From: Cytophagales bacterium
Lineage (GTDB): Bacteria > Bacteroidota > Bacteroidia > Cytophagales > Spirosomataceae
Assembly (NCBI GenBank): GCA_004292855.1
Contig: RDXN01000073.1
Location: 1 to 46,844, forward strand
Direction of reading: 5' to 3'
Length of the DNA: 46,844 nt
Position numbers and translations under genes: made by a program. Positions 1-46,844 of this stretch are shown one piece after another. How positions within the stretch are numbered: the first letter of the stretch is position 1; the number at the start of each line of letters is the position of its first letter. Under the pieces are notes generated by a model. The model saw only the letters and a list, made by a program, of their open reading frames with translations. It was not told where the DNA came from and did not search any database.

Positions 1-27
1 ACAGACAATGACAGCGTCAAGGGCCAT
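1..27 (-). CDS. possible 5' end of a gene leaving the left edge
   Basis: An ATG on the minus strand at 25-27 opens a frame that stays open to the window edge and gives only nine residues (MALDAVIVC). It would be divergent from nothing and co-directional with the Sua5 gene that ends at 115. The fragment is too short to assign; the call rests only on an open frame in an otherwise empty 114-bp end. Confidence 0.28.
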
Positions 28-97
28 AGTAAAGATAGATACAGAATGTCAAAGAACGGAAACTTACAATCAAATTCCGACTTGTGGGTAAACCTCA

Positions 98-130
98 CCT
101 GTTTTAGGAGGGGGCTAGGGGGTGGTCACA
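98..130. repeat. solo copy of the GGAGGGGG/GGGGGTGG intergenic repeat
   Basis: This 33-bp stretch matches one arm of the large inverted repeat at 15842-15942 with only two differences, at 116 and 117. Those two bases help form the minus-strand TAG stop (115-117) of the Sua5 gene, so the gene ends inside the repeat. Function unknown; it belongs to a dispersed intergenic family. Confidence 0.75.
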
Positions 131-1074
131 CTTGCCCGCTTCAACCGATCATTCACGGCCCGGCCCAGTCCCTCGTTAGGCAGGCGTTTGGCGTAGATGC
201 GTGTGAGGGTCATTTGATCCAGTTGACGCAGGTAGGCGAATAGATTCTTGGCCGCTTCGATTACATTGCCTGATGGCGAAAGCACCAACTGATTTTGGAT
301 CGGGATACCCAAAAATGGCTCAGAAAACACCAGCGCACCGGTTTGTTCGTCCATTCCGGTGGGTTGCTCGTGCGGATCGAGGAGGTAGACGGGCTTGCGG
401 GGGGCGTAGTGACTGCTCAACATGCCCGGTGCTTTGGGGTTCGAGGTCGAGTGGTCGCGAACGGTGAGCGGCCCAATCAGCGCGGTTAGTTGCTCCAACG
501 CCATGCCCCCCAGCCGGTACACGGTGGGTTGCTCATTCTCAAACCCAATAATGGTCGATTCCAGGCCGATGCCGCAGGGACCACCGTCGAGCACATACGG
601 GATTTGGTCGCCGAGTTGGTCGGCCACGTGTTGGGCCGTGGTGGGGCTGATGTACCCAAACGGGTTGGCACTCGGAGCGGCCAACGGAAAATCCAGCGAC
701 CGCAGTAAGGCCAACGTGAGGGGGTGATTGGGAATGCGAACGGCCACCGTGTCGAGGCCCGACGTGGTGAGGTCGGGCACGAGGTCGCGTTTGGGCAGGA
801 GCAGGGTAAGCGGACCGGGCCACACAGACTCGGCTAACTTACGGGCGGGTTCGGGAAGGTGCGTTACGTATCGGAAGACTTTTTCGAGCGAGTCCGTATG
901 AACAATGAGCGGGTCGAAGGCCGGGCGGTTTTTCACCGAAAATATTCGCAACACGGCGTCGGGGTTGAGCGCGTTGCCCGCCAGTCCGTACACCGTTTCG
1001 GTGGGCATGCCTACCACGTCACCTGCCTCCAAAAATGCTTTTGCCGCCGAAATATCCGTCCCAATGTGTGCCAT
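115..1074 (-). CDS. L-threonylcarbamoyladenylate synthase, Sua5 type
   Basis: The 319-aa product matches the Sua5/YrdC/TsaC family, which makes threonylcarbamoyl-AMP from threonine, bicarbonate and ATP for the t6A37 modification of ANN-decoding tRNAs in the cytoplasm. Visible motifs are PTETVYGLA (residues 24-32), the K-x-R nucleotide-binding signature KNRP (48-51), and SANPFG in the middle of the catalytic domain. The length, with about 110 residues beyond the YrdC domain, indicates the long Sua5 form with its C-terminal domain rather than the short TsaC form. The ATG at 1074 is preferred; the frame stays open upstream to 1128, but the family N-terminus fits residue 1 here. The gene is divergent from the HTH gene at 1173. 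Its stop codon lies inside an intergenic repeat. Confidence 0.93.
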   Translation of the reverse strand: MAHIGTDISAAKAFLEAGDVVGMPTETVYGLAGNALNPDAVLRIFSVKNRPAFDPLIVHTDSLEKVFRYVTHLPEPARKLAESVWPGPLTLLLPKRDLVPDLTTSGLDTVAVRIPNHPLTLALLRSLDFPLAAPSANPFGYISPTTAQHVADQLGDQIPYVLDGGPCGIGLESTIIGFENEQPTVYRLGGMALEQLTALIGPLTVRDHSTSNPKAPGMLSSHYAPRKPVYLLDPHEQPTGMDEQTGALVFSEPFLGIPIQNQLVLSPSGNVIEAAKNLFAYLRQLDQMTLTRIYAKRLPNEGLGRAVNDRLKRASVTTP

Positions 1075-1172
1075 ACGTGGGAGCAAAGATAAAGATTGGG
1101 GGGCGAAATGCGTGTAGAATGGCCCCACTGACTATCTTTAGGGGCAATCACAAACCAACACAATTTTACCCG

Positions 1173-1784
1173 ATGGAGTCGCCCCTTGCTCAAACCATCC
1201 TTCAACATCGCAAACGCCAGGGATTGTCGCAGGAAGAACTGGCCGACCGGGCGAAGGTCAGTTTGCGCACCATTCAGCGACTCGAAAATGGGCAGAACGT
1301 GCCACGGGGATACACGCTGCAATTGTTGGCTCAGGCTCTGGATGTACCGCTCGAACGACTCACAGACCCCCAGCGTCTAAACGCTGACCGCTCTGTTTCG
1401 CGCAGCCGACTTCCTTTCAAGTCTTCTACGGTAATGGCCCTGATGCACCTACTGGCGTTGAGCTTTCTGCTGATGCCCGGTGCTAACCTGATTATACCCT
1501 TTATCTTGCGGTTATGGTATCGCCAACAGGCCGACGTGTACGAAGCGGGAGGGCGGTTGCTCAACTTTGAATTAGTCTGGAGCCTGATTGCATACGGGGG
1601 GCATTTTGGGCTTCTAGCTCTTCAAACGGCACTCCTGGCCCAGGAAGATACAACCTTGATTTGGGCACCATTCTACTATTTATGGGGATTGTCGGGGTTG
1701 CATATCGTACTGTTGCTTGTTGGAGCCGGGCGGGCAGCAACCGGCGATTTTCGCACATTACCCGGCCTCATTCGGGTATTTTGA
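1173..1784 (+). CDS. HTH (XRE) regulator fused to a DUF4870-like membrane domain
   Basis: The 203-aa product starts with an XRE/Cro-type helix-turn-helix (about residues 6-60), including SQEELADRAKVSLRTIQRLE, so DNA binding is expected. Residues from about 85 onward hold three or four hydrophobic segments. The first is followed by a polar stretch with a LNFELVWS-like motif, which resembles the DUF4870/Tic20-like membrane domain. The protein is therefore probably a membrane-tethered regulator; the signal and targets cannot be read from sequence. The ATG at 1173 is chosen because the HTH begins right after it; the longer frame from 1035 overlaps the divergent Sua5 start. No partner gene is obvious. 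Confidence 0.82.
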   Translation: MESPLAQTILQHRKRQGLSQEELADRAKVSLRTIQRLENGQNVPRGYTLQLLAQALDVPLERLTDPQRLNADRSVSRSRLPFKSSTVMALMHLLALSFLLMPGANLIIPFILRLWYRQQADVYEAGGRLLNFELVWSLIAYGGHFGLLALQTALLAQEDTTLIWAPFYYLWGLSGLHIVLLLVGAGRAATGDFRTLPGLIRVF

Positions 1785-1922
1785 GGCAGAGACGGGCTAT
1801 TGTCGCCCAAATGTCGCCCCGCTGACAGGGGTTTGACGGTAGCTTCTTCACAATAGCCGTGTAGGTTTGTCAACGAATTAAAGACAACCAAAATCGGGTT
1901 CGCCCAGTAACGACTGCTAACC

Positions 1923-3317
1923 ATGTTCCAACGTACAAACACCCTTCTCCTCCTGTTTTTTTGTCTAGCTTTCACCGGCTCCTTCGCCCAGCGCGGGCAA
2001 AACGTCCCGTCCGACTACACCGGCACGTATCAGTACCGAAACGGCGTCCTCATCGAACTGATTCCAAAAGACACCCTGCTGCTGGCTGTTTTGGACGGAG
2101 CACAGTACCCGATGCGGATGGTGCGAAAAGACCTGTTCATCAATGTCGTGGGCGACACAATCCCCTTCCAACGCGACGCATCGGACCGGGTGATTAGCCT
2201 TCGCGAGGGCAAAGACACCTTTGCTCGATTATCGCCTTCGTTTAAAACATCGCTGGCAACCCTCTTTGCCCGGCGGGATGTGCAGGGCAAACGGGTAAAG
2301 TATGTGTACCGCGCCCCACAATCGGCCAATGATGGCCTGCCGGTGAGTTCGTTAAAAGACGTTGGATTGCCCGTTGAGCCGTTCGAAAAGATGATTCAGG
2401 CTATTATTAATGAGGAGTATCCCAAGATGCACAGCGTGCTGATCTGGAAAGATGGCAAACTGGCCCTGGAAGAATATTTTTTCGGCCACGACCGCCAATC
2501 GTTGCATCAGATGCGGTCGGCCTCCAAGAGTTTCGTGTCGGCTTTGGTGGGCATTGCCACCGACAAGGGTCTGTTCGCAAATGAGCAGGAGCGGGTTCTG
2601 TCCTTGTTTAATTACCCGAACTACGCCAACATGGACCCCCGCAAACAAGCCTGGACAATCAACGACTTCCTGACCATGCGTACGGGCCTCGACTGCAACG
2701 ACAACAACCCCAGCTCGATAGGCAATGAAGAAAACATGTACCCCAAATCAGACTGGGTCAAGTTTGTCCTGGACCTGCCGTTGGTGAATCAGCCCGGCAC
2801 CAAAGGGTCGTATTGTTCGGGGGCGGTGGCCGTGCTGGGCAAAGCGTTGGAATACCGGTCGAAACAATCGCTGCCCGAATTTGCCAGAGTTAACTTATTT
2901 GAGCCGTTAGGTATCAAAAATTTCAAGTGGAATTACCGGCTCGACAGCACCAACCAGACCGTCGCGCAGGTGTATCTGACACCCCGCGACATGCTCAAGT
3001 TTGGTTTGCTGTACCTCAACAAAGGCCAATGGCAAGGCAAGCAGGTTATTTCGTCGGCCTGGGTCGAGAAGTCGCTGGGCAAATACACGCAGTTGGGCAG
3101 TCGGCAGTATGGTTATTTCTGGTGGACGCAACGATTCAACGTCGGTGGGCAAGTGGTTGAGGCATGGCTCGTGACGGGCAACGGTGGCCAAAAAGTGTTT
3201 GTTTTCCCGGCCTATAATCTGGTCGCTGTGTTCACCGGGGGCAACTACAACTCCGTGGCCGACTCCCCACCCAATGAGATCGTGCCGAAGTATATTTTGC
3301 CTGCGGTGATGAAGTAG
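1923..3317 (+). CDS. exported serine hydrolase, class C beta-lactamase fold
   Basis: The 464-aa product has a clear signal peptide (residues 1-22, ending at SFAQ) and a C-terminal penicillin-binding/beta-lactamase domain. The nucleophile motif S-x-x-K is at Ser199-Lys202 (SASK) and the second motif is Tyr297-Cys-Ser299, in place of the usual Y-x-N. A TGNGGQ segment near the C-terminus takes the position of the third, H/K-x-G, motif. A region of about 150 residues precedes the catalytic domain and is unassigned. Such proteins act in the periplasm as esterases, peptidases or beta-lactam hydrolases; the substrate cannot be told, and true beta-lactamase activity is not implied. It converges on the SusC-like gene with only 8 bp between them. 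Confidence 0.85.
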   Translation: MFQRTNTLLLLFFCLAFTGSFAQRGQNVPSDYTGTYQYRNGVLIELIPKDTLLLAVLDGAQYPMRMVRKDLFINVVGDTIPFQRDASDRVISLREGKDTFARLSPSFKTSLATLFARRDVQGKRVKYVYRAPQSANDGLPVSSLKDVGLPVEPFEKMIQAIINEEYPKMHSVLIWKDGKLALEEYFFGHDRQSLHQMRSASKSFVSALVGIATDKGLFANEQERVLSLFNYPNYANMDPRKQAWTINDFLTMRTGLDCNDNNPSSIGNEENMYPKSDWVKFVLDLPLVNQPGTKGSYCSGAVAVLGKALEYRSKQSLPEFARVNLFEPLGIKNFKWNYRLDSTNQTVAQVYLTPRDMLKFGLLYLNKGQWQGKQVISSAWVEKSLGKYTQLGSRQYGYFWWTQRFNVGGQVVEAWLVTGNGGQKVFVFPAYNLVAVFTGGNYNSVADSPPNEIVPKYILPAVMK

Positions 3318-3325
3318 GGGGGCGA

Positions 3326-5815
3326 TCACCAATTAAACCGAACCCCCAGCGACCCCGTCGCTGCGTTGGGGGCCAAAATCCGGTTGTCGTGGCCGAAGGG
3401 TGTGGCCCCCAGGGCTGCTTCGGGGTCGGGGCCGCCGTAGCCGGTGCTCAGGAGCAGGTTTTGCAGGGTTGCGCTGAGGGTGAGGCTATGGTTGCGGGGC
3501 AGGGCCAGTTCATAGGATGCCGTGAGGAAATTGAGCCGCAAAAACCGCCCCGATTGCAGGTATTGACTTGTGAAGATGGTAGCGTCGTTCAGGCCCGTTT
3601 GCAGGGTTTCGCGCGAGATATTATTGATCGGGAAACGAATCAGGTTAGCTACATTAAGTTGGGTGGCATTCAACAGCGTATGCCCGCTTAGGCCATCGAC
3701 AAGGCCGCTCAACTGAAACCGCCCTACAACGAGCGACGAGCGAATACCCAGTTGCCAGCGCGGCATGGCCGACGCCAGGATAGTACGGTCGCCGTCGAGG
3801 TTGATGCGCCCATCGCGGTTTTGGTCGATCAGGCTATACTTGCCTTGTCCGCTCACCCCCGCAAACGAATAGCCGTAGAAAGTAAACAGGGGCACCCCGG
3901 CCCGTACTATGTAGGTGTTTTGCCCCGTCAGGCCCCGCCCATCGACAGGCCCGTTTACCACACTGTACCCTGCCGAACTCATGGACTCAATTCGATTATA
4001 TAGGAACGAACCAATCCAGTCGACCTCCCATCGGACCTTCGCCATTTGCACCAGCTTGCCCGACACGCGCCACTCCGTTCCGGCGTTGCGAATCTGTCCC
4101 CGGTTGGTAATTTGAGGGATTACGGTTGACTCAATCCAGTACGCGTTGTCCGTAAAGCGATCAAAAATGGCGAACTGGGCTTGCCAGCGACCTGAGCGGC
4201 TCATCATGCGGATACCCGCATTCAGCAGTCGCTGCGTTTCGGGAACTGCGTCGGGGGCGAGTTTTCCAGCCGTTTGGAGCAGTATCGACTGCTGATTGGC
4301 AACCACGTTGGCTCCAACAAACAACGTCAGCACGTGTGTGGGTGGGGTAGGGGCCGGGGGGGCAAATTCGCCTGCATCGGTAGTGGCTTTTGGTTTGCTA
4401 AACAACCGCCACTCGGCAGTGAGGCCGGGATTCACAGTCCACTGATTACTCAAAAACCGGGTTGAGCCATCGGCTCGGACCGTTCCCCGAAGCCAAAGCT
4501 GCCGGTTAAACCCGCCCCACTCCCCTCCGGCCACTACGGACCACAAACGAAACGTAGTACGCCCGCTCTGTTGGGGCTGCCCCGTAATGTCGACCCCTGT
4601 CAGGGTGGCAGCCTGTTGCATTGAAACACCCAGTTGCGCATTGGTTTCGGTCTGCGGGCGGGCGTTTGCATACCGGAGATTCAGCTCGACAAAATCCCCA
4701 CTCGTACCCTCGGTGATTCGATAGTCCTGCGGTCCCTGAATCGTATAGCCAAAATCGTTGTAGGCAAATCGGGATGCGCCCCGGGTATGCGCAAACCGCC
4801 CTTCGGCCCAGAGTTTGTCGTTCAGACGATGGCGGGCAAAGGCCTGCAACTGCCCTTGCCGGAGCGTCTCGGATTGATCGACCTGAGCTAGCCGGGCCAC
4901 CGGATTCCCCCCGTCGAAACTGCTGTTGGGTGTGTAACTGCCGTCGGGTTGGTACACGGGCACGGTAGGCAAACCATTCAGCGACAGAATCAGGGCCATA
5001 TCGTCGAGGGGTAATTGGGTTTCCTGACGCCCCAACGCGCTCACCTGCCAGAATAAGGCCCGGTCCGTAGGGCCGCTCACGGTTAGCCGTCCACTTAGCC
5101 GGTTCAGGGCATTGTGGCGAATTGCACCGGGGGCGTTTAGGTAATTCAGACCTCCGCTGATAGTCAGTTTGTTGTATTGCCCCGATACACCCACGTAATG
5201 ATTTTGTTGGAAAGCCGTTCGGCTGATGGCCCGTTGCCAGTCGGTGTTGCCGCCCCCGTCGAAGCGTTGTTGGGCCGGGGTGAGCCGCGCCCGGAACTCG
5301 GCGGCACTCAACATGTCGACCCGTCGAGTTTGGTACTGCACACCGCCTTGCCCCTCGTATACGGCCTTAAAACCAGATCCCGGCGTTCCCTTTTTGGTCT
5401 CGATCTCAATGACCCCATTAGCCGAGCGTGCGCCGTAACGAGCCAATGAAGCCGGGTCGGTCAGTATCTTTAGTTGGGCTATGTCGGCAGGAGTAACCAG
5501 AGCGGGGTCGGCCCCCGGTACACCATCGACCACAAAGAGCGGTTGTCGGTCGCCATTGAACGACGCAATGCCTCTCAGATAGGTGTCGTATTGCCGGTTG
5601 GGTTCGGAGCCGGAGCCAATGACCCACAAGCCCGGCACGTGCCCCTGAATCTGCCCGAGTGGATTTACCTGGATGCCCCCGTTGAACGACTCCCGTTTGA
5701 GAACATGATCCGACGCCATCGACTGGGTCGAATCGAGCGCGGGTTGGGCCTGAATGGTGGTCCATCCAACAAAAATAAGCGGGGTAATAATCGACAGCAG
5801 GGACAGGTTTGGCAT
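3326..5815 (-). CDS. SusC/RagA-like TonB-dependent outer-membrane receptor, no SusD partner
   Basis: The 829-aa product begins with a signal peptide (about 1-24, ending TIQAQ), followed by a TonB plug domain of SusC/RagA type. The plug shows an IRG-like segment (YLRGIASFNG), PLFVVDGVPG, and an ARYGARSANGVIEIETKKG stretch. The rest is beta-barrel-like sequence with an aromatic C-terminal residue (RFNW). It lacks the carboxypeptidase-regulatory-like and STN domains of the SusC at 15975 and is shorter than most SusC proteins. A Pro/Ala-rich insertion lies near the middle. ATG 5815 is preferred over the longer frame because the signal peptide starts there. No SusD, sigma factor or enzyme gene lies beside it, so the substrate is unknown. 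Confidence 0.88.
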   Translation of the reverse strand: MPNLSLLSIITPLIFVGWTTIQAQPALDSTQSMASDHVLKRESFNGGIQVNPLGQIQGHVPGLWVIGSGSEPNRQYDTYLRGIASFNGDRQPLFVVDGVPGADPALVTPADIAQLKILTDPASLARYGARSANGVIEIETKKGTPGSGFKAVYEGQGGVQYQTRRVDMLSAAEFRARLTPAQQRFDGGGNTDWQRAISRTAFQQNHYVGVSGQYNKLTISGGLNYLNAPGAIRHNALNRLSGRLTVSGPTDRALFWQVSALGRQETQLPLDDMALILSLNGLPTVPVYQPDGSYTPNSSFDGGNPVARLAQVDQSETLRQGQLQAFARHRLNDKLWAEGRFAHTRGASRFAYNDFGYTIQGPQDYRITEGTSGDFVELNLRYANARPQTETNAQLGVSMQQAATLTGVDITGQPQQSGRTTFRLWSVVAGGEWGGFNRQLWLRGTVRADGSTRFLSNQWTVNPGLTAEWRLFSKPKATTDAGEFAPPAPTPPTHVLTLFVGANVVANQQSILLQTAGKLAPDAVPETQRLLNAGIRMMSRSGRWQAQFAIFDRFTDNAYWIESTVIPQITNRGQIRNAGTEWRVSGKLVQMAKVRWEVDWIGSFLYNRIESMSSAGYSVVNGPVDGRGLTGQNTYIVRAGVPLFTFYGYSFAGVSGQGKYSLIDQNRDGRINLDGDRTILASAMPRWQLGIRSSLVVGRFQLSGLVDGLSGHTLLNATQLNVANLIRFPINNISRETLQTGLNDATIFTSQYLQSGRFLRLNFLTASYELALPRNHSLTLSATLQNLLLSTGYGGPDPEAALGATPFGHDNRILAPNAATGSLGVRFNW

Positions 5816-5900
5816 ACCGCAAGATAAGCACAAAACGAGAATATCGACATCACCGATTTGCAACCCCAAGGTCACATTGAGGATTCTTACTACAAGGAAA

Positions 5901-6383
5901 CTATTTTAGGCCCGTATAAAAATTGAATGTAGCTTCAAAGACTTGTAGGAAGTGTGCCCTGTGAGGCAAGGTAGAAGGGGTTATAATTGAGACGATGATG
6001 GCCGACTCTCCGTCGACTAGTTCAAAGTCGTATTTGTCGTATTCAGAGAAGCCGTATTGTTTGAACCAGCGATTAAAAACCCGTTTCCGCACTCTTTGTC
6101 GACCATCTAAACTTTCACATACATAAAGCAGCACACTGCCGCTGTTGGCAAAATAGGTCTGGAGAATATAAATGAGCGTTAGCTCAATACGTGGATCGTG
6201 GGCAGAAGAAACTTGTCCTGCATCAGGACCAAAACAGAATTCAGCGACTCCATTGGCCTTAACCAGATCATCGTCGAAGTGATAAGAAGCGTCTGTAAAT
6301 TCAGCCGTATAGCGAACACCAGAACTAGTTAAAAAACTGACTGAACCGTCAGGATTTGCTTGTAGAGCGTAGGGGATTAACAA
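5901..6383 (-). CDS. DUF6169-like protein
   Basis: About 160 residues, without signal peptide or membrane segment. The pattern PYALQ..DGSVSFLTSSGVRYTAEF at the N-terminus, then DPRIELTLIYILQTYF and LLYVCESLDGRQRVRKRVFNRWF, fits my memory of the DUF6169 family, small cytoplasmic Bacteroidota proteins of unknown function. No ATG fits the N-terminus. The TTG at 6383 gives the expected start and overlaps the end of the 56-aa ORF at 6349-6519 by 35 bp, which suggests translational coupling. Upstream residues in this frame (to 6530) merely mirror the 56-aa ORF in another frame and are not expected to be translated. Start and family are less certain than the existence of the gene. Confidence 0.72.
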   Translation of the reverse strand: MLIPYALQANPDGSVSFLTSSGVRYTAEFTDASYHFDDDLVKANGVAEFCFGPDAGQVSSAHDPRIELTLIYILQTYFANSGSVLLYVCESLDGRQRVRKRVFNRWFKQYGFSEYDKYDFELVDGESAIIVSIITPSTLPHRAHFLQVFEATFNFYTGLK

Positions 6384-6519
6384 GTTTAATGCCTTTGTGT
6401 TGGTATACTGTTCTGTTACCTTCACGAATAGCCCGACGCAAGTCGTTTTTCTCCTCAATCCGTTCACGGATGAAAGTAGCCAAAGAGCTTTGCGGATCAA
6501 CTTTGAATTCGTGTACCAT
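6349..6519 (-). CDS. 56-aa charged small protein upstream of and overlapping the DUF6169-like gene
   Basis: An ATG at 6519 opens a 56-codon frame ending in TGA at 6349-6351. The product begins MVHEFKVDPQSSLATFIRER and continues with a highly charged helix-like stretch (ERIEEKNDLRRAIREG). It has many Arg/Lys and Glu residues, no signal peptide and no membrane segment. It is in a different frame from the DUF6169-like gene and overlaps its start. It looks like a real protein: the composition is amphipathic and it sits as first gene of a pair. I do not recognise a named family. A toxin-antitoxin-like or regulatory pair is a guess only. Confidence 0.62.
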   Translation of the reverse strand: MVHEFKVDPQSSLATFIRERIEEKNDLRRAIREGNRTVYQHKGIKLVNPLRSTSKS

Positions 6520-6641
6520 AGTAAGGGCAAGTTTATGTCAAAACGAGGGCTTTTACAAGAATAGTTCAGTATTTAAACGGCTGGATATTAAAAATGGATA
6601 AAGTATGTCTTTGTGTAACAAAACCAGAATCGTCATTGCCA

Positions 6642-8387
6642 ATGGAGAGTCCACAAATAAAAAAAGCACCCGTCGAGTACGACGTAGCCATTGTTGGCTC
6701 CGGTGCTGGGGGGGGCATGGCGGCCTACATGCTGGCCAAAGCCGGTGCGAAGGTCGTGTTGCTCGAAGCCGGGGGATATTTTGACCCCGCCGACCCCAAA
6801 TACATCACCCAACTTAAATGGCCCTACGAATCGCCCCGGCGCGGGGCGAGTACAACCCGTGCCTTCGGCGATTTCGACGCGGCCTGGGGCGGTTGGGACA
6901 TCGAAGGGGAGCCATACTCCGCCGTCTCTGGCACCGAATTCCACTGGTTTCGGTCGCGGATGTTGGGCGGACGAACTAACCACTGGGGCCGCATTTCGCT
7001 CCGTTTCGGACCCGACGATTTTCGGCGCGGTTCGCTTTCCGGCGTGGGCGACGACTGGCCAATCGGTTACGACGATCTGAAGCCGTTCTACGACCGCTGT
7101 GATAAATTACTGGGTTTGTTCGGTACGAACCTACCCGACTTCCCCAATGAGCCTGATGGCTATTTTCTGCCCCCGCCCAAACCGCGTCTGCATGAGTTGA
7201 TGCTACAAAAAGCGGGCAAAGGCATTGGGGTTCCGGTGGTACCCTCGCGCCTGTCGATTCTGACCAAACCTATCAACAACGAGCGGGGTTCCTGTTTTTA
7301 TTGCCACCAATGCAGCCGGGGCTGCTCGGCCTACGCCGATTTTTCGGCCTCGTCGGTGTTGTGTATTCCAGCCGTGAAAACGGGCAATGTGACGCTCGTG
7401 AACGGGGCCATGTGCCGCGAAGTACTGACCGACCCGCAAACGGGCTTGGCTACGGGCGTGAGCTATGTACACACGGGTACGATGCAGGAGCATACCGTGC
7501 GGGCGAAAGCCGTGATGTTGGGCGCGAGTGCCTGCGAGTCGGCCCGGTTGCTGCTCAATTCAAAATCGTCGCGCTACCCGAATGGCCTGGCCAACGGCAG
7601 TGGCGTAGTCGGCAAATACATTAACGACTCAACGGGGGCCTCGCGCTCGGCGTTTATTCCGGCCCTGATGGATCGTGTGCGCTACAACGAAGACGGTGTG
7701 GGCGGCATGCACGTGTTCACACCCTGGTGGCTCGATAACAAGAAGTTGGATTTCCCACGCGGGTATCATATTGAGTACGGTGGGGGAATGGGAATGCCCG
7801 GTTTCGGTTTCGGGATGGGCATCGAAAATACGCAGGCCCTTGAACCCGGTCGGACCCGTCCCGTGGGTGGCTACGGAGCCAGCCTGAAAGACGATTACCG
7901 CCGGTACTACGGTGCCTACATCGGTATGTCGGGCCGGGGTGAACCGGTACCACGCGAGGATAATTACTGCGAAATTGACCCCAATAAGGTTGATAAATAC
8001 GGTATTCCGACGTTGCGGTTCAACTACAAATGGTCGGACTATGAGGTGAAGCAGGCCAAGCACATGCAGGATACCTTCGAGGAGATTATTCATGCGCTGG
8101 GCGGCATTCCGACCGGCCCCAAGCCCGGCCCCAAAACCGATCATGGATACGGGTTGGCCGCACCGGGCCGGATTATTCACGAAGTCGGTACGGTTCGGGC
8201 GGGTAACGACCCCAAAAAATCGGCTCTGAACGGTTTTCAGCAGGCGCACGAGTGCAAAAACCTGTTTGTGGTGGATGCGGCTCCATTTGTTTCGCAGGGC
8301 GACAAAAACGTAACCTGGACCATTTTGGCCAGTTCGATGCGTACGAGTGAATATTTGATTGATCAGGTGAAGAAGAAAAATATATGA
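6642..8387 (+). CDS. GMC-family FAD oxidoreductase, large subunit of a sugar/alcohol dehydrogenase
   Basis: The 581-aa product has an N-terminal FAD-binding Rossmann motif (VGSGAGGGMAAYMLAKAG, ending in LLEAG) and a MLGGRTNHWGR segment typical of GMC oxidoreductases. Its C-terminal GMC_oxred_C region includes an NLFVVDAAPF motif. Four cysteines, Cys218-x2-Cys221-x2-Cys224-x3-Cys228, form an iron-sulfur-like motif, reminiscent of the cluster in FAD-dependent glucose dehydrogenase large subunits. Its stop overlaps the start of the next gene (ATGA), whose product is a gluconate 2-dehydrogenase subunit 3-like small subunit with a twin-arginine signal. The large subunit has no signal of its own, so co-export with the small subunit is likely. 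The substrate is probably a sugar or polyol. An upstream ATG at 6594 is possible but adds residues unlike the family. Confidence 0.9.
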   Translation: MESPQIKKAPVEYDVAIVGSGAGGGMAAYMLAKAGAKVVLLEAGGYFDPADPKYITQLKWPYESPRRGASTTRAFGDFDAAWGGWDIEGEPYSAVSGTEFHWFRSRMLGGRTNHWGRISLRFGPDDFRRGSLSGVGDDWPIGYDDLKPFYDRCDKLLGLFGTNLPDFPNEPDGYFLPPPKPRLHELMLQKAGKGIGVPVVPSRLSILTKPINNERGSCFYCHQCSRGCSAYADFSASSVLCIPAVKTGNVTLVNGAMCREVLTDPQTGLATGVSYVHTGTMQEHTVRAKAVMLGASACESARLLLNSKSSRYPNGLANGSGVVGKYINDSTGASRSAFIPALMDRVRYNEDGVGGMHVFTPWWLDNKKLDFPRGYHIEYGGGMGMPGFGFGMGIENTQALEPGRTRPVGGYGASLKDDYRRYYGAYIGMSGRGEPVPREDNYCEIDPNKVDKYGIPTLRFNYKWSDYEVKQAKHMQDTFEEIIHALGGIPTGPKPGPKTDHGYGLAAPGRIIHEVGTVRAGNDPKKSALNGFQQAHECKNLFVVDAAPFVSQGDKNVTWTILASSMRTSEYLIDQVKKKNI

Positions 8388-9019
8388 AACGCAGAGACAC
8401 CCTAAAAGCCATTGGTCTGAGTAGCTTCGGGTTAGCCGTTGGCCCGGTCGAAGCGGCCGTACCGCCCCCACCCACCACTGGTGTGAAAGTACCCGGTGGT
8501 AGGCTCAAGCACGAGGCCGAACGCGACGCCAGACTAATGGCCGAGAAGTTCTTCACCCCGCAGGAACTGAAAACGGTCACGTTGCTGTGCGACATTATCA
8601 TTCCTGCCGATGCCAAATCGGGGAGTGCGTCGCAGGCGGGTGTACCCGCGTTTATCGAGTTTATGATGAAGGACCAGCCTAATAACCAAACACCCATGCG
8701 GGGTGGCCTGGCCTGGCTCGACAATCAGTGCCGCAAACGCTACGGCAAACCCTTCGCCGAGATGACCCGCGCCCAGCAAATCGAGATGGTTGATATGATT
8801 GCGTACCCTAAACTGGCCAAGCCGGAGATGAGTCAGGGCGTTGCGTTTTTCAACATGATGCGCAACTACACCGCTACGGGCTTCTTCACCACCAAGATGG
8901 GCATTGAAGACATCGGCTACAAAGGCAACGTACCTAACCAATGGGAGGGCGTGCCGGTGGCCGTTCAAAAACAGTACAACGTCAGCTACGACGAACCGGT
9001 AACGGAGAAGAAAGGATAG
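8384..9019 (+). CDS. gluconate 2-dehydrogenase subunit 3-like small subunit, Tat-exported
   Basis: The 211-aa product starts MKRRDTLKAIGLSSFGLAVG, a twin-arginine signal (Arg3-Arg4) with a hydrophobic core and an Ala-containing cleavage region. The mature part matches the gluconate 2-dehydrogenase subunit 3 family: FTPQELKTVTLLCDIIIPAD, then GGLAWLDNQCRKRYGKPFAEM, and FFNMMRNYTATGFFT near the end. In related complexes this gamma subunit carries the folded FAD subunit across the inner membrane. The ATGA overlap with the GMC gene supports translation as a unit. No cytochrome c subunit follows, so the electron acceptor must be encoded elsewhere. Confidence 0.9.
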   Translation: MKRRDTLKAIGLSSFGLAVGPVEAAVPPPPTTGVKVPGGRLKHEAERDARLMAEKFFTPQELKTVTLLCDIIIPADAKSGSASQAGVPAFIEFMMKDQPNNQTPMRGGLAWLDNQCRKRYGKPFAEMTRAQQIEMVDMIAYPKLAKPEMSQGVAFFNMMRNYTATGFFTTKMGIEDIGYKGNVPNQWEGVPVAVQKQYNVSYDEPVTEKKG

Positions 9020-9032
9020 GGGGATTTCGGAA

Positions 9033-9146
9033 TTCGGATTTATTGCTAACGCGAAGGCCTTCGACAGGCTCAGGCTGACAACGAACTTGAGCGTTCCCTG
9101 TCAGCCTGAGCCTGTCGAAGGCCCTCGCGTTAGCAATAAATCCGAA
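9033..9146. repeat. long inverted repeat, 48-bp arms, between convergent genes
   Basis: Arms 9033-9080 and 9099-9146 are complementary at 47 of 48 positions, around an 18-nt loop. The core (CCTTCGACAGGCTCAGGCTG) resembles a short repeat seen in many bacterial genomes. It fills the gap between the convergent dehydrogenase and thioesterase genes and could end transcription from both sides. There is no strong T-tract, so a rho-independent terminator is not certain. Confidence 0.9.
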
Positions 9147-9151
9147 ATTAT

Positions 9152-9673
9152 TTAAGATACCTCCCCCAGCAATAACGCCCGTAACTCGGTGGCTTCCTGG
9201 GGTTTCATACGGCCCGCTAAGACAAGTCGCAACTGCCGCCGACGCAGTGCGCTGTCGTAGCGGGCTTTTTCTTCGTCGGTTTCGGGGATGACCGGGGCCA
9301 CCTCAATGGGGCGTCCGCTTTGGTCGACGGCCACAAACGTGTAGTACGCGCTGTTGGTACTTACCCGGATGCCCGCCGGGATGTCCTCGGCCCACACCTC
9401 GATAAACACCTCCATCGACGAGCTAAACGCCCGTGTCACCTGCGCCTTCATGGTCACGATGTTGCCCAGGCGGATTGGTTCGGCAAACGACACGTTGTCG
9501 ACCGAGGCCGTCACGACAATGCGATTGGAGTGTTTTTGGGCGGCTATGGCCGCAGCGATGTCCATAAAATGGAGCAACCGCCCACCCATCAGGTTGTTCA
9601 GGGTATTTGTATCGTTGGGCAACACCATCTCGGTCATGATGGTGTGGGAATCACGCGCCAGCTTTGCTTTCAT
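9152..9673 (-). CDS. acyl-CoA thioesterase, hotdog fold (YciA/ACOT type)
   Basis: The 173-aa product is a single hotdog-fold acyl-CoA hydrolase. Residues 18-38 hold LPNDTNTLNNLMGGRLLHFM and the expected catalytic Asp38 (MDIAAAIAA). The VVTASVDNVSFAEPIRLG segment is typical of the family, and a FIEVWAED strand follows. It would cleave acyl-CoA thioesters in the cytoplasm; the chain length is unknown. The last about 35 residues (RYDSALRRRQLRLVLAGRMK) form a charged tail seen in bacterial members. It is the last gene of a three-gene minus-strand set, 2 bp behind the DUF6580-like gene, and runs towards the long inverted repeat. Confidence 0.9.
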   Translation of the reverse strand: MKAKLARDSHTIMTEMVLPNDTNTLNNLMGGRLLHFMDIAAAIAAQKHSNRIVVTASVDNVSFAEPIRLGNIVTMKAQVTRAFSSSMEVFIEVWAEDIPAGIRVSTNSAYYTFVAVDQSGRPIEVAPVIPETDEEKARYDSALRRRQLRLVLAGRMKPQEATELRALLLGEVS

Positions 9674-9675
9674 TA

Positions 9676-10212
9676 TTAAGCTGTGCGCAGAACCGAGAAA
9701 CGTTGTTGAAGCAGGTAGTAGCCGCCGAAGAGCAGGCCACTAAAAAAGAGGTCGCCTGCCAAACCGTTCAGGAAAAACGATTGACCGTTATAGAACGCCA
9801 GACCAGCCGCGTAACAAGCCATCAGGCCTGCTCCGGTTTGTGGGTAGAAGCTACTGCCGAACCAAACGGCGAAGTTTGTGATCAGGAAAAACAGCACCGA
9901 CGAAGCTACCGCAGCCCCGGCTACCCGTGCCGCCGTTGGTTGGCGCAGGGCATACGCGCCGATGAGCCAGGTGAGGCCAAAGCTCAGGTAAACGGCCCCC
10001 ATGCTGCCGTGGAACCCAATAATGGCATCGCTCAGGAGCATAGCCAAAAACGGGACGACAAGACCTAACCATTTACGCTCGAACATGGCTGCCCCAAATA
10101 AGGCCAAAGCGGCAATGGGCGTAAAATTGGGCCAGTGGGGTACTAAACGAAACAGAGCGGTGCCCAGAATGATGGTCAATAAGGTGCTCAGGCGGATGGT
10201 AAGTGCGTTCAT
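9676..10212 (-). CDS. DUF6580-like integral membrane protein
   Basis: The 178-aa product has five or six hydrophobic helices. It shows an N-terminal RLVPHWPNFTPIAALALFGA motif, then LLSDAIIGFHGSMGAVYLSF and a FFLITNFAVWF segment, which resemble the DUF6580 family as I remember it. Size and helix count recall the substrate-binding S components of ECF vitamin transporters, but no ECF ATPase is nearby, so this is inference. It lies 9 bp behind the CobC-like gene and 2 bp before the thioesterase, in the same direction. A role connected with cobalamin or its precursors is possible because of CobC; nothing in the sequence proves it. Confidence 0.7.
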   Translation of the reverse strand: MNALTIRLSTLLTIILGTALFRLVPHWPNFTPIAALALFGAAMFERKWLGLVVPFLAMLLSDAIIGFHGSMGAVYLSFGLTWLIGAYALRQPTAARVAGAAVASSVLFFLITNFAVWFGSSFYPQTGAGLMACYAAGLAFYNGQSFFLNGLAGDLFFSGLLFGGYYLLQQRFSVLRTA

Positions 10213-10221
10213 GCGGTTGGT

Positions 10222-10830
10222 CTAACGGTTTATATACCCCAGGGTGTAGTGGTTGCCGTCGGTTGTTAGTTTGGTAAGCGAACCGTAGTCGAGGTGAATT
10301 CGGTAGGCGTTTTGCAAAGATAAATCCAGAAACAGACACAGCAAAGCCCGAATAACGCCCCCGTGCGTAATCAGATAGACCGGACCGCCCTGTTGTGTAG
10401 CCAGGGGAACGATTTTCTCTTGCCAAAACGACCCTACTCGCTCGAACAACTGGTTGAATGTCTCGCCGTTAGGTGGGCCGACGTTCACAAAATCGGCCAT
10501 CCAGGGGTCGAGGGTGGCACGGGGAATATCGGCCCAGGGGGTCATTTCCCAGTCGCCAAAGTTCAGTTCTTTGATTCGGTCATCGAATTGAACCAGTTTC
10601 AGGTCGATTTTTGCTGAGTGAGCTAAATCGTTAGCCAGCAGCCTACAGCGCGTGAGCGGGCTACTGAATAGGTAGGCCGGACGGTCCGACTGGTCGATGT
10701 GGGTGGGTAGATGACTCAAAATCCGGTCGCGCTGTTCGGCGTAGTTAGAAGCCAACTCAACGTCCGACTGCCCGTAGCTGATGCTTCGACCTACGGCTAC
10801 TTCGGTGTGCCGGATTAAATAAACGTCCAT
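10222..10830 (-). CDS. cobC: histidine phosphatase, probable alpha-ribazole phosphatase
   Basis: The 202-aa product belongs to the histidine phosphatase (phosphoglycerate mutase-like) superfamily. The phosphorylated His is in YLIRHTEV (His8). Other conserved parts are SSPLTRCRLLA, the acidic ELNFGDWEMTPW segment typical of CobC, and the second catalytic His in LITHGGVIRALL. CobC removes the 5'-phosphate from alpha-ribazole phosphate or adenosylcobalamin phosphate in the late cobalamin pathway. A cobS gene in the same window (24929-25708) supports this reading, though it is 14 kb away. It is first of a minus-strand set with the DUF6580-like and thioesterase genes and divergent from the cytochrome c gene at 10883. 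Confidence 0.8.
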   Translation of the reverse strand: MDVYLIRHTEVAVGRSISYGQSDVELASNYAEQRDRILSHLPTHIDQSDRPAYLFSSPLTRCRLLANDLAHSAKIDLKLVQFDDRIKELNFGDWEMTPWADIPRATLDPWMADFVNVGPPNGETFNQLFERVGSFWQEKIVPLATQQGGPVYLITHGGVIRALLCLFLDLSLQNAYRIHLDYGSLTKLTTDGNHYTLGYINR

Positions 10831-10882
10831 ACGGATAGAAATTAGGTGTGCGAATTAAGCATTTATCTCTTTTATTTAGTGC

Positions 10883-13800
10883 ATGAATGACCCACGCTTT
10901 CGCTCAATCTTGTTGCCTGCTCTTGTTCTGACGGGTATAGTAGGTATTGTTAGCACGGCTTACCTCTCGCGAACGGCCCCCAAACTGACCCTCGCCAACA
11001 ACGCCCACATCGTTTTGATTGGTAATAACTTGGGGTCGCGGATGCTCAACTACGGTTCGTTTGAGACCGAGATGCACCTGCGCTACCCCGACAAAGACCT
11101 CTTTATTCGCAACCTCTGCGACGGGGGCGACACGCCGGGCTTCCGGCCCCACGCGGGCCGGGCGGATGCGTGGGCATTTCCGGGTGCCGAGAAATTTTAT
11201 GAGGGCACCGATCTCGCCCAACAAACCAACAGCACGGGTACTTACCCCAAACCCGACGAGTGGCTCACGTCGCTCAAAGCCGATGTGATTTTGGCCTTTT
11301 TCGGCTTCAGCGAATCGTATGCTGGCCCTGCCGGGGTGCCTCGTTTCAAGGCCGAGTTGTCGGCGTTCGTGAAGCACACGCTGGCTCAGCGGTATAATCA
11401 ACGTTCAGCCCCGCAGCTTGTGCTGGTGTCGCCCATCGCGTTTCAGAACCTCTCTAAGCAATTCGATTTGCCCACGGGGGAGGCCGAAAACCGCAACCTG
11501 AGCTTGTACGCTAAAGCGATTGAAGACGTAGTTCGGCAACACAACCAACGCGCCGGAACGGTGCTGTTTCTGGACGCCTTTACGCCCAGCCAACAATGGT
11601 TTGGCCAGGGGACGCAACTAACCATCGACGGACAGCAACTGAACGAAGCAGGGTATGAGAAATTTGCCACGTTGTTGGCCGATGGCGTATTTGTCCGTGC
11701 GACCGGTACGCCGGAGCGGGTCCGACCAGCTCTGGTGCAGAATGAAAGTCGGCGCACGGCCGTTCGGGAGGCAGTGCTGGACCGAAACTGGCATTGGCAC
11801 AACGACTACAAAGTACCCAACGGTGTCCATGTGTATGGTATTCGACATCAGCCCTTTGGACCCGATAATTACCCCGCCGAGGTGGCCAAAAATCGGGAGA
11901 TGACCGCCAACCGCGATACGCTCATCTGGCGCATCGCCAACGGCCAACCCTACAACCTGTCGAAGGCCGATTTTCGCACTCGCCCGTTGCCACCCGTCGA
12001 AACTAATTTTAAACCCGATGCTGGAGTACGTTACCTCTACGGCGATGAGGCCCTGCGGTCGTTCACGATGGCTCCGGGCTACAAAATTGAGTTGTTTGCC
12101 TCAGAAAAAGAGTTTTGGGATTTGGCCAACCCGGCCCAGATTGCCTTCGACAACCGGGGGCGGCTGTGGGTGGCTACCATGCCCACCTATCCGCACTATC
12201 GCCCCGGCGATGCGAAGCCCTACGACAAACTCATTATTCTCGAAGACACGAATAACGACGGCAAAGCCGACAAACGGACCGTATTTGCCGACAACCTGCA
12301 CCTGCCCACCGGCTTTGAAATCACGCCGGAGGGAGTTTACATTGCCCAGGGAACCAACCTCAAACGCTACACCGACACAGATGGCGACGACCGGGCCGAT
12401 CAGGTCGAGATCGTACTGAGTGGGTTCGATGATCACGACACGCACCACAATATCCACGCGTTTTGTGCCGACGAGTCGGGGGCGATTTACATGGGCGAGG
12501 GTATTTTTCTGCACTCGAACGTCGAAACGCCCTATGGCACTGTTCGGGCTACGCACGGGGGCTACATGCGGTACGATCCCCGGCGCAAAAAACTCGACCG
12601 GGTGGCTCAGATTACCGTAACCAACCCCTGGGGTCTGGGTTTCGACCATTGGGGGCAACCGTTTTGTTTGTCGACCTCCAACGCCGACGTGCATTGGCTC
12701 ACACCCGGTTCCATCAAATCACGCTACGGCTATACCTCGCCCGATTCGCGTCCGTTGATCGAAACCAAACAGCGCGTACGGCCCACGTCGGGCCTGGAGT
12801 TTGTGTCGAGCCGGCACTTCCCCGACGAGGTGCAGGGCGACATGATGTTGAATAACACCATCGGATTTCTGGGCACGAAAATGCACCGGATGATCGACGC
12901 GGGCACGGGCTACAAGACCCAACACCGGCTCGATCTGGTGCGGAGCAGCGACCCTAATTTCCGGCCTGTCGATATGGAGTTTGCCCCCGACGGATCGCTG
13001 TACCTGGCCGACTGGCATAATGTCCTGATCGGGCATATGCAGCACAACGCCCGCGACCCCCTGCGCGACCATGTCCACGGGCGAATCTACCGCATTACCT
13101 ACCCGGCGCGCCCGCTCGTGACGCCCGCGCCGGTCGATGGGGCGAGCGTGGAGCAGTTGCTGGAAAACCTGAAATTACCCGAATACCGAACTCGCTACCG
13201 CACCCGGCGCGAACTCCGCGAACACAGCCCGGCCGAGGTGTTGTCGAAACTGGAAGTGTGGGTTAATGCGCTGAATAAAAACGACATACAGTACCAGCAA
13301 CACCTGCTCGAAGCCCTTTGGATTAGCTGGGGTATGAACGCCGTGGACACTGATCTGCTCAAGAAGCTCCTGAAATCGCCCGATTACCGGGTTCGGGCAG
13401 CCGCCGTACGCGTGGCCCGATTCAACGAACACAAACTGGGTGCGAACCTACCTGCCCTGCTGATCGAAGCCGCCTACGACCCGCAGGGGCGGGTCCGCAT
13501 GGAAGCAATGGTGGCGAGTACGTGGTTGCCCGAAGCCGGGAAACAGCAGGTATTAGCCACCATTGAGAAGCAGCCCATTGACGACTGGATTAGACCGCAC
13601 CTGACCTTTATCCGTAAGCCTCACACCGATTATATGAACCATAATCTCCGACCAAAACCGGGTGCCGACAAACTGGCTCAGGGCAAAGCTATCTACAGCC
13701 GCGATGGGTATTGCGTCACCTGCCATCAGGCCGACGGCACCGGACTTGAGTCGGCGGGGTTTCCGCCCTTAGCCAAGAGCGAGTGGGTGACGGGCAACCC

Positions 13801-14071
13801 CGAACGACTCATTAAATTGGTGATGCACGGGCTATATGGTCCCATCGAGGTGAGCGGTAAAAAGTACCCCGGCAATGTGCCCATGACTCCGTACGGCCAA
13901 TTGCTCACCGACGATGAGATGGTCGATGTGCTGAACTACATCCGTACGTCGTTTGGCAACGCGGCTTCGGGTTCCATCACCGGGGCCATGGTGAAGCGGG
14001 TGCGCGAGGAGACCAAAAATCGCAAAGGTTTTTACAAACCCGCCGAACTGCTGAGCCAACACCCGAATTAG
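10883..14071 (+). CDS. exported SGNH / beta-propeller / HEAT / cytochrome c multidomain protein
   Basis: This 1062-aa product has an N-terminal membrane anchor or signal (about 7-26). Domains in order are: an SGNH-hydrolase-like domain (about 35-275); a PVC-type soluble-dehydrogenase-like beta-propeller (about 390-745); HEAT-like repeats (about 745-900); and a C-terminal cytochrome c domain with Cys944-x2-Cys947-His948 and a likely Met ligand in VPMTPYG. The SGNH part reads GNNLGS where GDSL is usual and has DGQQLN in place of D-x-x-H, so hydrolase activity is doubtful. Propeller motifs include EDTNNDGKADK and YTDTDGDDRADQ, calcium-loop-like. It is likely periplasmic and heme-bearing; electron donor and substrate are unknown. 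Its stop codon overlaps the convergent sigma-factor stop by 4 nt. Confidence 0.85.
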   Translation: MNDPRFRSILLPALVLTGIVGIVSTAYLSRTAPKLTLANNAHIVLIGNNLGSRMLNYGSFETEMHLRYPDKDLFIRNLCDGGDTPGFRPHAGRADAWAFPGAEKFYEGTDLAQQTNSTGTYPKPDEWLTSLKADVILAFFGFSESYAGPAGVPRFKAELSAFVKHTLAQRYNQRSAPQLVLVSPIAFQNLSKQFDLPTGEAENRNLSLYAKAIEDVVRQHNQRAGTVLFLDAFTPSQQWFGQGTQLTIDGQQLNEAGYEKFATLLADGVFVRATGTPERVRPALVQNESRRTAVREAVLDRNWHWHNDYKVPNGVHVYGIRHQPFGPDNYPAEVAKNREMTANRDTLIWRIANGQPYNLSKADFRTRPLPPVETNFKPDAGVRYLYGDEALRSFTMAPGYKIELFASEKEFWDLANPAQIAFDNRGRLWVATMPTYPHYRPGDAKPYDKLIILEDTNNDGKADKRTVFADNLHLPTGFEITPEGVYIAQGTNLKRYTDTDGDDRADQVEIVLSGFDDHDTHHNIHAFCADESGAIYMGEGIFLHSNVETPYGTVRATHGGYMRYDPRRKKLDRVAQITVTNPWGLGFDHWGQPFCLSTSNADVHWLTPGSIKSRYGYTSPDSRPLIETKQRVRPTSGLEFVSSRHFPDEVQGDMMLNNTIGFLGTKMHRMIDAGTGYKTQHRLDLVRSSDPNFRPVDMEFAPDGSLYLADWHNVLIGHMQHNARDPLRDHVHGRIYRITYPARPLVTPAPVDGASVEQLLENLKLPEYRTRYRTRRELREHSPAEVLSKLEVWVNALNKNDIQYQQHLLEALWISWGMNAVDTDLLKKLLKSPDYRVRAAAVRVARFNEHKLGANLPALLIEAAYDPQGRVRMEAMVASTWLPEAGKQQVLATIEKQPIDDWIRPHLTFIRKPHTDYMNHNLRPKPGADKLAQGKAIYSRDGYCVTCHQADGTGLESAGFPPLAKSEWVTGNPERLIKLVMHGLYGPIEVSGKKYPGNVPMTPYGQLLTDDEMVDVLNYIRTSFGNAASGSITGAMVKRVREETKNRKGFYKPAELLSQHPN

Positions 14072-14646
14072 AAATCGAGAACGTCGGTTCCCATTTCTAA
14101 CAGCCACACCACCACGATCCAGTTTTCGCGCAGTTTGTCGAGTGTGCGGGTGAGGGTGTTGGCAACTGATTGCCGGTTGATGCCCGTAAGCTGGGCAATT
14201 TCTTCGTAACTGAGGTTTTCGTAGTAACGCAGGTAGAGAATTTCGCGTTGCCGGTCGGTAAGTTGGGCGAGCCGATGGTTGAGCCGGGTCAGATTGAAGC
14301 TTTGCTGTTGTTGCTCCACAAAGGGTAACTCCTCCCCGAGTATGGGTAGGTCGTCCTCGGTCCAGTCGTGGCGGAGCCGTTCGGCTTGTTTAAACGACTT
14401 GAACAACCGATGCCGCAGAGCCTTAAATAGATACAGTTTGACCGACTCGGTGCTGCTCAGTTGGGCGCGCCGTTGCCAAAGTGCAAGCAGGAGTTCCTGA
14501 GTGGTGTCTTTGATGAGGTCGTGGTCGGCGGTGAACCGGGTGCCGTAATGCAGCAACGGGCGAAAAAAACGGGTCGCCAGCTCGCCTAGCGCGTCTCGGT
14601 CGCCCTGCCGCAGTCGGTCCCACAAATCCTCGTCCGTTGGTAGCAT
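14068..14646 (-). CDS. ECF RNA polymerase sigma factor
   Basis: The 192-aa product has sigma region 2 (ALGELATRFFRPLLHYGTRF, then DTTQELLLALWQRR) and region 4 (LAQLTDRQREILYLRYYENL, then SYEEIAQLTGINRQSVANTL). It is the Bacteroidota FecI-like type that partners FecR anti-sigma factors. ATG 14646 is chosen; the frame upstream to 14676 starts only with TTG. The gene is divergent from the fecR gene at 14792, across a 145-bp spacer. Such pairs commonly switch on a downstream SusC/SusD locus when the receptor signals substrate binding through its STN domain; the STN-bearing SusC at 15975 fits. A hydrophobic C-terminal tail (WIVVVWLLEMG) is unusual for a sigma factor. Confidence 0.92.
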   Translation of the reverse strand: MLPTDEDLWDRLRQGDRDALGELATRFFRPLLHYGTRFTADHDLIKDTTQELLLALWQRRAQLSSTESVKLYLFKALRHRLFKSFKQAERLRHDWTEDDLPILGEELPFVEQQQQSFNLTRLNHRLAQLTDRQREILYLRYYENLSYEEIAQLTGINRQSVANTLTRTLDKLRENWIVVVWLLEMGTDVLDF

Positions 14647-14678
14647 CGTCTCTATGTGCTTGCCGTGAGCAGACAAAA

Positions 14679-14712
14679 CAAAGTTATAAAGCTACTACAA
14701 AACGTTTAAAAA
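14679..14712 (-). promoter_or_regulatory. candidate Bacteroidota-type promoter for the ECF sigma gene
   Basis: Reading the minus strand, TAACTTTG (14686 down to 14679) matches the Bacteroidota -7 consensus TAnnTTTG exactly. A T-run (complement of 14708-14712) lies 21 nt upstream, where the -33 TTTG is expected; it is TTTTT rather than TTTG. The 5' leader to ATG 14646 would be about 25 nt. Assigned by eye. Confidence 0.4.
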
Positions 14713-14791
14713 CGACCTCCCGAAAAAAAGTTGCCCTTCGGTTGAGTATGGTGATACGAAAATCGGATAACCGAGAAAAACAGGCCGTTCT

Positions 14792-15844
14792 ATGCCCAAC
14801 GACTCACCCCGAAATCTCGATCACCTGCTCGACGACCCCGCGTTCCGCCGATGGGTGTATGCCCCCACCGAGGCCGACGAGCAGCACTGGCAAACGTGGC
14901 TCAATCACCACCCCGGCCAACAAGCGGTAGTTGAACAAGCTCGACACCTGCTCTTAAACGTGCGGGGTGAACTCCCCAATCTCCCCGACGATGAACTAAG
15001 CAATCGTGTAGCCGATCTGCTCGAACAGGCCGACGAAACCCCGGCCCGTGTGTTGCCCCTCCGCCCGCGCTGGGTATGGTATGCTGCTGCTGCTGCCGCT
15101 GCCGTCGTCGCGCTTGTACTGACCTGGGCCACGATGCGTTGGGGCCTGCCGGGTTCACAAGATTCCGAAGCTGGAGCGGTTGTACGTCAGGTGATGGTCG
15201 TGAACCAAACGGGCCAACCCCGGCTCGTAACCCTGAGCGATGGTAGTTCGGTTATCTTGCAAACGGGTAGCCGCCTGACCTATGAGCAACCCTTCAGGCC
15301 CGATAGTCGGCGAGTTTGGCTGGAGGGCGAAGCTTTCTTTGAGGTTACAAAGAACCTGCACCAACCGTTTCGGGTGCATGCGGGGCGGCAGTTTGCCACG
15401 CAGGTTTTGGGGACAAGTTTTCGGATTCGAGCTTACGCCAACGAGACATCGGGCGTGGTGGTGGTGAAAACAGGTCGAGTGGCCGTGTACCGCGACAGTA
15501 CGTTTGCCCGCGCTCCCGAAGCCGTGCTGATGGCACGCCAACAGGCCACTGTGCGCGACAAACAGGCTGTTATGCCGGTTGCAGCCACCCAAACACTACC
15601 CATTGAACAACAAACATTTCAATTTGCCGCAACGCCCCTGCCGCAGGTGGTGCGCGCCCTGGAAGCGGCCTATGGCGTGACGATCTCGCTCAGCCCGGCC
15701 CTCGCCAACTGTACGCTCACGGCCTCCCTCGGCGACGAACCTTTACCCCAAAAACTCCACATGCTCACCACGGCCATCGACGCGACGTATCGGATTGATG
15801 GGCAACAGGTGCGGCTGGAGGGTGCGGGATGCGGAGTAAAATGA
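14792..15844 (+). CDS. FecR-family anti-sigma factor
   Basis: The 350-aa product has a cytoplasmic N-terminal part (about 1-88) that should bind the sigma factor, and one membrane helix made largely of Ala and Val (about 91-110). A periplasmic FecR domain follows (VVNQTGQPRLVTLSDGSSVI, then RVWLEGEAFFEVTKN and FATQVLGTSFRIRAY). The C-terminus (QTFQFAATPLPQVVRALEAA onward) is a DUF4974-type domain, which contacts the STN domain of the receptor in related systems. It is divergent from the sigma gene and upstream of susC in the same direction. Its TGA stop (15842-15844) is the first three bases of a large inverted repeat. Confidence 0.93.
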   Translation: MPNDSPRNLDHLLDDPAFRRWVYAPTEADEQHWQTWLNHHPGQQAVVEQARHLLLNVRGELPNLPDDELSNRVADLLEQADETPARVLPLRPRWVWYAAAAAAAVVALVLTWATMRWGLPGSQDSEAGAVVRQVMVVNQTGQPRLVTLSDGSSVILQTGSRLTYEQPFRPDSRRVWLEGEAFFEVTKNLHQPFRVHAGRQFATQVLGTSFRIRAYANETSGVVVVKTGRVAVYRDSTFARAPEAVLMARQQATVRDKQAVMPVAATQTLPIEQQTFQFAATPLPQVVRALEAAYGVTISLSPALANCTLTASLGDEPLPQKLHMLTTAIDATYRIDGQQVRLEGAGCGVK

Positions 15845-15942
15845 CCACCCCCCGGCCCCCTCCTAAAACAGGAGGGGGAGATCTCAAAAGAAGCCTCTTA
15901 CGGCTCCCCCTCCTGTTTTAGGAGGGGGCCGGGGGGTGGTCA
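15842..15942. repeat. perfect inverted repeat with 39-bp arms and nested hairpins
   Basis: Arms 15842-15880 and 15904-15942 are perfectly complementary around a 23-nt centre. Each arm also contains its own small palindrome (CCCCCTCCT / AGGAGGGGG), so a nested structure can form. The first three bases are the fecR stop codon. A single-arm relative is at 98-130. The element lies in the 130-bp fecR-susC spacer and could act as a partial terminator or RNA-processing site between the two genes. Confidence 0.92.
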
Positions 15943-15974
15943 CAACGTCAAACAAGTCAAATATCTCCCTCAAC

Positions 15975-18900
15975 ATGAATCAACCCCTACAAACCCCCTT
16001 CCAACTTAAACCCCTTTGGCTGGTTGGCCTGTTGGCTGTGTTGCTGACGGGCTTTGTACCGGCCCGAACCGGGCAGGCGCAGGAACTCCTGAACCGGCGT
16101 ATGTCGATTAGTACCAACAACGAGCCGATCACGCAAGTGCTCGAACGCATTGAGAAGTCGGCTAAGGTCAAGTTCATTTACAGCCCCGAAATCGTGGGAA
16201 CGACCCGGCAAATCACCTTGTCGGTGCGGAACCAACCCCTCGCACGGGTGCTGGAAACCCTGCTGACTCCGCTCGCGCTCACGTATGAGGTTGTGGGTTC
16301 TCAGATTGTCCTGAAACGACTCCGGGCCGCATTGCCCGCTGAAACCGGAAGCCCCAACGGAGCCGATCAGGGGGTGTCGGGCGTGGTGACGGACGAGAAG
16401 GGGGGCGGTTTGCCGGGTGTGAACGTGGTGGTAAAGGGCACTGCATCCGGCACCACCACCGACGTATCGGGTCGATACCAGATTACCCTGCCCACGGGCC
16501 GCACCACGCTGGTGTTCAGTTACGTGGGGTTTATCACGCAGGAGGTGGCCGTGGGTGAGCGCGGCACCGTGAACGTGAGCCTTAAACCCGACAATAAGTC
16601 GCTGTCCGAAGTGGTTGTAGTGGGCTACGGCACCCGCCGACGCGAAGACGTGAGCGGAGCCGTAACGCAGGTGAACGCCGAAATGCTCACCAAGCAACCC
16701 ATCACGTCTATTGATCAAGGGTTGGCCGGGATGGTGCCGGGCGTTTCGCTGCGCGAGGGGTCGGGCGCACCCGGTAGCGGGCCGGAGATTCTGATTCGGG
16801 GTATCAACACCTTTGGTAATAACAAGCCGTTGATTGTGATCGACAACGTGATTTTCGAGAACGGTAACGATCAGAACAACAATCCGTTGGCTCTGCTCAA
16901 CCCCGAAGACGTGGAGACGGTAACGATCCTGAAAGATGCTGCCACAAAGGCCATTTACGGATCACGAGCTACGGCGGGCGTCATTCTGGTAACGACCAAA
17001 CGGGGCCGCGAGGGCAAACCGCGCATTACATTCAACTCAAACGTAGGTCAGGCCACCGTGTTGCCGTTTGAGCGGCCCGACGTGCTGAATGCGACCGAGT
17101 TAGCGCAGTTCTATAAAGACGTAAACATCGACCGCATCCGGTCGGTGAGCGCGGTTTACGCCAACCCCGGCACGCCCGTTCCCGATGAGCTGATTCCGGT
17201 CCAGTTTCGTAATCCGTCGCAGTATGGCGAGGGCACCAACTGGTTCGAGGCCGTAACACGCTCGGCCACCGTGCAAAACCACAATATCAGTGTGAGCGGG
17301 GGCACCGGGGCTGTGAGTTATTACGTTAGTGCCAACTACCTCGGTCAGCAAGGGGTAATTCTTAACAACGACATCCGGCGGATTGCGTTTCGGTCTAATC
17401 TCGACATAAAAATTAGCGATAAACTGCGGTTTGGCTTCAACCTGAACCCCTCGCGTACCGAACAAAACCGCCCCGCCGACGACCCCGCAGCCGGACAATT
17501 CAGTGCGTACAGTACCATCACAAGCACCTACTGGGCCGACCCCAGTTCGCCCATTTATTCGGCTCCGGGCGTGTTCAAATACACCACGCAGGGGAGCCTG
17601 ACGAGCAACTGGACAGCCAACCCGCTGTATCAGATCAACGCCGAGAACGAGCGTCGGCGCGGCAATCAGCTCCTGTTGGGCAGCTATCTGGAGTTTCAGC
17701 CGATCAGGGGGTTGTTCCTCAAAACGAACCTCTCGTTTAGCTACAAACACAACCGTTCCCGCAACTTTCAGCCCTCTACACTGATTGGCGATGGTAGCCT
17801 GACCCCCATATTCCCAAACCTCAACGGGGCGCGGGCCACCCTCTTCCAAGTGGCCACGAACAACCTCATATCGGACAATACCGTGCGCTATGTGCTGGAT
17901 AAAGGCGTTCACAACCTGGAAGTGTTGGCTGGGTTTTCGGTGCAGGACCAGTCGGAAGAGACTTCGTCGCTCAATGCACGCCGGTTGCTCGATGAGAACT
18001 TTCCGCTACCCGATTCAGCAAACGTAGAGCGGGGGGCTGCGAACAATTTCGGTGGTTTTGAGGACTTTAGCCAAAACCGACTGGTGTCGCTTATTGGTCG
18101 AGTGAATTATACACTGGCTAACAAATACATCATGAATTTCTCGGTTCGGCGCGATGGGTCGAGCCGGTTTGGGCGGGACGTTCAATACGGCACGTTTCCG
18201 GCAGGGTCGGTGGCCTGGCGCGTGTCGGAGGAGCCGTTTATGCGTGGCCTCAAGAACCGGGGCGTCGACGAACTCCGGCTCGAAGTGGGCTACGGCATCA
18301 CGGGCAACAACAGCATCACGAGCTACGGCCACCTGGGTCGGGTGACCAACGCGAACTATATTCTGGGCGGCACGAGCGTGCTGGGTAACGCCCTCGCCAC
18401 CCTGCCCAACCCAACCGTGACGTGGGAAGAAAGCCGCCAATTTGACGTGGGTTTGAACGCGTCGCTGTTCAACCGGCGGGTCAATGTGGCCTTTAACGCC
18501 TACCAGCAGATCACGGAGGGCTTACTGGCCGCCATTCCGCTGTCGTGGATCACGGGCTTCGGCAACGTGGTGGGCAATCAGCAGAGCCGTATCCGCAACC
18601 GGGGCTTCGAGGTGCAGCTCGACCTGATTCCGGTGCGCAACAGCCGGTTGGGGCTGGTCTGGAACACGGGCCTGAACGTGTCGGCCTACCGCAACAAAAT
18701 TCTGGACTACTTCGACCCGCGCGGTTTTTTCAGCGGCCTTGCGGCCAACGGAACATCCATTGCGGTCTCGACTCCCGGTCAGCCCATTGGCATGTATCGC
18801 GGCTACAAAATTACGGGTTTGTTTACGGCGGCTGAAATCGCCGATGCCAACGTACCCAAGTACACCGGTGCCCGCGAAGGGAGCCTGAAATGGGTGGACG

Positions 18901-19481
18901 GCGATGGCGACGGCAAGCTCGAAATCGAGGAAGATTACGTAGTACTGGGCAGCCCCCACCCCGATTTGATGTTCGGCTGGAACAACTCGGTGTCGTTTAA
19001 GGGCTTTACACTCCGGGCCATTTTTGCCGGTCAGTTGGGGGGCCTGATCTACGACCTCCGGCGCGAAATCATGTGGAACGTGGATGGTAACTTCAACATC
19101 GACCGCCAAATGCTCGACCGCTGGCGTCCCGGCGACGACCCCGCCAGCAAAACCTTCCCCACGACGGTCTCGCCAACCGGCTCCACGACGCGCTACGTGC
19201 GGTTTCCGTCGGACAACAAGCTGTACGATGGCACCTATGTCGCCCTTAAAAACCTGACCCTGGGCTACAACGTGGGGCAGTTGTTGAAGCGCGAAAAGCT
19301 GGCGTTTGCGCAAGCCGCCGAGGTGTACCTGAGTGTGCGGAACGCGTTTTATCTGGCGTCCTACAAATACGGTAACCCCGAAATCCGTCGCTCCAACGAC
19401 GGGGGCGCGGTTCGGAGCGTAAACTACGGCAGCTACCCTATCTCCCGCACGGTAACGCTGGGGATTAATCTGACATTTTAA
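15975..19481 (+). CDS. SusC/RagA TonB-dependent receptor with STN signalling domain
   Basis: The 1168-aa product has a signal peptide (about 1-36), then an STN domain (RRMSISTNNEPITQVLERIE through ALTYEVVGSQIVL) and a carboxypeptidase-regulatory-like domain (GVVTDEKGGGLPGVNVVVKG). The SusC plug follows (LSEVVVVGYGTRRRED, PEILIRGINTFG, IYGSRATAGVILVTTKRG), and then a large beta-barrel ending in VTLGINLTF. It imports oligosaccharides with the SusD lipoprotein encoded next, powered by TonB-ExbBD. The STN domain implies trans-envelope signalling to the FecR/sigma pair upstream. The ATG at 15975 is preferred: the longer frame starts with GTG inside the inverted repeat. Confidence 0.96.
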   Translation: MNQPLQTPFQLKPLWLVGLLAVLLTGFVPARTGQAQELLNRRMSISTNNEPITQVLERIEKSAKVKFIYSPEIVGTTRQITLSVRNQPLARVLETLLTPLALTYEVVGSQIVLKRLRAALPAETGSPNGADQGVSGVVTDEKGGGLPGVNVVVKGTASGTTTDVSGRYQITLPTGRTTLVFSYVGFITQEVAVGERGTVNVSLKPDNKSLSEVVVVGYGTRRREDVSGAVTQVNAEMLTKQPITSIDQGLAGMVPGVSLREGSGAPGSGPEILIRGINTFGNNKPLIVIDNVIFENGNDQNNNPLALLNPEDVETVTILKDAATKAIYGSRATAGVILVTTKRGREGKPRITFNSNVGQATVLPFERPDVLNATELAQFYKDVNIDRIRSVSAVYANPGTPVPDELIPVQFRNPSQYGEGTNWFEAVTRSATVQNHNISVSGGTGAVSYYVSANYLGQQGVILNNDIRRIAFRSNLDIKISDKLRFGFNLNPSRTEQNRPADDPAAGQFSAYSTITSTYWADPSSPIYSAPGVFKYTTQGSLTSNWTANPLYQINAENERRRGNQLLLGSYLEFQPIRGLFLKTNLSFSYKHNRSRNFQPSTLIGDGSLTPIFPNLNGARATLFQVATNNLISDNTVRYVLDKGVHNLEVLAGFSVQDQSEETSSLNARRLLDENFPLPDSANVERGAANNFGGFEDFSQNRLVSLIGRVNYTLANKYIMNFSVRRDGSSRFGRDVQYGTFPAGSVAWRVSEEPFMRGLKNRGVDELRLEVGYGITGNNSITSYGHLGRVTNANYILGGTSVLGNALATLPNPTVTWEESRQFDVGLNASLFNRRVNVAFNAYQQITEGLLAAIPLSWITGFGNVVGNQQSRIRNRGFEVQLDLIPVRNSRLGLVWNTGLNVSAYRNKILDYFDPRGFFSGLAANGTSIAVSTPGQPIGMYRGYKITGLFTAAEIADANVPKYTGAREGSLKWVDGDGDGKLEIEEDYVVLGSPHPDLMFGWNNSVSFKGFTLRAIFAGQLGGLIYDLRREIMWNVDGNFNIDRQMLDRWRPGDDPASKTFPTTVSPTGSTTRYVRFPSDNKLYDGTYVALKNLTLGYNVGQLLKREKLAFAQAAEVYLSVRNAFYLASYKYGNPEIRRSNDGGAVRSVNYGSYPISRTVTLGINLTF

Positions 19482-19483
19482 TG

Positions 19484-19640
19484 GTCATTCGTTGTCATTA
19501 GTGGTCATTAAATAGTCATTGGTTGTTATCTATTCTGCAAACACCTAACGACGGCGAATGACCGCGCCGGGGGACCGGCGAAGCAAATGACCACCAATGA
19601 CGCCGTGGCAAATGACAATCAATGACGCGAAGCAAATGAC
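19484..19640. repeat. iterated GTCATT / AATGAC array between susC and susD
   Basis: GTCATT occurs at 19484, 19494, 19504 and 19515, at 10-11 bp intervals. The complementary AATGAC follows at 19557, 19586, 19596, 19611, 19621 and 19635. The second half contains a unit of about 25 bp (CAAATGAC..CAATGACGC) present twice, with a third partial copy. The two halves can pair into a long imperfect hairpin. It fills the 166-bp spacer just ahead of the susD start and may set the susC:susD expression ratio or block read-through. Confidence 0.85.
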
Positions 19641-19647
19641 ATTTCTT

Positions 19648-21129
19648 ATGAAACCATACAAACTAACCATAACCCTCCTGGCTCTGAGCATACTCTCGGC
19701 TTGCCAGAAAGACTACCTGAACGTCGATCCGATTGACCGGTACGTGTATTATAACTTCCCGCAGAACGAGAGTCAGGTGGAGCAGGCCGTCGTAGCCTGT
19801 TACCGGAAGGTGTTCCCCATCGTAAACAGTCAGCTCTGGATCTGGGGCGATTTGTTGAGCGACAACACCTCGTTCCGCTACAACCCCACCGACCGGGGTG
19901 GTATCACGATTGAGCAACTCGATGAGTTCATCGCCACTTCCGATAATCCGAACTTCAACGGTTTGTATCAGGAGTCGTTCGAGGGGGTTCAGCGGTCCAA
20001 CTATGTGCTGCAAAACCTGGGCAAGGTGTCGTTTGTGGTGCCCGAAACGAAGACCATTAGAGAAGCCGAAGCGCGGTTTTTCCGGGCCTGGCATTACTTC
20101 AATCTGGTGCGGGTCTACGGCGATATGCCCATCGTGACCGAAGTCCTGACCGAACCCGACCCGAATACAGCCACCCGGTTTCCCCGCCGTCCCGTGGCCG
20201 AGGTGTATAGCCAGGTTATCGTCCCCGACGTACAGTTTGCGGTCGAAAAACTGCCCAAAACGACCACTCAGAAAGGCCGACTCACGCAGGGTGCGGCCCT
20301 GATGTTGCTGGCGAAGGCCTACATGACTCAGAAACGATTTGCCGAGGCCCTTCCGCTCCTGCAAACCACGCTGGGCCTGGGTTACACGCTCAACGCCAAT
20401 TATGTCGACAACTTCGACCCGCTAAAGAAAAACGGCCCCGAATCCATTTTCGAGGTGCAGGCCGACCCCTTACTGGGTTATTCGTTCACGTTTATGAACC
20501 AGTTTACGCCCTGGGGCACCGGCACGACGATCTGGCCCGGCAACTCGAACTCGCGTGGTGGCCTCAACCAGCCCACCGCCGACCTGAACAATGCCTACGA
20601 GAACACCGACCGACGCAAAGCGGTTGTGATTGGCAGCACCGGCACGGGAGCCAACACGATTCTGTACCTGAAAAAGTACCTGTATTGGGATGTCGCCAAC
20701 CGCGCCAATCCGGTCAATTTTCCGATATATCGCTATGCCGATGCCCTTTTGATGCTGGCCGAGTGTCTCAACGAAGCCAGTTTTCCGAATGCGCAGGCGT
20801 TTACGCTCCTGAATCAGGTACGGACACGGGCCGGGTTACCGGCTAAAACGCAGGCCAACACCGTAAAAGCCCTCGCGGTTGATACGCAGGCCGACTTCCG
20901 GCTGGCTATTGAGCAGGAACGGCGGCTGGAGTTGGCGGGGGAGGCCCACCGTTGGTTCGATCTGGTCCGCACAGACCGCGCACAGGCCGTTATGACCGCC
21001 CACGGCACCGCCGAAAAAGCTCTTAAAGCCACCGTCGACCGGAGCGCGTATAGCACCATTCGCCCCATTCAGGCGATCCCGTTCCGCGAGATTCAGCAGT
21101 TTGGCTACACGCAGAACGCGGGGTGGTAA
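19648..21129 (+). CDS. SusD/RagB starch-binding-like outer-membrane lipoprotein
   Basis: The 493-aa product begins with a lipoprotein signal (lipobox LSILSAC, Cys19), so it should be anchored at the cell surface. SusD features follow: YLNVDPIDRYVYYNFP near the N-terminus, the TPR-like helices EARFFRAWHYFNLVRVYGDMP, and the C-terminal FPIYRYADALLMLAECLNEA, LNQVRTRAGLP, IEQERRLELAGEAHRWFDLV and IPFREIQ. It caps the SusC barrel at 15975 and captures glycan. The ATG at 19648 is chosen because the lipoprotein signal begins there; ATGs further upstream fall in the repeat array. Confidence 0.96.
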   Translation: MKPYKLTITLLALSILSACQKDYLNVDPIDRYVYYNFPQNESQVEQAVVACYRKVFPIVNSQLWIWGDLLSDNTSFRYNPTDRGGITIEQLDEFIATSDNPNFNGLYQESFEGVQRSNYVLQNLGKVSFVVPETKTIREAEARFFRAWHYFNLVRVYGDMPIVTEVLTEPDPNTATRFPRRPVAEVYSQVIVPDVQFAVEKLPKTTTQKGRLTQGAALMLLAKAYMTQKRFAEALPLLQTTLGLGYTLNANYVDNFDPLKKNGPESIFEVQADPLLGYSFTFMNQFTPWGTGTTIWPGNSNSRGGLNQPTADLNNAYENTDRRKAVVIGSTGTGANTILYLKKYLYWDVANRANPVNFPIYRYADALLMLAECLNEASFPNAQAFTLLNQVRTRAGLPAKTQANTVKALAVDTQADFRLAIEQERRLELAGEAHRWFDLVRTDRAQAVMTAHGTAEKALKATVDRSAYSTIRPIQAIPFREIQQFGYTQNAGW

Positions 21130-21168
21130 GGAGGTTGGTTGAGTTTTGAGAAGCAAGTTCAAACTGAA

Positions 21169-21213
21169 TTTTTGTCATGGCTCCGGGCCGGGTGGCCGGA
21201 GCCATGACAAAAA
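21169..21213. repeat. 18-bp-arm inverted repeat between susD and the sulfatase gene
   Basis: Arms 21169-21186 and 21196-21213 are perfectly complementary (TTTTTGTCATGGCTCCGG), with a 9-nt loop. The T-run is at the 5' side and the A-run at the 3' side, the reverse of a plus-strand rho-independent terminator. It may be an mRNA-stabilising or processing hairpin within the locus. Confidence 0.85.
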
Positions 21214-21254
21214 CTATCACAGCAAAAAAAATAGATAGTTCAAGCTCTGCCCAC

Positions 21255-22634
21255 ATGAAATACCTACTTTTCCTCCTCCTGCTTTCCCTGACAGCCGCCC
21301 ACGCTCAGCAACGTCAGCCCAATATTGTGTTTATCCTGGCCGACGACCTCGCGCAGGCCGATTTGGGGTGTTATGGCAATCCCTACAACAATACACCTAA
21401 CCTGGATCGGCTGGCTAAAAGCGGCATTCGGTTTACGCAGGCGTATGCGTCGAGTCCGGTGTGTTCGCCTTCGCGGTCGGGTATTATGACGGGGAAGTAC
21501 CCCGCCCGCACCAAATTGACCAACTTTCTGGGGGGCGAACGCACCGACTCAACCTCACCCGTGAACCCGGCCAACTGGACGCGCTTTTTACCTGCCCGCG
21601 AGCAAACCATTGCCGAGCGGCTCAAACCGCTCGGATACCAAACGGGCATGGTGGGCAAATGGCATTTGGGGGGGGGCGGTCCGTCGCACGGCGACTCATT
21701 GGCTCCCTGGGGGCAGGGGTTCGATTATACCCGCGTCATTGGCAAAAACGGGCTGGATTACTACAACTACAGTATTTACGAAGACAGCTATAAGAAGGAA
21801 TTTTTCGACAAGGGTACGACCTACCTGACCGATAAACTGACGGATTACGCCGTGGATTTTTTGCAAAAGCGCGACCCCACCAAGCCGTTTTTTCTGTACC
21901 TATGCTATTCGGCCCCGCACGTGTTTATTGTGCCGCGTGGCGACAAGGTGGGCAAGTACCTGAACAAATACGAGAAGTTCGGCGGGAAGTACAACCCCTA
22001 CTACGGGGCTATGCTCGAAAGTCTCGACGATGGGGTGGGGCGGGTGATGAAGCAACTGGACGATCTGGGCCTAAGCGACAACACGATCATCATTTTCACC
22101 GCCGACAACGGGGGGCTAGGCATCCCCGAACTCGGTCCCATCCCGACCACCGCCGGAAACCTGCGTAAGTGGAAAGGCTTCACCTACGAGGGTGGTACGC
22201 GGGTGCCCGCGCTGCTGGCCTGGAAAGGGCAGGTTGCGCCGAATCAGGTGAGCAACGCCTATTTTATCAACACCGATTACGCGCCCACGTTCATGGACCT
22301 GACCGGCCTCAAACCCGACCCCGCGCTCGACGGGCGGAGCCTGACCCCCCTGCTTCGGAACCCACAGGCGACTTTTGAGCGCGGTCCCATTTACTGGCAT
22401 TATCCGCACTTCAGCAACCAAACGAGCCGCCCGTCGGGGGCCATGCGCGAGGGCAACTGGAAACTGGTGAAGAGCTACGAGACAAACAAAATCGAGTTGT
22501 TCGACCTGGGCAACGACGAGTCCGAATCCCGCGACCTGAGCCAACTCCAACCCGACCGGGCGACCCGTATGCACCAAACGTTTACCACCTGGCTCAAAAG
22601 TGTAGACGCCAACATGCCCATCCTGAAAAAATGA
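21255..22634 (+). CDS. exported sulfatase, formylglycine type (S1 family)
   Basis: The 459-aa product has a signal peptide (1-18, ending AHAQ) and a type I sulfatase domain. NIVFILADDLAQADLGCYGN gives the metal-binding Asp pair. The sulfatase signature Cys70-Ser-Pro-Ser-Arg74 marks Cys70 as the residue converted to formylglycine. Later motifs are KWHLGG, the FTADNGG segment carrying metal ligands, and KGFTYEGGTRVPALLAWKG. It removes sulfate esters from a carbohydrate in the periplasm. It follows susD and overlaps the rhamnosidase gene by 4 nt (ATGA), placing it in the same operon. No formylglycine-generating enzyme gene is in the window. The earlier in-frame ATG at 21177 lies in the hairpin and is not favoured. 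Confidence 0.94.
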   Translation: MKYLLFLLLLSLTAAHAQQRQPNIVFILADDLAQADLGCYGNPYNNTPNLDRLAKSGIRFTQAYASSPVCSPSRSGIMTGKYPARTKLTNFLGGERTDSTSPVNPANWTRFLPAREQTIAERLKPLGYQTGMVGKWHLGGGGPSHGDSLAPWGQGFDYTRVIGKNGLDYYNYSIYEDSYKKEFFDKGTTYLTDKLTDYAVDFLQKRDPTKPFFLYLCYSAPHVFIVPRGDKVGKYLNKYEKFGGKYNPYYGAMLESLDDGVGRVMKQLDDLGLSDNTIIIFTADNGGLGIPELGPIPTTAGNLRKWKGFTYEGGTRVPALLAWKGQVAPNQVSNAYFINTDYAPTFMDLTGLKPDPALDGRSLTPLLRNPQATFERGPIYWHYPHFSNQTSRPSGAMREGNWKLVKSYETNKIELFDLGNDESESRDLSQLQPDRATRMHQTFTTWLKSVDANMPILKK

Positions 22635-24925
22635 AAGCACTGCTTCTGATCCTCTTTCCCCTTTTTAGCCTCGCTCAAGACTACAAGACCATCCGCACCG
22701 ACTGGCGGGCGGGCTGGATTGGCGAGAGTGGCCCCTCGATGCCCAACACCTGGCAACGCTACCGCAAACAGGTTGTGCTTGCAAGCGTGCCCCAATCGGC
22801 GGTGGCCCGGATTAGCTGCGACTCCAAATACTGGCTGTATGTGAACGGGAGGCTGGTGGTGTTTGAAGGACAACTCAAACGCGGCCCCACCCCCAACGAT
22901 ACCTATTTCGACGTCGTCGAACTGGCTCCGTATCTGCAAAAAGGGGTCAACACCATTGCCGTCTTGCTGTGGTATTGGGGGAAGGAGGGTTTTTGCCACA
23001 AAAGCAGCGGCAAAGCTGGACTGTTGTTCGAATTGCAGGCTGGTAATGAGATTGTTGTGGGCGATGCTTCCTGGAGGCTGGCCCCTCATCTGGCGTATGG
23101 CAACAGTCAGCCGCCGTTTCCTAATTTCCGGTTACCCGAGCACAACGTTCGCTACGATGCCCGCATTGATAACGAAAACTGGATTATCCCCGATTTCAAC
23201 GATTCGCGCTGGAAATACGCGGAGTCGCTGGCTAAAGCGGGCGAGGCTCCCTGGGGCAAACTCTGGCAGCGGCCCATTAAAAACTGGCACGACTCAGGGT
23301 GGGTCCGTTACGAAAACCCAACGCCCACCGAGAGTGACGGCACTGTTATTCGTATGAAACTACCTCGAAATCTGACCGTTACGCCCATCTTCACCATCGA
23401 CGCTCCCGATGGCCTATTAGTCGATATTCGGACCGATAATTACAAAGGCGGTAGCGAGTTCAACGTGCGTACCGAATACGTAACCCGGAGCGGGGTGCAG
23501 ACCTTCGAGACGCCTGCCGTGATGAACGGGCACGAGGTGTTGTACTCGTTTCCGAAGGGGGTAAACATTCGGGACCTGTACTATCGCGAAACCCGTTTCA
23601 ACGCCAACTACGTGGGTTCGTTTGCGTCGGACGATGCGTTTCTGGACACACTTTGGAAAAAGAGTCTGTACACCATGAACGTGAACCTGCGCGATGCCAT
23701 CCAGGACCCCGACCGCGAACGGGCACAGTGGTGGGGCGATGCCGTGATTATTCTGGAACAGATTTTTTATAGTTGCGACACGACCTCACAAGCCGCCATC
23801 CGCAAGGCATTCAGCAACCTGTTTGAATGGCAAAAGCCCGATGGGGCGTTGTTTTCGCCTATTCCGGCAGGTAACTGGGACAAAGAACTACCGGCCCAAA
23901 TGCTGGCTGCCGTGGGTCGCTACGGTCTTGGCCAATACATTCACCACTCGGCCGACTCAGCCTTTGTGCGCTATGCCTACCCGTTTGTGAAGCGGTACAT
24001 GGACCTCTGGCAAACCGATGCCAACGGCCTCGTGGTTCACCGCACCGGGGGGTGGGATTGGCACGACTGGGGCGACCGCATCGACGTGCCCGTACTCGAC
24101 AACGCCTGGTATTATCTGGCTCTTGAAACCCAGCGCGACATGGCCCGGCAGTTGGGCTACACCGCCGAGGCCACCCGACTCGATCAGACCCGGCAACGGC
24201 TCAAAGCGGCCTTCCGTACGGCTTTTTGGAAGAACAACCGCTTTGTGTCGGCGGGCTACCCAACCTTTGCCGACGACCGCGCCCAGGGCATGGCCGTGGT
24301 CGCGGGGCTGGCCGACGCCAATCAATGGAAAGCCCTCCGGCCCGTGTTGGATACGACGTTTATTGCCGGGCCTTATCTTGAAAAATATATCCTGGAAGCT
24401 TATTTCCAGATGAACGACGCCGATGCGGGCCTAAGTCGGATGAAAAATCGGTATCGAAAAATGGTTGAGTCGCCCATTTCGACGCTCTGGGAGGGTTGGG
24501 ACATTGGCAGCGCGACCTACGGGGGCGGCACTTACAATCACGGCTGGTCGGGTGGACCGTTGAGCTTGCTGTCGGGCTACGTGGCCGGCCTTGCCCCCGA
24601 CCTGCCGGGTTATACGCGTTTCCGCGTCCGGCCCCAACCCGGTTCGCTCCGGCGCATCGATACCCGCACCGAAACCGTTCGGGGCACGATCCGTACCGCG
24701 TTCCGGCGCGAAAACGGCCAAACCCGCCTAACGGTCAACGTTCCCCCCGGCACCGAGGCCACGCTGAGCCTGCCCGCCGATCCGACCCAAACGAAAACCC
24801 TCACGCTGAATGGAAAATCGGTCTGGAAAAATGGTCGCGGCATGAGTTCGGTCTTTCGAGGAGTCGACGGCGGCTATCTGACGGTGGCCGTAGGACCGGG
24901 GCAATGGACGCTGGTTGGGCAGTAG
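22631..24925 (+). CDS. GH78-like alpha-L-rhamnosidase
   Basis: The 764-aa product has a short signal peptide (1-15, ending SLAQ). Beta-sandwich regions follow, with SKYWLYVNGRLVVFEGQLKR and DTYFDVVELAPYLQKGVNTI as in rhamnosidase N-terminal domains, and then a six-hairpin catalytic domain. The segment Asp361-Arg-Glu-Arg-Ala-Gln-Trp-Trp-Gly-Asp370 aligns with the GH78 D-E-R..W..DA region holding the likely general acid. YNHGWSGGPLSLLSGYVAGL and a C-terminal beta-sandwich close it. It should release alpha-L-rhamnose or a similar terminal sugar. It overlaps the sulfatase gene by 4 nt, so desulfation and rhamnoside cleavage are probably coupled steps. Exact linkage is unknown; a related six-hairpin glycosidase activity cannot be excluded. 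Confidence 0.85.
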   Translation: MKALLLILFPLFSLAQDYKTIRTDWRAGWIGESGPSMPNTWQRYRKQVVLASVPQSAVARISCDSKYWLYVNGRLVVFEGQLKRGPTPNDTYFDVVELAPYLQKGVNTIAVLLWYWGKEGFCHKSSGKAGLLFELQAGNEIVVGDASWRLAPHLAYGNSQPPFPNFRLPEHNVRYDARIDNENWIIPDFNDSRWKYAESLAKAGEAPWGKLWQRPIKNWHDSGWVRYENPTPTESDGTVIRMKLPRNLTVTPIFTIDAPDGLLVDIRTDNYKGGSEFNVRTEYVTRSGVQTFETPAVMNGHEVLYSFPKGVNIRDLYYRETRFNANYVGSFASDDAFLDTLWKKSLYTMNVNLRDAIQDPDRERAQWWGDAVIILEQIFYSCDTTSQAAIRKAFSNLFEWQKPDGALFSPIPAGNWDKELPAQMLAAVGRYGLGQYIHHSADSAFVRYAYPFVKRYMDLWQTDANGLVVHRTGGWDWHDWGDRIDVPVLDNAWYYLALETQRDMARQLGYTAEATRLDQTRQRLKAAFRTAFWKNNRFVSAGYPTFADDRAQGMAVVAGLADANQWKALRPVLDTTFIAGPYLEKYILEAYFQMNDADAGLSRMKNRYRKMVESPISTLWEGWDIGSATYGGGTYNHGWSGGPLSLLSGYVAGLAPDLPGYTRFRVRPQPGSLRRIDTRTETVRGTIRTAFRRENGQTRLTVNVPPGTEATLSLPADPTQTKTLTLNGKSVWKNGRGMSSVFRGVDGGYLTVAVGPGQWTLVGQ

Positions 24926-24928
24926 TCC

Positions 24929-25708
24929 TTAAATCGAGACCCAAAGCAACGATACAAACGACAGGTAAACGACCACCTCGGTGAGCTGTTGGGTGGCCCC
25001 CAGGCAGTCGCCCGTGTAGCCGCCAATCCATTTTTTGAAGAAATGGGCCAACCGCCAGCGCACAAGCCATAGGGGCACCAGGAAGGCAAGATAAATTGGG
25101 AGACCTGTGTAAATCGCCAGGATGAGCAGGGGTAAAAGACCAAACAAGGCGGCTATCGCAAACTGCGCGTCGGTGATACCTTTTGCTACGGGTTTCACTT
25201 TGCTCGTTTCGTCGAGCCGGGCATAGGGCAGTACACGCATCATGGAGGTAGCGAACAATCGACTCAGGCTGTGCGCCGAGATGTACTTGAGCGCGACAGC
25301 TACGCCAAACGCTTCGACGCCCAGCATGCTTTTGAGTGCGAAGTACTTCACCGCCAGCAGTAACCCCAGCCCTACAGACCCGTAGGTGCCCAGTCGGCTG
25401 TCTTTCATGATGGTCAGAATCTGCTCCGCCGACCAGCCCCCGCCAAACCCGTCGCAAACGTCGGCGAAACCATCTTCGTGGAAAGCACCCGTTACCCAAA
25501 CGGTCGAGATCATGCTGAACAAAACGGCCAATTCGGGCGGAAACAGGATGCTGCCCACCCAGTAGACGCCCACCCCGATGCCGCCCACGATCCAGCCGAT
25601 GAGCGGGAAGAAGATTGTGGAGCGGTTCAGTAAATCCTCGGAATGGTCGATACCTTTGGGCACCGGCAACCGGGTGTAAAACATCAGGGCAGTCCAGAAA
25701 AGCTGCAT
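24929..25708 (-). CDS. cobS: adenosylcobinamide-GDP ribazoletransferase
   Basis: The 259-aa product is a polytopic membrane protein of the CobS family, which joins adenosylcobinamide-GDP with alpha-ribazole in the last assembly steps of cobalamin. It opens with FWTALMFYTRLPVP, continues with FFPLIGWIVGGIGVGVYW, and carries the conserved acidic loop FHEDGFADVCDGFGGGWS and IMKDSRLGTYGSVGLGLLLA. It lies 4 bp behind moxR in the same direction and converges on the rhamnosidase with 3 bp between. No other corrin genes are adjacent; a CobC-like gene is at 10222-10830, so the nucleotide-loop pathway is scattered here. Confidence 0.94.
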   Translation of the reverse strand: MQLFWTALMFYTRLPVPKGIDHSEDLLNRSTIFFPLIGWIVGGIGVGVYWVGSILFPPELAVLFSMISTVWVTGAFHEDGFADVCDGFGGGWSAEQILTIMKDSRLGTYGSVGLGLLLAVKYFALKSMLGVEAFGVAVALKYISAHSLSRLFATSMMRVLPYARLDETSKVKPVAKGITDAQFAIAALFGLLPLLILAIYTGLPIYLAFLVPLWLVRWRLAHFFKKWIGGYTGDCLGATQQLTEVVVYLSFVSLLWVSI

Positions 25709-25712
25709 ACGC

Positions 25713-26675
25713 CTACAGCATCCGCTTCACCAACTGCTCCACCGAGATGCCCTCGGCTTCGGCTTTGAAGTTCCGCACAACGCGGTGCCGGAGAATGGGC
25801 AACGCTACGGCCCGCACGTCTTCGATGTCGGGGGAGTATTTGCCGTTGAGGAGGGCGTTGCACTTGGCAGCCAGAATCAGAGCCTGCGATGCCCGTGGAC
25901 CCGCCCCCCATTCGAGGTAATTAGTGGCGTCAGCAGAGGCTAACTCCGTGTTGGGGCGGGTTTTATGCACCAGCTTCACCGCGTACTCAACCACATTGTC
26001 GACCACCGGAACGCGCCGGACAAGTTGCTGAAACTCCTGAATTTGCTCACCCGTAACCACCCGATTCACCACCGGGCGTTGGTCGCTCGTAGTTGCTTTT
26101 ACAATGTCCAGCTCCGACTGATACGAGGGATAATCAAGCCAAATATTGAACATAAAACGGTCTAACTGGGCCTCAGGCAGGGGATAGGTTCCCTCTTGCT
26201 CGATGGGGTTCTGCGTAGCCAACACAAAAAACGGACGGCTCAGGGCATATTTTTGTCCCGCAATCGTCACAGCATATTCCTGCATGGCTTCGAGCAGGGC
26301 CGATTGGGTTTTGGGGGGCGTCCGGTTAATTTCGTCGGCCAGGATAATGTTGGCAAAAACAGGGCCTTTGATAAACTTAAAGTTGCGTTCCTGATCGAGT
26401 GTTTCCGACCCCAAAATGTCCGAAGGCATCAGGTCGGGCGTAAACTGAATGCGGTTGAAATCGAGGTCGAGCGCGTTGGCAATCGTCTGAATCAGCAGGG
26501 TTTTCGCCAGGCCCGGTACACCCACCAACAGGCAGTGACCCTGGCAAAAAATTGCAGTTAGCAACAGCCGGACGGTATCATCCTGCCCGATAACCACTTT
26601 TGAAATTTCACTTTTAAGTTTTTTGTAAGAATCGTTTAGGGCTTCAGCAGCCGCTACGTCGGAGGTGTAAGGCAC
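25713..26675 (-). CDS. MoxR-family AAA+ ATPase
   Basis: The 320-aa product is a MoxR ATPase: Walker A GVPGLAKT (52-59), Walker B IILADEINRTPP, sensor region FFVLATQNPIEQEGTYPLPE, and an AAA_lid-2 C-terminus with AAKCNALLNGKYSPDIEDVR. MoxR proteins work as chaperone-like ATPases, often with von Willebrand factor A proteins; none is beside it here, where cobS follows instead. No ATG fits. The GTG at 26675 begins exactly where the family N-terminus (PYTSDVAAAEALN) does, whereas the TTG at 26705 lies in an intergenic repeat. It is downstream of two parvulin genes. Confidence 0.93.
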   Translation of the reverse strand: MPYTSDVAAAEALNDSYKKLKSEISKVVIGQDDTVRLLLTAIFCQGHCLLVGVPGLAKTLLIQTIANALDLDFNRIQFTPDLMPSDILGSETLDQERNFKFIKGPVFANIILADEINRTPPKTQSALLEAMQEYAVTIAGQKYALSRPFFVLATQNPIEQEGTYPLPEAQLDRFMFNIWLDYPSYQSELDIVKATTSDQRPVVNRVVTGEQIQEFQQLVRRVPVVDNVVEYAVKLVHKTRPNTELASADATNYLEWGAGPRASQALILAAKCNALLNGKYSPDIEDVRAVALPILRHRVVRNFKAEAEGISVEQLVKRML

Positions 26676-26691
26676 GGAGTAAAAATTTATA

Positions 26692-26810
26692 GTTTCAAGT
26701 TTCAACGCTTCGCTGTTTCAAGTTTCAACGCTTCGTTGTTTCAGGTTGCAACATAACGCTATTTTGGTAAGCAAAGAACAGCAAATCGTTGAAACTTGAA
26801 ACGGCGAAGC
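26692..26810. repeat. GTTTCAAGTTTCAACGCTTCG direct/inverted repeat cluster
   Basis: A 23-bp unit starts at 26692 and 26715 (21 of 23 identical or better), with a degenerate partial third at 26738-26752. An inverted copy is at 26788-26810. Together they fill the spacer between the surA-like gene and moxR and can form a hairpin. The units are adjacent without spacers, so this is not a CRISPR array. Confidence 0.85.
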
Positions 26811-26828
26811 CAATGAAACCTTAAACAA

Positions 26829-28199
26829 TCAATTTCCCGTTGCCGAAGCACTCTCTTTGGAGGTTCCAAAGACTCGACACCCTTCAAATTCAGGGTCGAC
26901 CGTGATAAATACGTCGCTGACCGATTTGCGGAACCAGTCGTCAATAGCCCGGTTTTTCTTGTTCGCCATCACGATGTTCTGAAGCTTCTCGAAATCGGCG
27001 GTGTAATTAGCCGTGTGCGGGGGTGTTTTTGTCTTGAAATACAAAATCCGCATAGCACTTTTGCCATCTTCGGTGCGGTAGGGTAGTGGAGCCGAAATAG
27101 TGCCTACTTTCATCGAATCGAGCATCGAATACATAGCATATTCCATCGTGCCGTCCATTGCCAACCGTGAACTGCCCGACTGTGGGTCGCGAAGCAAACC
27201 ACCAGCATCGGCAGAGTTTTTGTCTTCGGAGTGGAGCTTAGCCGCCTTGGCGAACTTGAGTGTATCGGCCACAATCAGTGTACGGAGACTGTCCAGAAAA
27301 CGCGTTGGCTCGTTCAGATCCAGACGGTTATAATCGGGGCGGAGCAGGATGTGCCGGGCATGGTACTCGGCCCCGCGCGACTCAATCAACTGAATCAGGT
27401 GAAATCCAAAATCCGACTCCACCACGTCCGACATCTCGTTTGGCTTCAGCTTAAGGGCGGCACCCTCAAACGGGGCCACCATCGCCCCCCGCTTGGCAAA
27501 GCCCAGGTCGCCCCCGCGCTCGGCAGAGCCAATGTCTTCCGAAAACTCTTTGGCCAGTTTGGCAAAATCTTCACCATCCTGCACCCGCTTCTTAAGGTCA
27601 ACCAGGCGTTGCTTCAACACGTCTTTCTGCTCTTTTGTCGCCTTGGCGAAGCGTACCACCTGCCCAATTTCGACTTCGGCGGGCATGTAGGGCAAGCTGT
27701 CCTTCGGGATTCCGTCGAAGAATTTCTTTACGTCGCGGGGCGTCACCTTGATGTCGGTCGTGATCTTCTGTTGCATCTTCTGCACGATCAACTGCTCCTT
27801 TACCTGTTGACGCAATTCGCTTTTGAGCAATTCCAGGCTTTTACCGTATGCCTCAACAATATTCTTCTCGGAGCCAAACTGCTGGATCATGTACGACATC
27901 CGGCTATCTAGCTGAATATCAACTGCTTTTTCTTCCACCACAACCGAGTCAATCTCGGCTTTGGCAAGCATCATCTTGTTGACAACCAAGCTCTCCAGCA
28001 CCTGACACTTGGGTGGAGCAGGCTGATTCTGACCGGCATACGACTGGAGCGTTTCTTCCAGATCCGACCGGAGCACATAATAATTATCGACGCGGGAAAT
28101 AACCTTGTTCAGGCTCACGCCCTGTCCCTGCCCAAACGCAATGCCCGACCATAACAGGCTGACCATTCCGAGTAAGCTATATATCAATGTCTTTTTCAT
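26829..28199 (-). CDS. SurA-like periplasmic peptidyl-prolyl isomerase/chaperone
   Basis: The 456-aa product has a signal peptide (about 1-24, ending FGQG) and a SurA-type N-terminal helical domain (VSLNKVISRVDNYYVLRSDL, then LVVNKMMLAKAEID). A good parvulin domain follows at about 170-278, with FAKLAKEFSEDIGSAERGGD, LGFAKRGAMVAPFEGAALKL and FGFHLIQLIESRGAEYHARH. A second, degenerate one is at about 282-380. It assists folding of outer-membrane proteins such as the many TonB receptors of this organism. ATG 28199 is chosen since the signal peptide starts there. It is followed by moxR and preceded by another parvulin gene, all on the same strand. Confidence 0.92.
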   Translation of the reverse strand: MKKTLIYSLLGMVSLLWSGIAFGQGQGVSLNKVISRVDNYYVLRSDLEETLQSYAGQNQPAPPKCQVLESLVVNKMMLAKAEIDSVVVEEKAVDIQLDSRMSYMIQQFGSEKNIVEAYGKSLELLKSELRQQVKEQLIVQKMQQKITTDIKVTPRDVKKFFDGIPKDSLPYMPAEVEIGQVVRFAKATKEQKDVLKQRLVDLKKRVQDGEDFAKLAKEFSEDIGSAERGGDLGFAKRGAMVAPFEGAALKLKPNEMSDVVESDFGFHLIQLIESRGAEYHARHILLRPDYNRLDLNEPTRFLDSLRTLIVADTLKFAKAAKLHSEDKNSADAGGLLRDPQSGSSRLAMDGTMEYAMYSMLDSMKVGTISAPLPYRTEDGKSAMRILYFKTKTPPHTANYTADFEKLQNIVMANKKNRAIDDWFRKSVSDVFITVDPEFEGCRVFGTSKESASATGN

Positions 28200-28293
28200 G
28201 CAATAAAGAAAGTGAGCCACGATAGCCCGACCACAAAAATAACGTGAACCGCCCGGTTTTCGTCGCGGGCAGGGGCTTAAATATTGTTAAGGG

Positions 28294-30603
28294 CTATTTC
28301 ATGAGTTTCTTCAACTCCTCGTCGTTCACCTTTACAGGGTATTTCTGGCGAAGAGACGCCAGCCATTGTTTTTCCAGAATGGCCTGATACTCGTTGATAA
28401 CCGTTCCGCGAGCCTCGTTAAACGTTTTTAAACGGGGTGGATCAACGCGGCTAATCGTGATTTGCACAAGTTTGTTACCGTCGGGCGTGGTGGTGCTGCT
28501 GGGTTTCCACGAGAAAGCATCGAGGTAGGCGTTAGTGCCCCGCGCAAAAATACCGTCGGTAATGGTCATTGAGTTGGGCTTTGCCGCATTCAGAGCTTTG
28601 GCCACATCCTGCCTGTTGGTCGAGAAGTATTGAAACGTAACCTGCCGTGCAGTAGCCGCGTTGCCGAAGGTTTTGTTGTCTTTTTCCATGATCCGCGACA
28701 AATTTACCCCGTTGCGCGTCAGGTAGTTGACCACCGCCCGAATACGACCCGCCGACACCGTGTCTCGCTCGCCTGCTTCGTTGGCCCCCGTCACCTCAAC
28801 CAGGTAATCGGCGTTGCGCACCATCGTTATCAGCAACTGATACAGATTCTCGCCCTGACTAGCGGGGGGCACGGTCTCGTTCACCCCAAACGTGATGGCC
28901 GGGGCCGAACGCCGTAGCTGATACGGATTGCTTTTGAGCATCTCGTTTGCCTGCTTCAACACCCCGTCGTTGGCGGCCTCAATGATGGTTGCCACGGCAC
29001 GTTCGGGCATTTTATAGCGGGCTTTGTTGGCCTCGTAATGTTGTTTCTGACCCGTCGAATCGGTCATGGAGCGTTCCCAGACGTTCACTTCCATCATTTC
29101 GGAGAGCAGTACCCCATCGCGAATTTCGGTCAGTAACGCCCGAAACTCCGGCGATTTGCGGTCGAGGTTAGCCTCTTCGGTAGCTATCAATTGGTCGCCC
29201 ACAAAGCGATTATAAAGTCGTTGCATCACCACCGACGGAGCCGCACCCGGTTGCCGGGGCGACTGCCGCTGCTGCACATACTGCGCAAATTGCCCAACGG
29301 CGTACGACTTGCCTGCGATACTAAACAACGGTTTGGTGAGTAAATCGGCATCGTTGACAGATGCGGCCCGCCATTTACCTCCTAGCAGACTGCTGTCGGC
29401 CTTGGCAAGTACGGCGTTCAGCGTGCTACGGTTTTCGGTAACCGGATGGTCCCGACGCAACCGGCTTTCGGTAGCTTGGCGCAACACATCGGCGCGGGTA
29501 TCGGTCACTACTTTCTGACGCAGGGCGGGAGCTAGTTCGGTGTAGGGTTCGATGGGTTTGCGGGCGATGAGCTTCAAAATATGCCAGCCATAGTTGGTGC
29601 GCACGGGTTTCGAGATACTACCCGGTTGGGTGAGGGCAAAGGCGGCTTCTTCAAAAGCAGGTATGTACTTGCCAGTCGCGAACACGGGCAGAATGCCGCC
29701 ATTATTGCGTGAGGTGGCATCGTCGGATTGCTCCCGTACGAGTATCTCAAAGGATTCGCCTTTCTGGATTCGCTCGTAAATGGCGTCGATTTTCGCTTTT
29801 ACGGCCTGTTGTCCGGCTGGCTCGGCTGAGGGGCTGAGTCTCAACAAGAGATGAGCCACCTGCACCTTCCCCCGACTTGGTCGGCGGTCGTTCACGCGCA
29901 CCAAATGGTAGCCAAATCGGGTGCGTACGGCCCCGGAAATCCCGCCAACGGGTATGGTATAAGCGGCTGTTTCCAGTGGGTACACCAAATCGAAGGCCGT
30001 GAAATTGCCCAGATCACCGCCGTTGGGGGCCGAGCGGGCATCTTTTGAAAACTGTTTGGCCAAAGCCGCAAAATCCTCGCCCGCTAATGCCCGCTTCCGA
30101 ATGGCCGCGATCTCCTCAAACGCGTTGAGCGTGTCGGTAGGCAAAGCCTCGTCCGAAACCGGTATCAAAATGTGGGACGCGTTGACCTCCTGTTGCATAC
30201 GGCCGTAAGCCTCATTGGCCAGCGTTTCCACCGCCGATTTATCGGTCATGTAGTTCTGCGCCAACTGTTTGCGGTATGTCTCCATCTCCTCCCGAAACCC
30301 TTCGGTAGTGTCGCGCCCTGCTGATTCTGCCGCTAACACCTTCAGTTTCAGGTTAGTGTAGAGGTCGAAATATTCTTTAATATCGGTGCGCTGCGCGGAG
30401 TCGCCGGTGGTTTGATTCTTAGTGAACGACTGGAAAAAATCGTCGGTAGAAAAAGCCCGGTCGCCCAGGGTCAGGATAGCCGATTGGGCCGGGGCAGGTT
30501 GCTGCATGACCGGAGCCGCCGTTTTACACCCCGAAAAACCGGCAAGTAGAAAAGCGGCTGTGATTAATTGATTGCCCGCTACTGAATAAAAAGACTTAAT
30601 CAT
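28294..30603 (-). CDS. large lipoprotein with tandem parvulin-type PPIase domains
   Basis: The 769-aa product begins with a lipoprotein signal (lipobox LAGFSGC, Cys26 from ATG 30603). Two parvulin domains lie at about 135-245 (ASHILIPVSDEALP, then FAALAKQFSKDARSAPNGGD) and about 245-350 (VAHLLLRLSPSAEP, FGYHLV and YGWHILKL motifs). The roughly 400 C-terminal residues are helical and lack a recognised domain. This layout fits the PpiD/PrsA-like foldases of Bacteroidota, probably anchored in the periplasm to help outer-membrane protein folding. The surA-like gene follows 94 bp later on the same strand. Confidence 0.9.
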   Translation of the reverse strand: MIKSFYSVAGNQLITAAFLLAGFSGCKTAAPVMQQPAPAQSAILTLGDRAFSTDDFFQSFTKNQTTGDSAQRTDIKEYFDLYTNLKLKVLAAESAGRDTTEGFREEMETYRKQLAQNYMTDKSAVETLANEAYGRMQQEVNASHILIPVSDEALPTDTLNAFEEIAAIRKRALAGEDFAALAKQFSKDARSAPNGGDLGNFTAFDLVYPLETAAYTIPVGGISGAVRTRFGYHLVRVNDRRPSRGKVQVAHLLLRLSPSAEPAGQQAVKAKIDAIYERIQKGESFEILVREQSDDATSRNNGGILPVFATGKYIPAFEEAAFALTQPGSISKPVRTNYGWHILKLIARKPIEPYTELAPALRQKVVTDTRADVLRQATESRLRRDHPVTENRSTLNAVLAKADSSLLGGKWRAASVNDADLLTKPLFSIAGKSYAVGQFAQYVQQRQSPRQPGAAPSVVMQRLYNRFVGDQLIATEEANLDRKSPEFRALLTEIRDGVLLSEMMEVNVWERSMTDSTGQKQHYEANKARYKMPERAVATIIEAANDGVLKQANEMLKSNPYQLRRSAPAITFGVNETVPPASQGENLYQLLITMVRNADYLVEVTGANEAGERDTVSAGRIRAVVNYLTRNGVNLSRIMEKDNKTFGNAATARQVTFQYFSTNRQDVAKALNAAKPNSMTITDGIFARGTNAYLDAFSWKPSSTTTPDGNKLVQITISRVDPPRLKTFNEARGTVINEYQAILEKQWLASLRQKYPVKVNDEELKKLMK

Positions 30604-30710
30604 CAACAAGGAGAAAACGTGCTGAATACTTGAACAACGTACAGGTTACAAGAGAACAACGAAGTTACGAATATAAAATTTGGAAGAGGATATAATGGAA
30701 CGCGGACGAT

Positions 30711-30833
30711 GCGGATTAACACGGATTTTTGTCATCCCGACGCAGGAGGGATCTAGATGCCTTACTCTCAAACTGAGCGTTACCATAGTAGATCCCTCCT
30801 GCGTCGGGATGACAAAAATCCGTGTTAATCCGC
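30711..30833. repeat. perfect inverted repeat, 45-bp arms
   Basis: Arms 30711-30755 and 30789-30833 are perfectly complementary, with a 33-nt loop. The arms include GTCATCCCGACGCAGGAGGG. It lies in the 269-bp spacer (30604-30872) between the agmatine deiminase stop and the parvulin start, both on the minus strand, so it can end deiminase transcription. No gene is seen in the rest of the spacer. Short frames exist on both strands but are by-products of the palindrome. Confidence 0.92.
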
Positions 30834-30872
30834 CCAATCCGTGTCATCCGCCGGTCCGCCGGTGCGGTGCCA

Positions 30873-31946
30873 TTAACGCGGTTCCTGCTGGCTCAGGCAG
30901 TGGAAACTACCCAGACCCCAAACAATGTCGGTCGAGTCGATGCCTACAACGGGCCGGTCGGGGTAGCATCGCCCAATGATGTCGAGAGCCTGTTGATCCT
31001 TATCGCAACGGAACGTGGGCACGATAACAGCCGCATTGGCGATGTAGAAATTGGCGTAGGAGGCCGGTAGCCGCAGGCCGTCGCTCTCGACAGGGTCGGG
31101 CATGGGCAGTTCCACGATGTTCAGGGGCTTGCCGTTGAGCAACCGCATTTGCCGCAGCTCGTGGTGAATCTCCTGCAAGGGGGCGTAGTTGGCATCGTTT
31201 GGGTTGTGTTCGATGGCCGCCAGAACGGTGTCTTCGTTCACGAACCGGACCGTGTCGTCGATGTGGCCGTCGGTGTCGTCGCCTACGATGCCATCTTCCA
31301 CCCACAACACCTGTTGAACGCCGTAGTAATCGCACAAATACTGCTCAATTTGGCTTTGTGTGAGGTCTGGGTTGCGGTTTTTATTGAGCAAACACGCCCG
31401 ACTCGTCAGCACGGCCCCTGCCCCGTTGAACTCCACCGAGCCGCCTTCCATAATGATGCCTGGGGTCACGTAGGGTAGTTTGCGGTAATGGGCAATCTGC
31501 ACGGGCAACAGGTCGTCGCGGTCGAAGGGGGGGTATTTGCCGCCCCAGGCGTTGTAGCCCCAGTTCACGATCATGCGCTCACGGGTGGCGGGATTGGTCA
31601 AAAAGGCCGGGCCGTGGTCGCGACACCACGAGTCGTTGCAGGGGTGGGGCAGGAGCGTGATGTTGCTCATGTCGGCCCCGGCCAGCAGTAGCCGCATTTC
31701 GGCGGCCTGCATCACGATCTCGTTGTGGGCGTTGATGCACACGTGTTCGCCCTGCGCGATGGTTTTGATGAACTCAATGTAGGCCGGAAACATCAACTCC
31801 TGCCGGTCGCGGGTCCACGAGGCTTCGGTGTGGGGCCACGTGAGCCAGGTGGCCGCGTGGGGGAGCCATTCGGCAGGAAACGAAAAGCCTTGTGCCGCTG
31901 GTGAAGTTTCGGCGGGGGTCAATGTAACGTTATGTTGAATATTCAT
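30873..31946 (-). CDS. aguA: agmatine deiminase
   Basis: The 357-aa product is a peptidyl-arginine deiminase-like agmatine deiminase, which converts agmatine to N-carbamoylputrescine and ammonia in putrescine synthesis. Motifs are PHAATWLTWPH, NDSWCRDHGPAFL, IIMEGGSVEFNG, VEDGIVGDDTDGHIDDTVRF and the C-terminal GLGSFHCLSQQEP with the nucleophile Cys350. All active-site regions look intact and the length is normal. No N-carbamoylputrescine amidase gene (usually its partner) is in the window. It is divergent from the LRR gene with a 40-bp spacer. Confidence 0.95.
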   Translation of the reverse strand: MNIQHNVTLTPAETSPAAQGFSFPAEWLPHAATWLTWPHTEASWTRDRQELMFPAYIEFIKTIAQGEHVCINAHNEIVMQAAEMRLLLAGADMSNITLLPHPCNDSWCRDHGPAFLTNPATRERMIVNWGYNAWGGKYPPFDRDDLLPVQIAHYRKLPYVTPGIIMEGGSVEFNGAGAVLTSRACLLNKNRNPDLTQSQIEQYLCDYYGVQQVLWVEDGIVGDDTDGHIDDTVRFVNEDTVLAAIEHNPNDANYAPLQEIHHELRQMRLLNGKPLNIVELPMPDPVESDGLRLPASYANFYIANAAVIVPTFRCDKDQQALDIIGRCYPDRPVVGIDSTDIVWGLGSFHCLSQQEPR

Positions 31947-31986
31947 TCGTTTTTGCCAAATTGAGCTTCAAAATTACGAAAACTGT

Positions 31987-34900
31987 ATGCTTTTCCGCTC
32001 CATCGTGTCGATTCTGCTTGTTGCAGTTCTGTCTTCGTCGGCTCCGTTGCTCGCTCAACACTATTCCAATTTTATGGAACGTGATACCTTGTCGGGGCAA
32101 ACATGGCGACCCCAGCAGGCGTTCTCCCGGGCCGACTCATCGCTCCAAAAACTGTACAAATACTCGTACTTCCGGTTTGCCGATTTAGCTGCCTGGCAAG
32201 CAAAAGGAACGCCGGTGCAGGTACTGGAAATAAACGATAATGCGGCCTCACGCGGAGGATGGCAGGCCTTGCGGGCATTGCCCAAACTTCAACGCATCCG
32301 TCTGACAATCAGCAACCAAGTGTATTTTGACTCGCTCATGCAGGTCATTGGCGATTTACCCATACAAACGCTGGAGATAGGAGAGAGTTTTGGGGACGGA
32401 GCGAGGTCGTCTACGATTATAATTCCTGCAACGGTGGCCCGCTTGTCGCAATTAAAGGAGGTAATGATTTCGGGTAATGACCCGAACGGCCTGTCGGCTG
32501 GTTTGACATCGCTGGCGGGTGTACCCTCGTTGCGTACCCTCACCATTCAGAGTTTGGGCACACCCCTCGGCCCCATTGCCCGAATCCCGGCAACATTGGG
32601 TGGTCTCAGCCAGTTGACCCGATTGGACCTGACGATTAATGCGAGTCAATTTGAGGGGGCTTTGGCGTTGGGTACGCTAACCAATCTGGAGCGGCTTACG
32701 ATCAATCATTGGGGTACGACGATACTGGAAAGCCAACGGGTAGCCGTTGGCACCGCGTTGAGCAACCTGACGGCTTTGCGGGAGTTGTCGATACCCGTTA
32801 CTATCCTCCCCGATACATTCAACGCCAATCTGGCGCAGTTGCGCTTATTGAATTTAACAAGCCAACTGCTGCATGGAAAGGGGGAAAAACAGCCTGATTT
32901 TCCGCAGTTGGGGCCTTTGCCAGGTCTGGAACGTTTGATTCTGAGCAACTTGCAGGTATCTCCCGCGCTGTGTTCGTACCGGACACTTAAGCAACTGATT
33001 ATCAACAACAACGTGATCGAAGAACTACCAGCCTGCCTGGGAGACATGCGCTTGTTAGAAGAATTATCCGTCGTGGGGAGTAGCCTCAAGCAACTGCCGA
33101 CCTCGCTGGGTAACCTGACCAACCTGACGGCCCTGAGCATCAACTACACCCCAATTGATTCCATTCCCGATCTATTCGGAGGGATGCGTCGGCTAAAACA
33201 ACTCTCGTTTTCTAACAATCAGGTGCGTTATCTGCCGCCTTCGGTGTCGCAGCTAACCAGCCTGACGAGCCTTGAGGTGACGAACACCCAATTGCGGACA
33301 CTGCCCGACGACCTGCACAAACTGGCCGACCTGCGACAGCTTTATTTGCATGAAAACAAGCTATCCCGTTTGCCCGAGCGGATTGCCGACCTGAAAGCCC
33401 TTCAGTTTCTTACCCTCGACGGTAACCAACTGACGCAGCTTCCGGCGGGAATGGGCCGTTTGAAAAAACTGAAGCGGTTGAGTATGGCCCAAAATCGGTT
33501 GACACAACTACCCGGCGATTTGGCCTTGCTGGACTCGTTGTACCATTTAGGTATTGACCAAAATCAACTCACCAGCCTACCGGCTAATCTGGGTCGACTA
33601 CAACAATTACGTACGCTTAATCTGGAAAAAAACCGGCTCGTTACGTTGCCCGAATCACTCGGTGATCTTAGTCAACTAAGCAATTTGTTGATTAATGAGA
33701 ATCCCCTGGTCGAGTTGCCTCTTTCGCTGGGTAAGCTGGACAAATTGAAGGAACTGACAATACGGCAAACAAAGCTGAAGATGTTGCCCTCAACCATTGG
33801 CAAGTTGCAAAACTTAGCGTGGTTGCAGGTTTCCCAAAGCGACTTGTTGACCCTGCCCACCGAAATCGGAAACTGCTCAGGGCTGCAGTTTATTAATCTG
33901 GAGGGCAATCCACTTATTGGGTTACCCGCGTCAATCGGCCGACTTAAAAAATTGCTGACGCTGACGATTCAGGGCGGGGAGAACGGGGTCACCAAACTGG
34001 AGGAACTGCCCGACAGCCTGCGGTACTGCACCGAGCTAACGCAGGTACGGCTGGGTAATTTGCCCAATTTAGCTGCCAATGAGGCTTTTATGACCCTGCT
34101 GGCCTTACCAAAACTGTTTCAGCTCGACATGGTCCAAACGCCCCTCAGTCAATTACCCCTGAGCGGTTGGCGGGAGTCAAACGTAACCATGTTAAACCTG
34201 AGCAGCAATGCCCTGACCGAACTGCCACCGGCCCTGTTGGAAGCTCCTAAACTGCGGACGATCAGTCTGTTTGAGAACCCATTACCCAAAGGCGTAGCCG
34301 GTTCGTTTAATCACGTCGACCAATTGCGGGTGGCGATGGCCGAGGCCGGTTGGGCGACGCTGGACAACCTACCCCGAAAAAGTACGCACATCGCCGAGGG
34401 ATTTATCCGGTCGTCTGGTTTCCATGCCATGAAGCAAGAGTGGTCGGAGGCTGAGGACGATCTGACAAAAGCCATTGGCTACGCACCCGACTCGGTCGTG
34501 TCGCCCATGTATGCACAGCGGGCGGAGTTTTATTTCTTTCGGAAGCAGTTCGATAAATCGTTTGCCGACATTGAACAGGCCCTCGCCAATTGGCCCGCCC
34601 TGAAACTGCCGATCACGATGGGTAACGCACCCATGTCGGAGCAGACTAAGCTCACCAATCGGGCACTCTGGTGGTGGCGAAAGTCCGTAGTTCGTCAGGC
34701 ATTGGGCCAAACGGATGCTGCCCTTGCCGACATCAACCACACCGTCACGCTGCTGCCCCCGTCGATGTCGGTAGCGAGTAGTGGGCGAAATCTGCGCTAC
34801 GGGAGTGGTGGAATGCCTCCCGCCCGTTTGGAAGCAATGGTTTACACGGAGCAGGGCAAACTATTGGCACTGAAAAACCGATTTCTTGAGGCTGACTCGG

Positions 34901-35292
34901 CCTTTAGCCGCGCCATGCGGGCCTACGAATTGGTGCCCTTCGCAGACCCCGGTTCGCACCTGACCATTGTGGAATTGGGGATCATTACGGGGCAGTACGC
35001 CCGCGCTAAAACCGCTCTTGTGCGTATGCCCGAACGTCAGCGACAAGACGGCTTCGCGCTCCTGGCCGAATACCTGAAACAGGCCGCGCAGGTTGCCGAG
35101 GGAACGAGCACCGGCCCCGACGCGGTGGCAGCCCTGAAAACATTTATCAATAACACACCGGGCCGAATTGCGGGATGGAGCTTCGAGTTATTCGATAACT
35201 GGCTAAACCGTACCACGCTCCCCACCGACCGGCGCGACGCCCTGCGGGAGTTGACTACCCTCGTAAAAGAGCGACAGTTGAAAATGGATTAA
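31987..35292 (+). CDS. exported leucine-rich-repeat protein with TPR-like C-terminus
   Basis: The 1101-aa product has a signal peptide (about 1-24, ending LLAQ) and a long run of leucine-rich repeats from about 60 to 780. The clearest units follow LPxxLxxLxxLxxLxLxxNxL, such as LPERIADLKALQFLTLDGNQ. The first part has longer, degenerate repeats and the middle has regular units of about 23 residues. The last 300 or so residues hold TPR-like helices (RAEFYFFRKQFDKSFADIEQ, then GQTDAALADINHTVTLLP). It is probably a secreted or periplasmic protein-binding scaffold; the partner is unknown. Adjacent genes give no functional clue. It converges on the PepSY gene with 4 bp between. Confidence 0.9.
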   Translation: MLFRSIVSILLVAVLSSSAPLLAQHYSNFMERDTLSGQTWRPQQAFSRADSSLQKLYKYSYFRFADLAAWQAKGTPVQVLEINDNAASRGGWQALRALPKLQRIRLTISNQVYFDSLMQVIGDLPIQTLEIGESFGDGARSSTIIIPATVARLSQLKEVMISGNDPNGLSAGLTSLAGVPSLRTLTIQSLGTPLGPIARIPATLGGLSQLTRLDLTINASQFEGALALGTLTNLERLTINHWGTTILESQRVAVGTALSNLTALRELSIPVTILPDTFNANLAQLRLLNLTSQLLHGKGEKQPDFPQLGPLPGLERLILSNLQVSPALCSYRTLKQLIINNNVIEELPACLGDMRLLEELSVVGSSLKQLPTSLGNLTNLTALSINYTPIDSIPDLFGGMRRLKQLSFSNNQVRYLPPSVSQLTSLTSLEVTNTQLRTLPDDLHKLADLRQLYLHENKLSRLPERIADLKALQFLTLDGNQLTQLPAGMGRLKKLKRLSMAQNRLTQLPGDLALLDSLYHLGIDQNQLTSLPANLGRLQQLRTLNLEKNRLVTLPESLGDLSQLSNLLINENPLVELPLSLGKLDKLKELTIRQTKLKMLPSTIGKLQNLAWLQVSQSDLLTLPTEIGNCSGLQFINLEGNPLIGLPASIGRLKKLLTLTIQGGENGVTKLEELPDSLRYCTELTQVRLGNLPNLAANEAFMTLLALPKLFQLDMVQTPLSQLPLSGWRESNVTMLNLSSNALTELPPALLEAPKLRTISLFENPLPKGVAGSFNHVDQLRVAMAEAGWATLDNLPRKSTHIAEGFIRSSGFHAMKQEWSEAEDDLTKAIGYAPDSVVSPMYAQRAEFYFFRKQFDKSFADIEQALANWPALKLPITMGNAPMSEQTKLTNRALWWWRKSVVRQALGQTDAALADINHTVTLLPPSMSVASSGRNLRYGSGGMPPARLEAMVYTEQGKLLALKNRFLEADSAFSRAMRAYELVPFADPGSHLTIVELGIITGQYARAKTALVRMPERQRQDGFALLAEYLKQAAQVAEGTSTGPDAVAALKTFINNTPGRIAGWSFELFDNWLNRTTLPTDRRDALRELTTLVKERQLKMD

Positions 35293-35296
35293 ACAC

Positions 35297-35869
35297 TCAT
35301 TGCCGCATTCGGCGGGGGCCGTACCAGAGCCAGAACCCGGTGATTGTCAGTGTTAATAATCCCAAACCGGCCAGGCTCGTAAACAGCAGTTTGATGGTGT
35401 CGCTGTTGGTGCCGAGGAGTTTGTCGAACAGGCTACCATCGTGGAGATTTTCGATCCAGTCGGCGGTTCGGCGTTCGAGCATCAGGACTTTGCCGGTCGT
35501 GCCGTCGAGTTGGATACCCCAGTAGTGATCGGCAAAGACGAACTTGACCACGCCTTTCTGCGGGCGGGCATCAATGCGGTCGAGGGTGGGAGAGAGGTCG
35601 GCAGAGATCGAGTCGCGAAGGGTTCGGATGGCGATCTGTTGGAGACTGTCGATGGGGAGCCACGTTTTCAGGTCGTCGGAAACGCCGGTTTGTGTTTTAG
35701 CCAGAATCAGCCCGCCCGATTGCTTTTTCCAACCCAGCAACAAGCCTGTCAACGAGACAATCAGCAGCAGCGACCCGGCAATCAGGCTCACGGTGCGATG
35801 CCATTGCCGGAACTGGCGCAGGGTGTGGGCCGATTTTTTACGGTCGGTTGAACGGGGAGAGTTGGTCAT
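35297..35869 (-). CDS. PepSY-associated transmembrane protein
   Basis: The 190-aa product has a membrane helix at about 27-46 (VSLIAGSLLLIVSLTGLLLGW) after a basic RQFRQWHR segment, typical of the PepSY_TM family. A periplasmic PepSY-like region follows (FVFADHYWGIQLDGTTGKVL, then RRTADWIENLHDG), and a second helix near the C-terminus (LLTLTITGFWLWYGP). Such proteins often serve in iron-siderophore uptake or reductase systems, but no such genes are adjacent. Start ATG 35869 is 2 nt after the stop of the upstream 167-aa membrane gene, so the two are probably co-transcribed. Confidence 0.85.
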   Translation of the reverse strand: MTNSPRSTDRKKSAHTLRQFRQWHRTVSLIAGSLLLIVSLTGLLLGWKKQSGGLILAKTQTGVSDDLKTWLPIDSLQQIAIRTLRDSISADLSPTLDRIDARPQKGVVKFVFADHYWGIQLDGTTGKVLMLERRTADWIENLHDGSLFDKLLGTNSDTIKLLFTSLAGLGLLTLTITGFWLWYGPRRMRQ

Positions 35870-35871
35870 TG

Positions 35872-36375
35872 TTAAAACATCTTGCTCCAGGCAAACCGAA
35901 TCAGCACCAGGGTCAGCACAAACCCGACCACGATGTACGTAAACGGCACGTAGGTAAAGGCCACGAGCCGCAGCCGATCCACAAACCACATGATGCCGAT
36001 GAGGGCGAAAATGAGGGTCAGGAAACCCGACAAACGGCCAAAACCCGGTACATAGTTGAACGGAATTTTGCGCTTAATCAGCATCAGCGTAGCCACCATC
36101 GCCAGGAAAGGCAGTACCTGAATGGCCAAATTCATGGCCCAGATGCTTTGCCTCTCGAACAGGAACAGATAGATGTTCAGGGCAAGGGCAAAAATGCCCG
36201 GAATACAGGCCGCATAGACCAGAACGGCGTACACATACCGCCACTGCCAAATCTTCTCAGCCGTGTCGCCCGACCATAGATTTACCAGAAACGCCAGCAT
36301 CGGAATAGCCAGCAAAAACAAAACGGCCACCTCGGAGTGAGCCGTGATATACTCGAAAAAGTCGCGGAGGGTCAT
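35872..36375 (-). CDS. small integral membrane protein, unknown function
   Basis: The 167-aa product has four or five hydrophobic segments (starting VAVLFLLAIPMLAFLVNLW; others include YVYAVLVYAACIPGIFALAL and FTYIVVGFVLTLVLIRF). There is a short cytoplasmic or periplasmic loop with RKIPFNYVPGFGRLSGF. I do not recognise a family. It has no signal peptide beyond the first helix and no catalytic motif. It is followed 2 nt later by the PepSY gene. It is separated from the actin-fold gene upstream by a hairpin repeat, so it may form its own two-gene unit. Confidence 0.8.
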   Translation of the reverse strand: MTLRDFFEYITAHSEVAVLFLLAIPMLAFLVNLWSGDTAEKIWQWRYVYAVLVYAACIPGIFALALNIYLFLFERQSIWAMNLAIQVLPFLAMVATLMLIKRKIPFNYVPGFGRLSGFLTLIFALIGIMWFVDRLRLVAFTYVPFTYIVVGFVLTLVLIRFAWSKMF

Positions 36376-36407
36376 GGGGTAACGCGGTTGTCTTCAACCG
36401 CCGTTTC

Positions 36408-36495
36408 TTAAAAAGAGTGAAAGAGACAAAGAGTGAAAGAGTGGTAAACCTTACGGTTGCTCTTTCACTCTTTATTTCTTTCACTCTTTATTTTA
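36408..36495. repeat. imperfect inverted repeat of GAGTGAAAGA units, probable terminator
   Basis: The left arm (about 36408-36441) holds two AAAGAGTGAAAGAG-like units; the right arm (about 36460-36495) holds two complementary units. The loop contains a small inner stem. The minus-strand stop codon of the actin-fold gene (36488-36490) lies inside the right arm. Position and strength suggest an end of transcription for the three-gene module. Confidence 0.85.
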
Positions 36496-37591
36496 ATGTA
36501 AGTAAATACCCAATCGTAAAGTTAGCATCCCAGTCGAAGACGAATTGTTGGCAGCCAGTGGCATCGGCGAGGGCTTTGTAGATCACGAGGCCTGCTTTCT
36601 GCTTGGCGTTTTCGCCGGTGTAATCGCCGGGGGCTTTCAGAACGGTGTAGCGTTCTTTGCCGTTACGCACCTGCTTGGCCAGTTCAAACGGGATACCGCC
36701 AATGATGAAGGCCGTTTTGCGGTTGGTAGCCGGAATCTGCTTCGCTTTGGCGGCTACGTCTTCGGCCACTTTGGCGTCTTCGATGCCGTTCTGGAAATAC
36801 TTGGAGCCGTAGGCTTCCAGAGCCTGCACCGACCCGCCGTTGCGCCACGAAATTTTGGTATTGCCCGATCCAATATCCACCACAAAGGCATTGTTGTCGA
36901 AGTCCGACGGTAGCACCGACCGCAGAGCCAACCGGCCTTCCTGCTCCGGTGTTACAGTGTTGACCACATAGTTGAGCGACTTCAGGGCGCGAATAATTTT
37001 CTGCGTCACCTCGGCTTTGGCCGCTCCTGAGCTAATCACGAACTGAATGTCGCGACCACCCACCCCATAATCGAGCATGTTGCCGATGTACTTCTTCAGG
37101 CCCTCGCGCACGTCCTGGTCGGTAGCCATGTTTTCGGTCACGAGGCTGTTGCCAAACTCGGCCTTCTCCAGTTTCCAGCGTTTTTGATCGTCGATGCGTA
37201 CAACGAACGAGTTAAACCCGCTTGCGCCTAGTTCAACAACACCTTTCAGCTTGCCATTGACTGGCTCCGGGGCCTTGTATGAAAACGCAGGCCGGGGGCC
37301 ACTGTCCGATGCCGCCGACGAACCTCCCGAACTGCCGCCGTTGTCGGAAGCTTCTGATGTGGCCTCCGAGGTGGCCTGTTCGTTAGCACCACCGGGCAAG
37401 GTGGGCGAGTCGGTGTTGTTGCCGGTGTCGTTGCCTTCCACGCCCGACGATGAGCCGGTTTGTTCGGCAGACTGTTTGCCCCGCATGTTGGCGAGCCATT
37501 CGTTGCCGCCGAGGGCTTTAAAACCGAAGTAAAGAGCGGCCAACACAATGGCCGTAATGAGGAGCCTACCGGCTACGGTTAATCGTTGCAT
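36488..37591 (-). CDS. membrane-anchored actin-fold (Ppx/GppA- or ParM-like) ATPase-domain protein
   Basis: The 367-aa product has an N-terminal helix (about 6-24), a long Ser/Gly/Asn/Glu linker (about 35-105), and an actin-like ATPase-fold domain (about 115-367). The phosphate-1 loop is ELGASGFNSF (120-129), the phosphate-2 loop is VDIGSGNTKIS (238-248), and an adenosine-like motif is FIIGGIPFE. This fold occurs in Ppx/GppA phosphatases, ParM and hexokinase-like proteins. The linker puts the domain on the far side of the membrane from a short N-terminus, but topology cannot be read. It is last of a tight three-gene set with two coiled-coil proteins. It is not one I recognise as a named protein. 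Confidence 0.8.
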   Translation of the reverse strand: MQRLTVAGRLLITAIVLAALYFGFKALGGNEWLANMRGKQSAEQTGSSSGVEGNDTGNNTDSPTLPGGANEQATSEATSEASDNGGSSGGSSAASDSGPRPAFSYKAPEPVNGKLKGVVELGASGFNSFVVRIDDQKRWKLEKAEFGNSLVTENMATDQDVREGLKKYIGNMLDYGVGGRDIQFVISSGAAKAEVTQKIIRALKSLNYVVNTVTPEQEGRLALRSVLPSDFDNNAFVVDIGSGNTKISWRNGGSVQALEAYGSKYFQNGIEDAKVAEDVAAKAKQIPATNRKTAFIIGGIPFELAKQVRNGKERYTVLKAPGDYTGENAKQKAGLVIYKALADATGCQQFVFDWDANFTIGYLLTLK

Positions 37592-37595
37592 GGTA

Positions 37596-38618
37596 TTATT
37601 CTAACAGGTTTTTATAGTTCTGATCCTTGGGTGCGTTCATCACGCGGGTGGTGGGCTGGGGTTCGGGGGCGTCGAGCTGGATGAGTTTGAAATCGCCGTG
37701 GTTGTAGGCTTCGAGCATCTGCTGACCCTTGTCTGACAACATACCGTTCTGAATATCAACCCCGTTAATGAAATCCATCGACAGGTCCATAGCCCGCTTC
37801 ATCTCGCCGAGCTTCTTGCTCATGTCGTCCTGGATGTACTCCATCGACTCGTCGAAATAGAATTTTTTGTCGGGATCGCCTTTGAAAATGCTGACCGCCG
37901 TTTTCAAGGCGTTTGAGCTTTCCTTCACAATCTGGTACTCAGTTTCCTTGAGCCGAACCTTGATTTCTGTCTCTTTAATGATGTACTCCGCGCTTTTGTT
38001 TACTTTTTCCATGAACGCCAGCACGGTTTTCATGTTCCGCTGGAGGGGCTGGAGTTTTTCGTTCATTTCCTGCAAACCCGCGCCTTCCATCGTGGCCAGA
38101 GTGGCGGCTTCTTTCATGCCGGGGCGGTCGGTCATTTGATTGGCCTTGTTGGCTTCGGCAAACTTCTGCCTGATCTCCTCGTTGTTCTCGTTGATCTTTT
38201 TGTTGAGCTTCACCAACTGCCCGGCCAACGTGTCGATCTGCCCACTCATTTTGGCACGCTTATCTTTCAGGTCATCGACGTAGATTTTCATGATCGCGAT
38301 GGGGTTCAGTTGAATGATCGTACCGGTCAGGCTGCGCATCATCGACTTGAACAGGAAAAACACACCCGTCCGAATATCCTTACTCGTGACCAAAAACACC
38401 ACCAGGGCCAGCACGGCCAATAGCGCACCCAGATAGAGCGTATTCTCCGTCACGCGGATAAGCCACGCCAGAATGTCGTTGAGTCGGTAGAGGAACGCGC
38501 CCCCTGCGGCCAGCATAAAAATCATACCCGCCACACCCTCGGGGCGGCTCCAGAACGACTTTTTGTCGGCCTCGGAGGTGGCGTTGCCGCCAAGTTGAGA
38601 GAAATCAGGAGTTGCCAT
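37596..38618 (-). CDS. two-helix membrane protein with long coiled coil, unknown function
   Basis: The 340-aa product has two membrane segments (about 29-50 and 60-78), then an amphipathic region (84-110). A long charged coiled-coil stretch of about 112-300 follows (DKRAKMSGQIDTLAGQLVKL, INENNEEIRQKFAEANKANQ). The final 40 residues are less ordered. The coiled coil resembles spacer helices in membrane-remodelling or stress proteins, without a clear match. The start is ATG 38618, preferred over the frame that opens at 38642. It is followed 4 nt later by the actin-fold gene, so the two are co-translated. Confidence 0.8.
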   Translation of the reverse strand: MATPDFSQLGGNATSEADKKSFWSRPEGVAGMIFMLAAGGAFLYRLNDILAWLIRVTENTLYLGALLAVLALVVFLVTSKDIRTGVFFLFKSMMRSLTGTIIQLNPIAIMKIYVDDLKDKRAKMSGQIDTLAGQLVKLNKKINENNEEIRQKFAEANKANQMTDRPGMKEAATLATMEGAGLQEMNEKLQPLQRNMKTVLAFMEKVNKSAEYIIKETEIKVRLKETEYQIVKESSNALKTAVSIFKGDPDKKFYFDESMEYIQDDMSKKLGEMKRAMDLSMDFINGVDIQNGMLSDKGQQMLEAYNHGDFKLIQLDAPEPQPTTRVMNAPKDQNYKNLLE

Positions 38619-38630
38619 AGATTTAATAAA

Positions 38631-38735
38631 GTCGAAAGTCAAAGGTCAAAAGTCTAAGGTCGGTTGGCGCGATTGAAACGCTGACGTGCAAGCAGTATGC
38701 ACGCGCCAGCCGACCTTTGACTTTTGACTTTCGAC
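38631..38735. repeat. imperfect inverted repeat of GTCAAAG units, 34-41 bp arms
   Basis: The left arm (38631-38671) and right arm (38702-38735) are complementary, except that the left arm has one extra 7-bp GTCAAAG-type unit. The minus-strand TGA (38736-38738) of the upstream gene abuts the right arm. It separates the first and second genes of the module and may set their relative expression. Confidence 0.85.
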
Positions 38736-39461
38736 TCATTTTAGATACGTTTGAATTTTTGAGACATCGGCTTTGATTTGCTCGGTGAAGTTGGCGTAGG
38801 TGGCCTCGAAGTTCTGACGGTTTTGGGTCAGTTTCGCGCTTTGTTCGGCCACTTCGCCCCCAATGTTAGCCAGCCGTTCGTTATTGGTAGTCTGGCGTTT
38901 CTGGAGTTCGGCTATTTGTTTGGCAATGGTCTCGTTGTCGGCTTCAAGCTTTTTCTGCTCGTTTTGCAGCCCCCCCACGCGCTCGTTCATAGCCGTTTCC
39001 ACGCTTTTCAAGAACAGGTCGCGGTCGGTGCCGAGGGCCGTGAGGTATTGATTGGCCGTGCTCGTGAGCAACTGCACGTTTACGCCCCCGGCAAGGGCTT
39101 TGAAACTAGCCCACGCGGCCTGAAATCGCTTGTCTTCGGGCAGGCCGAGGTCGGCGAGGTTGCGGAGTGTTTCGCGAAACTCGAAATAATCCGGCCCCTG
39201 AATGTTTGCCTTGCCTAGTACCTCGGCAAAGTGCTCGGCGAATTTCGCATCCACCGTGCCTTGCTGTATGGGCGGTCCGTCGTTACGGCCGGGCGATGGG
39301 GGCATGGAGGGCGCAGGCATCGCGGTTGGGCGCGGTGGCGCGGTACTCATGGGCGCACCCGATGCGCCTGCGGGTGGGGCGGATGCGCTGGGAGTTGGGG
39401 CTTCTTCTTTTACGAAAAAGCCCAGAATTTTCTGGCCAAGGCTCTGTTCGGGTTCTGGCAT
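38736..39461 (-). CDS. proline-rich protein with C-terminal coiled coil, unknown function
   Basis: The 241-aa product starts MPEPEQSLGQKILGFFVKEE, followed by a proline/alanine-rich low-complexity stretch (about 22-65). A short folded region comes next (KFAEHFAEVLGKANIQGPDY, then FRETLRNLADLGLPEDKRFQ). The C-terminal coiled coil spans about 160-241 (LQNEQKKLEADNETIAKQIA). No signal peptide or membrane helix is seen, so it is probably cytoplasmic. The coiled-coil tail is loosely like PspA-type proteins, but I would not assign it. It is the first gene of the module. Confidence 0.8.
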   Translation of the reverse strand: MPEPEQSLGQKILGFFVKEEAPTPSASAPPAGASGAPMSTAPPRPTAMPAPSMPPSPGRNDGPPIQQGTVDAKFAEHFAEVLGKANIQGPDYFEFRETLRNLADLGLPEDKRFQAAWASFKALAGGVNVQLLTSTANQYLTALGTDRDLFLKSVETAMNERVGGLQNEQKKLEADNETIAKQIAELQKRQTTNNERLANIGGEVAEQSAKLTQNRQNFEATYANFTEQIKADVSKIQTYLK

Positions 39462-39584
39462 AGCGGTCTTGTGGTTGATCGACAAAGCAATACTACGCGA
39501 TTTTACGAAAACATGCTGAATCCTTTCCTACAAACGGTCTGGGGGCCTGATGATTTGGCGCGGGTGTACAGGATTGGCGAACGC

Positions 39585-40730
39585 TCAATATAGATACAAG
39601 TGCTTCGGAAATTCGGGGGCACTGAGCCGCTCTCCAAACCAGCGCAAACAAGCTGCGCGGTTTGCCTCGTTGTGCGTACGCAGTCGTACGGCCCCGTATA
39701 ACTGCACGACGCCTGCGTCGGCTTTGGCGTACACGTCGGCCTCGGCCACGAGCGGACACGACTCTATGACCGCCCGAACGTGTGCCGGATACACGTTGAC
39801 TCCCGCAATCTGAACAGCCTCGTCGAAACGGCCCAGCACCCGTATCGTGCCGTTGAGTCGGTGTTCGATCCGGTCGGGGATGGCGTAAGTCTGCCCGGTG
39901 TTGGTGTGGGAAACGGTGGGCGGTTCGCCGGGTGATTGGCCGGGCTGTAGTTGCCAGTAGGGGAACAGCGTAAAATCGTGATCGGAGTGGTGTCGATAGG
40001 CGAGGCCGCCCGTCTCGGACGAGCCGTAGATTTCGGTGAGGGGCAGGCCCCGGTTGAGCAGGTGGATGAACAGGGCGGGAGGCATGGGGGCCGTTGAGCT
40101 GACGCCCCGGATGGGCAACCGCTCGCCCGGTGGCAGCGACTGGCTCAGATACTCCCACGTAAAGGGTGTGCCGATCAGGAGCGCGTTGGCCGGGAGGGTT
40201 GAACGTGTTGTGTCGGCAAGGAGTTGCAGGGGTTGTTGCCAGAGGGCGGGCAGCACAATCGTGTATAGAAACCCGTAGATATGGTGAGTCGGAACCATAC
40301 TGATAACTGGACCGGGAGGGCCGAGCAAACGGCCCAAAAAACGCCCCTCAGCCAGCAACGAGGCCATTGTGTGGGTAATGGCTTTGGCCTGCCCGCCCGT
40401 ACCCGACGTGCGGAAGGTGAGCGCGTTGTCGTTCTCGGCGCGGGCACGCAAAATACACTCAACCCAGTGATCGAGACCCGTTTGGGCCAGCAGGTAATTG
40501 GCTGCCGACGTTTGAAATATCCCAAAAAACTCGTTGATCAGGGCCGCCAATTCCATCCGTTGCAGGGAGTTAAGACCCAGGTCGTGGTAGAGATTGAGCG
40601 CAGGGGAGACGTTTGTTGGCAAGCCAGCGTGGGGTTGCCCCAGGATCCGGCCTGCCGCATCGAGCACAATGCACCGAACGTTGTCAGGCGTCCAAATCAT
40701 GGACTCCAACAGGTTACTGGTATTAGGCAT
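39585..40730 (-). CDS. pcl: adenylate-forming ligase, probable p-coumarate:CoA ligase for PYP
   Basis: The 381-aa product is an ANL-family (AMP-binding) enzyme. Residues 45-60 resemble an acyl-carrier-protein helix with LGLNSL (51-56), where D-S-L is usual. The P-loop is TSGTGGQAKAITH (108-120), the substrate/AMP motif is YGSSETGG (235-242), and the GRFDEAVQIAGVNVYP motif (300-315) has Gln where Lys is common. The protein ends before the usual C-terminal catalytic Lys segment. It overlaps the end of the PYP gene by 8 nt. In characterised PYP bacteria a pcl gene next to pyp activates p-coumarate for attachment to the cysteine, which is the basis of the call. The missing C-terminal Lys makes activity less certain. 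Confidence 0.75.
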   Translation of the reverse strand: MPNTSNLLESMIWTPDNVRCIVLDAAGRILGQPHAGLPTNVSPALNLYHDLGLNSLQRMELAALINEFFGIFQTSAANYLLAQTGLDHWVECILRARAENDNALTFRTSGTGGQAKAITHTMASLLAEGRFLGRLLGPPGPVISMVPTHHIYGFLYTIVLPALWQQPLQLLADTTRSTLPANALLIGTPFTWEYLSQSLPPGERLPIRGVSSTAPMPPALFIHLLNRGLPLTEIYGSSETGGLAYRHHSDHDFTLFPYWQLQPGQSPGEPPTVSHTNTGQTYAIPDRIEHRLNGTIRVLGRFDEAVQIAGVNVYPAHVRAVIESCPLVAEADVYAKADAGVVQLYGAVRLRTHNEANRAACLRWFGERLSAPEFPKHLYLY

Positions 40731-41127
40731 TGAAGTACTTGCGGTTTACCAGAAAATATTGATACGTACTGTCGGGCGATTTCAACAGCCGCAACCGGAC
40801 CCGTACGGGGTCGCACACATACGTCAGGATATAATCCAGTTCTTCGTCGAGATGAGGCCGGGCGTATTTGGCGGCAATCATCACGTTGTTGGCACAGGGG
40901 GCAATCTGCGTGAAATAGTATTTGCCCACCGCATAGGCGGGCGAGATGCCCGTAATGTGCGATTCGGACTTGCAATAGGCTTCGACAATACCATCGCGGG
41001 TCATTCGAACAACGCCAAATGAGGCATCATCGAGTTGTTCGTTCGACTGTTGTTCCAACCACTCAAGCAGGTTCGGGTCAGAGAACGCAATGGTTTGTTG
41101 CTTTGGAGGGTTAGTAGACTCAGTCAT
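40723..41127 (-). CDS. pyp: photoactive yellow protein
   Basis: The 134-aa product is a PAS-fold photoactive yellow protein, a blue-light receptor carrying p-coumarate as thioester. From memory of the Halorhodospira halophila sequence, Cys78 (IAPCAN) matches chromophore-binding Cys69. Tyr51, Glu55 and Thr59 match Tyr42, Glu46 and Thr50, which hydrogen-bond the chromophore. Arg52 is Ile61 here. Other conserved segments are QLDDASFGVVRMTRDGIVEA and YQYFLV. An N-terminal extension of about 10 residues is present. It is cytoplasmic, with no effector domain of its own, and lies 21 nt after the PAS kinase gene and overlaps the ligase gene, so it probably signals to neighbouring kinases. Confidence 0.92.
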   Translation of the reverse strand: MTESTNPPKQQTIAFSDPNLLEWLEQQSNEQLDDASFGVVRMTRDGIVEAYCKSESHITGISPAYAVGKYYFTQIAPCANNVMIAAKYARPHLDEELDYILTYVCDPVRVRLRLLKSPDSTYQYFLVNRKYFNA

Positions 41128-41148
41128 TGTTGCGCAAGTTTACGTACA

Positions 41149-42741
41149 TTAAATGGGTAAGTACACGAAAAATGTTGACCCCACCCCCGGCTGACTTGTG
41201 GCGGTGAGGAGGCCCCGGTGGTTTTCGGCTACCTTTCGGCAAATGGCCAACCCGACGCCCGTGCCGGGGTAGTTGGTCCGCCCGTGGAGTCGCTGAAATA
41301 CCTGAAAAATGCGGTCGAGGTACTTCTCGTCGAACCCAATGCCAGTATCGGCAATGCTGATCTGGTGAAACAGTTGGTCGGGCTTCAAGGGGCCGTCGTT
41401 GTATAGTTCCAAACCTGCAACCACCTGAGCGGGCAGTGTTTCGGTGGTTACCGTTTGGGCCAACACCCGAATCTGTGGGACATGGCCGGGTCGGCGGAAC
41501 TTGAGTGCGTTCGAAATCAGGTTTTGGAACAACTGCCGAAGTTGTCGCCGGTCTCCATCGAGTTCAAGCAACGCATCGACCGTTATCACCGCGCCCGATT
41601 CATTCGTCGGTGTGTACAAATCATCGAGCACTTCGGCAACTAAAACGTCGAGAGAGACGCGCTCAAACGGTTGCCGGTGGGTCGACAGGCGCGAGTAGTT
41701 CAGCAAGTCGCGAATCAGCATCGACATCCGTTGCGCCGAGGCCTGCATCCGACTAACCATGTCTTTACCAACCTCGTCCATGCCCAGCCCGTGTTCGCCC
41801 TGAAGCAGATCGCCGAACGACTGAATTTTGCGCAGGGGTTCCTGTAAGTCGTGGCTGGCTATGTAGGCAAATTGCTGGAGGTTGTCGTTGCTCCGGCGGA
41901 GTTCGAGGTTCGCCATTTCGAGGGCCTGATGCTGTCGTTTTTGGTCTAATTGGGCCTTGTGGGCTTCCGTAACGTCCATAAATGTCATCAGTACGCCATC
42001 GCCTACCCGGCTAAACTGAGCATTATACCAACCGTCGGGTCGTTCGGTGTAGTACGGAAATACCATACCCGCCGGGCGGCCTGTTTCGATTACATCGCGC
42101 AGGATGGTCTCCAATTCGGTTCCCTTAAACCGGGGAAACAAGCTAAACAACCCTTGACCAACCAGCGACTCCGACGAGTAGCCTGTGACGAGCGTGTTCA
42201 TCTGGTTGGTTATCCGATAGCGAAAATCAAGTATGGTTCGGGCAGGTGAATCGTCGCGAATGGCTTCCCACAGCACCAGACCGGCGGGGGTACTGTCGCT
42301 GATACTTTGGAGCAGTTCGGCCTGATAATGGTGGCTTAGCAGCGTCTGCTTGGTTTCGGTAATATCGGTCATAACCAGGATAACCTGCTCACCCTTAGGT
42401 GTAACTGACACCTGAAACCAGCCCGAACGACCAGCTACGGTAAAGGGCATCTCGAAGTCTTGCCGTTGATTCAGTTCCACACCAAGCAAACAGCGCGACA
42501 GCAGGCCCGACTCCCGCACGGGCGCGTAAATCTCACTCAACAACCTGCCTGTACATTCACTGGTGGCCCAGCAAATATTCTCTGTAAATACCTGGTTGGC
42601 ACGCACCACCCGAAAGTCGCTGATTGACCCGTTACGTGAGGGCCGAACGGCCTCAAGTACAGCAATGCTCACCGACACACCGTCCAGAACGCTTTGCACC
42701 AGATCCGACTCCTGATGGGTGTCCTTCATCTTGTTGTTCAT
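41149..42741 (-). CDS. PAS-domain sensor histidine kinase
   Basis: The 530-aa product has two PAS-like domains (about 14-130 and 145-260). A HisKA dimerisation domain follows with the phospho-acceptor His297 (ASHDLQEPLRK), then a HATPase domain with N-box NLISNALKF, G1 box IADTGIGF and G2 box GTGVGLAICRKVAE. There are no membrane helices, so it is soluble. Neither PAS has an obvious chromophore cysteine such as the NCRFLQ of LOV domains, so it is likely a signal acceptor rather than a photoreceptor. Its start overlaps the heme oxygenase stop (ATGA), and the PYP gene follows, making PYP its plausible partner. Confidence 0.92.
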   Translation of the reverse strand: MNNKMKDTHQESDLVQSVLDGVSVSIAVLEAVRPSRNGSISDFRVVRANQVFTENICWATSECTGRLLSEIYAPVRESGLLSRCLLGVELNQRQDFEMPFTVAGRSGWFQVSVTPKGEQVILVMTDITETKQTLLSHHYQAELLQSISDSTPAGLVLWEAIRDDSPARTILDFRYRITNQMNTLVTGYSSESLVGQGLFSLFPRFKGTELETILRDVIETGRPAGMVFPYYTERPDGWYNAQFSRVGDGVLMTFMDVTEAHKAQLDQKRQHQALEMANLELRRSNDNLQQFAYIASHDLQEPLRKIQSFGDLLQGEHGLGMDEVGKDMVSRMQASAQRMSMLIRDLLNYSRLSTHRQPFERVSLDVLVAEVLDDLYTPTNESGAVITVDALLELDGDRRQLRQLFQNLISNALKFRRPGHVPQIRVLAQTVTTETLPAQVVAGLELYNDGPLKPDQLFHQISIADTGIGFDEKYLDRIFQVFQRLHGRTNYPGTGVGLAICRKVAENHRGLLTATSQPGVGSTFFVYLPI

Positions 42742-43319
42742 GTATGACTCACCTGTTCTGTTGCCTGTTCAGACAGTTCCTCAAAAAAGGCAAAGGCACG
42801 GTCGGCTGCCCGGATAATCTCGTCGTCGTGTCCGTTGGCGTGGCTCACCAGATACGCGCAAAAGGCTTTCCAGTGAAGGCCGGTTTCTGCCCCATAGCCG
42901 GCAAAAAAGCGCGATTCCAGCCCCGTCAGAGCCGGTGTTTTACGCAACGCCCTGACAATAACCTGCCCGCCCAGCATAGACCCTTCGGCCACGTAGAGCG
43001 CGCCGAGCAGTTCGTAGCCCGTCCAGTTAACAAACAGGCTGGGCGAGCGGTCGGGCAGAGGCACCTGAACCTGGGCCAGGTCGGCCACGAGCCAGGGCGT
43101 TTTCCGGCGGGTCAGCCGGTCGTAGTCGGCAAAAAAGGTCGACTGATTAGCAATGGCCTGCTCCAGAGCGGAATGAAACCCGTAATGAATACCCAACAAC
43201 TGCTCATACTCGGCCCGACTGAGTGTTCCGGTCATGAGTTTATCGGCAAAGAGCAACGCTTCGGTGCGCTCATGGCGGGCACGCGTTTCGGTTTTCAGTC
43301 GGTGTAGCAGGTCGGTCAT
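42738..43319 (-). CDS. bphO: biliverdin-producing heme oxygenase (bacteriophytochrome-associated)
   Basis: The 193-aa product is a heme oxygenase. It has LKTETRARHERTE with the proximal heme-ligand His16 and the distal-helix segment YVAEGSMLGGQVIVRAL. It opens heme to biliverdin, the chromophore of the bacteriophytochrome encoded upstream, which is the typical bphO-bphP arrangement. ATG 43319 overlaps the response-regulator stop by 4 nt; the longer frame to 43337 starts only with TTG. No biliverdin reductase is needed, as bacteriophytochromes bind biliverdin directly. Confidence 0.93.
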   Translation of the reverse strand: MTDLLHRLKTETRARHERTEALLFADKLMTGTLSRAEYEQLLGIHYGFHSALEQAIANQSTFFADYDRLTRRKTPWLVADLAQVQVPLPDRSPSLFVNWTGYELLGALYVAEGSMLGGQVIVRALRKTPALTGLESRFFAGYGAETGLHWKAFCAYLVSHANGHDDEIIRAADRAFAFFEELSEQATEQVSHT

Positions 43320-43732
43320 AGCGATAAGGGCAACCAAAACTCAACCGCCCGACGCATCATACTTGTTACGTCGTGGTAACTGCCGGGTTTAATCAGATAC
43401 GCATTGGCACCGAGGTCGTAGGCCCGGCGAATGTCTTTCGGATTGTCGGAACTGCTGTACACCACCAAACTCAGGTACCGGGTGCGGCTCGTGGCCCGCA
43501 CTTGTTGAATCACGTCGAACCCGCTTTGGCCCGGCAGGTTCAGATCGACCAAAACAAGCCGGGGCAGGGGCGAGGTCGTGCCCAGATGACTGCCTTTCAA
43601 AAGTAGGTAGTCGATGGCCTCCGAACCCGAGGTCAGAATTGTAAAGGAGGGCGTTGGGTCCATTCGACTCATAACGCGCCTAAACACATCGGCCTCATCG
43701 GGATTGTCTTCAATGTAAAGAATGTCAATCAT
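43316..43732 (-). CDS. CheY/Rcp1-type single-domain response regulator
   Basis: The 138-aa product is a receiver domain alone: acidic pair Glu8-Asp9, phospho-acceptor Asp63 (LVDLNLPG), Ser92-Ser94, and Lys115 (YLIKPGS). The longer beta4-alpha4 region with RYLSLVVYSSS and the FW..L end resemble the phytochrome-associated Rcp1 type. No output domain is present, so it acts as a shuttle or a phosphate sink. It starts 6 nt after the bacteriophytochrome stop and overlaps bphO by 4 nt, so it is the natural partner of the phytochrome kinase. Confidence 0.95.
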   Translation of the reverse strand: MIDILYIEDNPDEADVFRRVMSRMDPTPSFTILTSGSEAIDYLLLKGSHLGTTSPLPRLVLVDLNLPGQSGFDVIQQVRATSRTRYLSLVVYSSSDNPKDIRRAYDLGANAYLIKPGSYHDVTSMMRRAVEFWLPLSL

Positions 43733-43738
43733 GGGTGC

Positions 43739-45979
43739 TCAGGATAGATGAGAAGGAAATGAGACGTAAAAGGTGGTAGACTGATGCGGGTTGCTTTCGA
43801 ACCAGACCTTGCCCCGGTGGCGACCCATAATGCGTTTTACGATGGCCAAACCCACGCCATACCCCTCGTAGGTCGTGGCCGAGTCGAGCCGTTGAAACAG
43901 TTCAAACACTTTACCGGCCTGCTTCATGTCGATGCCGATTCCGTTGTCGGTTACGGCGTAGATTACCTCGGTACCGTTGCCATGACCGTCAATCGTCACG
44001 CGTGCTTGTGGCACTGCCTGGGTGTATTTTACGGCATTAGCGAGTAGGTTGCTGAATACCTGCGACACCATCGACTGATCGCCGTACACGTCGGGCGTAT
44101 TACCCACCCGAATCGTAAGCTTACGCCCGATGGCATCGGCCAGCAACTCGTCGCGAAGCTGAATCAGAACGGGTTGCATCGATAGTCGTTCCATGTTGAC
44201 CTCGTTTCGGCTCGTGCGCGAATAGTCCATCAGGTTTCGGATCAGCAGACTCATTCGGTCGGTGGCTTTCACCACTTTGTCCAAAATAGGCAGAGCATCG
44301 TGGGGCAGGGTATGCCCGTAGTCTTCAAGGAAAATTTCGGTGTAGCTTTTGATCGACGACAGGGGCGAGCGCAAATCGTGAGAAACCGTGTAGCTAAAAG
44401 CCTCCAACTCCTCCTGAGCCAGCCGAAGTTGCTCGTTGAGAGCGCGAATCTGATTGGCCTTTTGGGCTACCAACTGCAATAGATCTTCGCGGAGCTTGAG
44501 CGTGGTGGCAACTTCCTCCTGCCGCCAGGGTAAGGCCCGGTTGCGCACTTCCTCGGTCCATTTATCAAAACTTTTGCGCGGACTTAGCCGCACCTCGCCC
44601 GTTTCGCTCATCTCAACGGGTTTTTCGGGGTTGCCTCCCCACGAGACTGAATGAATCTGTTCGGGCTTGAACCACAGCATAAACTCGTTCATCTCGCGCG
44701 ACAACACCACCATGAGCACCCCCGATGCTGTTTGGCGGAATAACTCTGCCGGATGGTAGAGATTAGGCAGTTGGTTGGTTTGAAATACCCGCTCCGTGGT
44801 GGTTGTTCTGAGCCAGTCGACGAGGGCCGTTATGTCGTCGGGTGTGGGGGTATTGCCCATCGTGTGCAGTTGCCCTTCAAATAGCAAAGCCGCCCCAGTT
44901 GCGGTTGTTATGTCGAGCAGCGTAGTCGAATGTTTGGTCAGACCCTGCGCAACGTCCCAATCGGTCAACATTTGCTCGTAAAGCGTTTGTTCATGCGCCA
45001 GTAGGCTGGCTTTGTACTGAGCCGTTTCGTCGCTCTCCCGAATCTCAATTGCCGACGACAATACCTGTGAAATCAACACCGCCGACTGCCGGGTTGTGTA
45101 GTCGATCTGGCGGGCATCTTCGTAATGATGGCATGCAATTAAGCCCCACAACTCGCCCCGATTCAGCAACGAAATACTCATACTGGCCCGCACACCCATA
45201 TTTTGCAAGTACTCGATATGCACCGGCGACACGGATCGTAACTGAGCATACGTTAGATTGAGGGGGCGATTATGTTGCGGATGGTTAACCGGAACAATCG
45301 CAACGCGTGGCTCCCGTACGTCGACAACGCTACGGACCAGATTGATTTTGTACAACTCGCGGGCCTGTTTCGGAATATCGGAAGCCGGGTAATGCATACC
45401 CAGAAAAGGGACCAGATGATCTTCACGGGCTTCGGCCACCACCTCCCCGTGCCAGTCGTCGCCGAACCGATAAACCATCACCCGGTCAAAACCCAAGAGT
45501 TGTTTAAGCGTGGGGGCAATGCGGGTCAGTAAATCGCTTAGGCTTGCACTGCGCTGAATGTCGCTCATGGTTTGCGACAACAAACTCTGCGTTGACAGTG
45601 CTTCCGAAGGCGCGTCGGTCTGAGCCGGTTCGAGTTCGACGATTAGTGCGTTATCGTGCTGATGAACTAGCAGCTGCCAGGTGTTGCCCTGAATATCAAC
45701 CCGGTACGGATTCAACAATTCCGGTTTCCCGCTTCGCAAGGCTACGGTCAGCACGTTGTGCAGAACCGAACCGGGCAAATCGCCAATGGTCAGCTCGTTT
45801 ATCGACCGACCAATCAGGGCGTTTGCGGATTGCCCCGTCAGGTTGCCGCAATTTTCGCTGACCTGCACAATGCTGAGCAATTGTACGTCAAGGGCGATTA
45901 AATATCCGTGCGATTGGATGTAGCCGGGCCATTGGATAGGTTCTCGCTCACAGTTGGTTAAATCGGGCGCGGGTTGCAT
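43739..45979 (-). CDS. bphP: bacteriophytochrome histidine kinase
   Basis: The 746-aa product has the PAS-GAF-PHY-HisKA-HATPase layout of bacteriophytochromes. Cys10 (DLTNCEREPIQ) is the biliverdin-binding cysteine, in an N-terminal PAS that goes on with PGYIQSHGYLIALD. The GAF core has PASDIPKQAR (198-207), with Asp201 as the conserved chromophore-binding Asp, and a following VDVREP. The PHY tongue motifs are WGG (447-449) and PRKSF (467-471). The kinase has His534 (SHDLRSPLSS), N-box NLLANAVKYT, G1 DNGIGI and G2 GYGVGLAIVKRI. It is a soluble red/far-red light-regulated kinase. It is first in the operon and its start is supported by the palindrome upstream. Confidence 0.96.
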   Translation of the reverse strand: MQPAPDLTNCEREPIQWPGYIQSHGYLIALDVQLLSIVQVSENCGNLTGQSANALIGRSINELTIGDLPGSVLHNVLTVALRSGKPELLNPYRVDIQGNTWQLLVHQHDNALIVELEPAQTDAPSEALSTQSLLSQTMSDIQRSASLSDLLTRIAPTLKQLLGFDRVMVYRFGDDWHGEVVAEAREDHLVPFLGMHYPASDIPKQARELYKINLVRSVVDVREPRVAIVPVNHPQHNRPLNLTYAQLRSVSPVHIEYLQNMGVRASMSISLLNRGELWGLIACHHYEDARQIDYTTRQSAVLISQVLSSAIEIRESDETAQYKASLLAHEQTLYEQMLTDWDVAQGLTKHSTTLLDITTATGAALLFEGQLHTMGNTPTPDDITALVDWLRTTTTERVFQTNQLPNLYHPAELFRQTASGVLMVVLSREMNEFMLWFKPEQIHSVSWGGNPEKPVEMSETGEVRLSPRKSFDKWTEEVRNRALPWRQEEVATTLKLREDLLQLVAQKANQIRALNEQLRLAQEELEAFSYTVSHDLRSPLSSIKSYTEIFLEDYGHTLPHDALPILDKVVKATDRMSLLIRNLMDYSRTSRNEVNMERLSMQPVLIQLRDELLADAIGRKLTIRVGNTPDVYGDQSMVSQVFSNLLANAVKYTQAVPQARVTIDGHGNGTEVIYAVTDNGIGIDMKQAGKVFELFQRLDSATTYEGYGVGLAIVKRIMGRHRGKVWFESNPHQSTTFYVSFPSHLS

Positions 45980-45998
45980 TGGAAAGGACGTAGATAGA

Positions 45999-46043
45999 AT
46001 GCTTAAATAGCGATTTAGTTTACCAATTGAACTATTTAAGCAT
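45999..46043. promoter_or_regulatory. 12-bp-arm palindrome upstream of bphP, candidate operator
   Basis: ATGCTTAAATAG (45999-46010) and CTATTTAAGCAT (46032-46043) are perfectly complementary, with a 21-bp centre. The element ends 20 bp before the bphP ATG (minus strand), inside the likely leader. It may bind a dimeric regulator or form an mRNA hairpin controlling the whole light-sensing operon. Confidence 0.6.
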
Positions 46044-46245
46044 AAGTACGGGTAAACTACAGGGTACTCTATCAGGTAAATATACTCGAATTTTCCTGGT
46101 ATTTATAGTTAATATTTTGCCTCCAAAAATGATGCAAACTTTCTTCTTTGTAAGAAATGAGCTTTTGTAAAACGTGTTGTAAAACAGGTGTATCCATCGT
46201 TATTTGATGGACCGGATATCTATAAACAGGAAGAGGGCAGAGTGG
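46044..46245. other. AT-rich spacer between RidA and bphP
   Basis: No gene is seen. It is AT-rich and likely holds the minus-strand promoter of the bphP operon; I could not find a clean TTTG / TAnnTTTG pair. A 9-bp direct repeat, TTGTAAAAC, occurs at 46165 and 46177 (12-bp phase). Confidence 0.55.
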
Positions 46246-46623
46246 TCAGTCCCGGACGGCAATGGCCTCAATTTCGATCAAGAAGCCATAGTGTAATTCC
46301 TTGACGGGTACGACCGAACGAGCGGGCCGGTGCTCGCCGAACACCTCGGCATACATTGTATTGACAGCCGGCCAAAGGGCAACATCGGTGACGAAGACGG
46401 TGGTTTTCAATACACGGTCAAGACCACTGCCCGATGCGTTCAGAATGGCTTCCACATTAGCAAGAGCCTGCCGGGTTTGAGCTTCGATGTCGCCCGTTAC
46501 GTGTTCGCCGTTTGGTCGAACGGGGAGTTGCCCGGCCACAAAAACAAGCCGGTCCCAGGCAACGGCCTGGGCATAATGCCCGGCAGGTTGGGGAGCGTTG
46601 GGGGTGGTGATAGCGTCGATCAT
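46246..46623 (-). CDS. RidA-family enamine/imine deaminase
   Basis: The 125-aa product is a RidA (YjgF/YER057c/UK114) protein, which hydrolyses reactive 2-aminoacrylate and other imines and enamines. It has GHYAQAVAWDRLVFVAGQLP, the TGDIEAQTRQALANVEAIL helix, and the catalytic Arg102 (RPARSVVPV). The length is normal and no signal peptide is present. It lies downstream of the molybdopterin oxidoreductase end and its terminator, on the same strand, and is probably an independent transcript. Confidence 0.93.
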   Translation of the reverse strand: MIDAITTPNAPQPAGHYAQAVAWDRLVFVAGQLPVRPNGEHVTGDIEAQTRQALANVEAILNASGSGLDRVLKTTVFVTDVALWPAVNTMYAEVFGEHRPARSVVPVKELHYGFLIEIEAIAVRD

Positions 46624-46651
46624 GGGTCAAAACTAAGCAAACGACCGGGGC

Positions 46652-46691
46652 AATAAAAGCAAACCCGAACCAGCATCGCCGATCCGGGTTT
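46652..46691 (-). terminator. rho-independent terminator after the molybdopterin subunit gene
   Basis: On the minus strand, AAACCCG (46691-46685) pairs with CGGGTTT (46667-46661) and is followed by a T-rich run (GCTTTTATTG). It begins 36 bp after the TAA stop at 46727, and would separate this transcript from ridA. Confidence 0.55.
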
Positions 46692-46726
46692 GGAGAATGA
46701 ACGTGTTGAATCGATTCGACTCGACG

Positions 46727-46844
46727 TTACCAGATACTGCCCTCCTCTTCCACAAACGGCTGCGACCGGAGCCGCTTACCCGTAGCTTTGAACATGGCAT
46801 TGGCCACGGCCCCACCCGTGGGCGGCAGCGAAGGTTCGCCGAGG
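46727..46844 (-). CDS. molybdopterin-binding oxidoreductase subunit, C-terminal fragment
   Basis: Reading the minus strand from the edge gives 38 residues ending in TAA at 46727-46729: [20 protein letters not shown], then [18 protein letters not shown]. This matches the C-terminus of large molybdopterin subunits of the xanthine dehydrogenase / isoquinoline 1-oxidoreductase family, where G-E-P-S-x-P-P and ANA are conserved near the active site. Only the end of the gene lies in the window. The substrate is unknown. Confidence 0.8.

Follow-up and report, generated by a model that had tools for sequence, protein, structure and literature searches.

Gene content and limits of the cluster

The window (the whole analysed stretch of 46,844 nucleotides, from a Cytophagales bacterium) encodes a bacteriophytochrome and a photoactive yellow protein (PYP) in one gene cluster, which raises the question whether red/far-red and blue light could be read there by a single system made of separate proteins. 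The cluster occupies positions 39585-45979 of the minus strand and consists of six genes, which are given below together with an inverted repeat ahead of bphP.

bphP, 43739..45979, minus strand: bacteriophytochrome histidine kinase, 746 aa, PAS-GAF-PHY-HisKA-HATPase
receiver, 43316..43732, minus strand: single-domain, Rcp1-like receiver, 138 aa, in which no output domain was found
bphO, 42738..43319, minus strand: heme oxygenase, 193 aa
PAS-kinase, 41149..42741, minus strand: PAS-PAS-HisKA-HATPase histidine kinase, 530 aa
pyp, 40723..41127, minus strand: divergent PYP, 134 aa
pcl, 39585..40730, minus strand: p-coumarate-ligase-like ANL enzyme, 381 aa
inverted repeat, 45999..46043, no strand assigned: 12-bp perfect arms around a 21-nt spacer, lying 20-64 nt ahead of the start of bphP

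In transcription order the genes are joined by a 6-nt gap, two successive 4-nt ATGA overlaps, a 21-nt gap and an 8-nt overlap. The ORF coordinates and the sequence reproduced exactly the six genes and the junctions described in the original prediction, and its picture of red/far-red and blue receptors encoded as unfused proteins, with two kinases and one receiver in one compact unit, was supported. Three flanking genes (ridA at 46246-46623 and those at 38736-39485 and 37596-38642) were compared by tblastn (1e-4) with the 17 related pyp stretches and gave no match there, and the unit was therefore taken as 39585-45979.

The six genes presumably form one transcript. Promoter and terminator scans of the unit returned one promoter-like and seven terminator-like sites, four of the latter on the coding strand within genes of the unit; since these numbers were no richer than in shuffles, the scans neither support nor deny a single transcript. 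When the 266-nt region upstream of bphP was resampled 2000 times with a first-order Markov model, inverted-repeat arms of at least 12 arose in four cases; the repeat could possibly be an operator or a leader hairpin. It was absent from the nine related upstream regions compared.

Bacteriophytochrome, receiver and heme oxygenase

In BphP the Pfam domains PAS_2, GAF, PHY, HisKA and HATPase all scored over their cut-offs, and the protein aligned to a solved phytochrome and matched full-length phytochromes in the PDB at E 2.3e-136. The motifs identified were Cys10, PASDIP at 198, SPVH at 251, WGG at 447, PRKSF at 467 and SHDLR at 533. We take Cys10 to be the biliverdin Cys, PASDIP the DIP motif, SPVH the site of the conserved His and PRKSF the PRxSF tongue, while the kinase His presumably lies within SHDLR. 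The score against the NCBIfam equivalog NF041576 (319 bits) was under the cut-off of 1040; by its domains and residues the protein is nevertheless predicted to be a canonical bacteriophytochrome histidine kinase.

The receiver matched PF00072 (Response_reg) with 47 bits and contains VDLNLPG at 62 and IKPG at 114. Its best match in the PDB was RcpB, the best 11 also including RcpA, Rcp1 and RphyB, and it appears to be a stand-alone, Rcp1-type receiver nearest to phytochrome regulators. The bphO product scored 63.2 bits against PF01126 (Heme_oxygenase, cut-off 23) and matched pa-HO and HemO in the PDB; its start was taken as the ATG, the mechanical ORF opening at TTG 43337. A second heme oxygenase, 33% identical to BphO, is encoded elsewhere in the genome.

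PYP and its putative ligase

PYP had no match in Pfam, but scored 67 bits (E 1.6e-18) against TIGR02373 (photo_yellow), under the curated cut-off of 143, and matched PYP chains in the PDB at E 4.8e-13. Two comparison PYPs also remained under the TIGR02373 cut-off (L031, 66.5 bits; L148, 123.5 bits) and two proteobacterial ones passed it. Tyr51, Glu55, Thr59 and Cys78 of the window protein correspond to Tyr42, Glu46, Thr50 and Cys69, and all four were invariant in our PYP alignment (A1). Six PYPs that have Thr at the Thr59 position absorb at 445 nm on average (PMC12826048), and a band near this wavelength would be expected of the window protein. The protein is assigned, from its sequence, to a divergent PYP clade outside the TIGR02373 equivalog, with the chromophore-pocket residues kept.

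The pcl product scored 210 bits against TIGR02372 (4-coumarate-CoA ligase) over profile positions 46-371 of 386; the cut-off of 334.7 was passed by one of the five proteobacterial homologues tested. Matches over cut-off were obtained for AMP-binding (37.9 bits, cut-off 29.9) and for PP-binding PF00550 (22.6 bits, cut-off 20.8), the latter representing an N-terminal carrier-protein-like domain with Ser55. The C-terminal GK motif was absent. The C-terminal lysine of ANL enzymes is catalytic; the ligase ended before this motif in 15/15 Spirosomaceae rows of alignment A3, and the lysine was present in 5/5 proteobacterial rows of alignment A4. With the motif absent, ligase activity of the pcl product was not assumed. 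A family-wide PF00550 domain was considered and rejected: the window ligase and four of five other Spirosomaceae ligases passed the cut-off, and that of L037 (19.2) fell short. None of the five proteobacterial ligases matched PF00550, although Gly52 and Ser55 still aligned in all eight rows of A4.

It had been claimed that the unit holds both chromophore-supply genes. This stands for bphO; pcl would only activate p-coumarate and lacks the lysine motif, and no tyrosine ammonia-lyase-type gene (PF00221) was found in the source genome, which is 96.5% complete. Chromophore supply for PYP is thus uncertain; with a ligase that is truncated and fused to a carrier domain, the route by which PYP acquires its chromophore is in question. 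One tentative answer is that PYP is loaded by a ligase with its own carrier-protein domain and without the usual C-terminal lysine, in which case the chromophore may pass via a protein-bound thioester and not via free CoA. The missing lyase and lysine motif would also fit a reading in which the PAS-kinase serves the phytochrome operon only and pyp-pcl is a recent passenger, PYP being either unloaded or a chromophore-free, protein-binding PAS domain. We consider this improbable: the pocket Tyr, Glu, Thr and Cys are invariant, and although 14 of the 16 genomes with pyp are without PF00221, pcl accompanies pyp at 16 of the 18 loci. The 4-coumarate-CoA ligase treated in the accessible text of PMC3992019 is the flexirubin one, distinct from pcl.

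The cluster in related genomes

PYP was found in 16 of 222 Spirosomaceae genomes, at 18 loci, and bphP in 121 of the 222. In six of the 18 pyp loci, including the window, bphP and receiver precede PAS-kinase and pyp in the same order and on the same strand as one codirectional unit, so that the arrangement recurs in relatives. Given how common bphP is in the family, two unrelated light loci might have become neighbours by chance; but order and strand are repeated, and the kinases of these loci belong to two lineages or more (AU p 1.2e-7 against one clade of the six), which makes this very improbable. The other joint loci contain bphP-receiver-PAS-kinase-pyp-pcl (Spirosoma fluviale, G187, L031; G190; G208; G213) or the same genes without pcl (G196, L034). 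They share with the window the two receptors in one unit, but lack bphO, which is present in the joint unit of the window only, and their kinases are longer (up to 1060 aa) and fall inside the pyp-type kinase clade. The first four genes of the window, bphP-receiver-bphO-PAS-kinase, recur in Fibrella aquatilis (G112, L123), Fibrella rubiginis (G114, L124), G110 (L122) and G196 (L125), but there pyp-pcl does not follow the kinase.

The remaining 12 of the 18 pyp loci are without bphP; the same-genus pyp genome G159, for example, has PAS-kinase-pyp-pcl on a 6.3-kb contig from which bphP is absent. Elsewhere in Bacteroidota, bphP was found beside pyp in 0 of 12 loci (blastp with the window BphP, E 1e-4; a kinase-region match only in L146), these loci coming from ten of the 11 non-family genomes with matches of 94 bits or more, with G368 and 14 genomes with weaker, PAS-like matches left out. 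Among the joint loci, L029 contains an additional 136-aa ORF between pyp and pcl that is absent from the window. A reading of this ORF as a second PYP was not supported, as hhalign against the PYP alignment gave a probability of 9% (E 0.0036, 24 columns) and only PAS_8 matched, under cut-off.

The PAS-PAS histidine kinase as shared neighbour

The PAS-kinase has two PAS_4 stretches followed by HisKA and HATPase, with the boxes SHDLQEP at 296, NLISNALK at 407, DTGIGF at 465 and GTGVGLA at 493. It accompanies pyp in 17 of the 18 Spirosomaceae loci, codirectional and directly upstream in 15 and convergent to pcl-pyp in two (L030, L032); in L037 other kinases lie beside pyp in its place. It was also found downstream and on the same strand of all ten closely related (clade-A) bphP genes found, four of them without pyp, and is therefore the neighbour common to both receptors. 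In a whole-genome control, set against the many PAS-kinases of each genome, the window kinase had its best match in the kinase of a bph, pyp or joint operon in all but one of the 11 other genomes searched. In G196, G110, G112 and G114 this was the kinase of the bph operon; in G159, G201, G184, G187, G190 and G208 it was that of the pyp or joint operon. The sole exception, G157, is a genome without pyp.

The two light systems could share a transcript and still run separate circuits, with BphP signalling to the co-encoded receiver, and PYP and the PAS-kinase to a receiver encoded elsewhere. Among the 12 bphP-less pyp loci, stand-alone receivers lie beside the kinase-pyp pair only in L035 (one upstream and one downstream, about 33% identical), and in L037 a receiver domain is part of one kinase; none adjoins the unit in the other ten, whose PAS-kinase must therefore use a distant receiver. 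Moreover, clade-B bphP-receiver-bphO operons had a codirectional PAS-kinase in 0 of the 11 loci fetched. Against this stand the PAS-kinase behind every clade-A bphP-receiver pair and, in the four pyp-free clade-A loci, the finding that this very kinase is the genome's best match to that of the window. We regard separate circuits as possible, though on the doubtful side.

Phylogeny of the joint loci

The origin of the joint loci was examined in separate trees for bphP, kinase, pyp and pcl, together with AU tests. One kinase lineage for all six was rejected, as a single clade of the six kinases gave the AU p of 1.2e-7 cited above, and on these trees the joint loci represent at least two kinase lineages. 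Repeated assembly and one larger ancestral operon with later losses are both possible histories that fit this. In the bphP tree, the window could be placed with the five other PYP-linked sequences (AU p 0.486) or with the four bphO-linked ones (AU p 0.526; 0.53 log units better than the free tree), and the pyp and pcl trees mostly lacked resolution. The window kinase fell outside the clade formed by the other 16 pyp-linked kinases, as would be expected if pyp-pcl were a recent passenger, but a clade uniting it with the 16 was not rejected (AU p 0.097, and 0.252 with background kinases), nor was one with the four bph-type kinases (AU p 0.208). In a first kinase tree it grouped with two bph-operon kinases (support 86/91); this grouping lost resolution after ten background kinases had been added and is not claimed.

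We suggest, with considerable reserve and as one proposal with the carrier-ligase route above, that phytochrome and PYP were wired together on more than one occasion in Spirosomaceae, each time as unfused proteins and with the PAS-PAS histidine kinase as the hub. In the window, pyp-pcl would have been added behind a bphP-receiver-bphO-kinase operon; in Spirosoma, bphP-receiver would have been placed before kinase-pyp-pcl.

A proposed two-colour light input and its known counterparts

For the window we lean, with modest confidence, towards a two-colour, two-kinase light input from separate proteins, in which both kinases feed one phytochrome-type receiver. BphP, with biliverdin from BphO, would be a histidine kinase switched by red and far-red light, with the Rcp1-like receiver encoded beside it as its phosphorylation target. 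PYP, with p-coumarate on Cys78, would be the blue sensor; after a light-induced structural change the lone domain may dock onto the adjacent PAS-PAS histidine kinase, as a non-covalent equivalent of the PAS-PAS-HisKA-HATPase-PYP fusion proteins reported in the accessible text of PMC12826048. Because the PAS-kinase and BphP would share the receiver, its phosphorylation would report both red/far-red and blue light. As the receiver has no output domain, its target must be a protein from another locus, through which any physiological output would presumably arise. The organism had been called non-phototrophic. A search of the genome for a reaction centre (PF00124) gave no match, but a PF01036 rhodopsin scored over cut-off at another place in the genome, which makes the label unsafe.

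Ppr, the PYP-phytochrome-histidine kinase fusion of Rhodospirillum/Rhodocista centenum, and Ppd likewise place PYP, a biliverdin phytochrome and a kinase in one signalling unit, and a heme oxygenase is described as always near their genes in the accessible part of PMC9664959. In the window the parts are separate proteins; the unit also encodes a second kinase, a receiver and pcl, and its PYP is a free-standing protein whose gene lies close to the 3' end. The comparison with Ppr drawn in the original prediction holds as an idea, but the anatomy differs: the recurring unit is bphP-receiver-(bphO)-PAS-kinase followed by pyp-pcl, and not a split Ppr. With its separate ORFs the window unit is not Ppr; it may function like it, as an unfused counterpart in which integration would be achieved by the operon instead of by fusion. 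A further likeness is the putative operon of RtBphP1 from the non-photosynthetic Ramlibacter tataouinensis, which combines heme oxygenase, phytochrome, CheY-type receiver and an extra kinase; there the extra kinase is an atypical hybrid, and neither a PYP nor a ligase is named in the accessible text (PMC6848086).

In the accessible portions of the open-access literature searched, a bphP-pyp operon from Spirosomaceae was not described, subscription papers being outside the scope. The signal relay of single-domain PYPs is called unknown in the accessible text of PMC9664959 and an important gap in that of PMC12826048 (Dohmen et al., 2025). The PAS-PAS histidine kinase is a candidate partner for such a PYP. 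Since the unit in the window also encodes a receiver and another photoreceptor, purified proteins would allow tests of PYP-to-kinase signalling and of two-colour integration. According to the available sections of Dohmen et al. (2025), HisKA/HATPase genes favour the upstream side of pyp and pCL lies mostly downstream (34 of 42), as in the window; it is stated there that none of the 113 pyp operons surveyed encodes a phytochrome, and the window operon is a counterexample to that statement.

Composition of the unit

The anatomy of the unit was read directly from ORFs and domain scans. Six minus-strand genes occupy positions 39585-45979 of the window:

43739-45979, minus strand, bphP, bacteriophytochrome
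43316-43732, minus strand, receiver
42738-43319, minus strand, bphO, heme oxygenase
41149-42741, minus strand, PAS-kinase
40723-41127, minus strand, pyp, photoactive yellow protein
39585-40730, minus strand, pcl, p-coumarate-ligase-like

The gene positions and the intergenic gaps and overlaps of the original prediction match the ORF coordinates, and the domain scans are consistent with them. The GC content of the unit (0.557) equals that of the remaining window. The genome of the window (G000) is assembled into 108 contigs totalling 6.25 Mb, with a completeness of 96.5%; Spirosoma and Fibrella are members of the same family. The upstream ridA and two downstream genes tested had no match in 17 related pyp stretches, and the unit was therefore taken to end at pcl. 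Three codirectional genes follow pcl (36488-39485), with no Pfam match over cut-off and one weak Ppx/GppA match; the two that were tested were not found beside pcl in relatives. Just upstream of bphP lies a perfect 12-bp inverted repeat with a 21-nt spacer (45999-46043), equalled in 4 of 2000 resamplings and absent from nine related upstream regions.

By motif inspection, BphP retains Cys10, PASDIP, SPVH, PRKSF and its kinase boxes, the PAS-kinase its kinase boxes, and the receiver VDLNLPG, SSS and IKPG. The top solved-structure match of the receiver was RcpB, and the best 11 also included RcpA, Rcp1 and RphyB. The window PYP matched solved PYPs with an E of 4.8e-13, and its Tyr51, Glu55, Thr59 and Cys78 (equivalent to Tyr42, Glu46, Thr50 and Cys69) were invariant in an alignment of 19 Spirosomaceae rows, omitting the G159 PYP, and one H. 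halophila row. As it fell under the TIGR02373 equivalog cut-off (67 vs 143 bits), like the PYP of L031 (Spirosoma fluviale) and a Bacteroidota PYP (L148), it was treated as a divergent PYP clade.

Recurrence in related genomes

Among 222 family genomes, pyp was present in 16 (20 genes) and bphP in 121. The window and 17 fetched stretches provided 18 pyp loci for comparison. A PAS-kinase of the window kind was found in 17 of them, codirectional and directly upstream of pyp in 15 and convergent in L030 and L032; the exception, L037, has two other kinases. The ligase gene pcl occurs in 16 of the 18 loci (frame-broken in L022) and is missing from L034 and L035, both of genome G196. Comparison of gene order in relatives, which the original prediction had called for, placed bphP and the receiver ahead of the kinase and pyp on the same strand in 6 of the 18: the window, L026 (G190), L028 (a Spirosoma MAG, G208), L029 (G213), L031 (G187) and L034 (G196). 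The bphP of L029 is frame-broken, and the kinase region of L034 is divided between two ORFs. The five joint loci besides the window have no bphO in the unit, and all 16 pyp genomes have a bphO match somewhere; all six genes occur together only in the window among the loci found.

Many relatives carry, between pyp and pcl, an ORF of 135-139 aa that is weakly similar to PAS domains and overlaps both genes by a few bases (L021, 10369-10788; L023, 9372-9779; L029, 9588-9998; and others); it is absent from the window, L026, L028 and L031. L023 (G111) and L024 (G113) each hold two pyp genes in tandem, and in G196 pyp and bphP each gave three matches.

The 21 bphP loci examined comprised all ten of clade A (∼60-66% identity to the window bphP), a G159 fragment running into a contig edge being left out, and 11 of the many of clade B (∼50% or less). 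The clades formed two starred groups in a tree of 20 loci; L139, which is broken into four pieces, was not part of the tree and was assigned to clade B by identity. Clade A consists of the six joint loci and L122-L125, which have the order bphP-receiver-bphO-PAS-kinase without pyp, and in all ten the PAS-kinase lies downstream on the same strand. In clade B (L126-L135 and L139) the order is bphP-receiver-bphO in 10 of 11 loci, L134 having neither receiver nor bphO beside bphP, and none of the 11 has a codirectional PAS-kinase. Given its linkage in pyp loci and in clade-A bphP loci, the PAS-kinase is therefore the neighbor common to both receptors. Both bphP genes of G213, of clade A (L029) and clade B (L139), are frame-split, possibly through assembly errors.

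Across the phylum, the PYP model matched in 27 of 395 sampled genomes, many matches being weak and inside long proteins. Outside Spirosomaceae, 11 genomes matched strongly; in the 12 loci taken from 10 of them, no phytochrome was found near pyp. On proteobacterial plasmids, five loci combine pyp or PYP-like genes with a ligase gene and with GGDEF or EAL genes, and no phytochrome appears in their PLSDB annotation, which is incomplete.

The operon type is real and recurrent, belongs with known PYP-phytochrome-kinase signalling, and is not listed in the 2025 survey (Dohmen et al., 2025; PMC12826048). That survey gives PAS-PAS-HisKA-HATPase-PYP fusions and places kinase genes preferentially upstream. 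According to a 2022 survey (PMC9664959), heme oxygenase is always close to Ppr/Ppd, and Salinibacter is the main Bacteroidota source of that survey's clade B. In Ramlibacter tataouinensis a phytochrome shares its operon with a receiver, a heme oxygenase and an extra kinase (PMC6848086), and CheW binding is reported for Rhodocista centenaria Ppr (PMC2993699). An open-access literature search found no report of the window-type bphP-pyp arrangement.

Proposed signaling model and kinase ancestry

The most likely reading is that BphP and the PAS-kinase feed a single receiver in parallel and that PYP serves the PAS-kinase as a detachable subunit for blue light. We regard this as somewhat probable: the anatomy and its recurrence are observed, and PYP docking, convergence on the receiver and the output are inferred. 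The main rival, in which independent circuits would share an operon, is less probable.

PAS-kinases are numerous in each genome, with 15 matches in G000 and 32 in G196 (E 1e-40). The best match of the window kinase was the bph-operon kinase in G196, G110, Fibrella aquatilis (G112) and Fibrella rubiginis (G114), the pyp- or joint-operon kinase in G159, G201, G184, G187, G190 and G208, and another kinase in G157, which is without pyp. A second similar kinase of G000 (45% identity) lies on contig C47, with no light gene recognised beside it by eye. In both trees the 16 other pyp-linked kinases formed a starred clade, with the window kinase, a long branch, outside it. A single clade for the six joint kinases was rejected (AU p 1.2e-7); grouping of the window kinase with the 16 was not rejected (AU p 0.097; 0.252 with 10 background kinases added). 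Its grouping with bph-type kinases in the smaller tree (86/91) dissolved in the larger one. The window union and the Spirosoma union thus do not stem from one kinase lineage; both two separate unions and a single larger ancestral operon followed by different losses would fit. This possible repeated assembly and the unusual ligase pcl are two loose ends that add interest to the unit.

Chromophore supply

Both chromophore genes had been predicted in the unit. For biliverdin this stood, bphO being a credible source; for p-coumarate it is weakened by the failure to find a PF00221 lyase and by a putative ligase without the lysine motif. Contig C96 of G000 carries another heme-oxygenase-like gene, with 33% identity to bphO (L138, 9884-10492). 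No PF00221 lyase was found in the 96.5% complete G000 assembly, and p-coumarate is therefore probably taken up or made otherwise, allowing for the incompleteness; the lyase matched in 2 of 16 pyp genomes and 5 of 14 controls.

The pcl N-terminus was over the Pfam carrier-protein cut-off (22.6 vs 20.8), and the same held for four of the five further Spirosomaceae ligases that were scanned. An AlphaFold2 model (pLDDT 85.7, pTM 0.77, 15 rows) predicted helices at 15-30, 33-36, 55-69, 79-82 and 86-99, with Ser55 beginning helix 55-69, which we take to be the carrier-protein layout. An ANL body follows in the model (best Foldseek match 4gs5, E 4.3e-18). Gly52 and Ser55 were invariant in 15 Spirosomaceae ligases and also align in five proteobacterial ligases, which have no Pfam carrier domain. 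The C-terminal lysine has a role in adenylation; its motif was present in all five proteobacterial ligases and in none of the 15 Spirosomaceae ligases, which end before it. Inspection by eye of other frames 3' of the window pcl revealed one GK pair ∼20 codons further on that lacks the motif around it, and a frame break is disfavored because 15 genes share that end.

Phototrophy

The host had been described as non-phototrophic. No PF00124 reaction-centre match was found in G000, but the genome has one PF01036 rhodopsin over cut-off (145.5 bits), and the description is narrowed to "no photosynthetic reaction centre found". The rhodopsin locus (L163, contig C2) contains:

1099-1866, rhodopsin
2060-2995, neighboring Blh-like ORF

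The rhodopsin has an IDWTLTVPLMCVEF stretch that apparently resembles proton-pumping rhodopsins, and the adjoining ORF apparently resembles Blh-type retinal enzymes.
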